Virus record (IMG/VR): IMGVR_UViG_3300033553_000165
Span: 32,897-96,896 of that record
Strand: one strand, 5' to 3'
DNA length: 64,000 nt
DNA from: a virus
Shown: positions 1-64,000 of the stretch, piece by piece
How the letters are laid out: each line of letters opens with the position of its first letter
How positions within the stretch are numbered: position 1 is the stretch's first letter
Position numbers and translations under genes: made by a program
The notes under the pieces: model-generated
Databases searched by the model: none
Told to the model about the DNA's origin: nothing
The model's input: only the letters and a program-made list of their open reading frames with translations

Positions 1-1031
1 TTTGCTAACATTTTAGCCTTTATATCATTCGCCCTATCTCCGTCCTTTTCCTCATCTTCTTTGGCGTCAATCAATACTGCTTCCTCAACGTTTCGGTCTA
101 AGGCTTTTTGGGCTTTACCAATACGCTCAAAGTCATAATTCATCTGAGATGGGTAAATTGCATCCCCTTCCGCTTCAACGGGATCAAAGTCGCCGAGGAC
201 GTTGCTAAATCTTTTGTAATACGAACTATTAAGACTGTAAATCAATTTGACTGGACTAACGCCCATACGTGCCGCAACCCTTCCTAAGATCACCTCCTTT
301 AAGTTCATCGTCCGGAATATCTCATTCCTTAAATGTTGTTGTAAATTACTTTCGTATGTAACGTCTATTTTGCCTTCTATTGTTAGCCTATCCCCTTCGC
401 TTTCTTTCCTGATACTTTCTAGCGTTTGTAAAAGAAGTCTGTAGCTATCGTTACTCTTGCTATCCTCGTACTTCGTTTTCTGTTGCCCATAGAGATATGT
501 ATATTCTTCCAATCGGGAACGCTTAACGCCTAAACGAATATCTGAGTATGATGCTTTGTAACGTTCTATTGCCGCCTCAATTTCTTTGGAGTGTTGCTTC
601 CGGAACTCTTGTAATTTCTTTATGCTGTTAAACTTGATTCCCCAGTCTTTGTTAATTACCTTTAGAACTTCAGCCGTTGTAAACATACGCCCAAAATAGT
701 CTATTATTTCCGTACCCCTTAGATCAAGAAGGCTCGGAGTCCCGTCTTTGGTAGCACCTCTCCCCTGCTTTAGCCCAAAAGCTAATCTTTTTTGTACAGT
801 AGCATTATTGTTAATCGAGCTGTAGGTATCTTTCATTATCAATATATCCTCCTGCTCATTATCCGGAAGGTGCTCAATCTTCTTTTTTAGGAAGTGCGGG
901 AACCACGCTAAGTTAATATCCTCGCCATCTGAGGCTTTAAAGATCATCGCCTCATTTAGTATCGGATGTCTATCTAACTTTATGTATTTTATATAGGCTT
1001 TCTTATCAATTACTCCGTCTGGGAACTTCAT
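1..1031 (-). CDS. Putative terminase small subunit (3' end cut by window edge)
   Basis: The frame is open from an ATG at 1031 to the left edge, giving at least 343 residues; the C-terminus lies outside the window. Around residues 118-150 a helix-turn-helix-like segment (TAEVLKVINKDWGIKF) is followed by a charged coiled-coil region with RLGVKRSRLEEY, then a stretch about KESEGDRLTIEGKIDV. This arrangement (DNA-binding N-terminal part, oligomerising helices, link to the large subunit) is what small terminase subunits of Bacteroidetes phages look like. Such a protein would recognise the packaging site and recruit the ATPase/nuclease subunit, which would be the next gene to the left. The identification rests on pattern only; another DNA-binding regulator is possible. 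Confidence 0.55.
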   Translation of the reverse strand, partial: MKFPDGVIDKKAYIKYIKLDRHPILNEAMIFKASDGEDINLAWFPHFLKKKIEHLPDNEQEDILIMKDTYSSINNNATVQKRLAFGLKQGRGATKDGTPSLLDLRGTEIIDYFGRMFTTAEVLKVINKDWGIKFNSIKKLQEFRKQHSKEIEAAIERYKASYSDIRLGVKRSRLEEYTYLYGQQKTKYEDSKSNDSYRLLLQTLESIRKESEGDRLTIEGKIDVTYESNLQQHLRNEIFRTMNLKEVILGRVAARMGVSPVKLIYSLNSSYYKRFSNVLGDFDPVEAEGDAIYPSQMNYDFERIGKAQKALDRNVEEAVLIDAKEDEEKDGDRANDIKAKMLA

Positions 1032-1048
1032 TTTTTCTTTGTATTTAT

Positions 1049-1117
1049 TTACAGGCTTTTATAAGTTAAAACCTCATACCTGTAATACGTGTTTCCTTCT
1101 TGTGTCGCCTTGTACAA
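1049..1117 (-). CDS. Possible 22-residue peptide with TTG start
   Basis: In the 112-base gap before the terminase gene one frame reads YKATQEGNTYYRYEVLTYKSL and ends in TAA at 1049. It has no ATG. A TTG at 1117 lies four bases after an AGGAG. The peptide has the look of small phage proteins ending in YEVLTYKSL, but it is too short to be certain and could be a gene remnant or chance. Confidence 0.2.
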   Translation of the reverse strand: MYKATQEGNTYYRYEVLTYKSL

Positions 1118-1143
1118 TATACTCCTGTATCTTTTTTATAGCT

Positions 1144-1524
1144 TTACTTTATTTTCGCTAAAAATTCTAGTTTATCAATATCATACCTTAGTAAGTAACT
1201 CTCAATCTGTTCTTTGTTTTCTGGAGAAGAATTACACCAATTTTCTATCCTATGAATATCATAATTGATACCATTTTGTATATCTTCTCTTTGTCGTTTT
1301 GATTCTTCCTCATTTAGCATTCTTGAGTAGACGATAGAATCATTCTTAAAGTAGTAAGTCTCTACACTATTTAGGATATCAATTAACTCTTGCTTAGGAA
1401 TAGAATTTACATCTAACTCAATAGTTCTCTCTTTACCGTCTAAGTTCTTTAGTTCTTTCCTACGGTGTTGTAGTAATTTGATAGCGTCGGCAAAAGCAGC
1501 CTTTATTGTTATTTTATTTTCCAT
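1144..1524 (-). CDS. Hypothetical protein, 126 residues
   Basis: I do not recognise this protein. I chose the ATG at 1524 (MENKITIKAAFADAIK) because the longer reading from 1572 would run through a separate small gene in another frame (1530-1706). The start lies five bases after the stop of that gene. The protein is helical and charged, with a run of acidic and basic residues in the middle (LNEEESKRQREDIQ), no cysteine cluster, no membrane segment and no signal peptide. It belongs to the run of small unknown genes before the terminase gene. Confidence 0.6.
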   Translation of the reverse strand: MENKITIKAAFADAIKLLQHRRKELKNLDGKERTIELDVNSIPKQELIDILNSVETYYFKNDSIVYSRMLNEEESKRQREDIQNGINYDIHRIENWCNSSPENKEQIESYLLRYDIDKLEFLAKIK

Positions 1525-1529
1525 AGCTT

Positions 1530-1706
1530 TTACATCCAACCTAAAGATTCCAATTCGTCTATTCTGGTACAAACCTCCTTTAGCTTATTTGCTTGGTCTA
1601 TTATGAAGTCTGCGTTATACCTTATCTTGGGATTGTTTACACGGTTCAAGATATCCCTTTTATTGTCTTTATGAGTTTGTAGCCTCAATTTTATTTTTTC
1701 TTCCAT
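1530..1706 (-). CDS. Hypothetical small protein, 58 residues
   Basis: A 58-residue frame begins at the ATG at 1706, which overlaps the stop of the upstream gene by one base (TAATG), and ends at 1530, six bases before the next start. The tight coupling on both sides is the main evidence that it is real. The peptide (start MEEKIKLRLQTHKDNKRD, end ELESLGWM) is basic at the N-terminus and helical. Function unknown. Confidence 0.5.
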   Translation of the reverse strand: MEEKIKLRLQTHKDNKRDILNRVNNPKIRYNADFIIDQANKLKEVCTRIDELESLGWM

Positions 1707-1912
1707 TACTCAATATATTTTATCATTTGGGAATTTACAAGAACCTCTATATTTTTCCCTTTATCTACGCACTTTAAATGCCCGTCAACTGAATCAACAT
1801 CATAGTCTACTCTTTTGACCGTTATCCAAGCATCTAGATAAATCATTTTCTTTAGTTCTTCTTTAGTCTCACGGACTGTAAAGGAATCTCCTGTAAATTT
1901 TATTACTGCCAT
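1706..1912 (-). CDS. Hypothetical small protein, 68 residues
   Basis: I do not recognise this protein. It is small, soluble and probably mostly beta (MAVIKFTGDSFTVRETKEE at the start, alternating hydrophobic residues towards the end). It sits ten bases after the 171-residue gene, and its stop overlaps the start of the next small gene. Nothing in the context tells its function beyond membership of a cluster of small accessory genes. Confidence 0.55.
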   Translation of the reverse strand: MAVIKFTGDSFTVRETKEELKKMIYLDAWITVKRVDYDVDSVDGHLKCVDKGKNIEVLVNSQMIKYIE

Positions 1913-1922
1913 ATTCTTTTAT

Positions 1923-2438
1923 TTAGTTAAACTCTTTAGCGATTTCCGTTATCTTCTTTGTAAAGGCTTCTTCACTTCCGTTCGGAATATTTACGTGAAT
2001 CATTTTACCATTTAACCCTTCCCCAAATTCTACCCCAAAGTCTTTACCAAAGTCCACCCCTAACATCTCATCAGTCATTTTCATCAGCCTATCATTTAGT
2101 TCGGCAACCGCTTGAACCTTTCCATAGACCTCCGCTTGCTTCTTATCTCTTTCCTTTATAATATTCTCACGGACTTCTACAAAGGCATCCCTTTTATTTA
2201 GGAACGCTGTGTAATCGCTTGTGTAATATTTCATCTTAAAACTATGCCGCTCTTCAAATGGTAAATCTACATCGTCAGCTGGAGAAGGGAGCCTTTCGTA
2301 AACATACTCAACTGCCTCAATTTTCTTCTTTTCCAGCTTGGTTATCTTCCTTTCTATTATCTCTAAACCCCTTACCACATATACTGGGAAATCAATCTTT
2401 AAATCGCCTATTTTAATCCTTCGTGTTAAATCTTCCAT
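1923..2438 (-). CDS. Hypothetical protein, 171 residues, coiled-coil centre
   Basis: Unknown family. Residues about 25-50 and 75-125 are rich in K, E, R and L with heptad-like spacing (EIIERKITKLEKKKIEAVEYV; ENIIKERDKKQAEVYGKVQ), suggesting coiled coils. A short D/G/F-rich segment follows (VDFGKDFGVEFGEGLNGKM). No membrane segment or catalytic motif was found. It could be a structural or regulatory accessory protein. The ATG at 2438 follows an A-rich leader without a Shine-Dalgarno sequence, as with most genes here. Confidence 0.6.
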   Translation of the reverse strand: MEDLTRRIKIGDLKIDFPVYVVRGLEIIERKITKLEKKKIEAVEYVYERLPSPADDVDLPFEERHSFKMKYYTSDYTAFLNKRDAFVEVRENIIKERDKKQAEVYGKVQAVAELNDRLMKMTDEMLGVDFGKDFGVEFGEGLNGKMIHVNIPNGSEEAFTKKITEIAKEFN

Positions 2439-2515
2439 ACCTTAACTTTTTTACATTATTTATGCTTATACGGTTTTGTAATATCCAGTTCTGGGGTCAG
2501 TCTCAGTTTTAATGT

Positions 2516-2803
2516 TTAAAGGTCTTCCTGCTTAAACTTCTTGTAACTCATTTCCGCTTCGTCTTTAGCTTCTCTCGCTTCATCGTACGTCATAACACTA
2601 AGTTCGTCTTCCCTTATACGGAATCTTTTCCTAATCTTTTTAACGCATTCTTCAGCTTTTTCGTAAGTTGGGAAAATCTTACTTAGCTCTAGTCTCTTGG
2701 ACCATTGAACACTTCTTAGCTTCTCTTTGTTTACAAAAAATAACGGATAGATTTCAAACCGCTTTATTACAAACATTTTCCATTTTAAAAATTTATCTCG
2801 CAT
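2516..2803 (-). CDS. Hypothetical protein, 95 residues, basic
   Basis: Not recognised. The N-terminal half is basic and aromatic (KWKMFVIKRFEIYPLFFV), the middle helical (YEKAEECVKKIRKRFRIRED) and the C-terminus acidic and lysine-rich. Its start overlaps the stop of the upstream 109-residue gene by 11 bases, so the two are probably translationally coupled. The 77 bases downstream hold no convincing gene. Confidence 0.55.
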   Translation of the reverse strand: MRDKFLKWKMFVIKRFEIYPLFFVNKEKLRSVQWSKRLELSKIFPTYEKAEECVKKIRKRFRIREDELSVMTYDEAREAKDEAEMSYKKFKQEDL

Positions 2804-3122
2804 TAAGTCTATTTACCAAATAATGCGCAATATTATCTTTCCTTTTCCTTGGTTCCGGTTTATGTTGTAGTCTTGACCATCCCCTTATATTTCCAACGCT
2901 CAAGCCAGTTTTTATATCTACAAACATACCGCTTTTATTTAGCTCAAACCTCGCTTCAATATCTTCTACCTCAATAAATTTTCCAGTCAACCTATCTGAT
3001 ATATCATCGTCAAGTTTGTCTGCTATCAAATTATCGGCTTTATCGTATAAACGATCACCAACTACCTTTAACGGAAAGTTAACGTCTTCGAGTAACATTT
3101 CCTCTTCATATTGTAAAAACAT
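2793..3122 (-). CDS. Hypothetical protein, 109 residues
   Basis: Not recognised. The sequence looks like a small mixed alpha/beta domain with many Asp residues (YDKADNLIADKLDDDISDRL) and a basic tail (HKPEPRKRKDNIAHYL). It is the first gene after the 234-base non-coding stretch that contains the folded RNA candidate at 3174-3240, so its expression may depend on that element. The start at 3122 is preceded by AAAGGAAATACT, a weak purine-rich leader. Confidence 0.55.
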   Translation of the reverse strand: MFLQYEEEMLLEDVNFPLKVVGDRLYDKADNLIADKLDDDISDRLTGKFIEVEDIEARFELNKSGMFVDIKTGLSVGNIRGWSRLQHKPEPRKRKDNIAHYLVNRLNAR

Positions 3123-3173
3123 AGTATTTCCTTTTAAATTAAATCTAAGTTAATAAATTTTATCTTTACGATC

Positions 3174-3240
3174 GTGTATCCATTCCCCTAAACTTTATTA
3201 GGGGAACTTAGCTATCAAATTGAGTAGCCTTCGGATACAC
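3174..3240 (-). ncRNA. Candidate structured RNA or leader element (three-way junction)
   Basis: On the minus strand this 67-base stretch can fold into three stems. The outer stem pairs GTGTATCC (3233-3240) with GGATACAC (3174-3181), 8 base pairs. One inner hairpin is GCTAcTCA/TGATAGC (3211-3228) with loop ATT. The second is a perfect 9-pair stem TTCCCCTAA/TTAGGGGAA (3183-3191 with 3198-3206) closing a six-base loop. No U-run follows, so it is not a plain terminator. It lies about 50 bases upstream of the 3122 start and just downstream of the 29-residue membrane peptide. I found no match to tRNA, purine riboswitch or hammerhead cores. It could be a leader regulator, a processed small RNA or a protein-binding site. 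Confidence 0.45.
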
Positions 3241-3263
3241 AGATAATTTGTGCCCACATTAAC

Positions 3264-3353
3264 TTATCCAGCTATATGTGCAAAGGCAAAAATTAAGCCC
3301 ACGAAACTAAATCCGTAAATCATCGTACGAGTGGTTACATTTCTAAATTGCAT
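3264..3353 (-). CDS. Small membrane peptide, 29 residues
   Basis: A frame of 29 residues starts at the ATG at 3353, three bases after the stop of the previous gene, and ends in TAA at 3264. The N-terminus is MQFRNVTTRTMIYG, followed by one hydrophobic segment of about 15 residues (FSFVGLIFAFAHIAG) that could span a membrane. Positive charges precede the segment, predicting N-in topology. Position and composition support a real gene for a tiny membrane protein, perhaps a superinfection-exclusion or holin-like accessory. Function is inference only. Confidence 0.4.
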   Translation of the reverse strand: MQFRNVTTRTMIYGFSFVGLIFAFAHIAG

Positions 3354-3355
3354 AA

Positions 3356-3586
3356 TTATTTATTTAAACATTGGTCTATAATTCCGCTCTCCACTTCCGA
3401 ACCCTTCCTCTTTATTTCTTCTTCTCTGAAGTGAGGAATTAAATAATTACCTTTTTCAAACCAACACTTTTTTAAACCTAACTCTCCCGCCATTTCGTGT
3501 AAGTTGTCTAAACTATACGGCAAACAGATTAATCTTCCGTCCTTGTCGTATAATATTTTAAGATTCTGCCCGTTCTTTGTTCTCAT
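3356..3586 (-). CDS. DUF4031-like small protein
   Basis: This 76-residue protein contains the pattern LHEMAGELGLKKCWFEKGN in its middle. It resembles DUF4031 proteins, in which an LHxFAxxLGL segment is followed by a tryptophan and a histidine-rich end (here YLIPHFREEE). The biochemical role of that family is unknown to me. The start at 3586 lies inside the end of the upstream gene (overlap 29 bases), so translation is probably coupled. It ends the replication-block operon just before the small-peptide and RNA region. Confidence 0.45.
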   Translation of the reverse strand: MRTKNGQNLKILYDKDGRLICLPYSLDNLHEMAGELGLKKCWFEKGNYLIPHFREEEIKRKGSEVESGIIDQCLNK

Positions 3587-3959
3587 CTTTCACGAAATTA
3601 AAATGCTTCATAAAACCCTCTTTGTTATTCTTGAATTGCTCCAATATCATTTCGGCATCTTCCAACTCTTCAGGGTCGTATGAAGATAATAACTTTGTAA
3701 CGTTTTCAAACATCCTTAACATATACTGAAAGTCCTCAGGGGACCGATCGTGTATTTGACTTATTTGTTGCTCTATTACTTTATGCCCCAAACTCTTATT
3801 GAAAGCCTTACCGCTATTTTTTATATTCATAGCCCAAACTGGAAGGTCACTCAACTCATCGAGATATTCCATCATCAACATACTCAAAAGATAAACGTGT
3901 AGCGTTAAAACCCGAACCCTTGAAACTTCAGGGGTTTCGTCAATATTTACTTTCATCAA
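3558..3959 (-). CDS. Hypothetical protein, 133 residues
   Basis: Not recognised. It is predicted to be all helical, with a hydrophobic N-terminal half (VRVLTLHVYLLSMLMMEYLDEL) that looks like a buried helix rather than a membrane anchor, and a charged C-terminal half (EELEDAEMILEQFKNNKEGF). The stop overlaps the DUF4031-like gene and the start overlaps the preceding small gene by four bases (ATGA), so it is part of a tightly packed operon. Confidence 0.55.
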   Translation of the reverse strand: MMKVNIDETPEVSRVRVLTLHVYLLSMLMMEYLDELSDLPVWAMNIKNSGKAFNKSLGHKVIEQQISQIHDRSPEDFQYMLRMFENVTKLLSSYDPEELEDAEMILEQFKNNKEGFMKHFNFVKDENKERAES

Positions 3960-4189
3960 TAACTAAATTTTTTATAAGCACAAACAAATTTTACACCAGG
4001 ATTTTTCTTTCTTAGAATTTTAAGTATTTTCCGAAACTTTGCGTCTTTCATATAAAAGTCAAAGTCATTAACTAAAATCACGTATTGGTATTGTCCGTGC
4101 CCTTCTTCAATATCCCAGTCGTACTCTGGAAAGATATCCGCTAAATGTAATACAATATCTTCAATCATTTTACAAATTTTTCGAGACAA
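3956..4189 (-). CDS. Hypothetical protein, 77 residues
   Basis: Not recognised. It is a small alpha/beta protein (ICKMIEDIVLHLADIFPEYD, then YVILVNDFDFYMKDAKFR). The start lies inside the end of the RNase H gene (overlap 25 bases) and the stop overlaps the next start. No motif gives a function. Confidence 0.5.
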   Translation of the reverse strand: MSRKICKMIEDIVLHLADIFPEYDWDIEEGHGQYQYVILVNDFDFYMKDAKFRKILKILRKKNPGVKFVCAYKKFSY

Positions 4190-4617
4190 TATTTTCTAGC
4201 TTCTCCCGCCAGATAATCTGCACGTTCATTATATTCTACTCCTGTGTGACCTTTTACTTTTTTGAATCTTACTTTGTTAATTCTTTGGAATATTTCATCA
4301 AGCATTTCCTGCCAAACTTGAGGATTCTTAACCTCATACCATTCCGTCTCTATCCATCTCAGGTACCAACGCTCCTTAAAGCAATTAACCACCGTCGCAT
4401 AATCTGTAACGATATGCACTTCAATTCCTTTATAGTTGTTATTCGCATATCTTATAGCTTTAATAACCGCCATCATTTCCATCACGGCTGAAGTAGTATC
4501 CGGATAGGCTCCTAAGTCTTCGTCTATTATCTTATCTCCCTCAACTACTACGAACGCCCAACCTCCTGCTCGGTCTTTATGATAACAACTGCCGTCGGTC
4601 CAAATCTCTACTCCCAT
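4165..4617 (-). CDS. rnhA: Ribonuclease HI
   Basis: A 150-residue protein of the size and layout of bacterial type 1 RNase H, which cuts the RNA strand of RNA-DNA hybrids. The metal-binding residues are visible: D8 in WTDGS, E47 in MEMMAV, D72 in VTDYAT and D134 in NERADYLA, plus the loop histidine H124 in VKGHTG. All are in canonical order, so it should be active. In this replication block it would remove primers and R-loops. The start (ATG at 4617) abuts the upstream gene. Confidence 0.92.
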   Translation of the reverse strand: MGVEIWTDGSCYHKDRAGGWAFVVVEGDKIIDEDLGAYPDTTSAVMEMMAVIKAIRYANNNYKGIEVHIVTDYATVVNCFKERWYLRWIETEWYEVKNPQVWQEMLDEIFQRINKVRFKKVKGHTGVEYNERADYLAGEARKYCLEKFVK

Positions 4618-4898
4618 TATCCTAGAACTTCCACGTTATCCCCTTCCGGAACGTACTGTCCCCCCTTTCGGTCATCCAATTGATTTACTACAATTTTATA
4701 TCCTACATAATGTGTAATGTCCAAGACTCCAAAGCTTAAATTAGTGGTAATTTTTGTATTCTTAAGTCCAACTAAATGCCTCTTAAATTTGAAATAGGCT
4801 GAATGGCCTAGAAGAATATATTTTGGCTCAATATTTTTCATTATTTTTGCCGATATCCCCTCTTCTATTTCCTTCATTATTTGTTTCTCAGTTTTCAT
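4617..4898 (-). CDS. Hypothetical protein, 93 residues
   Basis: Not recognised. N-terminal helix (KTEKQIMKEIEEGISAKIMK), then beta-rich sequence (KYILLGHSAYFKFKRHLVG). It lies between the UvrD-like helicase and RNase H genes, overlapping the helicase end by 11 bases and sharing its last base with the RNase H start. It is probably cotranslated with both, but the sequence gives no function. Confidence 0.55.
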   Translation of the reverse strand: MKTEKQIMKEIEEGISAKIMKNIEPKYILLGHSAYFKFKRHLVGLKNTKITTNLSFGVLDITHYVGYKIVVNQLDDRKGGQYVPEGDNVEVLG

Positions 4899-6369
4899 CT
4901 TCTATTGATTTTAAAATTATCTTTTCAACTTTATCATAATCCTCAACAATAATAAACCTATCCTCGGCTCTGGTAATTGCTACATAGAATAAATTTTGCT
5001 CTTGCTCTAGTTGCCATTCTTGCGTCGCATACTTACTTGGAAGTAACTCTGGACATAATAGGAATATTGTGCCGTTCTCCAACCCTTTACTTTTATGAAT
5101 GGTAGATAGTACAACCGCATTTTCTTGGGCTCTAAAAACGTCTCTAATTCTTGTTATTACAGATTTGGTATCTAAGCAATTTCTTGATAGAACTTTTATG
5201 ATGTCCCGTTGTTGAATCATCCTGTCAATCTTTTCCGTCTTAAAGGGATTTCTAACGCCTTTCTTCTTAAGTTTAGATATCTCCTTCGCAATATCCTGTT
5301 CAACTGCCGCTCCCAGAGTAGCGACTCCGGACGCACCTAATTTCTTTATGTAGTTCTCCAACTTCTGACCTATCTCAACTCCCTTAACATAACTCTTAAC
5401 ACCTTTAGTAATTAGGTATAAATTAAGAATTATCAAAGGTTTCAGGTTTCTACATAAAACCCAATCTTCGCTTCTTATTTCTTTACAGAAACCATTTCTC
5501 ACCTCACCATCCTCATTCCCATCATAGGCTTCAATCTGAGGATTCAGCTTCTTAGCATATGCGACTATATTTTTCCCGCAACGGTAATTTACCGACAGGG
5601 GAAGCTCAACGGTGTTAGGAAATACATTCTTCAGATTATTATAGCTATTAGCATCTGCACCCGCAAAACCGTATATCGCTTGTCTTGGGTCTCCAACCGC
5701 TATCATCCTACCATTTCTTTTCAATATTCTACTTACTATCTTTTGTTGTAATACGGATAAATCTTGCGCCTCATCTATAAATAATATATCGAATTTTGGT
5801 AACCTTATATTATCAATGTGGGCACGGTAAATCATATCTGTGAAATCAAAAACCCTATTATTTTTGTCCATCAGTCTTAGCGTCTCTATCGCCATATCTT
5901 CCATATCGGGTGTAAGTTCTAAATCATACCTCATAGCCAATTCAGCAAGGTCTTCCTTTTCGGTCATAAGGTTATGCCTCATCACATCTACCATTTTTGA
6001 TACGACGAACATATAATACCCATACTTCTTTTTATCAATTTTAGCCTTGATGCATAGCTTTTGTATAATCTGAGCTGACTTCCCTTTCTTTAACTCCTTC
6101 TTTCCTGGCTTGGCTCTTAATAGTGCTCTCCAGCAAAAACTATGCATCGTGGTGATCGTTGTGTTCCGGCTTTTTATAGTTAGTTTTAATTCATCCACTA
6201 TGGAATTGTTAAATGCTATAAACGCCTTATCAAGATCATCAGGAAGTCTAGTAACAGCTTCTTTTATTGTAGTAGTTTTTCCGGAACCCGCAACGGCATT
6301 GACGACGACGTTGTTTGCCGTATTCTCAATCTCATTGAAAATACGAATTTGGTATTTTGAAAAATTCAT
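4888..6369 (-). CDS. UvrD/Dda-like superfamily 1 DNA helicase
   Basis: About 493 residues with the full SF1 motif set. Walker A is AVAGSGKTTT (residues 25-34), motif II is FIDEAQDLS, motif III GDPRQAIYGFAG, motif IV-like NYRCGKN, motif V TIHKSKGLE and motif VI FYVAITRAEDR. It should translocate on single-stranded DNA and unwind duplex or strip proteins, as Dda does in T4. I chose the ATG at 6369 (MNFSKYQIR), two bases after the preceding stop and behind an AAGG, over the in-frame ATG at 6396 that lies inside the upstream gene. It belongs to the recombination and replication operon. Confidence 0.9.
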   Translation of the reverse strand: MNFSKYQIRIFNEIENTANNVVVNAVAGSGKTTTIKEAVTRLPDDLDKAFIAFNNSIVDELKLTIKSRNTTITTMHSFCWRALLRAKPGKKELKKGKSAQIIQKLCIKAKIDKKKYGYYMFVVSKMVDVMRHNLMTEKEDLAELAMRYDLELTPDMEDMAIETLRLMDKNNRVFDFTDMIYRAHIDNIRLPKFDILFIDEAQDLSVLQQKIVSRILKRNGRMIAVGDPRQAIYGFAGADANSYNNLKNVFPNTVELPLSVNYRCGKNIVAYAKKLNPQIEAYDGNEDGEVRNGFCKEIRSEDWVLCRNLKPLIILNLYLITKGVKSYVKGVEIGQKLENYIKKLGASGVATLGAAVEQDIAKEISKLKKKGVRNPFKTEKIDRMIQQRDIIKVLSRNCLDTKSVITRIRDVFRAQENAVVLSTIHKSKGLENGTIFLLCPELLPSKYATQEWQLEQEQNLFYVAITRAEDRFIIVEDYDKVEKIILKSIEDEN

Positions 6370-6371
6370 CC

Positions 6372-6644
6372 TTAATCTTTCTGGAAGAATCTCCAAATGT
6401 GATTATCGGAAAATTGGAAAAGTATGTCTGGATCTCTTTCGTCAATTGCTCTAAGGTTATTTACCAGAACCTCTGCCGTTGGAGACATAGTGTAATTTTC
6501 TATAAATTGAGTAATATCTTTCCCTTTTAATTCGAAGAACGGTGCACTCTGAATACTACCGACGCTCGATTTTTCAAAAGTTTTACAAAGGAAGAAATTT
6601 GATTCATCTTGAATAATCACTTCCAAAATTCTGTAGTTTGCCAT
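6372..6644 (-). CDS. Hypothetical protein, 90 residues
   Basis: Not recognised. Two starts are possible. ATG at 6644 gives MANYRILEVIIQDESNFF and 90 residues. ATG at 6689, inside the end of the sigma-like gene, gives 105 residues with a leucine-rich extension (KKNLLLLLV). Both begin with MANY, which is a curious small duplication. I prefer 6644 because the upstream extension adds an odd hydrophobic run. The fold looks alpha/beta; there is no catalytic motif. Confidence 0.5.
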   Translation of the reverse strand: MANYRILEVIIQDESNFFLCKTFEKSSVGSIQSAPFFELKGKDITQFIENYTMSPTAEVLVNNLRAIDERDPDILFQFSDNHIWRFFQKD

Positions 6645-6675
6645 AACTAACAAAAGCAACAGATTTTTCTTTTCA

Positions 6676-7512
6676 TTATAATTCGCCATTTTCTCTTAGT
6701 TTTAAAATTATTTTCTTTACGTTTTTTAAAGTGGCATAATATTTACCCGAGGAAAAGTCTGAATTCTTCTCCAGGAAAACCGCCTTCTTTTCATTATTTA
6801 ACTTTGAGCGCAATACTACTTCCTCTTGGTCGGTCAAATTCAATTGCTCTATCAAAAGGTCTAAACTATGGTTTCCGTTGCGGGACTTAGTTTCAGAAGT
6901 ATTAATCTTCTCAGAGGAATATTTACGATGCTTATCAAGTCTCTGTACCGTATTGAAGAACATACGATAAAAGTTCCGACCCAATGCTTTATTATAATAG
7001 AAATAGAAACACCATTTGGGTTTCGCCTTAAATTTATCTATACAATTATCTAAAATTACCCAAGACTCACCTATCATTTCGTCACGGTCATAGCACTCAT
7101 CGGTGACTGGAGAATTATAGGCTAAATTCATATAATTATTGATATTCTTAACAACTACCTTACTCATCATATTGAAAAGCTCAAACTTTAAATCAGAAGA
7201 TTCCTTTTCCCATTTCCTAACTAAAATCCTCTTCTTAATTTCAATCTTACCAACTTCGTTTGTAGCCTTTAGATTTTCGCTCCTTTTTACATTAGCTATT
7301 TTCTTAAGGTTGGTTGAGTCTTTTACCCTTTTTATCTCTATGATACGGAGTGTAATATTCTTTTGAGCTTGATTGGTAACCTCAGATATTTTACTATCGG
7401 TACACGTCTCACTTTTGGCGATTAATCTATTTAATTTTTGAACTCTTAAAACTAACTCATTCGCTCTTTCTCTATTGTATGTAGAATGTTCTACTTTGAA
7501 GATATCGTACAT
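6676..7512 (-). CDS. Sigma-factor-like protein (region 2 and 4 pattern), 278 residues
   Basis: Residues about 130-190 read like sigma-70 region 2: DRDEMIGESWVILDNCIDKF, then FYFYYNKALGRNFYRMF. After a linker, the C-terminal 60 residues look like region 4 (LNLTDQEEVVLRSKLNNEKK ... KIILKLRENGEL), ending in a helix-turn-helix. The first 120 residues are lysine-rich and helical with no assignment. It could direct host RNA polymerase to late or middle promoters, comparable to T4 gp55. It is one of two sigma-like genes here (the other at 21568-22137). Similarity is by pattern; confidence in the function is moderate. Confidence 0.5.
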   Translation of the reverse strand: MYDIFKVEHSTYNRERANELVLRVQKLNRLIAKSETCTDSKISEVTNQAQKNITLRIIEIKRVKDSTNLKKIANVKRSENLKATNEVGKIEIKKRILVRKWEKESSDLKFELFNMMSKVVVKNINNYMNLAYNSPVTDECYDRDEMIGESWVILDNCIDKFKAKPKWCFYFYYNKALGRNFYRMFFNTVQRLDKHRKYSSEKINTSETKSRNGNHSLDLLIEQLNLTDQEEVVLRSKLNNEKKAVFLEKNSDFSSGKYYATLKNVKKIILKLRENGEL

Positions 7513-7514
7513 AA

Positions 7515-7820
7515 CTATTTAGCTTCAAAGTCATTAATCAGCTTTTTATTCATTTCGTACTTCTGCTCCTTGATCTCTTTTTTGAAATGATCTGAGGAAC
7601 GCTTTTGAAGCATCTTTTTTAAAGTCGCCTTATCATTTGACTTTAGAAAATCCGGAACGCCCTCTTTGGGGATAGATGTAAGAACATTTCCGGTTTTTGG
7701 ATTGGTTATGAGTTTACGTGTATGTTTATCCACGTTGACCCATTTACCGTTTCTAGAGACTAGACTGAAGTTAGGAACGGTGAATTTTTCGCCTGTTTTT
7801 TCATCAATAAAATTTGCCAT
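7515..7820 (-). CDS. Hypothetical protein, 101 residues
   Basis: Not recognised. The first half is beta-rich with repeated TG turns (DEKTGEKFTVPNF, NPKTGNVLTSI); the C-terminal half is a lysine-rich helix (TLKKMLQKRSSDHFKKEIKE). No cysteines, so not a zinc ribbon. It is eight bases after the RuvC-like gene and three bases before the sigma-like gene. A role linking replication and late transcription is possible but only inferred from position. Confidence 0.55.
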   Translation of the reverse strand: MANFIDEKTGEKFTVPNFSLVSRNGKWVNVDKHTRKLITNPKTGNVLTSIPKEGVPDFLKSNDKATLKKMLQKRSSDHFKKEIKEQKYEMNKKLINDFEAK

Positions 7821-7827
7821 AGTTTTG

Positions 7828-8367
7828 TTAGGAGTTTATTTTTGATTTTAGATAGTGTAAGATATGTAGTGCGTCAGACTCGTTATCGTCTTCGCCTTGG
7901 TAGTCCCATAATTTTTTAGCATACTCCACCATCAACGGTTTGCCTGCGTTTCCATTAAAAGTGGCAAACTTTTTAATAGAACTGGCTGAGAACTCAATGT
8001 ACTCAACTCCTAATTCAACGCAAACCTTCTCGATTATACCTATCAATTTTGAAGAATGTATGATAGGCTTAATATTCCTTCCAGCTGGGAGCTCATAAGC
8101 TACGACATCGATTTCGTGCTTAGCGAGGAATTTCCGGACTCTGGCGTCAAACCGAATCCATTTCATTCCTTGGCTTTCTTTTGATTTTATATTCAAATCC
8201 CAAAGTTCAACTTTAGGCTCCCCCGTCCCCTCTAATTCGTAAGAAACTCCGCAAATAGTAGCTTGATCAAATGCGGCGATATTTAGAGTGGTTTTTAATC
8301 TAGCGAGCTTTATTTCTTTGGCTCGCTTTAGTTTTTCTTCCCTTTTTAATCTTTCTGCTTTATTCAT
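7828..8367 (-). CDS. RuvC-like Holliday junction resolvase
   Basis: A 179-residue RNase H-fold nuclease. After a basic N-terminal helix, the first strand carries D34 (AAFDQATICGVSY), the second acidic residue is E92 (VVAYELPAG), and the final acidic pair lies in DDNESDALHIL (D161/D165). The segment FNGNAGKPLM before it matches the loop of RuvC-family proteins. It should resolve four-way or branched DNA before packaging, the job of endonuclease VII in T4. Its neighbours SbcC, SbcD and RecA fit recombination-dependent replication. Confidence 0.8.
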   Translation of the reverse strand: MNKAERLKREEKLKRAKEIKLARLKTTLNIAAFDQATICGVSYELEGTGEPKVELWDLNIKSKESQGMKWIRFDARVRKFLAKHEIDVVAYELPAGRNIKPIIHSSKLIGIIEKVCVELGVEYIEFSASSIKKFATFNGNAGKPLMVEYAKKLWDYQGEDDNESDALHILHYLKSKINS

Positions 8368-8442
8368 TTACTGGGGGGTTGAGGGGATTTGTAATTAATA
8401 GTTAAATTTTTAACTAAAATCATAATAATTTAACGAAGTTAG

Positions 8443-10350
8443 TTAACTTTTTTTTAATATACTAATGCCATTTACTTTTTTTATTATCAATTCGTTATTT
8501 GCTCCGATGGGTGTATTTCTGTGGGAGACTACCAATGTAGTAACCCCGAGACCTTCCAATATTTTTATCAGATCTTTTTGGCCCGTAACATCCAGACCCT
8601 CAAATACTTCATCTAATCCTAAGAAATTCAAACCACCATTTGGAGCCGACATATTGAATAACTTCTGCATACCTACGATATTGGCTAAATTTATGCGCCC
8701 CTTCTCTCCTCCACTATACTTCTCATATACTCCTACGTTCTTACCGTTCCGGATAATTGAGACGTCTATTTTCTCCCTTACATCGCCACTCTTTAAAACG
8801 GTAAATCCATCTATGTTTACTTGGAGATCAGTATTGATTTTCTTAAGATAGCTGTTTGTGATACCTTCTATGGATTTTATACTCTTATTAGTTAAAAAAG
8901 TCATAAAACCCTTTTTTCCTAAATGGTGTATCCAAAACTCATTTTCATCTACTTTCATTTCCCACTCCAGCATTTCTTTCGTGTGAACTTTTAGCTTCGT
9001 GCGGGCATTACCAAACTCTTCCTTCAGCTTAACGATTTTTTCGTCCTTATTTGCCCCTTCTTTTAGTTTCTCTATAATCTCCTCGTTATTCTTTATAGAA
9101 CGCTTAAATCCTTCTATTTCATCCTCTAGTATAGTGTATGAGTTCTTAAGGCTTTTATGTTTACGCTTGGCGTCTAAATATTCTTGATCAGCTTCATCAG
9201 CCTTCTCAATTTCAACCTCAATATTTTTAATCCGCTTCTCCAACTTTTTAATCGAAACTCCATCAATCTCTATATTCTCCTTAAGAATCTTAATATTCTC
9301 ATTAGTGGCTTCCATTAGTTCCGGAACCTCTTCTAAACTTATATTGGCCGAAGGATTAAATCCAAACTTACATTCTGGACAATCTATTCTCCCCTTCTTG
9401 ATATTCTCCAAGTGGTTTATTAAATGCTCAGCTTCCGCTATATCATCTTGAGTTTTATTTCGCTCCTTTTTTATCTTAGCGATTTTCCCCTTCAACTTCT
9501 TAACCCTATCATATAATTCAGTGGTATCTTTAAGAGCATCCTTTTTAATTAGGATATCTCGCTCCGCAAGAATAACCTTTTCCTCCAATTCCATTCTCTT
9601 TTCACCGCCTTCTGAAATCTTTAATTTATACTTATCAATCTGGTTAGTGTAGCCGGAAATTTTAGTCTCAATCCTCTGTAAATAATTTTCCTTTTCATCC
9701 TTAATTTCACCCTCAATAAATTCCATTTTATTCTCCAATTTCGTAACCTTTTCCTTCAGATCATTTAGCTTTAAATTGTTACCCTTATTGGATGATTTAA
9801 GTTCCTCAATCTTATCACTTATAAATTGGGTGTTTGAAAATCTAGCAATAATATTTTTCTTTTCAGCGTCTCCAGCCGTCAAGAAAGAATAATGCGTATC
9901 TTGCCCTATAACGAAGAAGTGAATGAAGTCCTCACGAGTTAATCCGATAAGTTCTAAGATTCGGTTATTTGCCTCAATTACCGAAGTAACTTGCGTATTC
10001 TTCTCACCGTTCTCCCATAGCTCAATACGTGAAGATTTCTTCCTATCAAACCAGCGTCTAATACTTAGCGTCTTTATTTTGCATACTTGGTTAGTCAGAT
10101 CAAATTGGACATAGGTTTCATCAGCGTCGTCAGCTATGAAACTATCCTTATTTACGTCCCGATTTGTTGAACCTGTTATTGCCAACGTTATTCCTTCAAT
10201 CAGAGTAGACTTTCCGGAACCATTACTATCTGCTCCTGGGTCGGTTTCATTTTCTCCGTAAATCATCACGCATTGATTATTCTGGAATTCATATTCTGAA
10301 TCAGCGTGGGACATTAAGTCTTTAAGTATTATTTTGGTTGGTTGCCACAT
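8443..10350 (-). CDS. sbcC: SbcC/Rad50-like ATPase subunit (T4 gp46 type)
   Basis: 635 residues with the SMC-like layout. The N-terminal Walker A is SNGSGKSTL (44-49 core). Two long coiled-coil arms flank a zinc hook CPEC near residue 330. The C-terminal half holds the ABC signature YSGGEKGRINLA and Walker B FLGLDEVFEGLD. With the SbcD-like nuclease (10663-11703) it would form the complex that resects DNA ends for recombination, as gp46/gp47 do in T4. The start overlaps the previous stop by one base. Downstream, 75 AT-rich bases hold no gene. Confidence 0.92.
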   Translation of the reverse strand: MWQPTKIILKDLMSHADSEYEFQNNQCVMIYGENETDPGADSNGSGKSTLIEGITLAITGSTNRDVNKDSFIADDADETYVQFDLTNQVCKIKTLSIRRWFDRKKSSRIELWENGEKNTQVTSVIEANNRILELIGLTREDFIHFFVIGQDTHYSFLTAGDAEKKNIIARFSNTQFISDKIEELKSSNKGNNLKLNDLKEKVTKLENKMEFIEGEIKDEKENYLQRIETKISGYTNQIDKYKLKISEGGEKRMELEEKVILAERDILIKKDALKDTTELYDRVKKLKGKIAKIKKERNKTQDDIAEAEHLINHLENIKKGRIDCPECKFGFNPSANISLEEVPELMEATNENIKILKENIEIDGVSIKKLEKRIKNIEVEIEKADEADQEYLDAKRKHKSLKNSYTILEDEIEGFKRSIKNNEEIIEKLKEGANKDEKIVKLKEEFGNARTKLKVHTKEMLEWEMKVDENEFWIHHLGKKGFMTFLTNKSIKSIEGITNSYLKKINTDLQVNIDGFTVLKSGDVREKIDVSIIRNGKNVGVYEKYSGGEKGRINLANIVGMQKLFNMSAPNGGLNFLGLDEVFEGLDVTGQKDLIKILEGLGVTTLVVSHRNTPIGANNELIIKKVNGISILKKS

Positions 10351-10673
10351 TATCTTGTTGGGTTTACGATGAATCTGTATCTGGGTGAAAGGAACTTATT
10401 ACCTACTTTCTTTTCGATCATTTGTTGAGCCTTGTGTTCACCCTTCTTCTCAATTATTTTTTGTACGAAACGGATTGCGGATTTTTTACTTTTATGTAAA
10501 GCAGATACCTTCGTTCCGGATTTGGCTTCGCTAATACAAAGCCGATTATTAAATTTATGTAAGAATAATTCTAAGCTATCAAAACCATCTATCTGTATTG
10601 GGAGACCGCTAACCTTTTTGAAGGTATTTCCGTTCCGGACATAATAATTTTCGTTGACTAATCTAATCCACAT
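10350..10673 (-). CDS. Hypothetical protein between sbcD and sbcC, 107 residues
   Basis: Not recognised. Beta-rich N-terminal part (MWIRLVNENYYVRNGNTFKK), basic helical C-terminal part (KKSAIRFVQKIIEKKGEHKA), overall strongly basic, so nucleic-acid binding is plausible. It is inserted between the nuclease and ATPase genes of the Mre11/Rad50-like pair, overlapping the first by 11 bases and touching the second. This suggests coexpression and perhaps an accessory role in end processing. Confidence 0.6.
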   Translation of the reverse strand: MWIRLVNENYYVRNGNTFKKVSGLPIQIDGFDSLELFLHKFNNRLCISEAKSGTKVSALHKSKKSAIRFVQKIIEKKGEHKAQQMIEKKVGNKFLSPRYRFIVNPTR

Positions 10674-11703
10674 TTTGTTTAAGTATTTTAAGACCTCGTT
10701 TGCGGCTGATAGAATCTATACCTTGGATTTTACAATATTCGGCGAAATACTTTATTATAGCTTTTTGATCAAGTTCTTTTAGATCACCGCTCTCAATTTT
10801 AAGTATTTCTTCATTGATATCATTCAGCTCAAACTTACAGTCAATTCCTAAACTACTTAACTTTGCTTGATCTACCTTATGAATCTCAGATTTATCTCCA
10901 GAGAATATAAACCGTACATTATCTTCTTTTCCACCGTACATCTCAATCTCATTATCAACGTCGTCATTAACGTCCAACTTGATCTTTATGTATTTAGGGA
11001 AGTTTGTAGGCTCAAAATCTATATCTCCATTTTCCATTAGGATAGTAAATCCTTTGTCCTCTATATTTTCCCCATAATTACCTTGATAGGCTGAACCAAT
11101 ATAAAAGATATTTTTACCGATTTCACTCCCATCGTGATAATGCCCGACTAAGACCTTATCCCAGCTTTTTACGTCCTTCGGCGAAATAGCATCTTCAACT
11201 ACTGAACCGTCGTTATTTCGTACCCCATTAAAGGCGACGTGAGTTATTAAGATTGACTTCTCATACGGAACCTTTTCTCTCAGGGTTTCAAGCTCTTTTA
11301 ATCTCGCTTTATAACTATTGGAGAAGTATGGTAAAAATCCTACCGATATGTCCCCCATTTTTATACATCTAAAGTTTCTGACCAATTGGAAGTTTACCGT
11401 ATTATCAAATACATCTAAATAGCTATCCTCACTATCTAAATCCGTCTTATCGTGGTTACCAGGAATACCAACTAACGTTATTCCCGTTCCCTCAAATATA
11501 CCTAAGATTTTCTTCATAGTAATCAACGTCATCAGGTTTTGACCTATACGATTTGTGAAGAAGTCTCCACCGTGAATTACATAATCGACTCCTAATAAAT
11601 TAGCAAGGTCATATGCCTGCACAAAAATATTATAGACTAAATCTAAATTATCACGCTTTAAATGCGTATCGGTCAAAACTACTGCTAACGGCTTATTGAT
11701 CAT
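10663..11703 (-). CDS. sbcD: SbcD/Mre11-like nuclease subunit (T4 gp47 type)
   Basis: A calcineurin-like metallophosphoesterase of about 346 residues. The metal ligands follow the family order: DTH (12-14), GGDFF, PGNHDKTD, LITHVAFNG and VGHYHDG. It would be the exo/endonuclease partner of the SbcC-like ATPase. I prefer the ATG at 11703 (MINKPLAVVLTDTH), preceded by a purine-rich AAAGAGAAAG; an in-frame ATG at 11721 would add six residues. The start lies inside the recA-like gene's last codons. Confidence 0.92.
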   Translation of the reverse strand: MINKPLAVVLTDTHLKRDNLDLVYNIFVQAYDLANLLGVDYVIHGGDFFTNRIGQNLMTLITMKKILGIFEGTGITLVGIPGNHDKTDLDSEDSYLDVFDNTVNFQLVRNFRCIKMGDISVGFLPYFSNSYKARLKELETLREKVPYEKSILITHVAFNGVRNNDGSVVEDAISPKDVKSWDKVLVGHYHDGSEIGKNIFYIGSAYQGNYGENIEDKGFTILMENGDIDFEPTNFPKYIKIKLDVNDDVDNEIEMYGGKEDNVRFIFSGDKSEIHKVDQAKLSSLGIDCKFELNDINEEILKIESGDLKELDQKAIIKYFAEYCKIQGIDSISRKRGLKILKQNVD

Positions 11704-12778
11704 AACTTTCTCTTTCTTCAATTACTTGTTGATGTCTTTGCTTTGTAATCTTCTTATGGATAATCTCCATATATTTATTCTTGCTCCAGTACAGCTGATA
11801 GAGTGTCCGCTTACTACTCCAACTAACTTTGCCCTTCATAGCCGAGTGCTTTAGAGCTCCTTCTTTTTCAATAATCCCGTGCTCAACACCAAAGGTAATA
11901 TCTTCAGCGCTCAATACCATACCGAACCCCATTAGGATTTCAATATTTGTTTCTCGTCGGCTTCCGAAGTCATTCTTTTCAACCGAAACTTTTGTTATCT
12001 GAGCTACCTTAGCATCGTCAATCTTTTCACTCTTAATAGTGACCATCCTTAACCGTATTGTGGACATTAATTCAACCCACTCACCACCTGTCGATTTCTT
12101 ACCGTGACCTCCGATTTTATCATAAACGTGGTTCAACATTATGAAGTGTATGGTGGTGTTATACATTTCCCCTACTAAGAACTTGGCGAACATCTTAGCT
12201 GGTTTAGCAAAGGCTCCGATTTTTTCGTGCTTCAACTTTTCCATATCTTTCCCCTTCGTCATTGTCTTTTCCATAGCGGCAGTATTCTCCTGCATAGTAT
12301 CAAGCTCAGATCGAGATAGGGTTGCCCCTAAACTATCCCAAAGGAAATAAAATTTAGGCTCTCCCATCTTTTCCGCTCTGAAAATATCCTTAGCTTCTTC
12401 AATAAGGTTTTTGACTTGAAGAAACATCATCTCAACATAGCGGATTTTTATTATCATAACCTTTTCCAAATCAATACCGAGACGTGTAGCGTATTCACGA
12501 TTGTCCCTATTTTCTGAAGATAGGATAACCGCTATTCCATCAGGTTGAGCATTGAGGAAATTTCTCATACCTACTAATCCCAACGTTGTCTTTCCGGAAG
12601 CACTTGGCCCAGCTATTTCAACGATTCCTGTAGGTAATCCAAAAGTTCCTAAATTGTAATCTAATTCGGGGGATCCCGTATGCGCCCAACTACTAACTTC
12701 CTTGAAGCTATTTTTGTCGGAGAACTTGATAACGTCTCCGGAGTTGAACCGCTTTACCAGTTTGTCTATTATACTCAT
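11693..12778 (-). CDS. uvsX: RecA/UvsX-type recombinase
   Basis: 361 residues. Walker A is GPSASGKTT (57-65). The Walker B region is FYFLWDSLGAT, and loop segments around residues 170-235 include IHFIMLNHVYDKIG and KKSTGGEWVELMSTIRLR. This is the RecA core fold. It would catalyse strand invasion, initiating recombination-dependent replication with the SSB (12858-14123), the UvsW-like helicase and the SbcCD pair. A strong hairpin (12803-12836) separates it from the SSB gene, so it may be expressed at a lower level than SSB. Confidence 0.92.
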   Translation of the reverse strand: MSIIDKLVKRFNSGDVIKFSDKNSFKEVSSWAHTGSPELDYNLGTFGLPTGIVEIAGPSASGKTTLGLVGMRNFLNAQPDGIAVILSSENRDNREYATRLGIDLEKVMIIKIRYVEMMFLQVKNLIEEAKDIFRAEKMGEPKFYFLWDSLGATLSRSELDTMQENTAAMEKTMTKGKDMEKLKHEKIGAFAKPAKMFAKFLVGEMYNTTIHFIMLNHVYDKIGGHGKKSTGGEWVELMSTIRLRMVTIKSEKIDDAKVAQITKVSVEKNDFGSRRETNIEILMGFGMVLSAEDITFGVEHGIIEKEGALKHSAMKGKVSWSSKRTLYQLYWSKNKYMEIIHKKITKQRHQQVIEERESYDQ

Positions 12779-12802
12779 AATTTTAACTTTATTTTAATAT
12801 AA

Positions 12803-12836
12803 AAAACCGTGGGCAGATTTCTCCACTCACGGTTTT
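12803..12836 (-). terminator. Hairpin terminator after the SSB gene
   Basis: AAAACCGTG (12803-12811) pairs with CACGGTTTT (12828-12836), with a further partial GTGG/CCAC pairing inside. On the minus strand the hairpin is followed by TTTTTTATATT. It is just downstream of the SSB stop (12858) and just upstream of the RecA start, so it probably attenuates rather than fully stops transcription. Confidence 0.7.
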
Positions 12837-12857
12837 CTTAACATAAATTAAGGGAGA

Positions 12858-14123
12858 TTATTTTTTATTTCTAAGTCGGCTTCGGATATCATCTATGGAC
12901 ATTTTACCCTTTTTCTTTGGGGCTTCTTCCTCTTCCTCTTCTTCCTCATCCTCTTCTTCCTCATCCTCTTCTTCCTCAACCTCGTCGGCTTCTTCTTCCT
13001 CAACCTCTTCTTCGTCTTCTTCCTCTTCACCTACTTCCTCACGGATAGCGTCTCGGATTTCTTCGTCGGTCATAGATTTCAGAACCTTTATATCTAAGTC
13101 CTCTGCCTTGATATATTTCAGAAGTTCCTTCCGGCTCATATCATCCAGCTCATCTCCTTCTTCGTCTTCCTCTTCCTCCTCTTCATCTTCTTCCTCTTCA
13201 ACTTCTTCAACTTTAGCCTTCTTAGCTTTCTTGGACTTTTTATCTTCCTTCTTAGCTTTTTTAGGCTTTTCATCCTCCTCTTCGTCTTCATCCTCTTCTT
13301 CATCATATTGGTCTTTAACTTCCTCAACGATTTCTAACCACCTGTCGTCGTCAAAAAAGTCAAACTCATTATTCGTATCATAATGCTCCAAACCTTTTAA
13401 AGCTCTCTGAAAATCCTTTAGCGTATAAACTTCACGGAATAATTCAATCAAACTCTTTGCTTTATCGAACTTATCAAGTTCCTCATCTTCCAAAGGCTCT
13501 GATCTTTTACTTACCGTGACTGAATAATAGTCCTCGCCTTTCTTCTTATTAGGCTTGCTAATATACTTAATAAGTATCGGAAGACCGTCGTCGATATCTG
13601 TGAACGGATCAACCTCTATCGGGTCAGATTCGTCTTCCATAAATAATTCCTTATTCAGCGCATCACGAACCGTTTTCTTGAAAGCAAGTAAACCAAATTC
13701 CCTTTTAGATTTAGAAATTTTAACAGCGTATGCTACCCATTCTAAATCATAACTTAATCCAGTTTTCCAATCGCCAAGCAGCTTCAATTTATCGTCGTCC
13801 TTCAAATTCGCCTTAGCAAATTTAATATACTCATCAATAATATCCAATTTGGTTCCCCCGTGTAAAACTGAGTTGAGAACCGTTCTGCGGATTTCTTTAC
13901 CCTCGTCATCTTCCAGCGTTAACCACGCTTGTTTTTTCATTATGAAAAAATCAACCCCATCGTGAGGTGGAAATAAACGGAATTTGGTAGCTTTACCGTC
14001 TTCGAATTCAAGATAGTCGTTAAAACCTCTTACGCCAATAAGCTCGTTTTCTTGGTCCGCCTTTTCTTTAAGGTCTCCAATTTTTACGCTCTTAGCTTTG
14101 TACTTTTTTCTTAAGTCTGACAT
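12858..14123 (-). CDS. ssb: Single-stranded DNA-binding protein (gp32-like) with very acidic tail
   Basis: 421 residues. The N-terminal half resembles phage SSBs: FNDYLEFEDGKATKFRLFPP, then W/F-containing strands and RRTVLNSVLHGG, consistent with an OB fold. From about residue 270 the sequence is low complexity, almost entirely E and D with lysine blocks, ending in a short basic segment. A long acidic tail is how phage SSBs contact partner proteins, but this one is unusually long. High expression is suggested by the terminator right after it. The antisense serine-rich frame is a shadow of the acidic codons. Confidence 0.85.
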   Translation of the reverse strand: MSDLRKKYKAKSVKIGDLKEKADQENELIGVRGFNDYLEFEDGKATKFRLFPPHDGVDFFIMKKQAWLTLEDDEGKEIRRTVLNSVLHGGTKLDIIDEYIKFAKANLKDDDKLKLLGDWKTGLSYDLEWVAYAVKISKSKREFGLLAFKKTVRDALNKELFMEDESDPIEVDPFTDIDDGLPILIKYISKPNKKKGEDYYSVTVSKRSEPLEDEELDKFDKAKSLIELFREVYTLKDFQRALKGLEHYDTNNEFDFFDDDRWLEIVEEVKDQYDEEEDEDEEEDEKPKKAKKEDKKSKKAKKAKVEEVEEEEDEEEEEEDEEGDELDDMSRKELLKYIKAEDLDIKVLKSMTDEEIRDAIREEVGEEEEDEEEVEEEEADEVEEEEDEEEEDEEEEEEEEAPKKKGKMSIDDIRSRLRNKK

Positions 14124-14142
14124 CGTTTTTAAAATTTAATTT

Positions 14143-14667
14143 TTAATCGGTTATTGTTCCCTTTTTTATTTTGAAGTAAACTTTGTTAAGCTGAGACTGA
14201 AGAATTTGATCATCCATATCCCCAAACTTTAACGTCATACTCAATTTATCCAGCTTGTGGCTTTTATCTTTAGCAGATTGGTAAATTGTGTACATAAACT
14301 CCTTTTCTTTAGTAACCCTGTTAAACTTTTGCTTCTTCTTCTGCCATATTTTGTCCATTGTTAAAGCATCGTCTACTTCAGCTATCGTGTAACGCTTCCG
14401 TTCATCATCAGCGTCAAAAGCATTCCGGATTCTTTCCTTAGCCTTCGCCTCATAAATAGAGAGGTCAAGTTTTGATTCCTGAACCAACCCGTCCATTTCA
14501 GCCGCCAATAGTCCAAACCTATTAACCACCACTGGAAAAGTTATAAGTTCCGCCATAAGATTTGAATAATCTATCTTCAATAGTTTATCAATATCCATAT
14601 TGTCTTCAAAGTCGTCCAACTTAAATTGGATAACATTGTCTCCCATTGTAAATTTTAGTTCTCTCAT
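14143..14667 (-). CDS. Unknown protein next to SSB/RecA; possible recombination mediator
   Basis: 174 residues, not recognised with confidence. An N-terminal beta-like segment (MRELKFTMGDNVIQFKLDDF) is followed by long helices (SIYEAKAKERIRNAFDADDE; VDDALTMDKIWQKKKQKFNR), and a KSHKLDKLSMTLK segment. Position beside SSB and RecA genes, size and helical makeup recall UvsY-type mediators that load RecA on SSB-coated DNA. That is an inference from context and gross architecture only. It overlaps the DUF3310-like gene by four bases. Confidence 0.5.
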   Translation of the reverse strand: MRELKFTMGDNVIQFKLDDFEDNMDIDKLLKIDYSNLMAELITFPVVVNRFGLLAAEMDGLVQESKLDLSIYEAKAKERIRNAFDADDERKRYTIAEVDDALTMDKIWQKKKQKFNRVTKEKEFMYTIYQSAKDKSHKLDKLSMTLKFGDMDDQILQSQLNKVYFKIKKGTITD

Positions 14668-14933
14668 CCTTCTATTACTTCAATTTTATTAGCCTTTAGT
14701 TGTTCATTAACCTCAATCATCCTCTCCAGATAATCCTTAGCTTTTATAAGGTCTATTTGATTATTCCCCTTACTACTTTCAGGTCGGATGAAACGGTCTA
14801 AATATCGTTCTACGTGTCCCGCACAATAAGCGTCCCCGTGGGTTTTGCTTCTCCTATACATACGGGATATCATATCGTGTTCCTTTTCACCGTATTTAGA
14901 ACGGTTGGAAGCTTCCAGTTCGTCTCTAGTCAT
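14664..14933 (-). CDS. DUF3310-like small protein
   Basis: 89 residues. The pattern AGHVERYLDRF ... NQIDLIKAKDYLERMIEV matches the core of DUF3310 proteins, small phage proteins near replication or nucleotide genes with a GNxxKYxxR ... DLxKAxxYL signature. Their biochemical role is not clear to me. It overlaps the HD-phosphohydrolase gene by eight bases, which supports a link to nucleotide metabolism. Confidence 0.55.
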   Translation of the reverse strand: MTRDELEASNRSKYGEKEHDMISRMYRRSKTHGDAYCAGHVERYLDRFIRPESSKGNNQIDLIKAKDYLERMIEVNEQLKANKIEVIEG

Positions 14934-15555
14934 TGTATTTCCAATTTATAGTTTTTAAATCAAATAAAATATTCAGGTCTTTAGTCTCAAGAATAAATGA
15001 ATTTTCTTGGTAATAATCTATACATTCATCAACGGCCAAGTTTAGGTTTTTGATACAATATTTATACTTAACCTTTAAGATCAAGTTCCCTAACTCCATC
15101 TCCTTTTTAATGTAGAACGCCATACTCATCCAGTCTGCGACTTTCACTAATAATTTTACATATTTATGCTTCATAGCGAAATTATCCCGAAATAAGGAAT
15201 TTGATTTCGTTTCAGATCCAAATAAGTTTTCTATGGAAACATCTACGAAACTATCAAGTTCTTGGCGAATTTTGATACCGTTGTGTTTGTTGTACTTAAC
15301 GTTGTGGTTAATGTCACCTGTGAACATTTCGTCAAAGTCGTGAAAGGCAGCATAAGTCATAACCGCTAATTTCTGTTCACACGCTTCCTTTTCGAATATC
15401 TCCTCGGCAAGTATCCTTGAGAACCAAGTTACCAAGAAGCTGTGGTGAGCAACGGTTTCATCCTTTATTCGGTGCATACCGTTCCAACGGATCATATTAT
15501 TTAGTTGATCAAAATTTTCATCAAATAGGATATTTTCAAATAAATTAACTTTCAT
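14926..15555 (-). CDS. HD-domain phosphohydrolase, YfbR-like 5'-nucleotidase
   Basis: 209 residues. The HD signature is split as usual: R-N-H residues in RWNGMHRIKDETVAHHS and the HD core AAFHDFDEMFTGD, which matches the HDxxE...GD pattern of YfbR. Such enzymes dephosphorylate deoxynucleoside monophosphates. Beside the polymerase and thymidylate-synthase-family genes it probably adjusts the nucleotide pool, for example by removing an unwanted dNMP. It starts 12 bases after the polymerase gene. Confidence 0.75.
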   Translation of the reverse strand: MKVNLFENILFDENFDQLNNMIRWNGMHRIKDETVAHHSFLVTWFSRILAEEIFEKEACEQKLAVMTYAAFHDFDEMFTGDINHNVKYNKHNGIKIRQELDSFVDVSIENLFGSETKSNSLFRDNFAMKHKYVKLLVKVADWMSMAFYIKKEMELGNLILKVKYKYCIKNLNLAVDECIDYYQENSFILETKDLNILFDLKTINWKYND

Positions 15556-15567
15556 AAGTTGTGGGGA

Positions 15568-18500
15568 TTATAATTCTATTACCTTAGTTCTAGAAGTAAC
15601 TTTGAACATATTTTTACCTCTAAAATCGTCAAAGAAGGCTCCACCGTGAACGGCAAACATTCCTTTAGTTATATTGAGTTCCTTAAATTGTTTTCCATAT
15701 TTCTTGGCTTCCTCTTTCCAGAGAACGGTTAATATGATCGCATTGTTAGATTCTATAGAGACTTTATGGTAAATGTCCCCATTTCTATCTACAGCGTCAA
15801 ATATAGCTAATACCCTTCCAGCTATCGTACAAGGCTCTCCATCATCATACCTTCCTCTCTTTCCTTTTTTAGTATCATTCCAACTTAAAAATGATTGTCC
15901 GTTCCAGTAACTACTTATAACACGCTTCACTTTGGTTTTCTTCATAAGAAGTTCCTTATAATCAATCTCACCAAACCCCGTGATGTCTCTTTGCTTATAT
16001 GTCCAGAACCAGTTCTTATCATTATTTTCGTCAGTCTCTATTTCTTCTGGAATATCGGCTTTAATCAACTCATAATAAGTTTTTAAAACCTTATACCGCT
16101 TTCGGGATTGATTTCCTACTACGTCTCCCTCTGAGTCCTCAATAGCGTCAAACGCTCCTGCGACTATCAAGTTAGTCACAACCCTTTTATTTACCTTGCT
16201 CTTGGGAACCCTATTTAAAAATTCTTCCAATGAAAAGAACATCCCGCCATCTTCTCTAGCTCTAAGGATTTCCGCTACAGCTACCTCCCCTGCGTGCTTA
16301 ATTTTGGTCAACGACCAGTATATGGTATTTTCCTCAGGATCAGAAGTAAAGTGCCTGTCAGACTTATTTATATCTGGGGGCATAACTTTTATCTTTTTCT
16401 TAGAATTTAAGTTAATTGCCGTGATCTCTGAAAGTCTATTCGGAACCTCATTTTTCTCGTCCGAAAAGTTTAAAGAACCCGTCCAAAACTCCAACGGATA
16501 TTTAACTTTAAGATATTGACACCAGTACCCCATCAGGGTGTAGGCTGCGGAGTGAGAACGGTTAAATCCATAAGCAGAGAAAGCATAAAGTTTGTCCCAT
16601 ACTTTAATAGCTATTTCTTCCCCATCACCTTCGGCGAATAGGACTGAGTATCCTTGGATGAATTTTTCCTTGAATTTAGCTAATGATTTATCATCAAACT
16701 TTTTCATATAAGTTCTGACCTGATCGGCTTCGGCTAATGTTAATCCACCGACCACCATCGCTTGCATTACTTGTTCTTGAAATACATATAGACCGTGAGT
16801 ATTTTTGGTTATCACGTCCATATATGGGTCAAACTTCGCTTTCTTCTCCTTATGCTTAATTTTAGCAAAATCATTATGCGCATCACTATCCATCGGTCCT
16901 GGTCTAAATAATGCGTTCATAGAAATTAGGTCTTCTATATTATCAGGTCTTACCTTTTTAGAATAGCTTTTAAGTCCGGAAGTACCAAATTGAAATACGT
17001 CTTCATTCCAACCCTTCTGGAAGAACTTAAAAACGCTCCTACGATTTACCGGAATTTTGTTTAAATTGATCTTTTTACCTTGGTTAACTTTTATCAGCCT
17101 CAAAACTTCTTTAAATTTATCCAGCTGTGCTATCCCCAGAATATCTTCCTTTAAGAACCCAGCACGATCTACATACTTCCCTTCCCATTCTGCTACTAAG
17201 TTCCCATCAATTTTCTTAACAGGCAACCAATCAAAAACCGTCATAGGGTTTCCGTCTTTATCTTCCTTTGGTACAATTAAAACCGCTGACGGATGTATAG
17301 AACCTGCCCTCGGTTGCCCCAAGACTCCTTTTATTACCTCACAGACTTCCGCATTCTTTTGTACGAAGCTTTTCAACTTCGGCTTAATCATAGCGTTATC
17401 AAATATCTCTTGCCAGTTTGCCTTTTGAGAATCCGGAATTTCTTTAGTTGCGAAATTTATATCCTGAAACTGTAAGCCCATTACCCTTCCAAAATCCTTA
17501 AGAGCCGACTTGACTTTCATCCTACTATAAGTTCCCACGGAACATACGCTTGAAACTCCGTATTTCTGTTCTATGTACCTTTTTACTTCCTGCCGCTTAC
17601 TACCTTCAAAATCCACATCAATATCCGGAAGAGCATCAGCCGATTTGGCTCTTTCCCCAGATACTCTAGTTTTATTCATAAATCGCTCAAAAAGTAAATC
17701 ATACTCAATCGGGTCAATTTCCGTAACTCCTAATAAATAGGCTACCAAAGAACCCCCAGCGGAACCCCTTCCTGGTCCTACTAAGATATCATTTTTCTTA
17801 GACCAATCCACTATGTCCCAAAGTATCATAAAATAGTCAACAAACCCCGCACCTACAATAACGTCGTTTTCTTCCTGAATCCGCTCAACGTATTCATTTA
17901 TAGTTTTTTCGTCTTCAAACTTATTAAGAACTTTTTCGGTGAACCCTTCCTCAATTTTTTGGTAATATAAACCTATCGTGTCTTCGTGTTCAAATTTAGG
18001 TAATTTGTGATTTCCTACGTCTATTAGAAAATCGCAAGCTTCAGCAACCTCAACCGTATTGGTTAGGGATTCTATGAATATATCCAACTTATCTTCGTCT
18101 CCAAATAAGGGGAGATTTTCATTAATGATCGTTTGTGAATCCTTGTAATATTGCTGTGATGAAACTGGTTGAGATTTTCGGCTGATATCGTTCAATAGTT
18201 TTTTAACACCGCTATTTACTTTCTCACTATAATAACAGTCTCCTATGTAAATAGGCTTTAAAACCTTATAGAATTTCTTCATATAAGTTTTTATGTTATT
18301 CAGATTTTCCATATCAATGACTTCGTCTTCAAGTTCATTTAGGTCTATCTGGTAATAAAGGTTTTCTTTGCCGTAAATCTCTTGATAAATTTCTATCCTC
18401 TCAAGAAATAATTTACTCTTATTGATAATTCTATTGAAGTAGCTATCCCTCGGAATTACACAAATGATACCTTCGTTGTATTGGAGTAGAATTTCCTCTG

Positions 18501-19194
18501 GAATGAAACCGTTGAAATTTACGTTCACTTCCGTGTTGATTCTTAATAAGTTTCTCCAACCCTTCTCATTCTTAGCATAAACTTTTATCTCAAAAATATT
18601 TTGAAAGTCGGCTTCCGGATCATAATCGTACGCAACCGAATAGGTCGCCCCCATAATTGACTTAACTTCGCTGCCGCATTCTAATTGAAAAGCCAGTGTT
18701 CCTGCTAAGGTGTCTTTGTCGCAAATTGCTAAAGACGGGTGCTTGAAATACTTAGCTTTCTTAACCCAATCTTTCGGCTCCCCAGATCCATTTAATAATT
18801 CGTATCCAGTGTGTACTCCCAGATTTACGAAAGGAATCGGAACCTCGGGTTCATATTCCCCTAAACTTAGAAATTCGTTAAATTCGGGCAGATAAATCAC
18901 GTCGTTGATTTGATCCTTTCCGGTTTTTGAAGTACTTGAATAATAGAACCTTGAACCCCATCTGAAAAGCAAGAATCTTACCTCATCTTCCTCTTCAACA
19001 AAATCCTTTTCCTCATCGGTCATTTTGAAATAGTACTCCCCTTGATCTTTTGAGTCTTCGTTCGTTAATAGGATACCATTTTTAGGTTCAACAAAAAGAA
19101 GAGTCCCCAATTTAGGGACTCTTATACAATTTACTTCCTCAACGATTTCGCAATTAATATTGTGATCTTCTATCCAAGCCTTCAATTCTTCCAT
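15568..19194 (-). CDS. dnaE: DNA polymerase III alpha subunit-like (DnaE, family C)
   Basis: 1208 residues. The first ~115 residues are an extra domain. A PHP domain starts near residue 122 (LGVHTGYELLNGSG; AICDKDTLAG), in which the first histidine of the usual HxH is a glycine, so the metal site is probably degenerate. The palm carries GPGRGSAGGSLVAYLLG (about 473) and the catalytic aspartates of LPDIDVDF (about 524-529). A helix-hairpin-helix-like part and a C-terminal OB-like domain follow (about residue 1080 on). It would be the phage's replicative polymerase, working with its own helicase and primase. No separate proofreading exonuclease or clamp was seen here. Confidence 0.93.
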   Translation of the reverse strand: MEELKAWIEDHNINCEIVEEVNCIRVPKLGTLLFVEPKNGILLTNEDSKDQGEYYFKMTDEEKDFVEEEDEVRFLLFRWGSRFYYSSTSKTGKDQINDVIYLPEFNEFLSLGEYEPEVPIPFVNLGVHTGYELLNGSGEPKDWVKKAKYFKHPSLAICDKDTLAGTLAFQLECGSEVKSIMGATYSVAYDYDPEADFQNIFEIKVYAKNEKGWRNLLRINTEVNVNFNGFIPEEILLQYNEGIICVIPRDSYFNRIINKSKLFLERIEIYQEIYGKENLYYQIDLNELEDEVIDMENLNNIKTYMKKFYKVLKPIYIGDCYYSEKVNSGVKKLLNDISRKSQPVSSQQYYKDSQTIINENLPLFGDEDKLDIFIESLTNTVEVAEACDFLIDVGNHKLPKFEHEDTIGLYYQKIEEGFTEKVLNKFEDEKTINEYVERIQEENDVIVGAGFVDYFMILWDIVDWSKKNDILVGPGRGSAGGSLVAYLLGVTEIDPIEYDLLFERFMNKTRVSGERAKSADALPDIDVDFEGSKRQEVKRYIEQKYGVSSVCSVGTYSRMKVKSALKDFGRVMGLQFQDINFATKEIPDSQKANWQEIFDNAMIKPKLKSFVQKNAEVCEVIKGVLGQPRAGSIHPSAVLIVPKEDKDGNPMTVFDWLPVKKIDGNLVAEWEGKYVDRAGFLKEDILGIAQLDKFKEVLRLIKVNQGKKINLNKIPVNRRSVFKFFQKGWNEDVFQFGTSGLKSYSKKVRPDNIEDLISMNALFRPGPMDSDAHNDFAKIKHKEKKAKFDPYMDVITKNTHGLYVFQEQVMQAMVVGGLTLAEADQVRTYMKKFDDKSLAKFKEKFIQGYSVLFAEGDGEEIAIKVWDKLYAFSAYGFNRSHSAAYTLMGYWCQYLKVKYPLEFWTGSLNFSDEKNEVPNRLSEITAINLNSKKKIKVMPPDINKSDRHFTSDPEENTIYWSLTKIKHAGEVAVAEILRAREDGGMFFSLEEFLNRVPKSKVNKRVVTNLIVAGAFDAIEDSEGDVVGNQSRKRYKVLKTYYELIKADIPEEIETDENNDKNWFWTYKQRDITGFGEIDYKELLMKKTKVKRVISSYWNGQSFLSWNDTKKGKRGRYDDGEPCTIAGRVLAIFDAVDRNGDIYHKVSIESNNAIILTVLWKEEAKKYGKQFKELNITKGMFAVHGGAFFDDFRGKNMFKVTSRTKVIEL

Positions 19195-19195
19195 A

Positions 19196-20383
19196 TTATA
19201 ACTTAGCTGATTGTATTAGTTTTTCCGCTATCACTTCGCCTACTTCGTTATCTAACTTTGAATAGAAAAAATTCTGCGCTAATGCTAAGATATCAAGTGG
19301 GGGATATAATTCGGCAATATCAATAATCTGAAGAAGTTTCTCAAACTTTGCCTTTTCGCTTCTATCAGAAATAAATTTATAATCAATATACAAAAACAGT
19401 AATTCGTAAGTCAGGTACAAGAAGTTTGAAAACGCCTTTACGGATTCTTCTTGTTTTTCCGTTAACTCCGTTTTATTTCTACAAGCATCAATTACTAAGC
19501 TGAACATTTTATCAATTTGCCTTAGCCTTAAATTAACATCTATAGAGTCAAAATTGAAATCCATCTTAAACGGAATAGCGTTATCATAAAGGTCTTCAAA
19601 TTTACCGTTCGTGATTTGAATATTATCATACATATTGAAGGTCGTTGGGTTGGAAGTGTAAACGTGTAAACTTTGAGAATTATGCGTTTGCGTTCCTAAC
19701 TCTACCCCTAATATTCTTGCCATAACTTCCGTCACAAAACTAAACTGGAAGACGTTAGTGGGTAAACCCCAATGTAAATCGTTGCTTCTGTTAGCTATCG
19801 TCGTGATCATTTTTCCGTCCCTTATTTTAAGCATAACAAAATCGTTACACGGGATATCTACAGAGTCCGTACCTAAATCAAGTTCGGCATTCCAAATCTG
19901 TAGGGCAACCCTTCTGGTTTCCGGATTTTCATCTAACATTTGTAAAGCTTTCTCAACTTGATCAAACCCATCAATGATCTGTTGTGATGCGTGACCGTTG
20001 TTTTCCGGAGAAGTGGAATTTATTTCATCATAACTACTTACCCCGTGTTTCCGCATTCTGAAACCGTATGGTGCGTGAAATACCTTCCCATCGTCTGAGA
20101 ATGTTTTCATTTTCGTATTAAAGATTTCCAGAAATTCTACATCCTTTTCCCCTTTGAAAATCCAAAGTGCTTCAGCTAATAAAAAAAATATGTTTATATC
20201 CCTTTCATTATTCCCAACGCATCTAAAATATGGATTGGTTATCTTCAGCTTGAAATCTAAAATCTCTCTCGTGTCCCCATATCGGCTGGGAATGAAGTCC
20301 CCGTTCTCAATAATATATTTATTGACGAAGGGATAATCATATGAAAACCTTTCGGTCTTTAAAGATTCATTTACTATATTCAT
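19196..20383 (-). CDS. Thymidylate synthase / deoxypyrimidine hydroxymethylase family
   Basis: 395 residues, longer than classic ThyA (about 264). Family landmarks: EALWIFKG (E71), ETRRVALQIW (R157, R158), the nucleophile C179 in DIPCNDF, RSNDLHWGLPTNVFQF (N210) and HVY near 240. The asparagine in the GLPTN segment is the residue that favours dUMP over dCMP, so the substrate is probably dUMP. The product could be dTMP or 5-hydroxymethyl-dUMP. The usual PCH is PCN here. The C-terminal ~130 residues are a helical addition. It lies directly upstream of the polymerase gene. Confidence 0.8.
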   Translation of the reverse strand: MNIVNESLKTERFSYDYPFVNKYIIENGDFIPSRYGDTREILDFKLKITNPYFRCVGNNERDINIFFLLAEALWIFKGEKDVEFLEIFNTKMKTFSDDGKVFHAPYGFRMRKHGVSSYDEINSTSPENNGHASQQIIDGFDQVEKALQMLDENPETRRVALQIWNAELDLGTDSVDIPCNDFVMLKIRDGKMITTIANRSNDLHWGLPTNVFQFSFVTEVMARILGVELGTQTHNSQSLHVYTSNPTTFNMYDNIQITNGKFEDLYDNAIPFKMDFNFDSIDVNLRLRQIDKMFSLVIDACRNKTELTEKQEESVKAFSNFLYLTYELLFLYIDYKFISDRSEKAKFEKLLQIIDIAELYPPLDILALAQNFFYSKLDNEVGEVIAEKLIQSAKL

Positions 20384-20423
20384 AACTTACTTTTTTAATT
20401 ATAATAAATAACCGTGTAATAGA

Positions 20424-20445
20424 AAAGGCTCCCGAAGGAGCCTTT
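20424..20445 (-). terminator. UUCG tetraloop terminator
   Basis: On the minus strand AAAGGCTCC, loop TTCG, GGAGCCTTT: a perfect 9-pair stem with the very stable C(UUCG)G loop, followed by TTCTATT. It lies 30 bases after the stop of the histone-like gene (20475) and separates it from the thymidylate-synthase-family gene. Confidence 0.85.
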
Positions 20446-20474
20446 CCAAACTTACCGCTAAAATCTACCCCCAC

Positions 20475-21491
20475 TTATTTCTTAGCGGCAGTTTTCTTTT
20501 TAGAAGTGGTTTTCTTAGCTGCGGGTGCCTTTGAAGAGGATTTCTTCTTAATGATTTTCTTCTTCGGCTTTTTAGCTGGAGCAGTCTCCTCTACCTCAGC
20601 TTCAGCTTCGGCTTCTACTTTCGGAGCCTTTTTGCTTTTAATAGCAGCAACCTTTTCTTCTTTATCACTTTTTAAATCGTCCATCATCTTCTTACGATTT
20701 TTCCCAAGCTTCTCATCTTTCTTACCGAGTCCAGTCAGAATAGCTTGAAACTTTTCAGCGTCGTCGGTCATAAGCGTTACAAGGTCATTAACATCTACGT
20801 CGTGAACTAAATGGTTTCCGGACCAGTCGGATTTTATTTCATAATCTTCACCAAATAGGCTTCTCACATCGTCCTCTTTTTTCAGGACTGGGAAGTAAAC
20901 CCGAGCAAGTATTTGTTCACCCTTACACTTCGGAGAGTCAAAAGAGAAGAAAGCACGTTTACTATTATCTCCAAGGAACTTAACCGTAACACCCCCGTTG
21001 GCGATAAAGTTGAAATCAAATGCGTCATCAGGTGATAATGCCTCAACCGCTGATACAAGTGCGTCGTACCTTTTAGCGTCTTCCGGATTATTTTTCGGAT
21101 CAAGACGTTTTGTAACTCGCTTCACTTTATCCTTTTTCTCAGCCTTTGGTTTAGTAGCTTTAGGCTTCGGTGTCTTTTTGGCGGGTTTGGTATCTTCTTC
21201 TTCCTCTTCCATTTCTTCTTCCTCAACTTCCGCTTCAATTTCCGCTTCCAAATCTTCTTCAGCTTCTACCTCTTCTGCCAGTTCGTCGTTTTCTTTATCA
21301 GAACCTTCATACATTAGGGAAGACATTTCAAAAAGTTCATCGAAGGTATCTTCATCAACGTCTTCAATATCTTCTGAGTGAAGGAAAGCAATCATTGCCT
21401 TTCTTCCGGCTTCTACGTCTTTAGCGTTTTTGATTCCGATTGACTGAAGTTGTTTAACTTGAGCCTTTGATAATTTTTCCGATTTTGCCAT
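20475..21491 (-). CDS. Unknown protein with acidic linker and histone H1-like lysine tail
   Basis: 338 residues. N-terminal ~60: small helical domain (KAQVKQLQSIGIKNAKDVEA). Residues ~65-100: almost only E, D and A. Residues ~100-130: K/P/A-rich. Residues ~135-270: a folded domain (DAFDFNFIANGGVTVKFLGD; FFSFDSPKCKGEQILARVYF) that I do not recognise. The last ~70 are K/A/P-rich like the tail of histone H1. Such charge segregation suggests DNA or RNA binding regulated by the acidic part. Isolated by a promoterless gap upstream and a strong terminator downstream, it may be made in quantity. Confidence 0.65.
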   Translation of the reverse strand: MAKSEKLSKAQVKQLQSIGIKNAKDVEAGRKAMIAFLHSEDIEDVDEDTFDELFEMSSLMYEGSDKENDELAEEVEAEEDLEAEIEAEVEEEEMEEEEEDTKPAKKTPKPKATKPKAEKKDKVKRVTKRLDPKNNPEDAKRYDALVSAVEALSPDDAFDFNFIANGGVTVKFLGDNSKRAFFSFDSPKCKGEQILARVYFPVLKKEDDVRSLFGEDYEIKSDWSGNHLVHDVDVNDLVTLMTDDAEKFQAILTGLGKKDEKLGKNRKKMMDDLKSDKEEKVAAIKSKKAPKVEAEAEAEVEETAPAKKPKKKIIKKKSSSKAPAAKKTTSKKKTAAKK

Positions 21492-21567
21492 TGTTTCTAA
21501 AATTTAAATGATTATTAATTGTTTTCGATTTATTATTGTTAATTGTTAGTAATTAACTTTGTAAATT

Positions 21568-22137
21568 TTATGAAGATGTAAATACTTCAAATTCATTTAC
21601 ATTAGTTTTATTCGCTTCTAAATATTCCCTCAAGTATTCCAGCGTGGTGTTAATTAGGATATCTGCATTACAAGTTCCCTTATATAGTTTCTTTGTCTTT
21701 TTGACATCAAAATCCCTTAGGATGAGGATTTGTAAAATTTTACGCTGTTCTCCCTTAAAAATGTTAAGTATACTTTCCGAACCTATCTTCACATCCATAC
21801 GTTCAATAGTTAGTAGCTCAACCTCAACCCCACGGTCATACCCCATTTCTGAATCTCTGACGAAGCTCATCTGATTGATCTCCTTGATCATATCCCGTGA
21901 TTTATTCAACATAGTAGTTTTAAGGTAAAATTCGATAGGGATGGGTCGGTTGCGTCCCGTCTTCTTAAATTCGTTCCAGCGTCGGGCATAGGCTTTAATC
22001 GCTAAAAATAAACGGATTTTTAGTTCCTGCTGAATATCCTCTTTTTCTAATCCGAGATTTTCCTCGTTCCAAATCTTACTTGCGTAAAAATTTGCTAAAC
22101 CTTCGTACTTGTGGAATATTTTTTCGACTGTGGTCAT
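21568..22137 (-). CDS. Sigma-factor-like protein, 189 residues
   Basis: The N-terminal half reads like sigma-70 region 2 (EKIFHKYEGLANFYASKIW; EDIQQELKIRLFLAIKAY; FYLKTTMLNKSRDMIKEI). The C-terminal half resembles a region 4 helix-turn-helix (ILQILILRDFDVKKTKKLY ... TTLEYLREYLEAN). It could redirect host RNA polymerase. Together with 6676-7512 the phage would have two such factors, perhaps for middle and late promoters. It is 24 bases after the 84-residue gene, which has the one good Bacteroidetes-type promoter in the window. Confidence 0.55.
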   Translation of the reverse strand: MTTVEKIFHKYEGLANFYASKIWNEENLGLEKEDIQQELKIRLFLAIKAYARRWNEFKKTGRNRPIPIEFYLKTTMLNKSRDMIKEINQMSFVRDSEMGYDRGVEVELLTIERMDVKIGSESILNIFKGEQRKILQILILRDFDVKKTKKLYKGTCNADILINTTLEYLREYLEANKTNVNEFEVFTSS

Positions 22138-22161
22138 ATCGCCTGTGGGGGATTTGTACGG

Positions 22162-22416
22162 TTAAACTAATTCTCTTTCCATTAGGGTGACTTCATAATC
22201 TCCAAAACTCGTGGCCCAATCTTCTATGATCTCTCCTACGGTTTCGCCTGTCTCCTCGGCTCTGAGTTTGGCCTCCTCAACTAATTGTTGACCACTGCCT
22301 TCATATATCCTTGGAAAATATAAACCCTTTTGAATACAAAGCCACTGTTCTGCCCTGTCGAAAGTTTCTTCGTCAACCCCTTCAATTATGATATTTAAAA
22401 TTATAGTATTTGCCAT
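22162..22416 (-). CDS. Hypothetical protein, 84 residues
   Basis: Not recognised. Compact acidic protein with alternating strand and helix pattern (TIILNIIIEGVDEETFDRAE; AKLRAEETGETVGEIIED). It is the first gene behind the predicted promoter at 22453-22481 and directly upstream of a sigma-like gene, so it could be an early regulator, for example a sigma or polymerase-binding protein. That role is inference from position. Confidence 0.6.
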   Translation of the reverse strand: MANTIILNIIIEGVDEETFDRAEQWLCIQKGLYFPRIYEGSGQQLVEEAKLRAEETGETVGEIIEDWATSFGDYEVTLMERELV

Positions 22417-22452
22417 CTTGAAAATTTTTACGGTTAAAAATTAATTACCTTA

Positions 22453-22481
22453 CAAAGATATAACTCTTTTTACAATAAAAA
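22453..22481 (-). promoter_or_regulatory. Bacteroidetes-type promoter
   Basis: On the minus strand TATCTTTG (22453-22460) matches the Bacteroidetes -7 element TAnnTTTG exactly. At the expected 19-base distance upstream the sequence is TTTT, close to the -33 TTTG. It lies about 40 bases before the 22416 start in a 94-base AT-rich gap. It would drive the 84-residue gene and the sigma-like gene. Confidence 0.55.
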
Positions 22482-22510
22482 AAATATTTTGTAAATTATT
22501 TTAAAAACTT

Positions 22511-22945
22511 TTACAATATCCTTTTAATTTCATTTAGGTCAACCTCACACTCATTATCACCTTGCTCAATTGTGGCCATACCTTCCGTCAAGTCATATTG
22601 TAGTAACTTGGCTCCTCTACCTTGGTAAGAAAAATCGCTCCCTATAAAGTAATAGAAATATCGATCACGATTGGATAACCCCTGAGGATTTCCAAACTCA
22701 TTATAAAATTTATTTTCAGCTTCCTTTCTAACGCCTTCTGAATTGAAGATATTTAACAAATCATTCTTTCCGGAGATATCCTCAATTTTTTCCTTTTTAA
22801 ATTCCAGTACATCAAAATACTTTTCTTTGTCCCTTTTAGATGGATAGATTTTTGTCCTCAGCTCATACAATAGGTATTCCTGTTGAAGCTGATCAAAATA
22901 ATCTAATATTGAAATATGTCTTCTTTTTTTAACCTCGTTTTTCAT
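22511..22945 (-). CDS. Hypothetical protein, 144 residues
   Basis: Not recognised. Basic N-terminus (MKNEVKKRRHISILDYFDQL), lysine-rich helical centre, and a C-terminal ~50-residue beta part (YFYYFIGSDFSYQGRGAKLL; ECEVDLNEIKRIL) that could be an SH3-like or OB-like fold. It directly follows the primase gene with no gap, so it may assist the primase or helicase. It is the last gene before the promoter gap at 22417-22510. Confidence 0.55.
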   Translation of the reverse strand: MKNEVKKRRHISILDYFDQLQQEYLLYELRTKIYPSKRDKEKYFDVLEFKKEKIEDISGKNDLLNIFNSEGVRKEAENKFYNEFGNPQGLSNRDRYFYYFIGSDFSYQGRGAKLLQYDLTEGMATIEQGDNECEVDLNEIKRIL

Positions 22946-23929
22946 CTATAACTTTTTTACAAATTTTCTATCAAAGTAGTGCACATCGTACAATCTATCA
23001 AAGATTTCAATAATTTCCTTTTCGCTTGAATCGTTTATATCCTTATTATAGGTGAAACTAATCTTAACATTAAAAAAGTCGTTAAGAATTTTTCCGTATT
23101 TCTTCATTTCTCTTATAGCATCATAATCAAAAATGAGAATAATATTCTTTACACCCTTCCTCAAAAGTTTCAAAATCTGACTCTGTGAAATCTTCTTACC
23201 GAAAGTACAACAACATTTTACTTCTTCTTGTTCGTATAATTGTAATGTATTGTCTAAAGTAACTTTATCGGTAAACCCCTCAAGTAATATTACCGTATCT
23301 GTTTTTTCCGTTATTTCATCATAACCTAATAATAGGTTTGAAAATTTCGCTCCACTATCATTTAGATATCTGAGCTTCTTCCGTCCTGTACGTTCTTCGT
23401 ACCTTTCAACCTTTTCCTTACTCCAAGTGAGTCTGGACAAATAACCTTTAACCTCGTCGTCCTCTTCAACCGCTAATATAATATAATCTTTTAAATTAGG
23501 AACCAAATTTGTGTATCCGAATTTCAACTTTTTTAAGTTTTCCGGAAGGAACCTTCTAGAATAAAGGTATTCGTCGTCTGTGACTCTTTTGAACCCTATC
23601 GGAAGTCTGCGCTTCTCAGGCTCAAGATCAACCTCATCATCATTTACATCAAATGCAAATTCTGAGAGAGACTTCAACTTTGTACGATCAATGCTTTTAA
23701 ATTCTCCAAGTAGAAATAACTTACCAAGGAAAGTTAGTAGCTTTATGATATTACCTTCCTCACCGCATTTTTTACAATCCCAGAGTTGTGTATGTCTATT
23801 AATATAAAAGTGACGTTCCTTATTACAATATGGACAGTTGGAGATATATTGATTCCCTCCACCTAAACGAAATTTTTTATCGAATAGGGAACGTAAATCG
23901 TTATCGGGAATTGTAACATTTTTAGCCAT
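22946..23929 (-). CDS. dnaG: DnaG-type DNA primase (zinc-binding and TOPRIM domains)
   Basis: 327 residues, shorter than bacterial DnaG. The N-terminal zinc-binding domain has CPYC (32-35) and CKKC (52-55). The middle holds the polymerase part, then TOPRIM motifs VILLEGFTDK (catalytic Glu) and NIILIFDYDAI (DxD). It would synthesise RNA primers on the lagging strand. The C-terminal helicase-binding domain of DnaG appears missing; the helicase gene overlaps its start by eight bases, so the two are coupled. Confidence 0.88.
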   Translation of the reverse strand: MAKNVTIPDNDLRSLFDKKFRLGGGNQYISNCPYCNKERHFYINRHTQLWDCKKCGEEGNIIKLLTFLGKLFLLGEFKSIDRTKLKSLSEFAFDVNDDEVDLEPEKRRLPIGFKRVTDDEYLYSRRFLPENLKKLKFGYTNLVPNLKDYIILAVEEDDEVKGYLSRLTWSKEKVERYEERTGRKKLRYLNDSGAKFSNLLLGYDEITEKTDTVILLEGFTDKVTLDNTLQLYEQEEVKCCCTFGKKISQSQILKLLRKGVKNIILIFDYDAIREMKKYGKILNDFFNVKISFTYNKDINDSSEKEIIEIFDRLYDVHYFDRKFVKKL

Positions 23930-25313
23930 TGTCTATTATTTCATCAATATCATCTTCATACTCTACCATTAAGTCTAACGTCTTACGACGGTCGTAGAAG
24001 CGTGATCGTTTGAAATTAGTAACTATGCGAGTTATTTGACCGGAACTGTATTCCCGCATCTTATCAGCAAATATCCGAAGCTGAGAGAATACTTCCCCCG
24101 ATTCTTCATCAACAGCTTTCATTTCATCATAGGTTTGATTCATTGTAAAGAAGAAGTCAAATGGACGAATCTTACCTTTGTCCTCAGAAAGAAATTCTCT
24201 GGTCATAACGAAGTTTGGATCTTTCTTGAGTTCGGAAGGTAAATTTGAAGCCTGTGTAACCGTTCCGACCACAACATTTTGCTCCATAGCTAACTCCTTC
24301 ATAAATCGCCCTATCTTCTGTTGACGGAAACGTTCATTTTGGGGACCATAAGATATTCCGTCTCCAATTTCCAATAACTCCAAATAATCTATAAGTACGA
24401 GCCTCAAATCATCACCATATAACTTCTTCAACTCAATTACAGAATTTCGGATTTCAATAGTAGTAACTCCCCCAAACTTTTCAAACGCCTCAACATATAT
24501 TTCCCCTCGTACCTTTTTAATAATCTGACCGACTTTCTTATATCGGCTCTGCTCCATCTTACCTCCCTTTATATCGTGATACAGTGCCCCAGTCCAAGCT
24601 GAATCTAATCTATCCATAACCTGCCGTTCCGTACCTTCAATCTGGAATAAAGCAACCTTATCTCCTCTACGTGCCGTTTGAACCGCCCAGTGGATAAGCC
24701 ATTGAGATTTACCGATACCTGATTCCGCCATCATTAAAACAACCTCTCCCGTTTCCGGACCACCATTACTAAATTCATCCAGCCTATCTATCACGAAAGG
24801 AACTTTATGGCGAACATCGTCTCCTAAAATCCTTTCGCTATTTCTTTCATTGAAACCCGCAAATACCTTTTTAAAGATTTTGTCTTTAATGCTAAAATTA
24901 TGAATTTCTTCCGCACCTTTAGCAAATACCTTAAAAGCTTCCTTTTCGTCTCCACGGTTGTAAAGCTCTCCGGAAGATTCATAAATCTCCACGAACATAC
25001 TTTCTTTAATAAAATCTTGGAAGGCATCAATCACCGACATCGGGTCAGAAACTTCATTGTCTTTAATTTCAACAATGAAATCCTTAACCTTTTCGTCTTT
25101 TCGTAATTCTACCTGAATAAGTCCTAAGGATGGGACTTTATTTTTTAACCGATAAATTTGGTTAGCTTTTTTCCAGAACTTCTTTTCGTGTTCTAGCGTG
25201 AGATAGGAGTATTTTAAATGTTGCGCTAATATCTCAAAAAATTCTTCTTTTTTAAATGCAATTGTAAATAAATCTAGAATGTACTCACCTGTTAAGTGTT
25301 GATTGTCTGCCAT
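23922..25313 (-). CDS. dnaB: DnaB-type replicative helicase
   Basis: 463 residues. An N-terminal helical domain (1-170) precedes the RecA-like motor. Walker A is AESGIGKSQW (196-205), the Walker B/H2 region is DLRLVLIDYLELL, and motif H3-H4 includes VVVGTVTQASNLP and FKRSRFYDRR with the arginine-finger region. It should form the hexameric 5'-3' helicase at the fork with the phage primase (next gene) and the DnaE-like polymerase. The start overlaps the ANT-protein gene by 22 bases. Confidence 0.9.
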   Translation of the reverse strand: MADNQHLTGEYILDLFTIAFKKEEFFEILAQHLKYSYLTLEHEKKFWKKANQIYRLKNKVPSLGLIQVELRKDEKVKDFIVEIKDNEVSDPMSVIDAFQDFIKESMFVEIYESSGELYNRGDEKEAFKVFAKGAEEIHNFSIKDKIFKKVFAGFNERNSERILGDDVRHKVPFVIDRLDEFSNGGPETGEVVLMMAESGIGKSQWLIHWAVQTARRGDKVALFQIEGTERQVMDRLDSAWTGALYHDIKGGKMEQSRYKKVGQIIKKVRGEIYVEAFEKFGGVTTIEIRNSVIELKKLYGDDLRLVLIDYLELLEIGDGISYGPQNERFRQQKIGRFMKELAMEQNVVVGTVTQASNLPSELKKDPNFVMTREFLSEDKGKIRPFDFFFTMNQTYDEMKAVDEESGEVFSQLRIFADKMREYSSGQITRIVTNFKRSRFYDRRKTLDLMVEYEDDIDEIIDNG

Positions 25314-25777
25314 ACTTTACCGTCGTTATAATCGTACTCCAGGAACGTTCTTTCGTTGGGGGAGCCGAAGTCAATTATATATTTTCCTTTAGTTCGGTCG
25401 TCCGAGTACCAGTGAATAACTCTCTGGTCGTATTCCTTTCTCGTAATACCTAATTTCTTTACAGCTTGTTGAAGATTCGAAACAATCAACCAATATATAT
25501 TACTGTAACTTTTACTTTGAACTTTACCGCTTATGCGATTAAAACCCTTTTCTGTTACTCTTATAACTGGAACAACTGCCCGAAAGTTTTCCTTATCTAC
25601 CAATGTGTGAGTTACCTTAAATGTACCATTTATTATATGATAATCTGTAGGCAACCACCTCCCATTAGTTTTTAACATATACCCATAATCATTCAGCCAT
25701 TCATAAAAATGCTTCCGCTTAAATCCAAGCATCTTTGCTACCTCCGTAACCATTAAATTTCTAGTCGCTTGTCCCAT
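25292..25777 (-). CDS. ANT (antirepressor C-terminal-type) domain protein
   Basis: 161 residues. Residues 8-95 follow the phage antirepressor KilAC/ANT pattern: VTEVAKMLGFKRKHFYEWL, NDYGYMLKTNGRWLPTDY, then a V-rich strand and VTEKGFNRI. The C-terminal ~65 residues are unassigned. ANT domains bind DNA or act as antirepressors. Here the gene sits between UvsW-like and DnaB-like helicase genes rather than in a lysogeny module, so a role in replication initiation or helicase loading is worth considering. It overlaps both neighbours. Confidence 0.65.
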   Translation of the reverse strand: MGQATRNLMVTEVAKMLGFKRKHFYEWLNDYGYMLKTNGRWLPTDYHIINGTFKVTHTLVDKENFRAVVPVIRVTEKGFNRISGKVQSKSYSNIYWLIVSNLQQAVKKLGITRKEYDQRVIHWYSDDRTKGKYIIDFGSPNERTFLEYDYNDGKVWQTINT

Positions 25778-26360
25778 AACCTCGCTTTTTATAAATCTTA
25801 GGATATTGAAGTTTTAATTCTTCCTTACATTCTTTTATTTTAGGGCATTTCATACATAATGGACTCTTGTGGTTATATAGGGTTGTTGCTAATAAACAAT
25901 TGTAAAACCCTTTAACCGTTCCGAAGAACCTAACTTTCTCATCTTCCTCAACGGGATTGAGATTTAAAAGCAAATCGTCCCAGTTTTCTTTTACTAACCT
26001 TGACTTCAATTTAACGTCCGTCTTCAGATTTTTTCTTACAATAAAACCTATAATTTTTTTATCAACCTTCTTCCACCTCGCAATAGCTTTCTTTCCCACA
26101 ATCCACTCAATCTGGATAGCCTTAACGGAGCTCTTACTGTCGTACTTGTACCAATGGTTAAATTGAAATTCAAAATACTGGCGAAGGTAATCTTCCTGGA
26201 GAACTTTAGTCTTGGAAAGTTCTTTTATATCCCGTACAAAATTCTCTATGGTTTTTTCCTTACTGTCCGTGATCTTAAATCTGTAATTGGTTACATTTAA
26301 TACACTGGAATAGTAGTATTTGAATAAATTTACAATTAATCTAAGTTCACTCTTTTTCAT
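25761..26360 (-). CDS. Unknown replication-block protein with C-terminal Cys cluster
   Basis: 199 residues, mostly helical and basic, rich in W, Y and F. Near the C-terminus it has PLCMKCPKIKECKEEL, a CxxCxxxxxC cluster that could bind zinc or part of an iron-sulphur site. I do not recognise the family. It lies between the UvsW-like helicase and the ANT protein with overlaps on both sides (14 and 17 bases), so it is probably a replication factor; a helicase loader is one guess. Confidence 0.6.
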   Translation of the reverse strand: MKKSELRLIVNLFKYYYSSVLNVTNYRFKITDSKEKTIENFVRDIKELSKTKVLQEDYLRQYFEFQFNHWYKYDSKSSVKAIQIEWIVGKKAIARWKKVDKKIIGFIVRKNLKTDVKLKSRLVKENWDDLLLNLNPVEEDEKVRFFGTVKGFYNCLLATTLYNHKSPLCMKCPKIKECKEELKLQYPKIYKKRGYGTSD

Positions 26361-27918
26361 TCAACCATTCTTTTATACTTTCAGTCATAAGGCTAAATTC
26401 GTCGAACATATAAACCTCAAGCCTATCGTTCGGAACTTCTTTACCGTAAACCTCTAATCTATTTAAACTATGTTCAGAAAAGTGCTTAGTTCCTACATCC
26501 ATAATATCTATAATCGCTGCCCGAGTCTTCCCCTCAATTGATCCTAGAACCCTTCCCTGCTTTTGTGTGATATTACTTCCTTCTAAACCTCCGTCGGCTA
26601 AAATCAGTATCTCTGCCTCCGGAAGTGTTATCCCTTTCTTGTAGATATTACTGGCCAATAAGATTTTCCCCTTTCCTTTCAAAAACTTTAATTTTGCCCG
26701 TTCTCGCTCGGTTGGTTTACTGTCCCCACTAATAAACATCTCACCCGTCTCCTCAGAAATAATATATCCGTGCTTCTTGGAATTAAATATGACTAAAGTT
26801 TTCCAGTGGTTCTTTTTACAAGTTTTGATTAATTTCGTAAGAATATGGTTCCGCTCGTCGTTGTGGTGAATTGTCTGAGAAAGATAATCGTGGTAACTTT
26901 CTGCCTTATAAATTCTATTGCGCCTTATGTAATCTGAATGATCATAACTAACCAAGAAAATTTTATCTAAGGCTAAAAATCCCTCATCTTGTAACCGCTT
27001 CTTTTTAACCTCATAACAGATGCCGCCAAAAAATCCTTTAATCTTCAGATTTTCAATCAACCCACCGACCTGTTTGAATGGCGTGGCTGAAAGTCCCAAA
27101 AGTTGATTCATACTTTTACAATTATTTAGAACATTCATACGTTTTGTACTTGAATATTCGTGAATCTCATCTACTATCAGAAAATCAACCTGACGCATAT
27201 ACTTTTGAACCCTTCGCTTCTCAGCATTCTTGATTTTATTCTTAGCTTTAATCTCTTCCTTGCTTAAACTTACCTTTTCCTTGTTAACGGTCTTACTTTC
27301 CGAAACTTTCCCGTACAATTTAGAAGTTAGCGTCTGGATCATAGCGACTGTTACTTGCTTGGGTTCAAAGCCTTTATCGTTAACATATCCCATATCTTCT
27401 AGATTGGCTCCTAAATATCCCGCAATTTCTTCTGTTGCTTGCTTAAATAAGTCAACCGTATCAACTACAAACAAAATATTCGCATTCTCATTAAATTGTA
27501 AAGTTTGCCGGATCGTTTCTGAAGCAATAAACGTTTTACCTCCCCTCGTGGGGACAATCATAATACCAATATTGTTTTTGAAAAATTCGTTAATGCCCTC
27601 CCTCTGGTGTGGGCGCAATTTTTTCGGCAAATCTTTGGGAATTATCTTATGTCGGCTAAATTTATAAGAATCCTTGATTTTGTATTGCAATTCATCCTTA
27701 TCCATATTGTAAATCACCTCATCCAGTAACCCAAAGTCAAAAAAGTCTTTTTTATCGTAAAATCGGTGATAACCATCCCAATCTCCTTTTTTAAAGATTT
27801 CAGAGAAATGAGCCCCATCTACATAAAATTCCAAATATTCCTTAACCCAACGTAATTCTCTTGGTTTATCAGCCGTTAATTTACAACGGGACATATTTAC
27901 ACGTGTTATCGTTATCAT
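26347..27918 (-). CDS. uvsW: UvsW-like superfamily 2 helicase
   Basis: 523 residues. An N-terminal ~95-residue domain precedes LRPHQREGINEFF (Q-motif-like, ~101), Walker A variant PTRGGKTF (123-130), DEIH box in FLIVDEIHEYS, motif III LGLSATPF and motif VI QKQGRVLGS. The layout matches T4 UvsW, which unwinds R-loops and branched DNA and switches origin-dependent to recombination-dependent replication. It is the first gene after the non-coding hub, so transcription of the replication block probably starts just upstream (27919-28399). Confidence 0.88.
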   Translation of the reverse strand: MITITRVNMSRCKLTADKPRELRWVKEYLEFYVDGAHFSEIFKKGDWDGYHRFYDKKDFFDFGLLDEVIYNMDKDELQYKIKDSYKFSRHKIIPKDLPKKLRPHQREGINEFFKNNIGIMIVPTRGGKTFIASETIRQTLQFNENANILFVVDTVDLFKQATEEIAGYLGANLEDMGYVNDKGFEPKQVTVAMIQTLTSKLYGKVSESKTVNKEKVSLSKEEIKAKNKIKNAEKRRVQKYMRQVDFLIVDEIHEYSSTKRMNVLNNCKSMNQLLGLSATPFKQVGGLIENLKIKGFFGGICYEVKKKRLQDEGFLALDKIFLVSYDHSDYIRRNRIYKAESYHDYLSQTIHHNDERNHILTKLIKTCKKNHWKTLVIFNSKKHGYIISEETGEMFISGDSKPTERERAKLKFLKGKGKILLASNIYKKGITLPEAEILILADGGLEGSNITQKQGRVLGSIEGKTRAAIIDIMDVGTKHFSEHSLNRLEVYGKEVPNDRLEVYMFDEFSLMTESIKEWLNEKE

Positions 27919-27984
27919 AATTGGATTTTTCTAAAATAACGTTGTATGTGTTTTTGCTTTTTAGTTTAGAGATATCTTGAGAAA

Positions 27985-28057
27985 TTTAGGTATAAGAGAC
28001 AAACCCCCTCCCCTCAATGTAAATTAATACATTAAAGGAAAAAAGTTTGTACCTAAA
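27985..28057 (-). ncRNA. Long nested inverted repeat, possible structured RNA or origin element
   Basis: TTTAGGT (27985-27991) pairs with ACCTAAA (28051-28057) and ACAAAC (27999-28004) with GTTTGT (28045-28050), separated by a seven-base bulge. Inside, AATGTA/TACATT (28016-28021 with 28028-28033) forms a hairpin. On the minus strand the single-stranded parts would contain a CCTTT run and a GAGGGGAGGGGG run that could pair with each other as well. It lies 67 bases before the UvsW start, so it may be its 5' leader. Confidence 0.4.
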
Positions 28058-28060
28058 CTA

Positions 28061-28135
28061 TCAAGAATTACTTGAGCGAATTTGAGGCTGGCACGGCTCA
28101 CAACCCCTAAAAAGAACCAGTTGCCATTTAAACAT
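28061..28135 (-). other. GC-richer patch with a 24-codon frame
   Basis: On the minus strand an ATG at 28135 opens a frame of 24 residues (starts MFKWQLVLFRGCEPCQPQ) that ends in TGA at 28061. By my count roughly half of the 50 bases at the start are G or C, against about a third in the surrounding genome. The coding reading is weak; the composition shift suggests a conserved RNA or protein-binding segment instead. I could not name it. Confidence 0.25.
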
Positions 28136-28136
28136 A

Positions 28137-28170
28137 AGAAGTTTCTAAGATAACTTAGATTATAACTTCT
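28137..28170 (-). repeat. Nested hairpin
   Basis: AGAAGTT (28137-28143) pairs with AACTTCT (28164-28170), and inside it CTAAG (28145-28149) with CTTAG (28154-28158) around a four-base ATAA loop. No U-run follows. Together with the neighbouring repeat at 27985-28057 it makes the region strongly folded. Confidence 0.4.
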
Positions 28171-28344
28171 CTCCCAACTAAACTTTGGTGAAAATCTTAT
28201 CGGTATCAGATTCTATACCTGATATTTTTAGGAAGGTAATAAAACGATTTTAAGGCATTTTAACGATGTGTTAGGGTTTTCTTAACTACTTACTTCCCTA
28301 CGAAAAGTACAATTATAACCAATAGGATAAATGTGGAAACCAAA

Positions 28345-28372
28345 AGTGCCCTCTAGTATTTTAGAAGGCACT
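28345..28372 (-). terminator. Terminator of the late operon
   Basis: On the minus strand AGTGCC-TTCTA ... TAGA-GGGCACT: two stem segments (28345-28350 with 28367-28372; 28352-28355 with 28362-28365) separated by a single mismatch, then TTTTGGTTT. It lies 28 bases after the last late gene stop (28400). Confidence 0.7.
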
Positions 28373-28399
28373 AATGAGAAAACAATAAAAAATCGAAAA

Positions 28400-29197
28400 T
28401 TAATCGAAGCTGAACAAAACGTCTAAAGATTCACTCTTATTTAAATCCTCACTGAAATCAATAACTAATTGCGGCTTAACTTTTCGTCTAACCCAAATTC
28501 CTAAAGATTTTCCAGCGTCTAAAGAAGCGACTAAAGAAGTTTCTCCGTCAACGTAACCGCTAAAATTAACTATGTTACTTTCGGCAGTTCCCGTTGAAGT
28601 TATTTGAACCACCGCATCGGTCTTCGTTAAGGCTTCTCGTCTTATATAGACGCTCGTGTTTGAATATTTTTGAACCGTAAATTCCGGAACCAACTCAAAG
28701 TGCGCTATAATCTCATCCACCATATGTTCTAAGGTACTGCCGACAAAAAGAATCGCTTGACCTAATAGATTGAAGGTTTCTCCGGAAGCAGGAACCGTAA
28801 CCATTTTTAGGATACAGCTTTCTCGAACGGTTGTTGGATTAAAGAAGTCAGCATTGAAAGGCGATTCTTGAGAACTTCCGATAACTTCTATTTGGTGATC
28901 GTCTGTTGGTTCAACTATCGCCCAATCAAAATCAGCGTCATTATCAACCTCTCCTAAAAAATCTTGATATATTTGCTGAATGGATAAATTGGTTATTGCA
29001 GTTTGAGTTTCGTTATAAATGAAGAAGGCTAAAGTTTCTTCAATTCTATTCTTCTGAGAATAAATGGACAGGGAAGAGAATAACGCTCCTGGTCTCCCAT
29101 TGGGGATCGGCGTTGAAGACATATACCCTCCAAGGCTTTGTGTTTTGTCGTTTTGAGCTGACAGCGAGTGTTTTGCTCCTGAGAATAAAAATTTCAT
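28400..29197 (-). CDS. Tail-tip or fibre-associated protein, 265 residues
   Basis: Not assigned to a named family. The N-terminus (KFLFSGAKHSLSAQNDKTQS, then LGGYMSSTPIPNGRPGALFS) looks like a conserved start I associate with tail-tip proteins of Bacteroidetes phages. The rest is beta-rich with regular T/V/N strands. It is the last late gene, abutting the tail-collar fibre gene, so it probably forms part of the fibre or the receptor-binding tip. Confidence 0.6.
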   Translation of the reverse strand: MKFLFSGAKHSLSAQNDKTQSLGGYMSSTPIPNGRPGALFSSLSIYSQKNRIEETLAFFIYNETQTAITNLSIQQIYQDFLGEVDNDADFDWAIVEPTDDHQIEVIGSSQESPFNADFFNPTTVRESCILKMVTVPASGETFNLLGQAILFVGSTLEHMVDEIIAHFELVPEFTVQKYSNTSVYIRREALTKTDAVVQITSTGTAESNIVNFSGYVDGETSLVASLDAGKSLGIWVRRKVKPQLVIDFSEDLNKSESLDVLFSFD

Positions 29198-31549
29198 TTA
29201 GACTATTTTTTCTATGTATATGAATTTTATATGTTTCGGTTGAATTTTAACATCTTCCACTGCACCATCTTTCTTATTAATTTCCAGACCACCTGTGTAA
29301 GTTGTTCTAGTTAATGGATCTCCGTTAGCGTCCGGAGAAATATGAACTTGGTTAATATTATATCCAGAACCACTCGTATTTCTATCTGAACTTCTACCCC
29401 AAACTTCGTGACGGTGAGATGGAATATTTGCTAAGGTTAATTTAACTTTATCTGTACCTCCCGTTTGACCCAACTCAGTCCAAATTGCCGTACCCATAAC
29501 AAATTGATCTTGCATTTCACTTACAATTCTCCATCCCCAGAATCCTGATCTAACTCCCATACCGTCTACGGTGAAGCTATTTTGAGGAACATCTTTTAAC
29601 ATCCTCACCATACCTTTAGGATTTATATCGGAGTCGTAATGGCAAATCCAATTTCCGGTATCATCAAAGGTACATCTTATGAATAATCCGCTTGAAAGCT
29701 TTTCGGCACTCTTAGAATTATTCTTAATGTAAGCAGTGTCGTTGCTGGTAATGTTTGCTAAAGTTTTGAAAGAAGTAGGATTTGAATAATCTTGAACGAT
29801 TTTAAGTGTAAAATTGTTTAAGGTTATGAATTGATCTATATGTAAAATAAATTCGTTTCCTTGCCTTAAAGAACCCCCTTCTTCATCCGTCTTCGCAAGG
29901 TTAATAACCATATTTGCGGACATACTCAAGGTGCCCGTATAATGTTGATATCTTTTATCCCTACCAACTATCAGATCAACCACTGGGATTGAATTGTCTA
30001 AAGAAGACGTGTTGACTCCAAAAACATCTCCCGTAACAACTTGCCCCTTGAAGTTCCAAAAAGAATCTGGATGAGGACATACCTCTATGAATCCTTTAGT
30101 AAGGTGTCCTGTGTAAGGTTTCAAAGTTCTATTTATAGTTTCTACCTTTAAATTCCCTACATCGTCAAAAGAATCTTCATCATAATATCCTATCGTATCA
30201 TTCGGGAATTTCTTCCAGTCTGTAAAATCATTTTGGATTTTATACCTATAAGTAAGATTGTATTTGTAGCAACTTTCAAAGGACGGAACCTGAAGACTGG
30301 CAATTGGCGTATTTATAGGAAAGTTAAAAATCTTATCAATCAACGCTGTTGTATTTATATCTCCGTCTTGACGAACCTTTACTTCTATCTCTTCATATGG
30401 AGGAGCAATAAATAATGCCGCCTTATCTGTATAATCAGTAGGATTTAAAACATCAAGTGTTACCACGATTTGAGTTCCGGAATCTTGACTGTCGATAATT
30501 TCCTTCCAGTCTCCGTTGGAAGAATAAATTCTCCAGCCGTTAAAATCTCCATTAGTAAATTGCGAAGTATCTTTAAACACCCCACCATTACCTATCAAGA
30601 TACTGATCTTTTTAGAAGAAGTATCTATGGTATAAGAATTTATTCTGAATCCAAATGCTAACTGGATAAAGTTATCCGCTTGCGTGCTAGTTTTTACTCC
30701 GTATCTTATATTCTCAACTCCGATTATTGGATTGGCGGCAGTTCGGTTAATACTTCTTAAGTAATTAAACGCCTCACTCCTCCACCACTTTTTTCTTTTA
30801 TCTTGAATCGTTAAATCTATTCCCGTATTTTTTACCCTTGCTACGAAAAATTCTTTATCGGCTATATGAGCTGGTTCTATGTTAAAGTTGTTTTCCCTTA
30901 CTAATTGAACCTTCACCGAATCATAACGGAAGATCATTTGGTTTTCGGCAGGAACGGGATATCCTGGAGTGAAAGTTCCTACGACCCCATATTTCAAGTT
31001 ATTTTCAGAATTGAAATCTCCGCTAATAATACAACTCGTGTCGTCTATTACTTTAACAACTTCATAATCATCCGCATTTCCATTTAAGGAATTTTCTAAT
31101 CTGATCTTACTCGGATAATTAGGTTGACCTCTTAATACTTTGGTAAATTTAGTACCGACCCCCGTCAAGTTTCCGGTAGCATCTAAAGATACCGTTCCGT
31201 CTTCCGTCGTACTTAGTTGGTGAGATATTTTAACCCAGTACCAATTTCCGTCGTTAGCTATTTCGAAATTCTGCTTTTCTTTGTTAACTATTAAGTTAGC
31301 ATCAGAATCAACCGCCACTCCTTTACCTAAAACTATCTCATCAAAGGGTGTTCCAGCCTTACTAACATAGAAGCACTCTTGCTTTTTTATTTGACCTATA
31401 ACCGGAAATTTCAATTGTTCTACTAAACCGAAACTTGCCGTATCAATTAATGCGTGTCTTTTGAAACCACTATCTTCTAAGAACTCGGTGCGCTTATTTA
31501 ATTCGGCTATCCCTTCAAATAGATTTTCGCTTTGTTTTACCTTAGCCAT
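29198..31549 (-). CDS. Tail fibre protein with tail-collar-type C-terminus
   Basis: 783 residues, beta-rich. Residues ~1-260 begin with a short helical attachment part and strands. The C-terminal ~120 residues follow the phage tail collar (T4 gp12-like) pattern: GWRIVSEMQDQFVMGTAIW, LANIPSHRHEVWGRSSDRN with the metal-binding-type HRH, and a final IKFIYIEKIV strand. Such proteins form trimeric fibres that contact the cell surface. Position after the baseplate genes agrees. The middle part (300-640) probably contains spacer and carbohydrate-contacting strands. Confidence 0.75.
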   Translation of the reverse strand: MAKVKQSENLFEGIAELNKRTEFLEDSGFKRHALIDTASFGLVEQLKFPVIGQIKKQECFYVSKAGTPFDEIVLGKGVAVDSDANLIVNKEKQNFEIANDGNWYWVKISHQLSTTEDGTVSLDATGNLTGVGTKFTKVLRGQPNYPSKIRLENSLNGNADDYEVVKVIDDTSCIISGDFNSENNLKYGVVGTFTPGYPVPAENQMIFRYDSVKVQLVRENNFNIEPAHIADKEFFVARVKNTGIDLTIQDKRKKWWRSEAFNYLRSINRTAANPIIGVENIRYGVKTSTQADNFIQLAFGFRINSYTIDTSSKKISILIGNGGVFKDTSQFTNGDFNGWRIYSSNGDWKEIIDSQDSGTQIVVTLDVLNPTDYTDKAALFIAPPYEEIEVKVRQDGDINTTALIDKIFNFPINTPIASLQVPSFESCYKYNLTYRYKIQNDFTDWKKFPNDTIGYYDEDSFDDVGNLKVETINRTLKPYTGHLTKGFIEVCPHPDSFWNFKGQVVTGDVFGVNTSSLDNSIPVVDLIVGRDKRYQHYTGTLSMSANMVINLAKTDEEGGSLRQGNEFILHIDQFITLNNFTLKIVQDYSNPTSFKTLANITSNDTAYIKNNSKSAEKLSSGLFIRCTFDDTGNWICHYDSDINPKGMVRMLKDVPQNSFTVDGMGVRSGFWGWRIVSEMQDQFVMGTAIWTELGQTGGTDKVKLTLANIPSHRHEVWGRSSDRNTSGSGYNINQVHISPDANGDPLTRTTYTGGLEINKKDGAVEDVKIQPKHIKFIYIEKIV

Positions 31550-31565
31550 TTCTTTAATGTTATTT

Positions 31566-33245
31566 CTATGTTAATAGTTGTTTGTCGTCCACTTTCGGTG
31601 AAAGGAAGATGGAAGTTAGCTTTTGTTGATATGGTAATAAATATCTTTCTATGAAGTTGTGAACCTGTAAATCAGTCATTTCTTCTCCGTTATTTTTCAT
31701 CCAACTCAAAACCGTATTTTGCTGTTGTATAAATTGGGGATTCTTAATATAGGTTGAGCCGTCCTTCATACTCGGCAATATGTTTCTTCCTCTTATCAAA
31801 GGTCGCATTTTTAAATCCGCTATTTCTATACTTTGGGAAGAATTTGTAGAACCTCCATATATGCAGATTTTAATCTTTTCAACCGCATCGTTAAATTTTA
31901 AATTTATTCCCTTATTTATATTGAGTCTTGCGTTTGTAGCGTCTAACGAAGTGCTCTGGTTGGAGTAGATTATTCCCCTTATGAAATACCATTCATCTTG
32001 AACCTTAACTATTTCTTGTGCATTTGCAACGCTAAAGAAAGTATTATCAACCAACCCGTCAGTAATTTTCACGAAGGATAAATCTTTTTGAATCCCGTTC
32101 CTATTAAACCCTAAAACCCCGAAGTTGAAATTAAAACCCGTCAGCGCAGCAGTTCTCCGAACTTTAAAGGTTATTTCATAATCAATCTCAGGTTCAACCG
32201 TAATTAGTCTTTCAATAGGAACTTCGTTGGGAGGAGAGGATAAATCGAACCCTAAACCATTCAACCCTGCGGCTCCAACGATTTCAAGATTTCCGTCTAA
32301 AATTGACACGCTCCCTAAAGTATCGTATTTCGTAAGGTCTACAAATTCTTCGGTATTCTCTTCAGTTTTATTAAGCTGGGTTGAGAAATTGGTTCCGTTA
32401 TACAAAGGAGATGAATTACCAATATTGTAACCCATATGTTTTTTCTCCATAACTTCAATAAGAAATTCGTCATAGTAGTTCTTTATTAATATTCTTAGCC
32501 ATTCTCCTCTTACCGCTTGATCTCCCTTTTCCTTAGTTGTTAGAATCGTACCTCTTTTTCTGATCTCGTCTTTAAAGTTATTCGCTATAAATTGTAAATC
32601 TTCTAATAAGGTTTCCTGACCCGAAACTTTAATTCCTTTTTGTTTTAGGTTTTCTATCAGATAATCCCTTCGGTATAAAATCTCATCAAAGGTATTATTG
32701 AAGGCAGTGACCATAGCCATAAAGAAACAAACCGAACCCCATAAACTCACAAAATCTTCGTTATTGGTTTCGTCTCCCCTTTCGATGAAAGTCGGAAGAA
32801 TACCGTGGTAGTATATTTTCCGGAGAAGGTTATTTGCTAACTCATTAGTCACACTATCATTTTCAGCTAACTCAGCAAAAATACTTTCAACGGTTGCCGT
32901 ATTGTTACAAATTTGAAGTTCTATGTTCCCTAATAATTCTAAAGAAACGAACTCTAAAATTCCCGTTGTATTAGAACCGCTTCTTGAATATTTACATTCT
33001 ATGAAAAGCAGTCCAAAAATATGACCTTGTATTTTTTGAACGTTTTCATTACTTAACGGCATCCATTGGCTCCAAGTTAAATTATCTTTGGAATATCTGA
33101 AGTTCTTACTGAAGAATCTATCAACTGTTTCCCCTATCGCTACATCAACGAACCCTGTGAGATTTATTTCCCCTCTTACAGAAAGTTGTGTCTTGATAGT
33201 TAGGACATCTCCAATAGAATCTAATATGTTATTTGTTATAGCCAT
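31566..33245 (-). CDS. Baseplate/fibre-linking structural protein, 559 residues
   Basis: Residues 1-130 are beta-rich, including FSKNFRYSKDNLTWSQWMPL, a pattern also seen in fibre-attachment domains. Residues 130-270 are helical (AFNNTFDEILYRRDYLIENL). Residues ~285-480 look like a jelly-roll carbohydrate-binding module (IDYEITFKVRRTAALTGFNF; DEWYFIRGIIYSNQ). The C-terminus is helical. By position after the gpJ-like gene it would fill the role of P2 gpI or T4 gp7/gp10-type wedge and fibre attachment. Family not recognised exactly. Confidence 0.6.
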   Translation of the reverse strand: MAITNNILDSIGDVLTIKTQLSVRGEINLTGFVDVAIGETVDRFFSKNFRYSKDNLTWSQWMPLSNENVQKIQGHIFGLLFIECKYSRSGSNTTGILEFVSLELLGNIELQICNNTATVESIFAELAENDSVTNELANNLLRKIYYHGILPTFIERGDETNNEDFVSLWGSVCFFMAMVTAFNNTFDEILYRRDYLIENLKQKGIKVSGQETLLEDLQFIANNFKDEIRKRGTILTTKEKGDQAVRGEWLRILIKNYYDEFLIEVMEKKHMGYNIGNSSPLYNGTNFSTQLNKTEENTEEFVDLTKYDTLGSVSILDGNLEIVGAAGLNGLGFDLSSPPNEVPIERLITVEPEIDYEITFKVRRTAALTGFNFNFGVLGFNRNGIQKDLSFVKITDGLVDNTFFSVANAQEIVKVQDEWYFIRGIIYSNQSTSLDATNARLNINKGINLKFNDAVEKIKICIYGGSTNSSQSIEIADLKMRPLIRGRNILPSMKDGSTYIKNPQFIQQQNTVLSWMKNNGEEMTDLQVHNFIERYLLPYQQKLTSIFLSPKVDDKQLLT

Positions 33246-33580
33246 TATCTCTGGTAGATTAATTCGCCTTGATCATTTATAGAATAACTGCTGGCGTGTG
33301 CGTCGGAAATAACTAACTCCCCACCTATATCAACATTAATAATTAAGTCTCTATTTTTGCTTATCAATAATTCGCCCTCTAAGCCCATTGATGAATCAAT
33401 CTTTTTTCTTTCCTCTAGAAGTTCCACGTTAGTGATATTCATAGGGTTCAAAACCTCTTCATCGTTTTGATCCTCATTGTGAGCTAAGATTTTTAGGGAG
33501 ATTGATCCCGTGTTATCTTCTAAGCTTAAACTCAAATCAACCACTTCAGTTTTGGAGGATGAATATGTTTTCTTTTCCAT
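33245..33580 (-). CDS. Small baseplate-cluster protein, 111 residues
   Basis: Not recognised. Predicted all beta, with ILAHNEDQNDEEVLNPMNIT and a repeated L-I-x-x-D strand pattern near the end (RDLIINVDIGGELVISD). It shares one base with both neighbours (TAATG junctions), so it is tightly coupled with the gpJ-like gene and the 559-residue gene and is probably a small baseplate component. Confidence 0.55.
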   Translation of the reverse strand: MEKKTYSSSKTEVVDLSLSLEDNTGSISLKILAHNEDQNDEEVLNPMNITNVELLEERKKIDSSMGLEGELLISKNRDLIINVDIGGELVISDAHASSYSINDQGELIYQR

Positions 33581-34776
33581 TATAGAGATTTTAATACGGT
33601 TGCTTGATAACTAAAATCCAAGTCATTTGGATAGTAAACAGGGTTCAATGTTTCCGTCTGGTTGGAGATAAGTTCCCCTTTCATATTCATCATCATAAAC
33701 CCTCGGAACCTCGGAAGGTGTCCTCTCGGGATAATTAAGTCATTGTTAGGGAAGAAATAATTGTCTAACACACGATTTACTCCCCGAACACCTTTTATAG
33801 CGTTAATCAAGTCTATCCAGTCTATTATTCCTCCGTCGTCCCAAAGTCTGTAGTCAACGACCTTATTGATAGCAATTTGAATATGTTTCCGAACGTTATC
33901 CGGATTATAAGAAGAATCAATATCTACACGACAACTTATGTCAATTGGAAAGTAAGGAATATTGATAATCTTTATACCGTAATTATTTCTACCATCAGGT
34001 TTCAACTCATTCATCGAAAAGTAGTTTTCCCCTTTAGCTAATATCTCCGCAAGTTCACCGCTTGAAAATTGAGCTCCATTAACTGCCGAAACTCCAATTT
34101 GAAGGTCTCCCACTTGATCTAGACCTAAATTATAAACCCTCAAAACATTTGGATTTATTTTTCGGAAAACTTGTTCTAGATATGAAATTGTACCCCGAGC
34201 CAAAACGTTGATCTCGTCTTTTATTCTTTGTCTAAAATTATCGTCATCCTCAAAATCTCTTCCACCAGTTGCCGAAAATTCATTTATACTATATTCGTGT
34301 CCAGCTGGTCTAGGACTTAATTGACTTATTGTTAAAGTCTCAACGTTTGTACTTGAACCGCTGTTTAGGCTTTTCACTTTTACATACGTAAATCCTTCCT
34401 CTGGTATCTCAACGCTCAACTCTGGAGTAAAGTCAATCCCTTTACCTTTAAAGATATGAAGATTGGGAGTGTAAGTCGTACCAGGAGCACCGACCACCCT
34501 TATATATGCTACACTTTGAGTTGCGCCTAATCTTCCTGCCACCCCTTGAAGTTCCGCTATCCTATCTAAATAATCCCCGAAGGCTGAATCCGGAAATAAA
34601 TGGGCTTCAACTACGGCAGTATCTTTTAGAACCTTTTGGGCTAATTTTCCGATACCATAACCGATACCATTCAGAACCGAACCGTCTGAAATCTTCGTAA
34701 CCTTATTGGTATGGTTTAGGAATGTTTCGGCGAAAATCCTTTTTAGTTCCTCTACAGGTGTTATTTTTGTTATCAT
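33580..34776 (-). CDS. Baseplate J-like protein (P2 gpJ / T4 gp6 family)
   Basis: 398 residues. The N-terminus carries SVLNGIGYGIGKLAQKVLKD and LFPDSAFGDYLDRIAELQGV, the conserved start of the gpJ family, followed by RLGATQSVAYIRVVG and a glycine-rich strand region. Residues ~185-290 contain DEINVLARGTISYLEQVFRK and LDQVGDLQIGVSAVNG. It forms the baseplate wedge that connects hub and fibres and triggers sheath contraction. Confidence 0.85.
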   Translation of the reverse strand: MITKITPVEELKRIFAETFLNHTNKVTKISDGSVLNGIGYGIGKLAQKVLKDTAVVEAHLFPDSAFGDYLDRIAELQGVAGRLGATQSVAYIRVVGAPGTTYTPNLHIFKGKGIDFTPELSVEIPEEGFTYVKVKSLNSGSSTNVETLTISQLSPRPAGHEYSINEFSATGGRDFEDDDNFRQRIKDEINVLARGTISYLEQVFRKINPNVLRVYNLGLDQVGDLQIGVSAVNGAQFSSGELAEILAKGENYFSMNELKPDGRNNYGIKIINIPYFPIDISCRVDIDSSYNPDNVRKHIQIAINKVVDYRLWDDGGIIDWIDLINAIKGVRGVNRVLDNYFFPNNDLIIPRGHLPRFRGFMMMNMKGELISNQTETLNPVYYPNDLDFSYQATVLKSL

Positions 34777-34790
34777 CTCTAAATTTATTT

Positions 34791-35150
34791 TTATTCGTTA
34801 GCTCCCCATATTATAGCATAACCATTTTCCCATAACCAATAATTTAAATGCTCACCATCTATCCATATGTGAGCTATGTATCTATTGAAAGAACCTGTTT
34901 TATCCTTATCAGTTTGAAGTGTAAAAGTTTTACCTTTTAATTTTTCTTCAACTATTTGTTGAACCATCCGACCTTCCTCTAGAGTTGGTGTTCTACGTTC
35001 AGGTGTATCTATTACCGCTAATCTTAATGTGCGAGTAGTATAATCTCTAAATCCTTGATCTATTAAGGCAGTAAGAGTATCTCCGTCAAAATTTTTAATT
35101 GACGTTCCGACATATACATAACTTCTTTCGGGTTGTGGTAGCTTTATCAT
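34791..35150 (-). CDS. Staphylococcal-nuclease-like protein in the baseplate operon
   Basis: 119 residues covering one complete SNase (OB-fold) domain. Catalytic positions are all present: D22/D24 in FDGDT, R43 and D48/E51 in RLAVIDTPERR, and R90 in SFNRYIAHI. The family cuts DNA or RNA with calcium. There is no signal peptide or membrane segment. The gene overlaps the gp25-like gene by four bases and is 14 bases from the gpJ-like gene. That position suggests a late or virion-associated role, for example degrading nucleic acid at infection, rather than a replication role; this is inference. Confidence 0.8.
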   Translation of the reverse strand: MIKLPQPERSYVYVGTSIKNFDGDTLTALIDQGFRDYTTRTLRLAVIDTPERRTPTLEEGRMVQQIVEEKLKGKTFTLQTDKDKTGSFNRYIAHIWIDGEHLNYWLWENGYAIIWGANE

Positions 35151-36073
35151 AATGTTATATTTCTAATTATTACCAAATCAAATTTTGTGTTTACTCTGTA
35201 CTCAATAAATACGTCCCCTTCTTCGTGGCGAATATCTATTACCTCAAAATCTTTAAATAGATCATCTGATGAGAATATTCTTTTTAATTCCCTCGCTATA
35301 CTTTTAAAGTTTAGTTGAGAATAATTTTCACCCTTATATAGACTTCCATCAAGTCCAAGGTTTGGAAATTCTGGAATATCACCTTTCTTTAAAATTGATA
35401 AAGTGTCCACGGTTTGTTGTACGGTTTCTTTATATCCTAAAACTACAAGGTCTCCATCTTTCAATTCAATGAGTCGCTTTATATCTTTTCCATAGATTCT
35501 TTCGCCGACCGTATTATCAATCATACTCGTTACAAGATTTCTTTGGAACAACTGCTTTCTCAGTTTTAAGTTTTTACCGCCTTCAATGTCCCAATCGTTT
35601 TCTTTCAGGTCATTATCTAAGGCTTGATCAACCCATCTGTTCTCATAGGCTTCCTCTTCTATAAAATCTTTTGTTATTCCTTCTAAGGTTTCCTGATCAT
35701 TCATCGTATAATCAAAAACTACTCCGGAGCGAGAAATACCGTTAATTAAAGATGAGCGCAAATATTTTGAAATATTTTGGTAATATTGTAACTTTCCCCG
35801 AATATCTTCAACCTTATCTAGAAGTTCCCAGTAATCAACCGTATTCATAACCCCCTTTTTCTCATAGAAGAAATTGGTAATTATTAAGGAATTTTCCGCT
35901 AATTGATTCAGTTTCTTAACCTTTTGCTTGTCTATGAAATTTACGTATCCTCTGAAGAATAGTACGATATCGTTCACATCTTCTTTGAAAAATCTTTTAG
36001 ACTCAACTAAAAATTCCCCAAGTGGGTAATTAGTCAAATCTATAAAATTTTGTATTACTTTAGGCTTTATCAT
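35147..36073 (-). CDS. Baseplate wedge protein with gp25-like C-terminus
   Basis: 308 residues. The first ~210 residues are helical and unassigned (NFFYEKKGVMNTVDYWELLD). The last ~95 residues (VQQTVDTLSILKKGDIPEFP, LNFKSIARELKRIFSSDDL, DVFIEYRVNTKFDLVIIRN) resemble gp25/gpW lysozyme-like baseplate proteins, whose pattern is an N-terminal helix, a P/G turn and beta strands with conserved acidic residues. Its neighbours (SNase-like, tail protein 36070-36756) are baseplate genes. Confidence in the family is moderate. Confidence 0.6.
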   Translation of the reverse strand: MIKPKVIQNFIDLTNYPLGEFLVESKRFFKEDVNDIVLFFRGYVNFIDKQKVKKLNQLAENSLIITNFFYEKKGVMNTVDYWELLDKVEDIRGKLQYYQNISKYLRSSLINGISRSGVVFDYTMNDQETLEGITKDFIEEEAYENRWVDQALDNDLKENDWDIEGGKNLKLRKQLFQRNLVTSMIDNTVGERIYGKDIKRLIELKDGDLVVLGYKETVQQTVDTLSILKKGDIPEFPNLGLDGSLYKGENYSQLNFKSIARELKRIFSSDDLFKDFEVIDIRHEEGDVFIEYRVNTKFDLVIIRNITL

Positions 36074-36756
36074 CTCATTAAACTTTTTGGAATAGATACA
36101 AATTCGTTATCGTCCGGAATTTCCTCAAACAGATCGTTTGCCGTCTTTTGAGCTACATCAACACCTAATAACTTAACGAGTCTTTTAGCTGGATGACCTG
36201 CCATTTTTATATTATCTACATTAGCAATAGCCTTTATCTCTAAAGTATAATTCCACATCATATTGTTTTCCATACTTTGTGAAACTTGGAAATTTAAAAC
36301 CTCAACTACATAGCTTTGGTTGAAGGAAAGATTATTAAATATTAAGACTTTAGGATTTGAACCACTTACTACAAAACTTTCCTCAATTATCTTCTCCAAC
36401 ATTTTCAACGCACCGTAACCAGTTTTAAACTTCAAATCATTCTTAACTAATATTACCTTGAATTTTCTACCGAAAGTTCCGTTGATATTAAAAGTTCTCC
36501 CCACGAATGAGTCGTTGAATTGACTAAGGTATGAGCTTCCGGTTTTCTTTATACTTACTAAAGATTGCCTCCCTATCTGTATTCCGCTGGGCATAACTGG
36601 AAAGTGAAATATCTCCTTAACGTTAAAACCGCTATCTACTAATTCAAAAGAACAAGCATAATATTCAAAATCATCGGGAGCAATAGCGTGAACCGCTGCC
36701 TTCCCCAATCTTCTCGCAAGCGTCGTGGCTTTTTCTTTTGCTATTTCTTTTGACAT
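36070..36756 (-). CDS. Tail/baseplate protein, 228 residues
   Basis: Beta-rich protein with FPVMPSGIQIGRQSLVSIKK, FVGRTFNINGTFGRKFKVI and a final segment with MWNYTLEIKAIANV. The pattern of two strands followed by GTFGRK resembles tail-tube-linked baseplate proteins of other myoviruses (functionally like gp53/gp48 or a distal tail protein), but I cannot name the family. It overlaps the next gene by four bases (ATGA). Confidence 0.55.
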   Translation of the reverse strand: MSKEIAKEKATTLARRLGKAAVHAIAPDDFEYYACSFELVDSGFNVKEIFHFPVMPSGIQIGRQSLVSIKKTGSSYLSQFNDSFVGRTFNINGTFGRKFKVILVKNDLKFKTGYGALKMLEKIIEESFVVSGSNPKVLIFNNLSFNQSYVVEVLNFQVSQSMENNMMWNYTLEIKAIANVDNIKMAGHPAKRLVKLLGVDVAQKTANDLFEEIPDDNEFVSIPKSLMR

Positions 36757-36757
36757 T

Positions 36758-37216
36758 TTAATTCCAATTTATGAGTGTACTCGTTGAGCTATTAATAGCT
36801 GTTCCGGTTACAAACCATTCGTGAGTTTTCTTAGCTATTGCTTCGGCAACGTCCTTTGAAGAACCTCCTGCGAACCCAATACTATATGCGGGCAGATAGT
36901 TTAAATAAGCTGTCGGAGGAACGCCTTTGAAAATTGGAGACATACCTTTTGCTAATTCAGCGGCAAATTCCTCGACAGCCTTCTCCATAATCCTAACGTC
37001 CGATGAGAACTTAACGCTCAAAAGCCTCATCCTCATTTTTTCCCTGGCTAGCAAAATGGTAGAACTTGGCGGGACAATTCCCACCGCATATTTTGTAAAA
37101 ACTTCGCTCCATCTTTCGGCAGCTTCAATACTACCTTCAGGGAACCCATCAAACGAATCAAAAGTTGGATCTGTAATCCTTCTTATTTCATAAGTCAATA
37201 TATCCCTGTATAGCAT
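36758..37216 (-). CDS. Hypothetical baseplate-cluster protein, 152 residues
   Basis: Not recognised. Helix-rich with several A/G-rich stretches (EEFAAELAKGMSPIFKGVPP; YSIGFAGGSSKDVAEAIAKK). One base separates it from both neighbours' ends, so it is cotranslated with the spike gene and the 228-residue tail gene. A small structural or chaperone role in baseplate assembly is likely by position. Confidence 0.55.
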   Translation of the reverse strand: MLYRDILTYEIRRITDPTFDSFDGFPEGSIEAAERWSEVFTKYAVGIVPPSSTILLAREKMRMRLLSVKFSSDVRIMEKAVEEFAAELAKGMSPIFKGVPPTAYLNYLPAYSIGFAGGSSKDVAEAIAKKTHEWFVTGTAINSSTSTLINWN

Positions 37217-37217
37217 A

Positions 37218-38123
37218 TTAATCCGTATTCGTTAATTTGGAAAGGAATTTTTCAAAATCCTTTCTTACTAATCTAAACTCCGCATCATTAATCCTTGTAC
37301 CACTTGGCCCAAAAGCAGTCGGCACGGTCATCTTCGCCAAAGCGTCATCATACTTCTCCAATATCTCCTTTAGCATATTTCCTAGAACCAAAGGTTCATT
37401 ACCGTCTCCGAAATTAATCTTAGACGATTTATCTGCTCTTATTTCAATCTTCTCCTCAGAAACGCTTACTTTATTCTCATATTCATCTTCGTATGTATAT
37501 CTCTCCGTTTCATCTGGACTCAAGGAACTTTTTGCCTTTATAGTTCCGTCTAAATCCGTAACCAGATTCTCAATCTTACCTTGAGACGCATTAATAGTTC
37601 TTTGGGTAGAATGAGTAAGAATTTGACCATTTACCTTGAGCTGAAAAATAGCGTCTTTATTTTTATCAGTCAACTCAATATTCATAACCATCCGCTCCGT
37701 AACTCCGTTTCCGGAAATTGAGATGGTTCCCTTTTTAGCGTCTAAATCTACATCGACAATATTTCCGCTATCGGTTGCCGTTATTCTTTTACGGTTTTCT
37801 GAATGAGAGAAAAAATCTTTATCATATTTCAAGCACGCAACTACAACTACCTCATTATGTTTAGGAATATTTATCCAAACTACAGGTGAACCCATTTCTC
37901 CAGACTTTTTGGGAAATTTAACCCTCTGGAGAGATTCACGATCTATATGAACATTATAAAAATTACTATGTCCATATCCTCCGAAAATTGAAATTCTTCC
38001 CGTATTGTAAACGTCTTGCTTATATTCTTCAATATCTACATTCTCAGGAATTATTACAAATCCTATCCCTGCGGGCAAATTACCGCTTAATCCTCTAATC
38101 CCTATGAAATCTTTCTTATCCAT
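37218..38123 (-). CDS. Baseplate spike protein (gpV/gp5-like)
   Basis: 301 residues. The N-terminal ~120 residues fit an OB-fold hub domain (GRISIFGGYGHSNFYNVHID; MGSPVVWINIPKHNEVVVVA). A repetitive beta region follows. The C-terminal part has INFGDGNEPLVLGNMLKEIL and VPTAFGPSGTRINDAEFRL, the pattern seen at the ends of gpV/VgrG-like proteins. It should be the membrane-piercing tip of the tail tube. It lies beside the M15-peptidase hub gene, as expected for a cell-puncturing device. Confidence 0.75.
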   Translation of the reverse strand: MDKKDFIGIRGLSGNLPAGIGFVIIPENVDIEEYKQDVYNTGRISIFGGYGHSNFYNVHIDRESLQRVKFPKKSGEMGSPVVWINIPKHNEVVVVACLKYDKDFFSHSENRKRITATDSGNIVDVDLDAKKGTISISGNGVTERMVMNIELTDKNKDAIFQLKVNGQILTHSTQRTINASQGKIENLVTDLDGTIKAKSSLSPDETERYTYEDEYENKVSVSEEKIEIRADKSSKINFGDGNEPLVLGNMLKEILEKYDDALAKMTVPTAFGPSGTRINDAEFRLVRKDFEKFLSKLTNTD

Positions 38124-39607
38124 TATTCTTTTGCGAATTGTTTACGGTTAATAAAAAATTGAAATACCTTATCATTCACTTTCCAATTTATATCTTCTGC
38201 ATTGTCTACATTCTCATCAAATAGAATCAAATTGAAATATCCTATGGAATCTTTATTTTTAGGAGCCGCAGTAAATTCTATTTTCATTCCCCTGCTAACT
38301 TGGATAATGGTTATAAATTCCGCTCCCCCGTCATTAGCGCTATATCTAGTTGAAACCGAATCTACATAAAATTCTTCTCCAGTTGGATGATAGAATATTT
38401 TATACCCTCTTTTGATTCTTGTAGTTCCTCGGACGGTTATGGTTCCTTGTCTGGTGAAGGGAAGGTACATATTACTTTCAACCATATATCTTAAATCTTC
38501 CTTCGCTTTTTTGTACATACTACTTTGACCTTTTACCTTGGTAAAATTCACATAGTTGCTAACTTGTATATTTGGTTTACTTCCCCATATTTCCGCATAC
38601 TCCTCAAAGAATACCGCTGTGATATATGCGAAGATTAAATTTTGTTCCCCTAGAAAGGAACCTCTGGGGATAATTTGATACCAAGAAAACACCTCACCAT
38701 CATACCAAGCTAAATCGTCAGTTAAGACCTCCTCTTCATAGATAGACGTCATAAGGGGCAATTCCGTCCATCCGTTATAATCGAATGGCTCTTTCCTGGA
38801 AAAGAAGTAATATTGATCTCCTATCGTATCTCCGTAAAATTGTAACCAAGGAGCCTGAACAACTTGATTAACAAAATTTATTAAGCTACCTTGAGAAGTC
38901 GCAATTCCCGCATCGTTTACACTTTGGCTCAGGGAGTACTGATCTGCTACCATCTTTATTATTTGCCAAATTCCTACCGCATTTTGGTTTTCGATCTTTG
39001 TGATCATTCTCCGGATAGGTTTTTCTTTCTTTTCGGTTTCGGTTTGTGTCTCTTTGATTAGGTTTCCCCCAACTTTCGTTTCCCATTCTCCTAGAACTTT
39101 TAATACAGTTTCTTTTACGCTTTTTTTATCTACCTCATCAAGTAGTACATATCCATTCTCATCTACAAGTCCTTTATTATGGGCTTTTAATAAGTCAATG
39201 GTTTTTATATTATTGTAATCAAAATGGTGTATCTCGCCTTTCATCGTAGAACCTAACCATCTCAACTTATACTTATTTGCGATTGGTTGAATTTTACGGT
39301 AAAGAGATCTGTCTTTTACAAATTCTTCTTTAACAAAATCATAAACATAAATATCAATAGCTAAACCATAATTGTGGTAACTACTTCCTGGCTTGGCAGC
39401 CACTATTTTAGATTCTTTTGAAAGGTATTTTCGATAGAGTGAAGCTTGTTCGGCAACCGTTCTGTAGGCTGAAAATATCCAAACAGGTGTTCCCGATTGT
39501 TCGCAATCAAATACGAAATTACTAAATCGTTCACGCTCATCTGGATGAAGACTTTTAATCTCTTCAGCGTTATTCGCAGCAGCGTTTGCTAAATTTCTGG
39601 TTCGCAT
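38123..39607 (-). CDS. Baseplate protein with N-terminal M15 peptidoglycan peptidase
   Basis: 494 residues. Residues ~1-135 carry the M15 (VanY/L-alanyl-D-glutamate peptidase) zinc signature: SYHNYGLAIDIY (H78, D85), RWLGS (W117) and GEIHHFDY (H127/H128). Such domains cut peptidoglycan cross-bridges. The remaining 350 residues are a beta-rich structural part (GTITVRGTTRIKRGYKIFYH, SVSTRYSANDGGAEFITI) resembling tail hub domains. A virion-borne wall hydrolase fused to a hub component is comparable to T4 gp5, but with a peptidase instead of a lysozyme. Confidence 0.75.
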   Translation of the reverse strand: MRTRNLANAAANNAEEIKSLHPDERERFSNFVFDCEQSGTPVWIFSAYRTVAEQASLYRKYLSKESKIVAAKPGSSYHNYGLAIDIYVYDFVKEEFVKDRSLYRKIQPIANKYKLRWLGSTMKGEIHHFDYNNIKTIDLLKAHNKGLVDENGYVLLDEVDKKSVKETVLKVLGEWETKVGGNLIKETQTETEKKEKPIRRMITKIENQNAVGIWQIIKMVADQYSLSQSVNDAGIATSQGSLINFVNQVVQAPWLQFYGDTIGDQYYFFSRKEPFDYNGWTELPLMTSIYEEEVLTDDLAWYDGEVFSWYQIIPRGSFLGEQNLIFAYITAVFFEEYAEIWGSKPNIQVSNYVNFTKVKGQSSMYKKAKEDLRYMVESNMYLPFTRQGTITVRGTTRIKRGYKIFYHPTGEEFYVDSVSTRYSANDGGAEFITIIQVSRGMKIEFTAAPKNKDSIGYFNLILFDENVDNAEDINWKVNDKVFQFFINRKQFAKE

Positions 39608-39608
39608 C

Positions 39609-41108
39609 TTAATAGTCTAATTCGTCGTTTGTATTTTCTTCATCTACTTCCTCTATTTCATAAATAGGTATCGTGAAAGAAGTTCTCCTGTCTCCATAGT
39701 ATTGGAAAAGATCACTATGACATATTTCAATATTTGAAAGTCGGCTCATAAGAAGGCTCATAATAAATTGAACGTTCCGAGCCTCAGGATTAAATAGAAC
39801 CTCAATTTGGCCGTTTGAAAATAGCCTATTAATTCCCAAAGGTCTTACATCTGATCTAGTTATATTCTCCGCATTATTATCATCTCCACGATATGGTAAA
39901 TCTACATTGCTGAAGGCTGAATTTGAATTCTCTGGGTCAGCGAAACTCTTAGCAAAAAAGTAGCTTCCATCCTCAATAAGTAACTTCATACAATCTCTTC
40001 CGGAAACGGATAAATTTGTACTAGAATTTTCAAAAGAAACTTGCAGTTGGTTAGAATCTATCAAGCCTATCATTTGCCAATCCTTTCCTGGTAACCAAGA
40101 ATTGTCTATAAAGAAATCATTCTGGTAAGGGATTTCAACCCCGATATCTGTGAATGTTATGAAAATTATATCGTTCTCAGAAATAAGGTTTTTGAATAGG
40201 GTTTCGCTCCTATTAAAATCAGGCTCGTCTCTTCCTTTAAATTTACGGTCTCGGCTGTTAAAATTATTAGTCGTTGTATTTTGAAACCGCTGTCCAGCTG
40301 TAGCTCCTTCGTGATCTTCGGTTTGACGGAATCCCATTTTATTCAAAAGACTTTTGAACATAAAGTTCGTTTTGCCGTTATGCTCGAAACTTACATATCT
40401 TTCTTTATTTGGATGCCATATCCCTGAAGGCTGACCGTCTATCAAATCAAACACCCCATCAATAGGTAAAAGTGAAAGAGAGAAGTTGCCTCCACTCTCA
40501 GTTTGGTTTATCGAAACGCTTTCTACAAAAGGTGTGAGGTTGAAAATAGAATTTGTATTAAATTTACCTCCTTCATTTAAGGTTTTTGACCATAACCAAA
40601 CTAATGGCTTTATACTTTGGCGTCTACTCCCCTCAATATTTGTAGTATCTACGTTTCCGTGAATTTCTTCGCCAGTGCTAAGTCTCTGCTGAATGGAGTC
40701 TCTGTAAAATTTATTCTTATCTACTATGAATGCTTTTTCGCTTGCTCCGCTAAAATCTTCAATTTGGAAGTCATTAGCTAATACATTCCCTTGACTAAAT
40801 AATACGTCTGGAGAAAGATTATTCGCATCTACATATAATACGATAGGGATAGGGCAAGGATATTCCCCATCTATTGCGGAAGAATCTTTTATATCCGTTC
40901 CAAACTTATCGGCTAATCCTAAAGATATTCTAGTCATCATAGAATAATCCTCAAAAACTAAATCCCGATTCTTAACCTTAGTTTCAGGGTTTTCCGTATC
41001 AAGAAATTCTTTATCATCAATAACGATTCTAAAAAACTCCCTTACATTTTTTAAGGACGCCTTATACCCTAACTCGCCATTGTATTGTATCTCCGTGAAT
41101 TTACTCAT
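39609..41108 (-). CDS. Baseplate hub protein, 499 residues
   Basis: Beta-rich protein. Residues ~335-400 contain WQMIGLIDSNQLQVSFENSS and LSVSGRDCMKLLIEDGSYFF, a pattern common to gpD/gp27-like hub proteins (x-V-x-G-R-D-x-x-K-L-L). The N-terminal ~150 residues look like a tail-tube-like domain. It starts one base after the tape-measure stop and is followed by the M15 hub, so hub function is well supported by order. Confidence 0.65.
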   Translation of the reverse strand: MSKFTEIQYNGELGYKASLKNVREFFRIVIDDKEFLDTENPETKVKNRDLVFEDYSMMTRISLGLADKFGTDIKDSSAIDGEYPCPIPIVLYVDANNLSPDVLFSQGNVLANDFQIEDFSGASEKAFIVDKNKFYRDSIQQRLSTGEEIHGNVDTTNIEGSRRQSIKPLVWLWSKTLNEGGKFNTNSIFNLTPFVESVSINQTESGGNFSLSLLPIDGVFDLIDGQPSGIWHPNKERYVSFEHNGKTNFMFKSLLNKMGFRQTEDHEGATAGQRFQNTTTNNFNSRDRKFKGRDEPDFNRSETLFKNLISENDIIFITFTDIGVEIPYQNDFFIDNSWLPGKDWQMIGLIDSNQLQVSFENSSTNLSVSGRDCMKLLIEDGSYFFAKSFADPENSNSAFSNVDLPYRGDDNNAENITRSDVRPLGINRLFSNGQIEVLFNPEARNVQFIMSLLMSRLSNIEICHSDLFQYYGDRRTSFTIPIYEIEEVDEENTNDELDY

Positions 41109-43018
41109 TATTGTCCCGTTCTAGAATTGTTTCCTGGAATGTTTGTATTTCTATTTTTAGGTGGTGCCGTCTTGTCTTCCAAAATAGAAACATTTACCGC
41201 ATTTCCAGTAATAATGTCCTTAAAAATTGAGCTAAAAATATCCACGAAACTTTGAGATCTGTTTGAGAAGTCGTTTATCGCCTCACTCACCGCTCCAACT
41301 CCTGAATTGGCATCGTTTACCATAGTGTCCCCATCTAAGGTTGACTTTCGGGTTTTCATTTCCTCTATGCCTTTACCTCTTAAAAGTTCGTCTGGATCGC
41401 CCCCTTTAGCCATATTCTCATAAATCTCCATATCCTTTTCACTTTCAGGATTGAACATTGAGTACCATACGTCATCCATCGCCATTTTATTTCCACCTGT
41501 ACGTTCCTGAATCATTTTAAACATTTCAGACATATACTCTGGGTCGTCTGGATTAAATCGAACCTTTCTTCGTAAGGCAGCTGGATCATCCGCAATTTCT
41601 GGATTGGCTCGCCTTGCCGCTTCTATCTTCCACATTTGAAGATTATCGCTTCCTCCTTCTCCTAATCCTTGTATCGTTTGATTAATGAATCCTGAAGCAC
41701 GTTCCCCTTTTCCGGAAAGACCTGCTGACTCAAAAGCTGCTAACATTTGTAAAGCTCCGTCGTTATCTACTACATCACGCTTGGAACGTTGTAAAGATAA
41801 AATTGTATTTTGAGCCGTTAATTTTTCTGTGAGTGTTGAAAGATCGTTTTCCTTTAGCGAACTTTTATCAATGGAAGTCAAGACATTCAAAACATCTAAG
41901 GCTATTTCGGTAGAGGATTCTTGACCCTCAACAAACCTTTCAAATTGGGAAAACATTCCTGAATCTCCGCCGAAGGCTTTTTGAAACGCAACGTCGGCAT
42001 AAGTTCTAGCTTGAAGATCGTCTCCCGCATTTCCTGAAGCTTGAGCCTTTTGATACATACTGGCTGAGAAGTCTTGGTTATTCATCCCCATCGCCCCTAT
42101 GTCGAAACGGTCGTTGAACCCTTCTCTGAATTGATCGTTAGACATCTCTCCAGTCATCGCTCCACCTCTCATAGCGGCAACGGGTGCTAGTCCTTCTCTT
42201 AATTTATCTCCGTGCCCTAACGTCTCCTTAACAATCATAGCGATGATTCCGGCTATGGTAAACCCTTTAGCCATCCCCGTTAGAGAACCTCCAGCTTGTA
42301 GACCACCTTGAACCGTTCCCATTAAATCTCCTCGTCCTGCAGAACCAGCAGCCATTAAAGGACTTCTGAAATCTATTCCGCTCATATCCGTCCCTTCCTC
42401 TTCCTGGTCGGGTCGTTTCATTTCACGGAGACGTTGATTATTTTCGTCTAATCTTTCTTGTATTGCAGCGACTTCTTCTTCGCTTCCGGCTTTATTTTGA
42501 AGATTTCTTAGTTCCCTATTTTCTCTGAGAATTTCAGCTTGCGGACCAGAATGCTCACTATTGTCTCTTTGCTTTAATTCACGTTCAATTTTAGAAGCAT
42601 CGGAAAGTTCCTTGTGGATATCCCGCAAGGTTTGATTCATTTCTTTTTCTACCGCAAGAAGTTCTGAAGATTCATCTGAATCTAATGATTTTTGGTCAGA
42701 TTTGAATTCGTCTTCGTATTTACCAAAGGTTTCCTTACTTATTTCACCACTGGCATACTTCTCTTGTACTTCTTCGAAATTTGTTTCAGTGATACTCCTT
42801 AAATCTGAATATTCCTCACGTATTTGGCCTTTTTGTTCTCGAAGCGTATCTTCACCAAGATTATTGATAGCATTTTTCTGCTGAGTGGGAGTCAAATCGC
42901 TCAGATTATTTACCTCACTGATATCCCTACCTAACTCCTGAGCCTTTTGACGTAATGAATCTAGCTGAGAACCTAGACCGTCGTCTCTCCCCCTTATATT
43001 TACACTAACCTCTGCCAT
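41108..43018 (-). CDS. Tape measure protein
   Basis: 636 residues. The first ~210 are a coiled coil rich in E, Q, K and R (QKAQELGRDISEVNNLSDL; LQNKAGSEEEVAAIQERLDE). A hydrophobic segment near 240-265 (GMAKGFTIAGIIAMIVKETL) is typical of tape measures that insert in the membrane. The remainder is helical and glycine-rich. Position after the tail-assembly chaperones and before the hub fixes the assignment. Its length should set tail length. Confidence 0.8.
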   Translation of the reverse strand: MAEVSVNIRGRDDGLGSQLDSLRQKAQELGRDISEVNNLSDLTPTQQKNAINNLGEDTLREQKGQIREEYSDLRSITETNFEEVQEKYASGEISKETFGKYEDEFKSDQKSLDSDESSELLAVEKEMNQTLRDIHKELSDASKIERELKQRDNSEHSGPQAEILRENRELRNLQNKAGSEEEVAAIQERLDENNQRLREMKRPDQEEEGTDMSGIDFRSPLMAAGSAGRGDLMGTVQGGLQAGGSLTGMAKGFTIAGIIAMIVKETLGHGDKLREGLAPVAAMRGGAMTGEMSNDQFREGFNDRFDIGAMGMNNQDFSASMYQKAQASGNAGDDLQARTYADVAFQKAFGGDSGMFSQFERFVEGQESSTEIALDVLNVLTSIDKSSLKENDLSTLTEKLTAQNTILSLQRSKRDVVDNDGALQMLAAFESAGLSGKGERASGFINQTIQGLGEGGSDNLQMWKIEAARRANPEIADDPAALRRKVRFNPDDPEYMSEMFKMIQERTGGNKMAMDDVWYSMFNPESEKDMEIYENMAKGGDPDELLRGKGIEEMKTRKSTLDGDTMVNDANSGVGAVSEAINDFSNRSQSFVDIFSSIFKDIITGNAVNVSILEDKTAPPKNRNTNIPGNNSRTGQ

Positions 43019-43037
43019 TAACTATGCGTTTAGAGAG

Positions 43038-43313
43038 TTAATACTTGGATATGTCCAAGTCGTCAAAGTCGGCATCTAATTCTTTTTGGGGAACCGTGTA
43101 ACCTTTAACCTCTTCTTCTTCCTTTTCGGAACCTAAATTGCGCATCATTTTATCCTCCTCATAGTCTATAAGCATATCTATGAAATTCATTTCACGATGC
43201 GCCTTACTTCCATAAGAAACATTGTATTTTTTACGCCACCAATAGTCAATAGGGAATTGATTATTCCATCTAACTATTTCGTTCTTAATCTTCCTTTTGA
43301 GGTTGTTCGGCAT
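43038..43313 (-). CDS. Tail assembly chaperone, second product
   Basis: 91 residues with RWNNQFPIDYWWRKKYNVSY and a C-terminal acidic part (DADFDDLDISKY). The W-W-R-K-K-Y pattern recurs in the second chaperone of other phages. It overlaps the preceding frame (43285-43656) by 29 bases in the +1 (equivalently -2) frame. It has its own ATG (MPNNLKRK), so either reinitiation or a programmed frameshift could make it. Confidence 0.6.
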   Translation of the reverse strand: MPNNLKRKIKNEIVRWNNQFPIDYWWRKKYNVSYGSKAHREMNFIDMLIDYEEDKMMRNLGSEKEEEEVKGYTVPQKELDADFDDLDISKY

Positions 43314-43656
43314 CTTCTTGGTTGTATGAGTATAAATCGTCTAACAACGGTTTGAACCAAGGGATAAAATCAGCTTTAAATATCTTCACAAGTTCCTTAG
43401 CTACAAAAGGATCAATATTTCTCCAGTTATCAATCTTAAGGTCTTTCCTAAGATCAGGAATTAATACGGAGAGATACGCTATGGTGTCTGCTACATCTAA
43501 GGCAAAACCGTGAGCCTTCAAATTGCTCATAGCCATATCTATATATTTCCCGTTTGTATATGCGATTTTGAAGGATTCTATGTCCATCAATTGTCCAACA
43601 TTAGGAAAAGGGATATTATATCCCTTTCCTCTAATTTCTAAATGTTTACTTTCCAT
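43285..43656 (-). CDS. Tail assembly chaperone, first product
   Basis: 123 residues, helical (VGQLMDIESFKIAYTNGKYI; LRKDLKIDNWRNIDPFVAKE), located between the tube and tape-measure genes where chaperones of the lambda G/GT type lie. It would coat the tape measure until tube assembly. The overlap with the second frame suggests coupled or frameshifted synthesis. Confidence 0.65.
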   Translation of the reverse strand: MESKHLEIRGKGYNIPFPNVGQLMDIESFKIAYTNGKYIDMAMSNLKAHGFALDVADTIAYLSVLIPDLRKDLKIDNWRNIDPFVAKELVKIFKADFIPWFKPLLDDLYSYNQEDAEQPQKED

Positions 43657-43670
43657 TAATTATGTATAAT

Positions 43671-44159
43671 TTAAACGCTAAATAAGATTGGCGTCATATA
43701 TTCAAAATCTACGTTCCTTCCGGAAATTTGACCTTCTGAGATATCAAACCCTTCCTTGGTTGAAAGTGCTCCTCTAACCGAAGCAAACACTTCGTACCTT
43801 GGAGTGATAATTCCGGTCTCTGGATCAATGGAGTCTTTAACCTTCTTCATTATATCAATAGTGATCCCCTCCTCCCGAAGCAGAACTGTATCAACGAACT
43901 CTTGAAGGTTATTGACTTTTCTTAGGATGGATTTTTTAGCCATCTCATCCTGCCCATCGAATTTTATTGAGTAGAACCCGCAATTTAGGTTTCCATTCCA
44001 ATCTAAGGCTGGAAGTTCTGAAGGTGTCAATTTACCGATTCCGGTAACTCGACCTCTACGAATACTTTCGTTCACCCTTATGTTCTTCATTTTACCGATA
44101 GCTACACCACCAACTTTTATTACCGCAAGTGGGGCTGTCATTACTTTGTCTTGTGCCAT
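43671..44159 (-). CDS. Tail tube protein
   Basis: 162 residues, beta-rich, with LAVIKVGGVAIGKMKNIRVN and ESIRRGRVTGIGKLTPSELP, as in tube proteins of P2/Mu/T4-like phages, then VFASVRGALSTKEGFDISEG and a C-terminal YMTPILFSV. It directly follows the sheath gene, the standard order. Subunits stack in hexamers to form the inner tube. Confidence 0.8.
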   Translation of the reverse strand: MAQDKVMTAPLAVIKVGGVAIGKMKNIRVNESIRRGRVTGIGKLTPSELPALDWNGNLNCGFYSIKFDGQDEMAKKSILRKVNNLQEFVDTVLLREEGITIDIMKKVKDSIDPETGIITPRYEVFASVRGALSTKEGFDISEGQISGRNVDFEYMTPILFSV

Positions 44160-44171
44160 TGTTTAAGTCTA

Positions 44172-46100
44172 TTATAAATTAGTATCTAACATAAATCCAG
44201 TAACAAACATTTTGTTTATCGGACCATTAGGAACGTATCCATATTCAACTGAATAAGAACCTTGCTCAAGCCTTACCGTTACATTCTCGAATTTGATTAT
44301 TAGGCTGCTTTCTCCGTCTTGTTGTGACTTACTTAGTAAGTAACCTTCAACGAAAGATTTAACGTCGGCAGGAGTCACGTTTCCTCTGTTTCCTCCGATG
44401 AACAAAGGTCTCATATTTAACACGAGCTCCTTATTCAATTGTGCACCGATACTCATAATCGAAATTTCAAAAGAAGTTCCGTCAGGATTTATTTGTTGGG
44501 TGTTTTTCTGTAAGGTATTTATTCCTTGATTCACTACGTGTCCAATTCCTGGAACAAAACGGTTGTGAAGAACCCCAGCTTGTAAGGCTCTTTCTCTGTC
44601 CTTTATTCCCAGACTATGAATGAAGTTCGTAATTCTTAAGGCTTTAAAGGTTAATGGCTCTTGCGGCTCTAAACCTCCTAATCTACCTACTACGTTAGCA
44701 GCGTGATAGAAAGAAGGAAGAACTTCCGTTCTACCTGTAATTGAATCTTCTTTAAGATTTCCTGAGTGAGCGACTATAACTCTAGCACTGTCGTAGAATT
44801 TAGCAATCTCTATTGAGCTGTTGGTATCTCCAGAAAATTTGGTTTCATCTAAACCTCCACCAATTACCATAAATTTATCGAATTCAGATTCATTTATGAT
44901 ATGGTTAAGGATTTTCATATTTTGAGCACCTTTAGCTTCGTCTCCAAATCTATCGCAAAGGAAATAAGTATTTTCAAGTTCACGAACCGATTGTAGAACA
45001 GCGTCCAAATCTTCTGGGCGATAAAGTTCAGTTCCTCCCGTAGCCATTACCATTTCAGTTGTAAGGTCTCCGGCAACTATTGTTCCCCCATTTACTTGAG
45101 TGTAGTTGTCTGCTAATTTGAAAGAAGCGTTGAAGTTGAAATTTGTAGATGCCCAAGCAACAATTTCATCTATGGTAGAAAGTTCTGGAGAACGAGCGAT
45201 AAAATTCGGAACCGCTCCGTCTTCTTCTATTCTTCCGTAAAGATATCCTGTTTCAGATTTACCGTTAAATGAACCTCCTGTTATTTCAATCATAAATTTT
45301 GCGGGGTCATTCTCACCTACTTTAATCTCCGCTCCGTAACCTTTTATGATTCTAGTCCCGTCTACACCTCCAGTGAAACTGGGAGCAGCTGTAGTCGTTA
45401 CCGTTCCGGAAGTTGTTATAGTTAAAGCATCCCCAGAGGCACCTGTATTTTGAGGAGCGAAAACTACTAAGTCAAGTCCTTCAATTTTTGCGGTGTAACC
45501 GTGAGTAGCAGTTCCTGCATTTATAGCTTCTAAAACCTTTTGCTTGAATTCAGCTGGAGAAGTACTGTCGGCTGTAACGTCAGTAGCGATAGCGATACTA
45601 TCAGCAGTTACAGTTAATGTAGCGGCAACTGCAACTGTAGCTCCATCAATCTTGATATACGCTTTCGCCAATCTTTCATTCATCATTCCGTTTCCAACTG
45701 TACCTTCGTTTCTAGCTATGAAAGAAACTGCACCGTTAGTTAAGGCTAAATTTATTCTTGCCCCAACGGTTTGTGCTGCTCTAGCTATATAGAGAACGTC
45801 CGGAGAAGGTGCTCCTACAAGTGGGTTGAAAATATATTCTGAAGCATCCCAAATCATTCCTCCCTTGACGAACCCCTTAAAGTCGTTTGGATTTTCGAAG
45901 GAATAAACAGAACCAAGTCCGTTAGCAAGTTCTCCGGCAACGCCTGAACCTCCACCCCAACCTGCACCGCTTCCCGTGTCGATTATCATTACATTCCCAA
46001 AAGGAAAGTTATTTGGTCTAGCTGTAACCCCACTTTTGGTTTGGGCATATACTCCTGGTTCAACTATTCTTTTACCACCGAAATTTACTACTATGCTCAT
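44172..46100 (-). CDS. Contractile tail sheath protein
   Basis: 642 residues. The N-terminus has FGGKRIVEPGVYAQTKSG, and the C-terminal ~180 residues (VGRLGGLEPQEPLTFKALRI, LNKELVLNMRPLFIGGN, LSKSQQDGESSLIIKFENVT) match the conserved sheath core. An inserted region (about 150-250) is A/T-rich and beta-like (TLTVTADSIAIATDVTADS), probably an exposed domain. It shows the phage is a myovirus. Confidence 0.88.
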   Translation of the reverse strand: MSIVVNFGGKRIVEPGVYAQTKSGVTARPNNFPFGNVMIIDTGSGAGWGGGSGVAGELANGLGSVYSFENPNDFKGFVKGGMIWDASEYIFNPLVGAPSPDVLYIARAAQTVGARINLALTNGAVSFIARNEGTVGNGMMNERLAKAYIKIDGATVAVAATLTVTADSIAIATDVTADSTSPAEFKQKVLEAINAGTATHGYTAKIEGLDLVVFAPQNTGASGDALTITTSGTVTTTAAPSFTGGVDGTRIIKGYGAEIKVGENDPAKFMIEITGGSFNGKSETGYLYGRIEEDGAVPNFIARSPELSTIDEIVAWASTNFNFNASFKLADNYTQVNGGTIVAGDLTTEMVMATGGTELYRPEDLDAVLQSVRELENTYFLCDRFGDEAKGAQNMKILNHIINESEFDKFMVIGGGLDETKFSGDTNSSIEIAKFYDSARVIVAHSGNLKEDSITGRTEVLPSFYHAANVVGRLGGLEPQEPLTFKALRITNFIHSLGIKDRERALQAGVLHNRFVPGIGHVVNQGINTLQKNTQQINPDGTSFEISIMSIGAQLNKELVLNMRPLFIGGNRGNVTPADVKSFVEGYLLSKSQQDGESSLIIKFENVTVRLEQGSYSVEYGYVPNGPINKMFVTGFMLDTNL

Positions 46101-46105
46101 AATGA

Positions 46106-46336
46106 TTATTGTTTATCTGTTTTATTAGAAGAAGCATTCTTTTTATTCTTAACCTCTTTTATTTTCTCAATTTTTTCTTTCTTTGTTTCCTTATACTCTA
46201 ACCGAATAACTACTTCAGTCTTCAAAGAGTCATACCATTCCTTTTCTGTTCTATCCTTCCCTTCGTGAAGTTTCGCCACTATTGAAGCGTCATTTGCGGA
46301 AAGTTTGTACTTTTTTGAAAATTCTTTTATAAGCAT
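46106..46336 (-). CDS. Small protein upstream of the sheath gene, 76 residues
   Basis: Residues 1-45 (IKEFSKKYKLSANDASIVA, EGKDRTEKEWYDSL) look like a small helix-turn-helix; the tail is lysine-rich (KKEKIEKIKEVKNKKNASSN). I associate this type of small protein with Bacteroidetes phage tail clusters but know no function. It lies 10 bases after the tail-terminator gene. Confidence 0.6.
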   Translation of the reverse strand: MLIKEFSKKYKLSANDASIVAKLHEGKDRTEKEWYDSLKTEVVIRLEYKETKKEKIEKIKEVKNKKNASSNKTDKQ

Positions 46337-46346
46337 AATTAGAAGA

Positions 46347-47054
46347 TTATTCGTTTACATTAGTTATAATACCTGTTGAAGCGAAAGTTTTAATTACTCT
46401 ATTTCTAAATAATTCCGGAACGTGTACTTCGTAGAAGAAATTTATACTAAATGATCTATGAAATATATGAGTCGGAACCTTATCGCTCTGAAGACTAACA
46501 TCGTTTCCTCCAAATTTAGGATTCCTCAAACCTGCGAGTTCAAGATGAGCATTTAAGCTAATAAAACAAGCTTTTATGAAATTATATATTAATAAGACTT
46601 CCAAAGTATTTTCTGAAGTTATCATAAGTTGATAAGTTGCGTCAAACTTATTGGTGAAGACCGCTTGATGATTTTGTTGAGTTGTTTCACCCTCCAAAAA
46701 TTCCGTAAGTATTCCATCTTGATAATTTTCATCAGCTCCAATACCTAATGGACTTCCACTTTCGCTCGGTAGAAGAATATGAATACAGCCCATTGCCGCA
46801 ACTTCTAAGTTGTATCCTAAATTTATTTCTACGTCTTTATTTATAAAAAGATCAACCGCTTGGTCGTAATGATTAAAGGTTTCTAAACTAATATCATTAT
46901 CATTTTCATCCTTCTTAAAAAATCTGTAAAGCATAGTCTCCGTTTCTGGGTATGCTACAAAGTCTTCTTTGAGTAATTTAAACATTGCCTTCAAAGTTTT
47001 ATACAAAACCATTTCCGGCATTATGAGTCCATATGAATTATTAGATACCGCCAT
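46347..47054 (-). CDS. Probable tail terminator protein, 235 residues
   Basis: Alpha/beta protein with IMPEMVLYKTLKAMFKLLKE, INLGYNLEVAAMGCIHILLP and SENTLEVLLIYNFIKACFIS. Tail terminators have this helix-strand-helix arrangement and lie between neck and sheath genes, as here. It overlaps the gp10-like gene by 14 bases. Assignment mainly by order. Confidence 0.55.
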   Translation of the reverse strand: MAVSNNSYGLIMPEMVLYKTLKAMFKLLKEDFVAYPETETMLYRFFKKDENDNDISLETFNHYDQAVDLFINKDVEINLGYNLEVAAMGCIHILLPSESGSPLGIGADENYQDGILTEFLEGETTQQNHQAVFTNKFDATYQLMITSENTLEVLLIYNFIKACFISLNAHLELAGLRNPKFGGNDVSLQSDKVPTHIFHRSFSINFFYEVHVPELFRNRVIKTFASTGIITNVNE

Positions 47055-47844
47055 AACCTAAATTTGCTAATGTTTCATCAATCGTATTATCTACTATCAT
47101 TTCAACGTCCGTTTCTGCCCTTGCCGCATCTAATAATTTGAAAGCTTTTATTCCTTTGTGTATCCAAGAATCTTCATCTGAGTTAGAACTAACTCTCCGA
47201 AAAGAAACGTAAGTATTTTGAGCAGCTTTATTATATGCTCCCGTGGTTTTTATCATACCCTCATAAATACTACTTTTATGTTTGTATTCTGGGATATCAA
47301 CGTTCTGGCTTGGAATAGTAATTTGCGCCCTACTTTGAGGAATATCGTATGGAGAAGGGATTCCGGCTTTACTTAACCCCTTATTAGCAGGTTGCGCCTT
47401 CATTACATTATAAACCGACTTAGGCATAATTCCACTGAAAGCAGCATTATCTCCTATGGTAGTAGGAACTCCGTGTCTGAATGGAATCGTTAAATACCAA
47501 TGTAAAGTTACGACCCCGTTAGCATCTGTTCTTGGTGCCCACTTAACTTTTGCGCTCTTACTATACCCTTCCTTCATATCGAAAGCATCGGCTCCCGTTT
47601 CTACCATATTATTTAAAACCCCGTTCAACTTAATAGTTTTTGAGAATTGGGAATTATCTATAATTTGGAGTCCGTTGATGTAATCGTTTCGGGTTGATCT
47701 TAGTTGATTTGAGGCTTCTAATTTCCAGTTCCTATATAGTTCGTCAGTAACCGCATTAACACTATTAGCAACGATAAGGTCGGCTGCGTTTTGAGGTAAA
47801 CTCAGCTCGGCTATTATATCGTCTATGTCAATCTCTACTCTCAA
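47041..47844 (-). CDS. HK97 gp10-like neck protein
   Basis: 267 residues. NNMVETGADAFDMKEGYSKS and the following YLTIPFRHGVP ... GIMPKSVYNVMK fit the gp10-like (head-tail joining) pattern, where a V-E-x-G-A-x-x-F-D motif is followed by a basic R-H-G. It would connect the head connector to the tail. Overlaps its neighbours at both ends. Confidence 0.65.
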   Translation of the reverse strand: MRVEIDIDDIIAELSLPQNAADLIVANSVNAVTDELYRNWKLEASNQLRSTRNDYINGLQIIDNSQFSKTIKLNGVLNNMVETGADAFDMKEGYSKSAKVKWAPRTDANGVVTLHWYLTIPFRHGVPTTIGDNAAFSGIMPKSVYNVMKAQPANKGLSKAGIPSPYDIPQSRAQITIPSQNVDIPEYKHKSSIYEGMIKTTGAYNKAAQNTYVSFRRVSSNSDEDSWIHKGIKAFKLLDAARAETDVEMIVDNTIDETLANLGYGGI

Positions 47845-48626
47845 GTTCTATCGTTCTCAATTAATTCAACTGCTTCTTTGTATTTTAAATTATCAAAAAG
47901 GTAATGAGCTTTCCTTGCTATCCCCGCAATAGGCATCTCTCTAAGTTGCTCTTCCGGTTTTTCGCAGTTCTTTTCTCTTACCTTAACGATATCCCTATTC
48001 ATATCTAAAATATGGTAGGTTTGCAGATGTCGGTATCTCACCGTCGCTACAATTTCATCTGTAGCTAATTGGAAGGCTGAACCAAGTATAATTTTTGTAG
48101 ATACGTTTGGATCTATGGAATAATCCGTTCCTTCAGCTAAATATCTCAAAGGTGTATTACTACCCTCAAAAATCATTATATCTTCTATTTGTAGAATATC
48201 GTAATTTGTAAAGAAGCAAACCACTCCACCTATTTTCTTACTTCTAAGAATTTCATTATAATAACCTTCTACATCTTGTAAAATTATCCTATCCATAAAC
48301 GCCAACTTGTCGACTGCTCTAGCTGTTACTCTAGCAGTTCCGGCTGTAGTTCTTGTCCAGTTTTCATATTTAACATCCGCTTGAATACTCTGAATAGCAA
48401 TTCTTGTTTCTGTCCTGTTAGCAAATAACCAACCTATTCCTAAACAATTATCGCAATCTGGAAGCGCTTGTCCTGCTCCTTTTACGGCGCAAGGACATTT
48501 GTAGGCTTTATCAATGAAGACGTCGTAACCTTTATCAAAAATAAGGGAGTCGAACCTTTTCGGTTCAAATCTTACCTGATGTTCTACTGATTCAGGTGCA
48601 GTTGTTTGTATTACCGCTTTTTTCAT
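47841..48626 (-). CDS. Head-tail neck protein with zinc-ribbon-like Cys cluster
   Basis: 261 residues. The cysteines CPC (44-46 region) and CDNC (58-61 region) in AYKCPCAVKGAGQALPDCDN form a zinc-ribbon-like pair. The rest is beta-rich (IIMLxx-type strands such as ILQIEDIMIFEGSNTPLRYL). It overlaps by four bases with gp10-like and by one with the adaptor gene, so it belongs to the neck. Family not named. Confidence 0.55.
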   Translation of the reverse strand: MKKAVIQTTAPESVEHQVRFEPKRFDSLIFDKGYDVFIDKAYKCPCAVKGAGQALPDCDNCLGIGWLFANRTETRIAIQSIQADVKYENWTRTTAGTARVTARAVDKLAFMDRIILQDVEGYYNEILRSKKIGGVVCFFTNYDILQIEDIMIFEGSNTPLRYLAEGTDYSIDPNVSTKIILGSAFQLATDEIVATVRYRHLQTYHILDMNRDIVKVREKNCEKPEEQLREMPIAGIARKAHYLFDNLKYKEAVELIENDRT

Positions 48627-49423
48627 TATAGCGTCTTAAACATCAATCCGAGATACTCTCCTCTCAATAATTTTAATCTATTTGCCAATTCCTCAGCGTA
48701 TTGTGCAGTTCTTCCTGAGAAGGCTCCTTTTCCTCCGCCTTTGGTAGTGCTATAAGTCTGAGAAATTCCATCTAAAGAAATAGATTGATTCCCGATTCCC
48801 GCACCATAAATAAGGTCTCCAATAATTGCTAACATTTGTATAGCAGCATATTTAGCAACCGTATCAATTAAATCGTGGGGCATCTCATCCGCATCCCATC
48901 CGGAAATATATTCCACTCTCCAGTAGTTCGGTATGTAATTAGTGCCGAAGAATCCCATATGGGGAGTAATTCCGGAAAATACAAAAGCGTGTTGAGTTTG
49001 AGCTGCTCCCCCTTCTGTATTAGGTATTAAGAATAAATTCCGAAATTTAGTTTTATCATTAGACCTTTTAATACTTAGCCATTCAGGTGGATAATTTACC
49101 TGTTGGATATTGTTAATCATTCCATTTAATTTCAAAGGTTCAAATATAGGGAATACCGTTTTAATGAAACCCCATTGTTTGAATTCTTCTCTGATGAAAT
49201 CTTGACTTTCTTCTATTACCTGCTTAACTAATTTTATCGAAAGATAATCTTCCAATTCCTGTTGAGCAGCCAATATCTTTTGCTTAATTGTTTCTTCCGA
49301 GATACTTCCTCCATTAGGATAACAAAGTGGGATTCCCGTCAAATACAGATTGACCAAATCTGAGGGACTTATTACCAGCCCCTCATTTTTGTTATAAGTT
49401 ATCTTCAGATTAACAGTTGGCAT
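48626..49423 (-). CDS. Head-tail adaptor protein (gp6-like)
   Basis: 265 residues. WRVEYISGWDADEMPHDLID, followed by VAKYAAIQMLAIIG, is the hallmark of head-tail adaptors, and the N-terminal helix QKILAAQQELEDYLSIKLVK fits. It would bind the portal ring. It lies two bases after the acidic HeH-like gene. Confidence 0.7.
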   Translation of the reverse strand: MPTVNLKITYNKNEGLVISPSDLVNLYLTGIPLCYPNGGSISEETIKQKILAAQQELEDYLSIKLVKQVIEESQDFIREEFKQWGFIKTVFPIFEPLKLNGMINNIQQVNYPPEWLSIKRSNDKTKFRNLFLIPNTEGGAAQTQHAFVFSGITPHMGFFGTNYIPNYWRVEYISGWDADEMPHDLIDTVAKYAAIQMLAIIGDLIYGAGIGNQSISLDGISQTYSTTKGGGKGAFSGRTAQYAEELANRLKLLRGEYLGLMFKTL

Positions 49424-49424
49424 A

Positions 49425-49865
49425 TTATGCGTTGTTTCTTAGGAATTTAATCATCAATTTTTCAGACTTTTTAAATTTCCGGTAAGATGGCTCTTTAAAT
49501 CCAGCGTCTTTTGCTAAATCAATAAGTTCCTCAAGTTTTAAACCCTCAAGACCGTCTTCTTCTTCCTCTGTTTCTTCCTTTTCCCCTTTTTCTTCGGTAG
49601 TTTCTTCCTTTTTAGGTTCAGGCTTCTTAGGAGTCTCCTTTTCGGTTTCTACTTCATCCTCTTCTTCATCTTCTTCAACCTCAATTTCTTTTACTTCTAC
49701 GGCACTAACGAAAGTTCCGTCGTGACGATTTAACAAAAGGTCAGCTACATTAGCCTCAACCTCAATGTAACCATCTTCACTAATACTAACTTCGCCCGCA
49801 ATAGGCAAGTTAAGTTTCTTTCCAAATAATCCAGCATTATTTGTTTTAATTTTTTGTTTGGACAT
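49425..49865 (-). CDS. Acidic protein with C-terminal HeH/SAP-like motif
   Basis: 146 residues. An N-terminal beta part (LNLPIAGEVSISEDGYIEVE), a long E/K/T linker (~75-110), and a C-terminal helix-extended-loop-helix-like segment LEGLKLEELIDLAKDAGF ... SEKLMIKFLRNNA. HeH proteins are frequent between capsid and connector genes in phages, with unclear function. The gene is the first after the capsid terminator. Confidence 0.6.
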   Translation of the reverse strand: MSKQKIKTNNAGLFGKKLNLPIAGEVSISEDGYIEVEANVADLLLNRHDGTFVSAVEVKEIEVEEDEEEDEVETEKETPKKPEPKKEETTEEKGEKEETEEEEDGLEGLKLEELIDLAKDAGFKEPSYRKFKKSEKLMIKFLRNNA

Positions 49866-49894
49866 AATTAAATTATTTAAAATTATACAATAAA

Positions 49895-49921
49895 AAAGGT
49901 GAGATTTTTGGTCTCACCTTT
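49895..49921 (-). terminator. Terminator after the major capsid gene
   Basis: Perfect 10-pair stem AAAGGTGAGA/TCTCACCTTT around a seven-base loop, followed on the minus strand by TTTTTTATT. It lies 29 bases after the capsid gene and 30 bases before the next gene, so capsid mRNA is probably much more abundant than neck and tail mRNA. Confidence 0.9.
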
Positions 49922-49949
49922 ATAATAGTTGTTATGATTCTTTTTTTAC

Positions 49950-51455
49950 TTATACTGGACTAACATTTCCAATATTCACGATACGCACCATTTTCTTTGG
50001 AGCATAAAGGAAAGGAGTACCGTAGAGTAAGATCATAAACCTATATGCTGGGCTTAAAAGCGCCAAGTCCATTTTCATAAGCGGAGCAAGTTGAGCGAAC
50101 TCAATTACTTCGTTATCCATTTGGAACAAGATAGCTTGGTCAGTATCCGGCATAAATCTGTTTCTGTCTCTTACCGCTCCAGCAGTAGCTCCGTCGTATC
50201 CAGCTGTCTTTTCAGCAGCAGAGATAGTGAAGACTGGGTAGAAAGTCGCTTCAGCAGCTGTAGCGGCACCCTTGTTAGAGCGATATACAGTGTAAGAAGT
50301 AGCTCCATTAGCACCTCCACCGTCAGTGAAAGCTAAGTCGGCAGACCCTCCTGCAACAATAGCAGTAGCTGTAGTGGCAGAACCAATAACAGCAAGAGTC
50401 GATTCACCATAACGGTTTGTAGCCGATACAGCGAAGAAATAGTTTCCAGCGTCAGTAGCTTCCCAAGCCGAACTTCCATCTGTTCCAACCGCAGTAAGAG
50501 ATACTGAAGCTACAGGGTTTGGAGCACTTGGGGAAGTGGCACCGTTAGTAAGTCTTTTTGTTGCTCTTTTGTTGAAGAAAATATCCCAGTTAAGTCCGAT
50601 ATTCCCAAATTGAGATTCGAAAGACTTAACCCTTTGACCCATCACACCCTCAGAAAGAGCATTCGTGTTAGGCTGGATAAATTTATTCCCGTAGAAATTC
50701 TTCACAAAGTTGGAAAGAACTTTTGGCGGAGCGAATAACTGGTTTCCTAAACCGAAGTTCTGGATGATACCGTTCGCTGAATCCTCAATAACTTCTTCGC
50801 TCAACATTTTACCTTTAGCGTTGATAACTACTTCAGAACCGAAGTAAGCATCTAAATCCGCATATCCGGAATTTCTTTGGTGTTGTGCAAGGAAACCGTT
50901 AAATTCCTGAGGAACTAAGGTTTCGTCACCGAAGTAAAGAGACTTGTTCAATTGGCGCAATATCCACATTGTACCATTTTTGATTTCTCTCTCTACTACG
51001 TTTCCAACGTGAGTGTTAACTAAGGTCATAGGGTGAGTCACTGACTTCACAACTCCCATAAACTTCACTAACTGTGCACGTCTAACGTAAGTAGAGTCTT
51101 CCTCATTCGGAAGTTCTCCTTCGTTGTAAAATCCTCCTCTTTCCTGACCGTAAGATACAAGCTGGTTGTATTCTTCTACAGTGTTGTAGGCAGATTTCTT
51201 AGGGACCATTTTCCAGAAAACGATGTCGCTTTCCTTAAATGTTAAGTGCTTTAGAGTCTTGTCTAGACTTTCAACTTTCAAAGGAGCACCAGACGCTGTT
51301 GACGAATCTGCGGTATCTCTACCTGTAATCGACCCAGCCTCAAGTGCTTTTTGTAGTTGGTTTAATTCCTCCATAGAAGAACCGCCTGCGATTGAGCCCT
51401 GTCCATTACTTGCAGCAGCTTTAGCATAATCGGCTAAATTTAATCCTGGTGTCAT
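49950..51455 (-). CDS. Major capsid protein with inserted Ig/FN3-like domain
   Basis: 501 residues. The N-terminal ~300 and the last ~70 residues carry the HK97-type fold (LVKFMGVVKSVTHPMTLVN; WILRQLNKSLYFGDE; QDNEVIEFAQLAPL-type end). Between about residues 305 and 430 lies a beta-rich insert (PNPVASVSLTAVGTDGSSAW, GNYFFAVSATNRYGES, TSYTVYRSNKG) of FN3/Ig-like type, presumably displayed on the capsid surface. The gene follows the protease-scaffold gene, as usual. An AGGAG lies one base before the ATG, an unusually close spacing. Confidence 0.88.
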   Translation of the reverse strand: MTPGLNLADYAKAAASNGQGSIAGGSSMEELNQLQKALEAGSITGRDTADSSTASGAPLKVESLDKTLKHLTFKESDIVFWKMVPKKSAYNTVEEYNQLVSYGQERGGFYNEGELPNEEDSTYVRRAQLVKFMGVVKSVTHPMTLVNTHVGNVVEREIKNGTMWILRQLNKSLYFGDETLVPQEFNGFLAQHQRNSGYADLDAYFGSEVVINAKGKMLSEEVIEDSANGIIQNFGLGNQLFAPPKVLSNFVKNFYGNKFIQPNTNALSEGVMGQRVKSFESQFGNIGLNWDIFFNKRATKRLTNGATSPSAPNPVASVSLTAVGTDGSSAWEATDAGNYFFAVSATNRYGESTLAVIGSATTATAIVAGGSADLAFTDGGGANGATSYTVYRSNKGAATAAEATFYPVFTISAAEKTAGYDGATAGAVRDRNRFMPDTDQAILFQMDNEVIEFAQLAPLMKMDLALLSPAYRFMILLYGTPFLYAPKKMVRIVNIGNVSPV

Positions 51456-51508
51456 ACTCCTCTTAATTTAGATTGATAATTAATATTCATTGTTAATTTT
51501 AATACCTG

Positions 51509-53041
51509 TTATTCTACAATATTTATTCCGTGTTCAGTTTTTAATCGCTGAATAGTATTCACAGGTAGCATTTTTGAAGCTTCTAAAGAAGTCGTTGCCT
51601 TAGCAAATTCTTCGTCATATCCTCCTTTAGCAAACGATAAACCGTCAACCAAGTTCAATACTTCCTTATAGTTTCTGGTAAGACTTAAAACCTTCCCTTG
51701 TTCTACATTTCCTTTTTGAAAACTTTCTTTTTCACGAACCTGAGTAGCTTTTGTAAGAGAACGTCTCTGACCGCCCATAGGGTTTTTAATCATTTTTTCA
51801 ATTTGTTGGTTAGCTTTCTCAAGCCTTCCTTCTAAATTCCGGTTGGCTTTTTTCAAGCTTCCCAATTCCCCTACAATAAGTTCGTTCTGGTCAAGAACAC
51901 CTTTTAGTAGTTGACCTACAGCTTTGGAATGTAGGATTGAATTTGATTCAGACTTTTCAATGGCCTTTTTCAAAATCATAACGGCACCTTTATTAAGGTC
52001 ACTCCCTGCGATTTGATCTTCTTTCGCTTCGCCGGAACCTTCTGCCTTTTTTACTTCAGTTTCTTTTTTCACGTTTTCAGTTTCTTTAGCTTTTTTAACT
52101 TCTTCCACTTCTGCTTCGTCTTCCTTAAATAATTTCTTAGAAGCAGCTTCTGCTACTTCATCGTCAGACAAATTATCTTTTTCAGCTTTCTCCAGGAAGG
52201 GACTTTTTTCAATTGAACCTAATCCAAGGATATCCATAGCCTTTTTTAGATTTTCGTTGTTGATTTCACCTTTAGCCATTTTATCTTGTATTTTGTTAAA
52301 CAAATTATAAACCTTTTCAGCTTTCTCTATTGTAATATTTGGAAAGGTATCAAAAATTAAATCATACATACCTTCCTCGGACAAATCTACTACCTTATAC
52401 GTCTCCCCTTTCTTCAAATCTTTCTTTTGAGAACCGTCTACCGATTCCTTTACCAACGCTGCTCCGGACTCTGTAGATAAGGATTTCTCCTCCTTTTCCA
52501 GTTCGTCATCTTCTTCCTCAAATTCGTTAGTAGTATGTCCCTTAATTATTTGAGCAAAAGTTTTAGGATTTTTCGGCATATGTGTAATGGCTAAACCTGT
52601 TATTTTTGCTTTCTTAACTTTTTTGTAGTCTGGGTGAGATTGATCATCGCTTCCTCTCTCAATTACAGAACCCTCTATGGAATAACCTAATTTTCGTGTT
52701 TTGCTATCACGTTCCATAACTTCCGCTAATTCATAAACTTCTCTAGCTAATGGTGAAGATGGATATAAATTGGAAGCAACGTAAAAACCATCTTTTCGTA
52801 TTTCTACCAAATATGGTTCTCCTATAATTGTAGCAGGACTCTTTGTGGATTGGTGGTGCCAGTTAACAACACCTAATTTTTGGAAGTCTTCTATTTCAAA
52901 TCCGGATGGGTCAAGAAATTCGCCGTCAGAATCTTCGTCCATTGTAGAAGCGATACCTCCAAGGCGCATAACTTCAACGCCATTTTCGTCTTTCGCCTTT
53001 GAGATTTCTACAGGACAGTAGAATGTAAAATTTTTCGACAT
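51509..53041 (-). CDS. Prohead protease-scaffold fusion
   Basis: 510 residues. Residues ~1-165 form the U35/HK97-type prohead serine protease: catalytic histidine in VVNWHHQSTKSPATI, serine in LGYSIEGSVIERG. From ~175 on the sequence is E/K-rich, low complexity and helical (KKAKETENVKKETEVKKAEG; ANRNLEGRLEKANQQIEKM), typical of scaffold cores. A short folded C-terminus (VNTIQRLKTEHGINIVE) would bind capsid. A hairpin GTATC/GATAC (53043-53058) lies just before the start. Confidence 0.85.
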   Translation of the reverse strand: MSKNFTFYCPVEISKAKDENGVEVMRLGGIASTMDEDSDGEFLDPSGFEIEDFQKLGVVNWHHQSTKSPATIIGEPYLVEIRKDGFYVASNLYPSSPLAREVYELAEVMERDSKTRKLGYSIEGSVIERGSDDQSHPDYKKVKKAKITGLAITHMPKNPKTFAQIIKGHTTNEFEEEDDELEKEEKSLSTESGAALVKESVDGSQKKDLKKGETYKVVDLSEEGMYDLIFDTFPNITIEKAEKVYNLFNKIQDKMAKGEINNENLKKAMDILGLGSIEKSPFLEKAEKDNLSDDEVAEAASKKLFKEDEAEVEEVKKAKETENVKKETEVKKAEGSGEAKEDQIAGSDLNKGAVMILKKAIEKSESNSILHSKAVGQLLKGVLDQNELIVGELGSLKKANRNLEGRLEKANQQIEKMIKNPMGGQRRSLTKATQVREKESFQKGNVEQGKVLSLTRNYKEVLNLVDGLSFAKGGYDEEFAKATTSLEASKMLPVNTIQRLKTEHGINIVE

Positions 53042-53071
53042 TGTATCTTTTACGATACTAATAGTTGTCCA

Positions 53072-53482
53072 CTATATATTTAGTATATCAATGTCCATTT
53101 TATTTAGGAACAACCAATCGTAAAAAATATCTTCTTTAGTTTTGGGGTTTTTGCTTTTGTATTCTTTAGGGGAGATATCACGGTCAGCTAAATACTTCCG
53201 GAACATAATATCAAAGTGTTTCATCTTTTCGGCTTGTCGCACCGTGGTTTGAATATGTCTCGGTATGTTTTTAAATAGGTGGTCTTTTTGGGCTTGCTTT
53301 TCAAAACTCGAATAATCTAGAAAAGAAACCAAAGGTGTTTTTATTTTGAAAGGAATTAATGCGGGATTTTTATACGCCATATAATCTAGAACCTTAGCGA
53401 TTCTAATATCCGCAATCTCATTTCTGACCTCCTGATCTGATTGAGACAACCCTTCCTCTGGTATGAAATATTCTCTTATCAT
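53072..53482 (-). CDS. Hypothetical head-cluster protein, 136 residues
   Basis: Not recognised. Helical, with NPALIPFKIKTPLVSFLDY and FYDWLFLNKMDIDILNI at the end. It starts one base after the kinase/ADP-ribosyltransferase gene and lies before the protease-scaffold gene. Could be a minor head protein or a partner of the effector. Function unknown. Confidence 0.55.
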   Translation of the reverse strand: MIREYFIPEEGLSQSDQEVRNEIADIRIAKVLDYMAYKNPALIPFKIKTPLVSFLDYSSFEKQAQKDHLFKNIPRHIQTTVRQAEKMKHFDIMFRKYLADRDISPKEYKSKNPKTKEDIFYDWLFLNKMDIDILNI

Positions 53483-53483
53483 T

Positions 53484-55586
53484 TTACTTGAATTCTTTTA
53501 CTATCATTTTACTCCTATTCAAAATAATAGCGAAGTCGGTATTTGACCCCCAACCTCTTTTACTTACAATAGCGTCGTAACCTTTAATGGCCGCATAGAA
53601 CCCTCGATATGTACCTCCAGGATTTTGTATTATCTGAGCAATCACCGCATTTGTTGTATTGCTTCCATTAACCCGTAATTTTTGAATATCGTCAGATAAG
53701 GTCTTTATGGTTTGTTCTGCAACTTTAATGCTATCATTGATATCAACCATTTTCGGATTCTCTATTTTCTCTTCCGCTATCTTAAGAGCGACCGCTGCTC
53801 GGATAGTCTGAAAGTGGTTCTTCATAACGTATTGCTTCAACCTTGTATAATGCCAGTTGTAAGGAGTCGTGTGGTCAAATTTTTGTTTAATACTTACATC
53901 TGCAATATCCTTGTTTAATAGGAAGGTTTCACTAGAATTTGGTAAACTTACTTTCCAAGTTTTTTCGTCAACCTCTTCTAATTTTCCATTAACGCTTTTC
54001 AGGATAGCTTCATAATAGGTAACAACTTTTTGTATATCAAATTTTTCTGTATCGGCATAAACTTCTTCCGGCTTGCTAAATAAAAGTATATTGTAGGCTT
54101 TCTCGTTCCAGCCCATTTTTTCTTTTACGTTGAAATCAATTTCATCTTCAATTCTTTCTCTTTCATTAAGTAGTTCGTTGAAGTCGTCTTTCGCTGTATC
54201 GTATTCTTTTTTCTTTTCCTTAAACTCATCACCAAAGAACTCGTCATTCATCATTTGATCAAGTTCCTCTCCGTCTATAACCTTAGCGTCGGAAGGTATA
54301 ATTACATCAAGTACGTGATCTGGGTCTCCTCCGGCATATCCTAATGCTACATTGTAATCTTCGTTATAAGGTGGAGGATTTACCCTCTTAGCGTTAACAG
54401 CCGCATAAATTCCGGCTCCGTACATAGCTTGAGTTCCGTAGAAACATTCTTCTCCCTCAGCAAAATCCCTCATAAACTTCTTAGCAGGATTTCCATAAGA
54501 ACCCGTTAATCCACGGTTCAGCATAAGGTTTTTGGGGTCGTCTTTGAGTAGCTTCGCAAATTCCTTTTCAGTGACTACTGTAGGAGGTTTATCGAACCCT
54601 CTCAGCTTACAAATATTTGAAAGGAAAGACCAGCCATTACTGTCAGTAGCAGTAATATTTCCAGCTTTCCTCATAGCTCTACTGATTTCCCTTTCTCTTA
54701 GTTCTCTATGTGGATCTTTTTCTTCGTCAGATACATAATCCTTCAAGTCTAATAACCTATTGGTCATCGTTTCCTTAAGATCAGCGTCCTCTATTAATGA
54801 AAGAATATTATCTCCCTTAACAAGAATTTGCTTTATTTGCTTTTTTATTTGAGCGTCGGTTAAACCCGAAGCCATATATGGGTTATGTTGAGCCATAGAA
54901 TCAAGCTCATCGACATCATCGGTGAAATGGTCTCCCTTGGGACGTCCTTGAGCTGAGAATCTTAGCGCTCCTCCGTTATCAACCCTAACAAAACTTCCGT
55001 CGTCATTATTATTAAGAATATTATCGTTCTTATAGATATCCCAGTTAGCCAATAAACAATCAAGTACAAAGTGGTTAGCTATATCATCACGAAGCTGATC
55101 ATCCATAATATCGTTAGCGGCAACCGTATTAGGCATAAAATCCGAAAGTAAGGTAGAACTGTCCTTCCCCTTATACAGTTTCATATTAGGCACGCTCACG
55201 TCAAATAGCTTATAAATACAGTTGGCGAGATATTCCTCCTCAACGTGCGCTTTGCTATTCCCGTTCTTCATAACGTATTGATTCCCGTCCTTATCTTCTA
55301 CAAGTTTAGCGCCTGTAGAACCACCTAAACCCTTTACCAACTTTACGTCAGTAATTTCAGGAAAATGGTCGGTTTCGAAAAGTTCGTCGGCTGACTTAGC
55401 CTTCGCCTTCTTAGTTAATTTACGCCAATCAAGTTTTCCGGATGGCGTCATCTTTACGATAAAAGTCTCTCCGTTCACTACTTTAATATCCCCAAGTTTT
55501 AAAGCCTTCATCAATATTTGAGAAGGCTCTAATCCATTAAGGTGATCTCGTAAAGTTCTTGACTTTATGAATTCAATCTTATTCAT
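53484..55586 (-). CDS. Kinase-like / ADP-ribosyltransferase-like fusion in head cluster
   Basis: 700 residues. An N-terminal module (residues 39-60: GETFIVK...GKLDWRK) is shared with the next upstream gene. Residues ~85-255 look like a HipA/phosphatidylinositol-kinase-type kinase: glycine-loop LGGSTGAKLV, lysine in YVMK (107), catalytic N181-x-D183 ... N in LLANWDIYKNDN, and metal-binding RVDNGGALRF (201-210). Residues ~335-450 look like an ADP-ribosyltransferase: arginine 358 (LNRGLTG), FYGTQAMYGAGIYAA (382-396), ALGYAGG, and a candidate catalytic pair E440/E441. The last 230 residues are helical. I propose a virion-packaged effector like T4 Alt; that is inference from position and domains. 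Confidence 0.65.
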   Translation of the reverse strand: MNKIEFIKSRTLRDHLNGLEPSQILMKALKLGDIKVVNGETFIVKMTPSGKLDWRKLTKKAKAKSADELFETDHFPEITDVKLVKGLGGSTGAKLVEDKDGNQYVMKNGNSKAHVEEEYLANCIYKLFDVSVPNMKLYKGKDSSTLLSDFMPNTVAANDIMDDQLRDDIANHFVLDCLLANWDIYKNDNILNNNDDGSFVRVDNGGALRFSAQGRPKGDHFTDDVDELDSMAQHNPYMASGLTDAQIKKQIKQILVKGDNILSLIEDADLKETMTNRLLDLKDYVSDEEKDPHRELREREISRAMRKAGNITATDSNGWSFLSNICKLRGFDKPPTVVTEKEFAKLLKDDPKNLMLNRGLTGSYGNPAKKFMRDFAEGEECFYGTQAMYGAGIYAAVNAKRVNPPPYNEDYNVALGYAGGDPDHVLDVIIPSDAKVIDGEELDQMMNDEFFGDEFKEKKKEYDTAKDDFNELLNERERIEDEIDFNVKEKMGWNEKAYNILLFSKPEEVYADTEKFDIQKVVTYYEAILKSVNGKLEEVDEKTWKVSLPNSSETFLLNKDIADVSIKQKFDHTTPYNWHYTRLKQYVMKNHFQTIRAAVALKIAEEKIENPKMVDINDSIKVAEQTIKTLSDDIQKLRVNGSNTTNAVIAQIIQNPGGTYRGFYAAIKGYDAIVSKRGWGSNTDFAIILNRSKMIVKEFK

Positions 55587-57060
55587 TAAATTTTAGGATT
55601 TCAAGTGCTTTTTGAATACTATCTACATCAGCCTGATCCGTCCAAGTTCCTTTCACTAAATACCGCTTAACTTCGTCTTTCCAATCTTCTTTTGGTCCGA
55701 AGGCTTGAATAGCAATACTTGGATTGTTATCGTGATCCTCATTCGCTTCTTCAATTGCCCGTTTCTTATTAATAGCTTCCATCATAGTTCTAGAAGTAAA
55801 CCTTCCTGGATCAATGCTATCGATATTGTCTGAGATTATTTCAAAAACGTCTTCTCTTTCTTCTTGATCTTCGGTCTTATCGTCCAAACGGTCAATACCC
55901 GTAAAGTCAAATTTATGACGAAGGTTTCCGATAAATTGTAATTGTTCTCTTTTAGTGAAATTTATATCCTTCTTAATCGCTCTGGAATAAATAGCGTTAA
56001 TGTGAGAATCTTTAGTAAGATCGTCTTGGGTCATATTCGTAAGGAATATAATTTGACCAGTAAATTCAAACGGATCAACGTTAGAACTACTGTTCATACT
56101 TACCTTACCGATTATCCTTTTACCTCCAGAAGCTGTAGCCTTTTTCATTATACCTCTACAATCCTTTTCTGTAAGAACGTTATCCGTATCATCGAAAAGA
56201 ATTACTTTCCCGTTGTGTTGTTGTAGGATTTGTAAAAGCTGAGAAGGGGAAGCAACTTCACCTACTTCTGCGTAATCATAATCTCCATCTCCTGGTTCGT
56301 GTTCAGTCGAGTCAAAAGGACGCTTTCCTCTAATTTCCGCAACTAAGTGAAAGTTGTAAGATTTACCTACACCCGCACCACCCGATGCAATCATCAGTGG
56401 AGAATCGCTTCTTAGGAAACGGGAATACGTTTTATTAAGGTCAAAAATTTCTTGTTGTGGCGGAACGTAATGGGGCATCGAAGTTTTCATCTTATGGATG
56501 AATTGATCGGCAGCAATACGTTGTCTTTTAGTTTTTAATCCTCCGAATTTCTTTTTAATGAAATCAGGATTATCCCATTCTTCCATTTCTTCAAGTAATT
56601 CTTCATCATCCAAAATATCTTGAATACCTTGTCCGGAAGGAGCGGAAGTAGCAGCGGCAGGTGGTGGAGTTGTTCCGTCGCCCATAGCGTCTATCATTTT
56701 TCCATAACGACCAGTCTTCAAATCAATATCAGAAACATCCTCATCTCTACTTACTAATTCGTCGTAAGCAGCTTGCCTTAATTCCGGAGCATTTCCTGGT
56801 TTGTTAGCATATTCCTTTAAGGTTTTTACGTCTTTCTTTTTCAAAACTCCAAGAAGTTTAGACATATTAGAACCTCCACCTGAAGTCTTTTTTGAAGCCT
56901 TAGAAGATGCTTGTTTTCTCCAGTCAAACTTTCCAGGTTTATATTCCGTCCAAACTAAAGTGTCGCCGTGTTTATCAACTCTAGTATCTCCTACTTGTCG
57001 AGTCGCAGCTTTTGAAATGATATCGCCTAATGCTTCAGACGCTTTTTGGTTACTTTCCAT
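55579..57060 (-). CDS. AAA+ ATPase in the head cluster
   Basis: 493 residues. Residues 32-50 (GDTLVW...GKFDWRK) match the start of the next gene's product. A K/S/G-rich linker and a helical part follow. The AAA+ core has Walker A ASGGAGVGKSYNF (225-237), Walker B KVILFDDTDNVL (285-296), sensor 1 IIFLTN and an arginine-finger candidate in YSRAIKKDINF. It is not terminase-like and not RecA-like. It could be a chaperone or motor loading effectors or acting on DNA in the head. It overlaps the kinase/ART gene by eight bases, so the pair is coexpressed. Confidence 0.7.
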   Translation of the reverse strand: MESNQKASEALGDIISKAATRQVGDTRVDKHGDTLVWTEYKPGKFDWRKQASSKASKKTSGGGSNMSKLLGVLKKKDVKTLKEYANKPGNAPELRQAAYDELVSRDEDVSDIDLKTGRYGKMIDAMGDGTTPPPAAATSAPSGQGIQDILDDEELLEEMEEWDNPDFIKKKFGGLKTKRQRIAADQFIHKMKTSMPHYVPPQQEIFDLNKTYSRFLRSDSPLMIASGGAGVGKSYNFHLVAEIRGKRPFDSTEHEPGDGDYDYAEVGEVASPSQLLQILQQHNGKVILFDDTDNVLTEKDCRGIMKKATASGGKRIIGKVSMNSSSNVDPFEFTGQIIFLTNMTQDDLTKDSHINAIYSRAIKKDINFTKREQLQFIGNLRHKFDFTGIDRLDDKTEDQEEREDVFEIISDNIDSIDPGRFTSRTMMEAINKKRAIEEANEDHDNNPSIAIQAFGPKEDWKDEVKRYLVKGTWTDQADVDSIQKALEILKFNE

Positions 57061-57099
57061 TATCTTGAAAATTTTATCGTTTACTTATCATAATAGCTG

Positions 57100-58515
57100 T
57101 TAATCACTCATCCAGTGAGGCATCTCATCATATTTAAAATGAGATGTCATAATTTTTACCGCCTCATCTTGAATCTTCTTAGTTGATTTTCCAACTTCCA
57201 GCTGCTTTATTAAACTTTGGGCATTTACAACCTCCAAAAGTAATTGCATATTCAAGTTCGGATTTAACAAATCTTTAGCTAACTCAAAATTATGCCTTAT
57301 ATCCTTCTTAAATTTCTTCGGACACATTTCCTTAGCTTTATTAAGATACTCCCCAAATTCGGCTGGAGTAGAATCGTACGGAATGTATATCGCCTTTAAG
57401 TCACGGAAAATAAAATCTTCCTCAACTACATCTTTCCGATAATTTCTAAGAACGGGATAACAACCGTTAATTATTGCTTCAATTATAAACCCGTTGAGAT
57501 GTGTATTTACAAATTTAGCGTAATGGGTACTGAAGGATGGGTCAATGGCAAACTTGGAATTTCTGAGTAAGAAATTAACTTCCTCATTACTTATCAACCC
57601 CAAATATTCCATACCGTGTTCTTCCGCTCTCGTCCAAAGACTTTTTCCTACGTCTTTTTTTAAACAGTCCGGATCAGTCTTAACCGAAACGGTATATTTA
57701 GGCTTTTGTTTTTCTACATTATCCGTCATCATATAATAGAGCTCAATCCCACTTCCAGCTACCATAGTCGTCGCCTTAAACAAATAAGGAACCGCTGAAA
57801 CTAAATCTTCCATCCGCTTCATAGATTTAAAAATATGAGCAGCGAAAAAATCTACCGACCTTTCTTCCATACCTAAAAATGGAGTTGTATTTTCGTCGTC
57901 AATATAGCGTGAGTCTAAATTAAGAAGTCTGGGGATATCAAAAACCTTACACGCCTCATAACTTGTAATATGTACACATTCAAAAAACTTAATCTTGGAC
58001 TTTAATAAATTCGTCCAACTATTTCGCATATCATAATACCCGTCGTGTATTGTAAGAACTTGTTTAATACTCTCAGGAATTTCAAAATAACGGTGCCACC
58101 AATTAAACCCTTTCGCTTCGCTGGTCTTAGTTGGTACGAAACTCCATATAATAAGGTCAACCCCCTCTAAGGCTTTATTCCAATAGTCTAAACCCGTTTC
58201 TTCATTCAAACACGCTATCCTATTGGTATTCGGTTTCAATAACCAACCATAGTAAGAATTAAACCAATATCCCGTTATCTCAGATTTGGCGTAACCTCCA
58301 TTTTGACTTTTTATTTCTAAGCTGTCTTGAAAGTCTCCGGATTCTAATTTCTCTAATTTCTTATCATATTGATTTTCCGGAATACTATTTACATAATCCA
58401 ATATGATAATATCTACGTCGTGACCTAAATCCTGAAGTGCCTTAAATTTAGCTTCGATGTGAGCAACGATGCCTCCATATTTTGCAATAGCAAATGTAGC
58501 GAATCTTATTTTCAT
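57100..58515 (-). CDS. GT-B glycosyltransferase (GT4-like)
   Basis: 471 residues. The N-terminus FATFAIAKYGGIVAHIEAKF has the GG loop and helix of GT-B enzymes; a second Rossmann part (MVAGSGIELYYMM; GLISNEEVNFLLRNSKFAID; NGFIIEAIINGCYPVL) carries the E-x7-type region that binds the nucleotide sugar. Substrate unknown: it could glycosylate capsid protein, cell surface or phage DNA. It overlaps the deacetylase gene by four bases, so the pair probably acts in one pathway. Confidence 0.8.
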   Translation of the reverse strand: MKIRFATFAIAKYGGIVAHIEAKFKALQDLGHDVDIIILDYVNSIPENQYDKKLEKLESGDFQDSLEIKSQNGGYAKSEITGYWFNSYYGWLLKPNTNRIACLNEETGLDYWNKALEGVDLIIWSFVPTKTSEAKGFNWWHRYFEIPESIKQVLTIHDGYYDMRNSWTNLLKSKIKFFECVHITSYEACKVFDIPRLLNLDSRYIDDENTTPFLGMEERSVDFFAAHIFKSMKRMEDLVSAVPYLFKATTMVAGSGIELYYMMTDNVEKQKPKYTVSVKTDPDCLKKDVGKSLWTRAEEHGMEYLGLISNEEVNFLLRNSKFAIDPSFSTHYAKFVNTHLNGFIIEAIINGCYPVLRNYRKDVVEEDFIFRDLKAIYIPYDSTPAEFGEYLNKAKEMCPKKFKKDIRHNFELAKDLLNPNLNMQLLLEVVNAQSLIKQLEVGKSTKKIQDEAVKIMTSHFKYDEMPHWMSD

Positions 58516-59174
58516 TTCTTGGTATAAAATTCTTCAGGTAATTTTTTATCAATATAACCTTTCTCAAAAAATAATAAGCTTCTTTGGGTTTTGTATATTT
58601 CATAAGCGGCATCAAATTTTAGCTTATGATTTTCTTCGTTGAAATAAAGTTCCGGCTCAGATAGTCCGTGGGTGAATTCTTCCATAGAACCTTTAGCCTT
58701 CACTTTGTAGCTATGAGGAAAATCTCTATAAAATACGTCCGCATATTTTTGAGTAGTAAACCTAACGAACCAATGCATTGGATGCCCTATTCCTAAGCAA
58801 ACAACTATCTCATAATTTCGCTTTTTATATTTCTTCACTATGCTAATTATGTCTCTCCCTAATTCCGACATAAACTTTCCGCCAAACCTATGATCAAGCG
58901 TTTTCATACTATCTTCTACATTAAACTTTTTAAAATTCAGTTCCTTATAGTAAGTGTAATATGAATTGTCCTCAAATTCAACGTTAGAATTTATGTATTC
59001 GTCTATTCCAAAAAGGTCGCATAGTATTTCATCTTCCAGCGCTCTTTTTTCATTACGCTCAACTGTGAATAAAGTAACCTTACCATAATCTTCCCTGTTG
59101 AATAGGTATCGGGACGCACTAAATAATACGTCGTCTGAGTGCGGCTGGATAAGCAGCAAATTCTTTTTAGCCAT
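58512..59174 (-). CDS. PIG-L/LmbE-type N-acetyl sugar deacetylase
   Basis: 220 residues. The zinc motif of the family appears as QPHSDDVLFSA (H12, D14/D15; canonical HPDDE), and further ligands as ICLGIGHPMHWFV-like GHPMH (about residue 142). These enzymes deacetylate N-acetylglucosaminyl lipids or metabolites. Coupled to the glycosyltransferase it may process a sugar before or after transfer. Not common inside a head gene cluster. Confidence 0.7.
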   Translation of the reverse strand: MAKKNLLLIQPHSDDVLFSASRYLFNREDYGKVTLFTVERNEKRALEDEILCDLFGIDEYINSNVEFEDNSYYTYYKELNFKKFNVEDSMKTLDHRFGGKFMSELGRDIISIVKKYKKRNYEIVVCLGIGHPMHWFVRFTTQKYADVFYRDFPHSYKVKAKGSMEEFTHGLSEPELYFNEENHKLKFDAAYEIYKTQRSLLFFEKGYIDKKLPEEFYTKK

Positions 59175-59187
59175 CTAATTTTAATTT

Positions 59188-60090
59188 TTACGTTATTTTA
59201 ATCTTAACTTTGGACTTCCTTTTTACTCCGTGAGTGTTTCTTGTAATTACAAAACGCTTCTTAGCATTATCCCATTTAGAATCTGGAGGAATAACGTGTA
59301 AAATTGAACGAGCCCAAGGATGAGCAGGACCAACGACTGGGTCTTGATCTTTCTTTCCGATATTATTTCCGTTAGCTAATAAATCATCTAATCTATAAAT
59401 AACAGGCTTGTCTCCTGGTTTGCCGTAATTTTCTTCACAGTGTTTACAAACTCCTGGAAAGGTTTGTTTATAAACTTCAACATCTGGTCCGTAAGTATCT
59501 AATAATTCTTGAGCTCTTCCGAAGGCATATGCTTCTTGTAAAACAAAATCCGCTATTCTGGAGAAGTCTCTAGCCCAATCTTCAGTGAGATGTCTGAGTT
59601 CGGATGCTAATTGTTGACTCGTCCAACCCTTATCAAAACCCTCTATAGATTTTTTCTTAACTGCCGCTGTAATCTTTTTACGTTTACTGACCGAAGCTGT
59701 TAGGATTCTATTTGATAGATTGCTCTTCATTTTATTACCTAATCCGGCAAGATCAGTGAAGGCTCTATTTTTTATATAAGCCAACCCCTCAGTTTTTGTA
59801 ACGCTATTTGGTTGATTTAATCTTTCTTTGAAGAATTTCTCGAAGTTCTTATTGGTAACTTTAAATGACTTCAAACCTCCTAAAGATTGAGCCATCATAC
59901 CAAAATAATATGCCCGATCAACTTCGGACATAAAGGTATCAAAATCATCTGGGTCTACCCCATAAGACTTTAGAAGCATAATTTGGTAAGGAGATAGGTA
60001 TTCTAAACCTAATTGTGAGCCTATGAATACCGCTTGATTCTTATCTATGATCTCAAGTATTTTCCATATCTGACTAATACTAAAATTCAT
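59188..60090 (-). CDS. MuF-like minor head protein
   Basis: 300 residues. The C-terminal ~110 residues carry the Mu gpF / SPP1 gp7 pattern: FPGVCKHCEENYGKPGDKP, then VVGPAHPWARSILHVIPPDS (the CxxC ... GPxHPxCR/ARS signature). The N-terminal part is helical. Such proteins bind the portal and are present inside the capsid in a few copies. Normally adjacent to the portal gene, here it follows a small gene and the spanin/lysozyme cassette. Confidence 0.85.
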   Translation of the reverse strand: MNFSISQIWKILEIIDKNQAVFIGSQLGLEYLSPYQIMLLKSYGVDPDDFDTFMSEVDRAYYFGMMAQSLGGLKSFKVTNKNFEKFFKERLNQPNSVTKTEGLAYIKNRAFTDLAGLGNKMKSNLSNRILTASVSKRKKITAAVKKKSIEGFDKGWTSQQLASELRHLTEDWARDFSRIADFVLQEAYAFGRAQELLDTYGPDVEVYKQTFPGVCKHCEENYGKPGDKPVIYRLDDLLANGNNIGKKDQDPVVGPAHPWARSILHVIPPDSKWDNAKKRFVITRNTHGVKRKSKVKIKIT

Positions 60091-60316
60091 CGCTTTGTAC
60101 TAATTTTAAAATTTCGAGTGCTGATTTCGCCGCAACCTCTTTTCCGTATTTTTCTTGAAAGCTATCCAGGAAACCTTGAAAAACAGGCTCGTTTTCTTCC
60201 TTTACGTGCCTGTTCTGTTTCATCTTATAGGATTGCTCAATTAGCTTCTGATTCTGCCTTAGCGTCTTCGCATCGAGCTGCTCCCTATCGGTTTTCTCTT
60301 CTTTCTTTTTAGTCAT
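60080..60316 (-). CDS. Hypothetical protein, 78 residues
   Basis: Not recognised. Highly charged N-terminal coiled coil (KKKEEKTDREQLDAKTLRQN) and a short helical end (AAKSALEILKLVQSDEF). Overlaps the MuF gene by 11 bases. Possible scaffold-like or lysis accessory; no basis to choose. Confidence 0.5.
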   Translation of the reverse strand: MTKKKEEKTDREQLDAKTLRQNQKLIEQSYKMKQNRHVKEENEPVFQGFLDSFQEKYGKEVAAKSALEILKLVQSDEF

Positions 60317-60317
60317 C

Positions 60318-60914
60318 CTAATACTTTACGAAGATATCCTTTTTTAACGACATTTCAAATACATTCAAAGTATTGTAACTCGCTTCAAGTTGATATCCCT
60401 TTTTATTTCTAACACCTATCTCCGGACCAATACCTGTTTCGCCATTTCCGGACGAAACTCCTAATCCCGCAGATAAGGCAAATTTAGGCTTTTTTTCGTA
60501 GATTTTAGTGATTGTTCTTTCTTCGTAAGTTACCTCATCTAAAACCAACGACCAGTTCTTTCCTAAGTAGAAACCTTGAACCGAATCTTGAATCCTTAAA
60601 GTTCCTCTATCAAAAGCATAGGTGGTATCATAAACCCTGGTTCTGAAATCGGATAAAACTCTCTCAAGTCTCAACTTATCATTTTTCAACTGAGCAATCA
60701 TTGCTAAATATTTCGGGTCGGTCTTATAAACCAATTTCGGTACAAGTAAAGTATCTATAATGTTTATAGTGTCCGCTTTAATAGTTTTAATAACTACCAA
60801 GGTGTCAACTTTTACGGGTTGTTCGTCGTCAAAGTGACCACCTGTTCCGCAACTCTTAAAAAGTAATAGGACTAATAATGCCCCGACGATTATGTATGCT
60901 AGCGCTGTTTTCAT
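60318..60914 (-). CDS. Spanin-like membrane-anchored protein
   Basis: 198 residues. N-terminal membrane segment (ALAYIIVGALLVLLLFKSC), then a periplasmic coiled-coil part (LKNDKLRLERVLSDFRTRVY) and a beta-rich C-terminal part ending in alternating strands. The order membrane anchor, coiled coil, beta end right after the lysozyme gene is what unimolecular or inner-membrane spanins look like. It shares one base with the lysozyme gene end. A KSC near residue 21 could be a weak lipobox. Confidence 0.55.
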   Translation of the reverse strand: MKTALAYIIVGALLVLLLFKSCGTGGHFDDEQPVKVDTLVVIKTIKADTINIIDTLLVPKLVYKTDPKYLAMIAQLKNDKLRLERVLSDFRTRVYDTTYAFDRGTLRIQDSVQGFYLGKNWSLVLDEVTYEERTITKIYEKKPKFALSAGLGVSSGNGETGIGPEIGVRNKKGYQLEASYNTLNVFEMSLKKDIFVKY

Positions 60915-61603
60915 TATATACTGATTTTATATTCACGTTTGTAGTTTAGACCTTTCCAGACCTCAAATTCATCATTACGACGGAATTGTAAACCTCTAAG
61001 GTAAACCCCTCCGGCAGTAACGTATTTTGTAGTAAACCAATTTTTTATTTCCGATTCACTAGCACGTTCATTCACTAATTTATACATCGTTGAAGAAAAT
61101 CCGCAATTATATGCGTGACTTACTAATGCATCAAATTGATTTTGAGAAACTTCTACTTTTAATCTTTTCAGAACCCCCTTACCTTTTTCCTTGGCAGTCT
61201 TTTCTAAATCAGCGTCGGCTTCTTCTATCGTATGTATTCTGGCGAAAGGTAGAACCGATTCCAAAGTAGGATATTTGTCCACTTTCATCATTTTACCTTT
61301 AGAGTCCCGCATAACGCTTCCCCAACCTTCAGTCCAAATTCCAATTGGATCAAGTTTAGGTTGTAATCCGATCTTGCTTAAATCTCCATCATGTAAAGAT
61401 TCAAACTCCTTTATAAATTCCAAGATTTCTCTAGATGGTTCCATTTCCTTTTCCTCTATTGTTTTAAGTATTTCTACAACCGCCTTTTCAGCGTCTTCTT
61501 CTTTTACATTTTTGATAATTTCAAGAATTACCATATTTATATCTTTCCTTTCAATCGGCTTCTTCATAAAGATCACCGATATTAACCATTTTAAAATTTT
61601 CAT
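60914..61603 (-). CDS. Endolysin, T4-type lysozyme (GH24)
   Basis: 229 residues. Catalytic E68 in EFESLHDG, D85 and T91 in LDPIGIWTEGWG form the GH24 triad, with an insert of about eight residues between E and D. The segment QNQFDALVSHAYNCG is the conserved C-domain. The first ~55 residues are an extra hydrophobic and helical part (MKILKWLISVIFMKK), perhaps a signal-arrest or anchor. It would cut peptidoglycan at lysis. The spanin-like gene follows directly. Confidence 0.8.
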   Translation of the reverse strand: MKILKWLISVIFMKKPIERKDINMVILEIIKNVKEEDAEKAVVEILKTIEEKEMEPSREILEFIKEFESLHDGDLSKIGLQPKLDPIGIWTEGWGSVMRDSKGKMMKVDKYPTLESVLPFARIHTIEEADADLEKTAKEKGKGVLKRLKVEVSQNQFDALVSHAYNCGFSSTMYKLVNERASESEIKNWFTTKYVTAGGVYLRGLQFRRNDEFEVWKGLNYKREYKISI

Positions 61604-61605
61604 AT

Positions 61606-61908
61606 CTATTTTCTTTTTCTACTTTCCTTATGTATAATATGCACACAAACCAAACCTATTCCAGCCAGTAATAACGCATTGATTAAAGCTATAACCGTAA
61701 ATCCTTCAGAATACCCCGTTAAAATTCTTCCTGCCGAATTAAAAAAGAATAAACCAATACTAAAAAACAGAGTGCTGAGACTAAGTCTAATTTTGTTGTT
61801 AATTTCCCGTTGTAGGAAAATAATAAAAAAATAAAATATGAATAGTGACCCGACTATTGAGTACCCCCATATTATAACGTCTTCTAAGGTAATTTCCAGT
61901 AAATTCAT
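61606..61908 (-). CDS. Membrane protein, holin candidate, 100 residues
   Basis: Three hydrophobic segments (IWGYSIVGSLFIFYFFIIF; LSLSTLFFSIGLFFFN; VIALINALLLAGIGLVCVHI) and a basic C-terminal tail (KESRKRK), the layout of class I holins. It is two bases upstream of the lysozyme gene. A holin role is inferred from topology and position. Confidence 0.55.
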   Translation of the reverse strand: MNLLEITLEDVIIWGYSIVGSLFIFYFFIIFLQREINNKIRLSLSTLFFSIGLFFFNSAGRILTGYSEGFTVIALINALLLAGIGLVCVHIIHKESRKRK

Positions 61909-61920
61909 TTTTAAATTATT

Positions 61921-62376
61921 TTAATTAGGGTTTGGATCATTTTGGTTTTTATTATCTGAGTTATTAACTACTCTTTTAAGAATTGACATTACACCGCTCC
62001 AAAATCCTTTCGCAAAATCTTCTTGCGCTTCGTTTGAAACAATAAATTTAAAAGTTCTATAACTGACTAAACTGGCAACGATGGTTGCCGCCATTCTGGT
62101 TCCGAGATTCACCCAAGCTGCAACTACAAAGTAAGTAATAACTGCGCCCACCACGCTCGTGATAAACCCCAAAAACCAATCGGATGCCTTAACTGCAGTT
62201 TTTGGATCTGAAACTTGGATAAACATCGCACCGAAGTAACTGATTATAAAAAGAACAATTAATATTTTATGCTCAAAATTGAGTTCAAGAATCATATCAC
62301 AATATTTTTTAAAATTTATCGAAGTATATTCACTAAGATTATACCTGTTATTGTTAATTATCTTAAACTCGTACAT
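61921..62376 (-). CDS. Membrane protein, holin candidate, 151 residues
   Basis: At least three hydrophobic segments (LIVLFIISYFGAMFIQV; FLGFITSVVGAVITYFVVAA; RMAATIVASLVSYR) and a hydrophilic C-terminus (NNSDNKNQNDPNPN). It may be the holin or a holin partner. An AGTTAAGAAAG sequence lies about 12 bases before its start, similar to a repeated motif at 63242-63253. Confidence 0.5.
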   Translation of the reverse strand: MYEFKIINNNRYNLSEYTSINFKKYCDMILELNFEHKILIVLFIISYFGAMFIQVSDPKTAVKASDWFLGFITSVVGAVITYFVVAAWVNLGTRMAATIVASLVSYRTFKFIVSNEAQEDFAKGFWSGVMSILKRVVNNSDNKNQNDPNPN

Positions 62377-62417
62377 CTTTAAACTTTCTTAACTTCAATC
62401 GCTAAGCAGTATTTGCC

Positions 62418-62888
62418 TTAGAAGTGTTTGTGGGATTCGTTATGCTTTTTAGGATTTTTTATTATATCGAAATAATGGTCGTAAAAATATCCGTGGTTAA
62501 TTGGGTTGGAATACATATGCCGAAGTCCTGACCATTTAAATTCGCTCATTATACTTAGACCGCAAAAGGGGCAATGATTTACTCGGAGGTGATGTCCTAT
62601 TTCGTGTGCTAAATTTCTTCGGATTTCCCAGTCTCTATTAAAGGATTCTTCGTCTAATTCAATAGTACAAACGTTTCCCCAGTATCTATGCTCATTTACT
62701 CCTCTATTTAGAACTAAAATAGAATCTATTTCAGATAACTCAGCCCTAAGATTTAACCCCCTTAAACCAGCTTCTATTAAGTATTCTGATAGAAGGGGAT
62801 AAACCCTTTCAGGATCATTTGTATGGGGCAATTGAGCCTGACTGCTTAAACTAAAAAACAAGACTACCGTGAAAAGTAGCCTTGTCAT
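62418..62888 (-). CDS. Secreted metzincin-like zinc metalloprotease
   Basis: 156 residues. Signal peptide MTRLLFTVVLFFSLSSQAQ, then mature protein with LAHEIGHHLRVNHCPFC: the HExxHxxxxxH zinc motif (H95, H99, H105; the usual glycine at position 8 is arginine) and a Met-turn-like LSIMSEF (M114). This is the metzincin layout in a small format. Extra cysteines (CPFC) may stabilise the site. It would act in the periplasm or outside. Its place in the lysis cassette suggests a role in breaking the envelope, or modifying surface proteins. Confidence 0.65.
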   Translation of the reverse strand: MTRLLFTVVLFFSLSSQAQLPHTNDPERVYPLLSEYLIEAGLRGLNLRAELSEIDSILVLNRGVNEHRYWGNVCTIELDEESFNRDWEIRRNLAHEIGHHLRVNHCPFCGLSIMSEFKWSGLRHMYSNPINHGYFYDHYFDIIKNPKKHNESHKHF

Positions 62889-63232
62889 CTTAGTTCGTGT
62901 TTTGCCTTTAGTAAGTTTATGTTATCATAGGTCTGCTTAACGCTTTCCGTGAAGTCTAAAACTATCGCTTTCTTTTCGGTGCATTTCCCGCAATCTTGAA
63001 GTCTTGCGAAGAATGTATATTCAAATCCTTTTTGAAGCTTCGCATCAGAACTTATTTCAAACGTGTAGATTTTATTCCTACTTATTAAAAAAGTTACTTC
63101 TGGACTTGTAAATTTAACGGTCGCATCGAATTGAGTGACCTTATCTTCAAAAGTTTCAGCTTGGTTATCCGTAACCTGCGCAAAACTAACGTTGAAGAAT
63201 AAAACAGCTAAAACAATTAAGAGATTTTTCAT
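62885..63232 (-). CDS. Secreted protein with CxxC, 115 residues
   Basis: Signal peptide MKNLLIVLAVLFFNVSFAQ, then a beta-rich domain with DCGKC near the C-terminus (about residue 86-90). Overlaps the metalloprotease gene by four bases, so the two are translated together and exported together. It could be its partner, chaperone or inhibitor. Function not known. Confidence 0.55.
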   Translation of the reverse strand: MKNLLIVLAVLFFNVSFAQVTDNQAETFEDKVTQFDATVKFTSPEVTFLISRNKIYTFEISSDAKLQKGFEYTFFARLQDCGKCTEKKAIVLDFTESVKQTYDNINLLKAKHELR

Positions 63233-63276
63233 TACAGTTAAGGTTTTCTTAACTAATAATTGTAACCAGATAAATG

Positions 63277-63669
63277 TTAGGCTTTCTTCTTCATCAGACC
63301 ATCAACAATTGCAGTTGCGGCTCCAACTAAAGAAGCTGCCGTAACTTCTGCCAAACTTGAACCAGCTAAGATTTCAATGAAACCTTTTGTGAAGGGCAAA
63401 TAAGAAAGAAGAAGGTAAATTGCAATCGCTATTGCATTTGTAATCGCAAAAGGAATCATTTTAGTAGAAAGAAAAATTCCAAATTCCCAAGTTCCGGCTT
63501 TTAAATGCTTAACGGTGTCCGACCATAAAACCAACGCACTCATTGCGATAGATGGAAGGAAGAAGGATTTAATAGCACTGAATGATGGGTCAAGTTCTAC
63601 AACCGCTTCTTGAGCGAAAACTGATACGACCGTAAAAAACGTGACGAGTAATAAAATTGATTTTTTCAT
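63277..63669 (-). CDS. Exported or membrane protein, 130 residues
   Basis: The first 19 residues look like a cleaved signal (MKKSILLLVTFFTVVSVFA), then two or three hydrophobic segments (FFLPSIAMSALVLWSD; IPFAITNAIAIAIYLLLSYL; LAEVTAASLVGAATAIVDGL). It may be another holin-type or membrane-remodelling protein of the lysis cassette. The following gap has an inverted repeat AGTTAAG/CTTAACT. Confidence 0.5.
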   Translation of the reverse strand: MKKSILLLVTFFTVVSVFAQEAVVELDPSFSAIKSFFLPSIAMSALVLWSDTVKHLKAGTWEFGIFLSTKMIPFAITNAIAIAIYLLLSYLPFTKGFIEILAGSSLAEVTAASLVGAATAIVDGLMKKKA

Positions 63670-63746
63670 AATTAAAATTTAAAGGTTTGTCTTTCGAAGC
63701 TAATAGTTGAAAGCTTAATTTTAAGTATTTTGCAAATAAGATATCG

Positions 63747-64000
63747 CTATCTTCCCCTACGCAGCTTGGGTGATATTCGCCAAAAGAGTTTGTCTTTTTT
63801 TATTTTATCAATGGTAAACGTTATTCCTAAACTAACGGACGCAGCACCTAAGAATCTACCGACAACCGCCTCAGGCTCTCTCTTCAAAGCCTTATCAATA
63901 ATAACAGGTGTAATTGCAGTGACCATTGCTCCTACAACCCCCCACTCCGTCTTATTATCAGAAATCCACATACCTGCGGCATACCCCATAGTACCATACC
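63747..64000 (-). CDS. Partial gene, small membrane-like protein (5' end outside)
   Basis: The frame is open to the right edge. An ATG at 63989 could be the start, giving 80 residues (MGYAAGMWISDNKTEW), but the same frame continues upstream (codons TAT GGT ACT), so the start may lie outside the window. Glycine- and alanine-rich hydrophobic segments (VVGAMVTAITPVIIDKA; FLGAASVSLGITFTIDK) and a basic end (RISPKLRRGR). Unknown; first member of the membrane cassette visible here. Confidence 0.5.
   Translation of the reverse strand, partial: YGTMGYAAGMWISDNKTEWGVVGAMVTAITPVIIDKALKREPEAVVGRFLGAASVSLGITFTIDKIKKDKLFWRISPKLRRGR

What the first reader, a model, noticed from the sequence alone, without database searches (positions are those of the whole stretch)
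34791..35150. Complete staphylococcal-nuclease-like enzyme within the baseplate genes
Seen: all catalytic positions of the SNase fold (D22, D24, R43, D48, E51, R90) in a free-standing 119-residue protein, translationally coupled to a gp25-like wedge gene. Known: the family degrades DNA and RNA in a calcium-dependent way. Inference: it might be carried in the tail and act on entry, or be a late host-DNA nuclease.
Basis: partly seen in the sequence, partly recalled or inferred. Interest (0 to 1): 0.5.

Follow-up and report, generated by a model that had tools for sequence, protein, structure and literature searches.

The report
Nuclease gene inserted among baseplate genes
A virus of bacteria carries a small, apparently intact DNA/RNA-cutting enzyme gene that was slipped in between two tail-baseplate genes; nearly all relatives examined lack it, so its place among tail genes probably reflects gene shuffling rather than a tail part.

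Summary
Window 34791-35150, minus strand, encodes a 119-residue member of the staphylococcal nuclease family (structural match Z 14.9) with every catalytic position intact, overlapping the upstream baseplate gene by 4 nt. The baseplate-component reading is not supported. Of 39 other records with the same downstream baseplate-J gene, only one (sister contig L002) has the nuclease; in 37 of the other 38 the flanking genes overlap, abut or lie at most 33 nt apart. The J tree needs one gain. Between window and L002 the nuclease is 91.5% identical (dN 0.05, dS 1.0); nine flanking genes are 50-76% identical with dS above 2 or saturated. The window copy has the lowest third-position GC of 63 minus-strand ORFs. 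None of seven relatives opened in phage records lies in a baseplate operon. Best reading: an active, recently gained or exchanged accessory nuclease, read with late tail genes, probably acting on host nucleic acid late in infection or at lysis (inferred). Virion carriage is neither shown nor excluded; a precedent exists (SNase-related domain on the BtI1 hub, PMC2147016). Ordinary family, mildly interesting setting.

The parts
34791..35150 (-). SNase-family nuclease gene, 119 aa, complete catalytic set
35147..36073 (-). upstream baseplate gene (weakly phrog_975-like); its stop overlaps the nuclease start by 4 nt (ATGA)
33580..34776 (-). downstream Baseplate_J-like wedge gene; in 38 other records it follows the 35147-36073 homologue without a nuclease between
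34777..34790 (-). 14-nt spacer between nuclease stop and J start; no terminator-like site and no excess of promoter-like sites in 34700-35250

Best explanation
The gene is an accessory (moron-type) nuclease of the staphylococcal nuclease family. SHOWN: the fold signature and catalytic residues are intact; the protein is under strong purifying selection; among the records examined it is present only in the window phage and its sister contig; it sits exactly at the junction of two otherwise neighbouring baseplate genes; it has younger synonymous divergence than its neighbours, and the window copy has aberrant third-position GC. INFERRED: the gene was gained once in this small clade and exchanged since, or entered it recently; with no promoter of its own in sight it is read with the late tail operon by ATGA coupling; the soluble enzyme has no export signal that I can see, so it accumulates in the infected cell and cuts host DNA/RNA late in infection or when the cell opens and calcium rises to the level that enzymes of this family need (calcium need recalled, not tested). 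Its place among baseplate genes is read as a tolerated insertion site, not as a sign of a baseplate part.
For: Family and catalytic set. Absent in 38 of 39 other J-bearing records, with the flanking genes neighbours. Window and L002 are sisters (100/99) on a tree of 31 of the 40 J proteins, one gain. Nuclease identical at 107 of 117 residues versus 50.0-76.1% for nine flanking genes. dN 0.051, dS 1.04 versus dN 0.17-0.47 and dS 2.3-3.8 (four genes) or saturated (five). Same-amino-acid codons identical in 69 of 107 versus 53.5 expected from the flanks (24 of 20,000 resamplings as high). GC3 0.183, lowest of all 63 minus-strand ORFs of at least 100 aa, below 431 of 431 overlapping and 132 of 132 non-overlapping 120-codon windows of the others (mean 0.341); first run on 56 of these 63. 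Seven homologues in other phage records lie beside terminase, SSB/replication genes, gyrase, metabolic genes, a large uncharacterised gene and tRNA/small genes. For cyanophage cluster T4-GC228, the label on S-ShM2's PF00565 gene, a figure legend in Sullivan et al. 2010 (PMC3037559, passages) already suggests a part in genetic shuffling. No excess of promoter-like sites, no terminator.
Against: Only two carriers are known, so 'mobile' rests on one gain plus rate and composition contrasts. The two carriers are sisters with the same insertion point, so plain vertical descent after one insertion is possible; only the synonymous rate argues for later exchange, on 117 codons against saturated neighbours. 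Fourfold sites alone differ little (19 of 40 against 217 of 579 summed over the nine flanks). L002's copy has ordinary GC3 (0.30). Many of the 39 records are fragments, and three pairs (L029/L030, L032/L050, L033/L034) give identical scores and look like near-copies. Some homologues do lie among virion genes (gp13-gp19 region; a gene annotated 'major tail protein' nearby; 9 of 125 neighbour ORFs match tail tube). The BtI1 hub precedent (PMC2147016) shows that SNase domains can sit on a tail hub. Timing and substrate are inferred.
Confidence: 0.6

Rival explanations
1. Virion-borne nuclease: the protein rides on the baseplate and cuts extracellular DNA around the cell, or host DNA after injection, using external calcium.
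For: Encoded inside the baseplate operon with 4-nt coupling to the upstream gene; more conserved than its neighbours; an SNase-related N-terminal domain was reported on the BtI1 baseplate hub protein, with no explanation by its authors (PMC2147016, passages); several viral homologues neighbour tail tube genes (9 of 125 neighbour ORFs); non-structural enzymes, among them a protein called a CRISPR-Cas9 nuclease, were found in S-CREM2 particles (PMC10665884, passages).
Against: Not conserved with the baseplate: 38 of 39 other records lack it. No domain beyond the catalytic core. None of the 80 viral SNase loci had a homologue of either flanking baseplate gene in the stretch held, at most 5 kb each side.
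Confidence: 0.2
2. Selfish free-standing endonuclease: the enzyme cuts phage DNA lacking the insert and so spreads itself, in the manner of intronless homing.
For: Occupied and empty sites exist at one precise junction; younger divergence of the gene than of its surroundings; the cyanophage cluster T4-GC228 was suggested to drive local shuffling, and the main text of that paper even links that cluster number to a known homing enzyme, opposite to its figure legend (PMC3037559, passages).
Against: No homing-endonuclease family matched, only SNase and nuclease/unknown PHROGs. The raised identity stops near the gene edges, with no clear co-converted flank. SNases are sequence-unspecific as far as I recall. 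One gain suffices on the tree.
Confidence: 0.12
3. Counter-defence or RNA/nucleotide-directed enzyme: the nuclease destroys a defence nucleic acid or signal rather than bulk host DNA.
For: Sporadic, recently gained single genes of phages often serve host conflict (general knowledge); selection is strong.
Against: Nothing specific points to it; no defence-library search was made.
Confidence: 0.05

Closest known systems
Staphylococcal nuclease (thermonuclease), PF00565
   Same: Fold, catalytic positions, catalytic core
   Different: No export signal by eye; in most listed alignments model residues 9-117 match S. nuclease 6-114, so the C-terminal part of S. nuclease appears to be missing
phrog_452 phage endonucleases / cyanophage cluster T4-GC228
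   Same: phrog_452 is the best family match (1.4e-25); stand-alone small SNase genes of tailed phages, listed relatives 29-43% identical
   Different: In S-ShM2 the gene lies between gp16 and gp17, not at a baseplate junction
BtI1 hub protein with N-terminal SNase-related domain (Hardies et al. 2007, PMC2147016, passages read)
   Same: SNase-related domain in a baseplate setting
   Different: There it is fused to the hub protein; here it is a separate gene. The sequences were not compared here
Free-standing (intronless) homing endonucleases of T4-like phages (recalled; mentioned in PMC3037559)
   Same: Single nuclease gene inserted between conserved genes with empty sites in relatives
   Different: Different nuclease family, no clear co-conversion trace

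Membership tests
SNase family (PF00565) | Profile score above the curated cut-off | tested here: met
   28.3 bits against 21
SNase family (PF00565) | Metal-binding and catalytic residues (D, D, R, D, T, E, R; positions recalled for S. nuclease) | tested here: met
   All present; 43-45 of 45 aligned rows agree at each
SNase family (PF00565) | OB-fold of S. nuclease | tested here: met
   Model Z 14.9, rmsd 2.4, 105 aligned to 1snd_A
SNase family (PF00565) | Calcium-dependent DNase/RNase activity | not testable with these tools
   Needs a bench assay
Baseplate structural component | Conserved place with baseplate genes across relatives | tested here: not met
   Present in 1 of 39 other J-bearing records
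Baseplate structural component | Present in purified particles | not testable with these tools
   No proteomics; no cultured carrier found
Free-standing homing endonuclease | Member of a homing nuclease family | tested here: not met
   Pfam matched SNase only; PHROGs matched endonuclease, nuclease and one unknown family
Free-standing homing endonuclease | Occupied and empty alleles at the same site | tested here: met
   2 occupied (window, L002), 38 empty records
Free-standing homing endonuclease | Co-converted flanks | tested here: not met
   60-nt window identity 0.80-0.92 inside the gene, falling to the flank range at its edges
Free-standing homing endonuclease | Site-specific cleavage of the empty allele | not testable with these tools
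   Bench assay
Moron (accessory insertion) | Sporadic presence between conserved genes | tested here: met
Moron (accessory insertion) | Aberrant composition | tested here: met
   GC3 0.183, lowest of 63 ORFs; not so in L002 (0.30)
Moron (accessory insertion) | Own promoter and terminator | tested here: inconclusive
   2 promoter-like sites against 2.0 expected, 0 terminators; no Bacteroidota-type promoter pattern (recalled) by script; the host's promoters are unknown

The most novel reading that the evidence does not exclude
A stand-alone SNase is assembled onto the baseplate of this phage, where external calcium switches it on, so that the particle can cut through DNA-rich slime around its host before injection; the tail would then carry a DNA-cutting tool as other tails carry sugar-cutting ones.
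Probability: 0.1. Interest if true: 0.6.

Novelty: new member of a known kind. Interest (0 to 1): 0.25.

Why it matters
It shows that a gene's place inside a structural operon can mislead: an enzyme with intact catalytic residues and translational coupling to a baseplate gene is nonetheless most likely a late insert. It also gives occupied and empty sites in closely related phages in which the spread of SNase genes through phages (terminase region in a cyanophage, here the baseplate) can be tested.

Tried and rejected
Conserved tail component: not supported by synteny. Decayed passenger gene: rejected, dN/dS about 0.05 and catalytic residues kept. Target-site repeat: the nuclease and J both begin ATGATAA, but 5 of 56 window ORFs do, so it was not used as evidence. 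L048 has a 431-nt gap at the junction; no SNase match in it. A family search with PF00565 over the 39 records found nothing, but it also missed the known copy in L002, so it was discarded and replaced by the profile search, which finds L002's copy and nothing else. Direct search for the nuclease in viral contigs gave only L002 and the distant L003. Cellular or prophage relatives: two scans of genome contigs found none, but they used two and one short peptide patterns, so this is weak. Plasmids: 42 records match, the 15 listed at 30-35% identity. A DNA pattern search found L002's contig and an unrelated chance hit, L132. A scan with the upstream gene returned 9 contigs, all already seen. Neighbour survey: 157 neighbour ORFs of the 80 viral SNase loci, of which I passed 125 to PHROGs, leaving out 32 (mostly opposite-strand or repeated ones, chosen by hand); 165 families matched, 25 shown; most frequent tail tube 9, ATPase 7, terminase 4, endolysin 4, DNA end protector 3 of 125. 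The J tree used 31 of 40 J proteins; nine (L005, L030, L033, L039, L042, L044, L045, L046, L050) were left out as near-copies, fragments or, L005, a fusion. Literature searches showed no paper on a stand-alone SNase gene in a baseplate operon among the listed titles and abstract openings (long lists were cut at 12-20 rows); only PMC2147016, PMC3037559 and PMC10665884 were opened, by passages.

Full report
What is there. The window is part of a 96,896-base uncultivated virus record of a phage with a contractile tail (tail sheath phrog_279). Its baseplate-J protein is most like those of Chryseobacterium phage MA9V-3 (42%) and Bacteroides phages (36%) among records with a named host, which points to a host in the Bacteroidota (inferred). 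The reported gene lies on the minus strand at 34791-35150 and encodes 119 residues. Pfam, PHROGs, PDB sequence search and the predicted structure agree on the staphylococcal nuclease family. The model matches S. nuclease from residue 9 on and has no extra domain. The N-terminus shows no signal-like stretch by eye, unlike the relative in L003, which begins with a hydrophobic one.

Its setting. The gene sits between a baseplate gene (35147-36073, weakly phrog_975-like) and a Baseplate_J gene (33580-34776). The upstream stop and the nuclease start overlap as ATGA; 14 nt separate the nuclease from J. No terminator and no excess of promoter-like sites was found, so it is probably read with the operon.

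Synteny. A profile of the J protein found 35 IMG/VR contigs, L002's among them; four GenBank phage records were added, 39 in all. In 38 of the 39 the upstream gene and J are neighbours without the nuclease: in 20 they overlap by 4 nt, in 17 they overlap by 1 nt or lie 0-33 nt apart (for L031 and L041 I took the start of the tblastn match, not the longest frame), and in one, L048, a 431-nt gap holds no SNase match. A profile search of the whole records found the nuclease only in L002's contig, 1 of 39. Many records are fragments, so absence from the complete genomes is not proven, and three pairs look like near-copies. On a tree of 31 of the 40 J proteins the two carriers are sisters (100/99) and one gain suffices.

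Age and selection. Window against L002, the nuclease is identical at 107 of 117 residues; the nine flanking genes lie between 50.0% and 76.1%. NG86 gives dN 0.051 and dS 1.04 for the nuclease; flanking genes have dN 0.17-0.47, with dS 2.3-3.8 in four (499-, 152-, 228- and 111-aa genes) and saturated in five; the second method, YN00, failed on every gene. Codons for shared amino acids agree in 69 of 107 against 53.5 expected from flanking genes, reached in 24 of 20,000 resamplings; fourfold sites alone (19 of 40 against 217 of 579) differ little. The rise in identity begins and ends about with the gene. The window copy has GC3 0.183, the lowest of the 63 minus-strand ORFs of at least 100 aa and below 431 of 431 overlapping and 132 of 132 non-overlapping 120-codon windows (one search had used 56 of the 63 with the same outcome); L002's copy is ordinary (0.30). 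Together these favour a functional gene that reached the two lineages, or was exchanged between them, later than the split of the surrounding genes; vertical descent from one insertion is not excluded.

Elsewhere. 569 phage records have a tblastn match, all under 60% identity. The seven neighbourhoods opened lie beside gyrase and an HNH gene, metabolic genes, terminase genes, SSB, a large uncharacterised gene and tRNA/small genes. None is a baseplate operon, but head and tail genes (gp13-gp19) surround the gene and a gene annotated 'major tail protein' is near. In the 80 viral SNase loci no homologue of either flanking baseplate gene was seen in the stretch held. Some neighbours are virion genes all the same (tail tube 9 of 125 neighbour ORFs).

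Literature. Passages of Sullivan et al. 2010 (PMC3037559): a figure legend treats cluster T4-GC228, the cluster named on the S-ShM2 PF00565 gene, as possible endonucleases that may shuffle genes locally; the main text uses the two cluster numbers in the opposite sense. Passages of Hardies et al. [quoted passage not shown] Passages on S-CREM2 virion proteomics (PMC10665884) name a CRISPR-Cas9 nuclease among particle proteins and no SNase.

Verdict. A genuine, very probably active nuclease gene; more likely an accessory insert than a baseplate part. The likeliest role is a late or lysis-stage nuclease (inferred). The virion reading is kept as a rival at about one in five because of the BtI1 precedent, the virion-gene neighbours of some homologues, and the lack of any particle data.

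Noticed in passing
window 38123-39607 (-); L002 3009-5063; L008 1001-2983: Protein with an N-terminal VanY peptidase domain in the baseplate operon, a likely tail-borne cell-wall enzyme; the L002 and L008 versions are longer (684 and 660 aa) and carry an extra stretch that looks OmpA-like by eye, absent from the window version (494 aa).
   Followed up: no
L005 9001-17091: In the faecal phage scaffold MT835500 the Baseplate_J domain opens a single 2,696-aa frame with many repeated stretches downstream.
   Followed up: no
L048 1901-2331: 431-nt gap at the same junction with no SNase match and, by eye, a hairpin-plus-T stretch; another break of the otherwise tight gene pair.
   Followed up: partly
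L002 8355-8415: 61-nt spacer between nuclease stop and J start, longer than the 14 nt in the window; may be a remnant of a larger insert.
   Followed up: no
L003 2716-3096: A viral-contig SNase with an N-terminal hydrophobic stretch like an export signal, near a terminase-like frame on the opposite strand (both by eye).
   Followed up: no
L051-L130: SNase genes in viral contigs are sometimes next to virion genes (tail tube 9, terminase 4, DNA end protector 3 of 125 neighbour ORFs); why is unexplained.
   Followed up: partly
window 8443-11721 (-): SbcC/SbcD-like nuclease pair, an ordinary feature.
   Followed up: no
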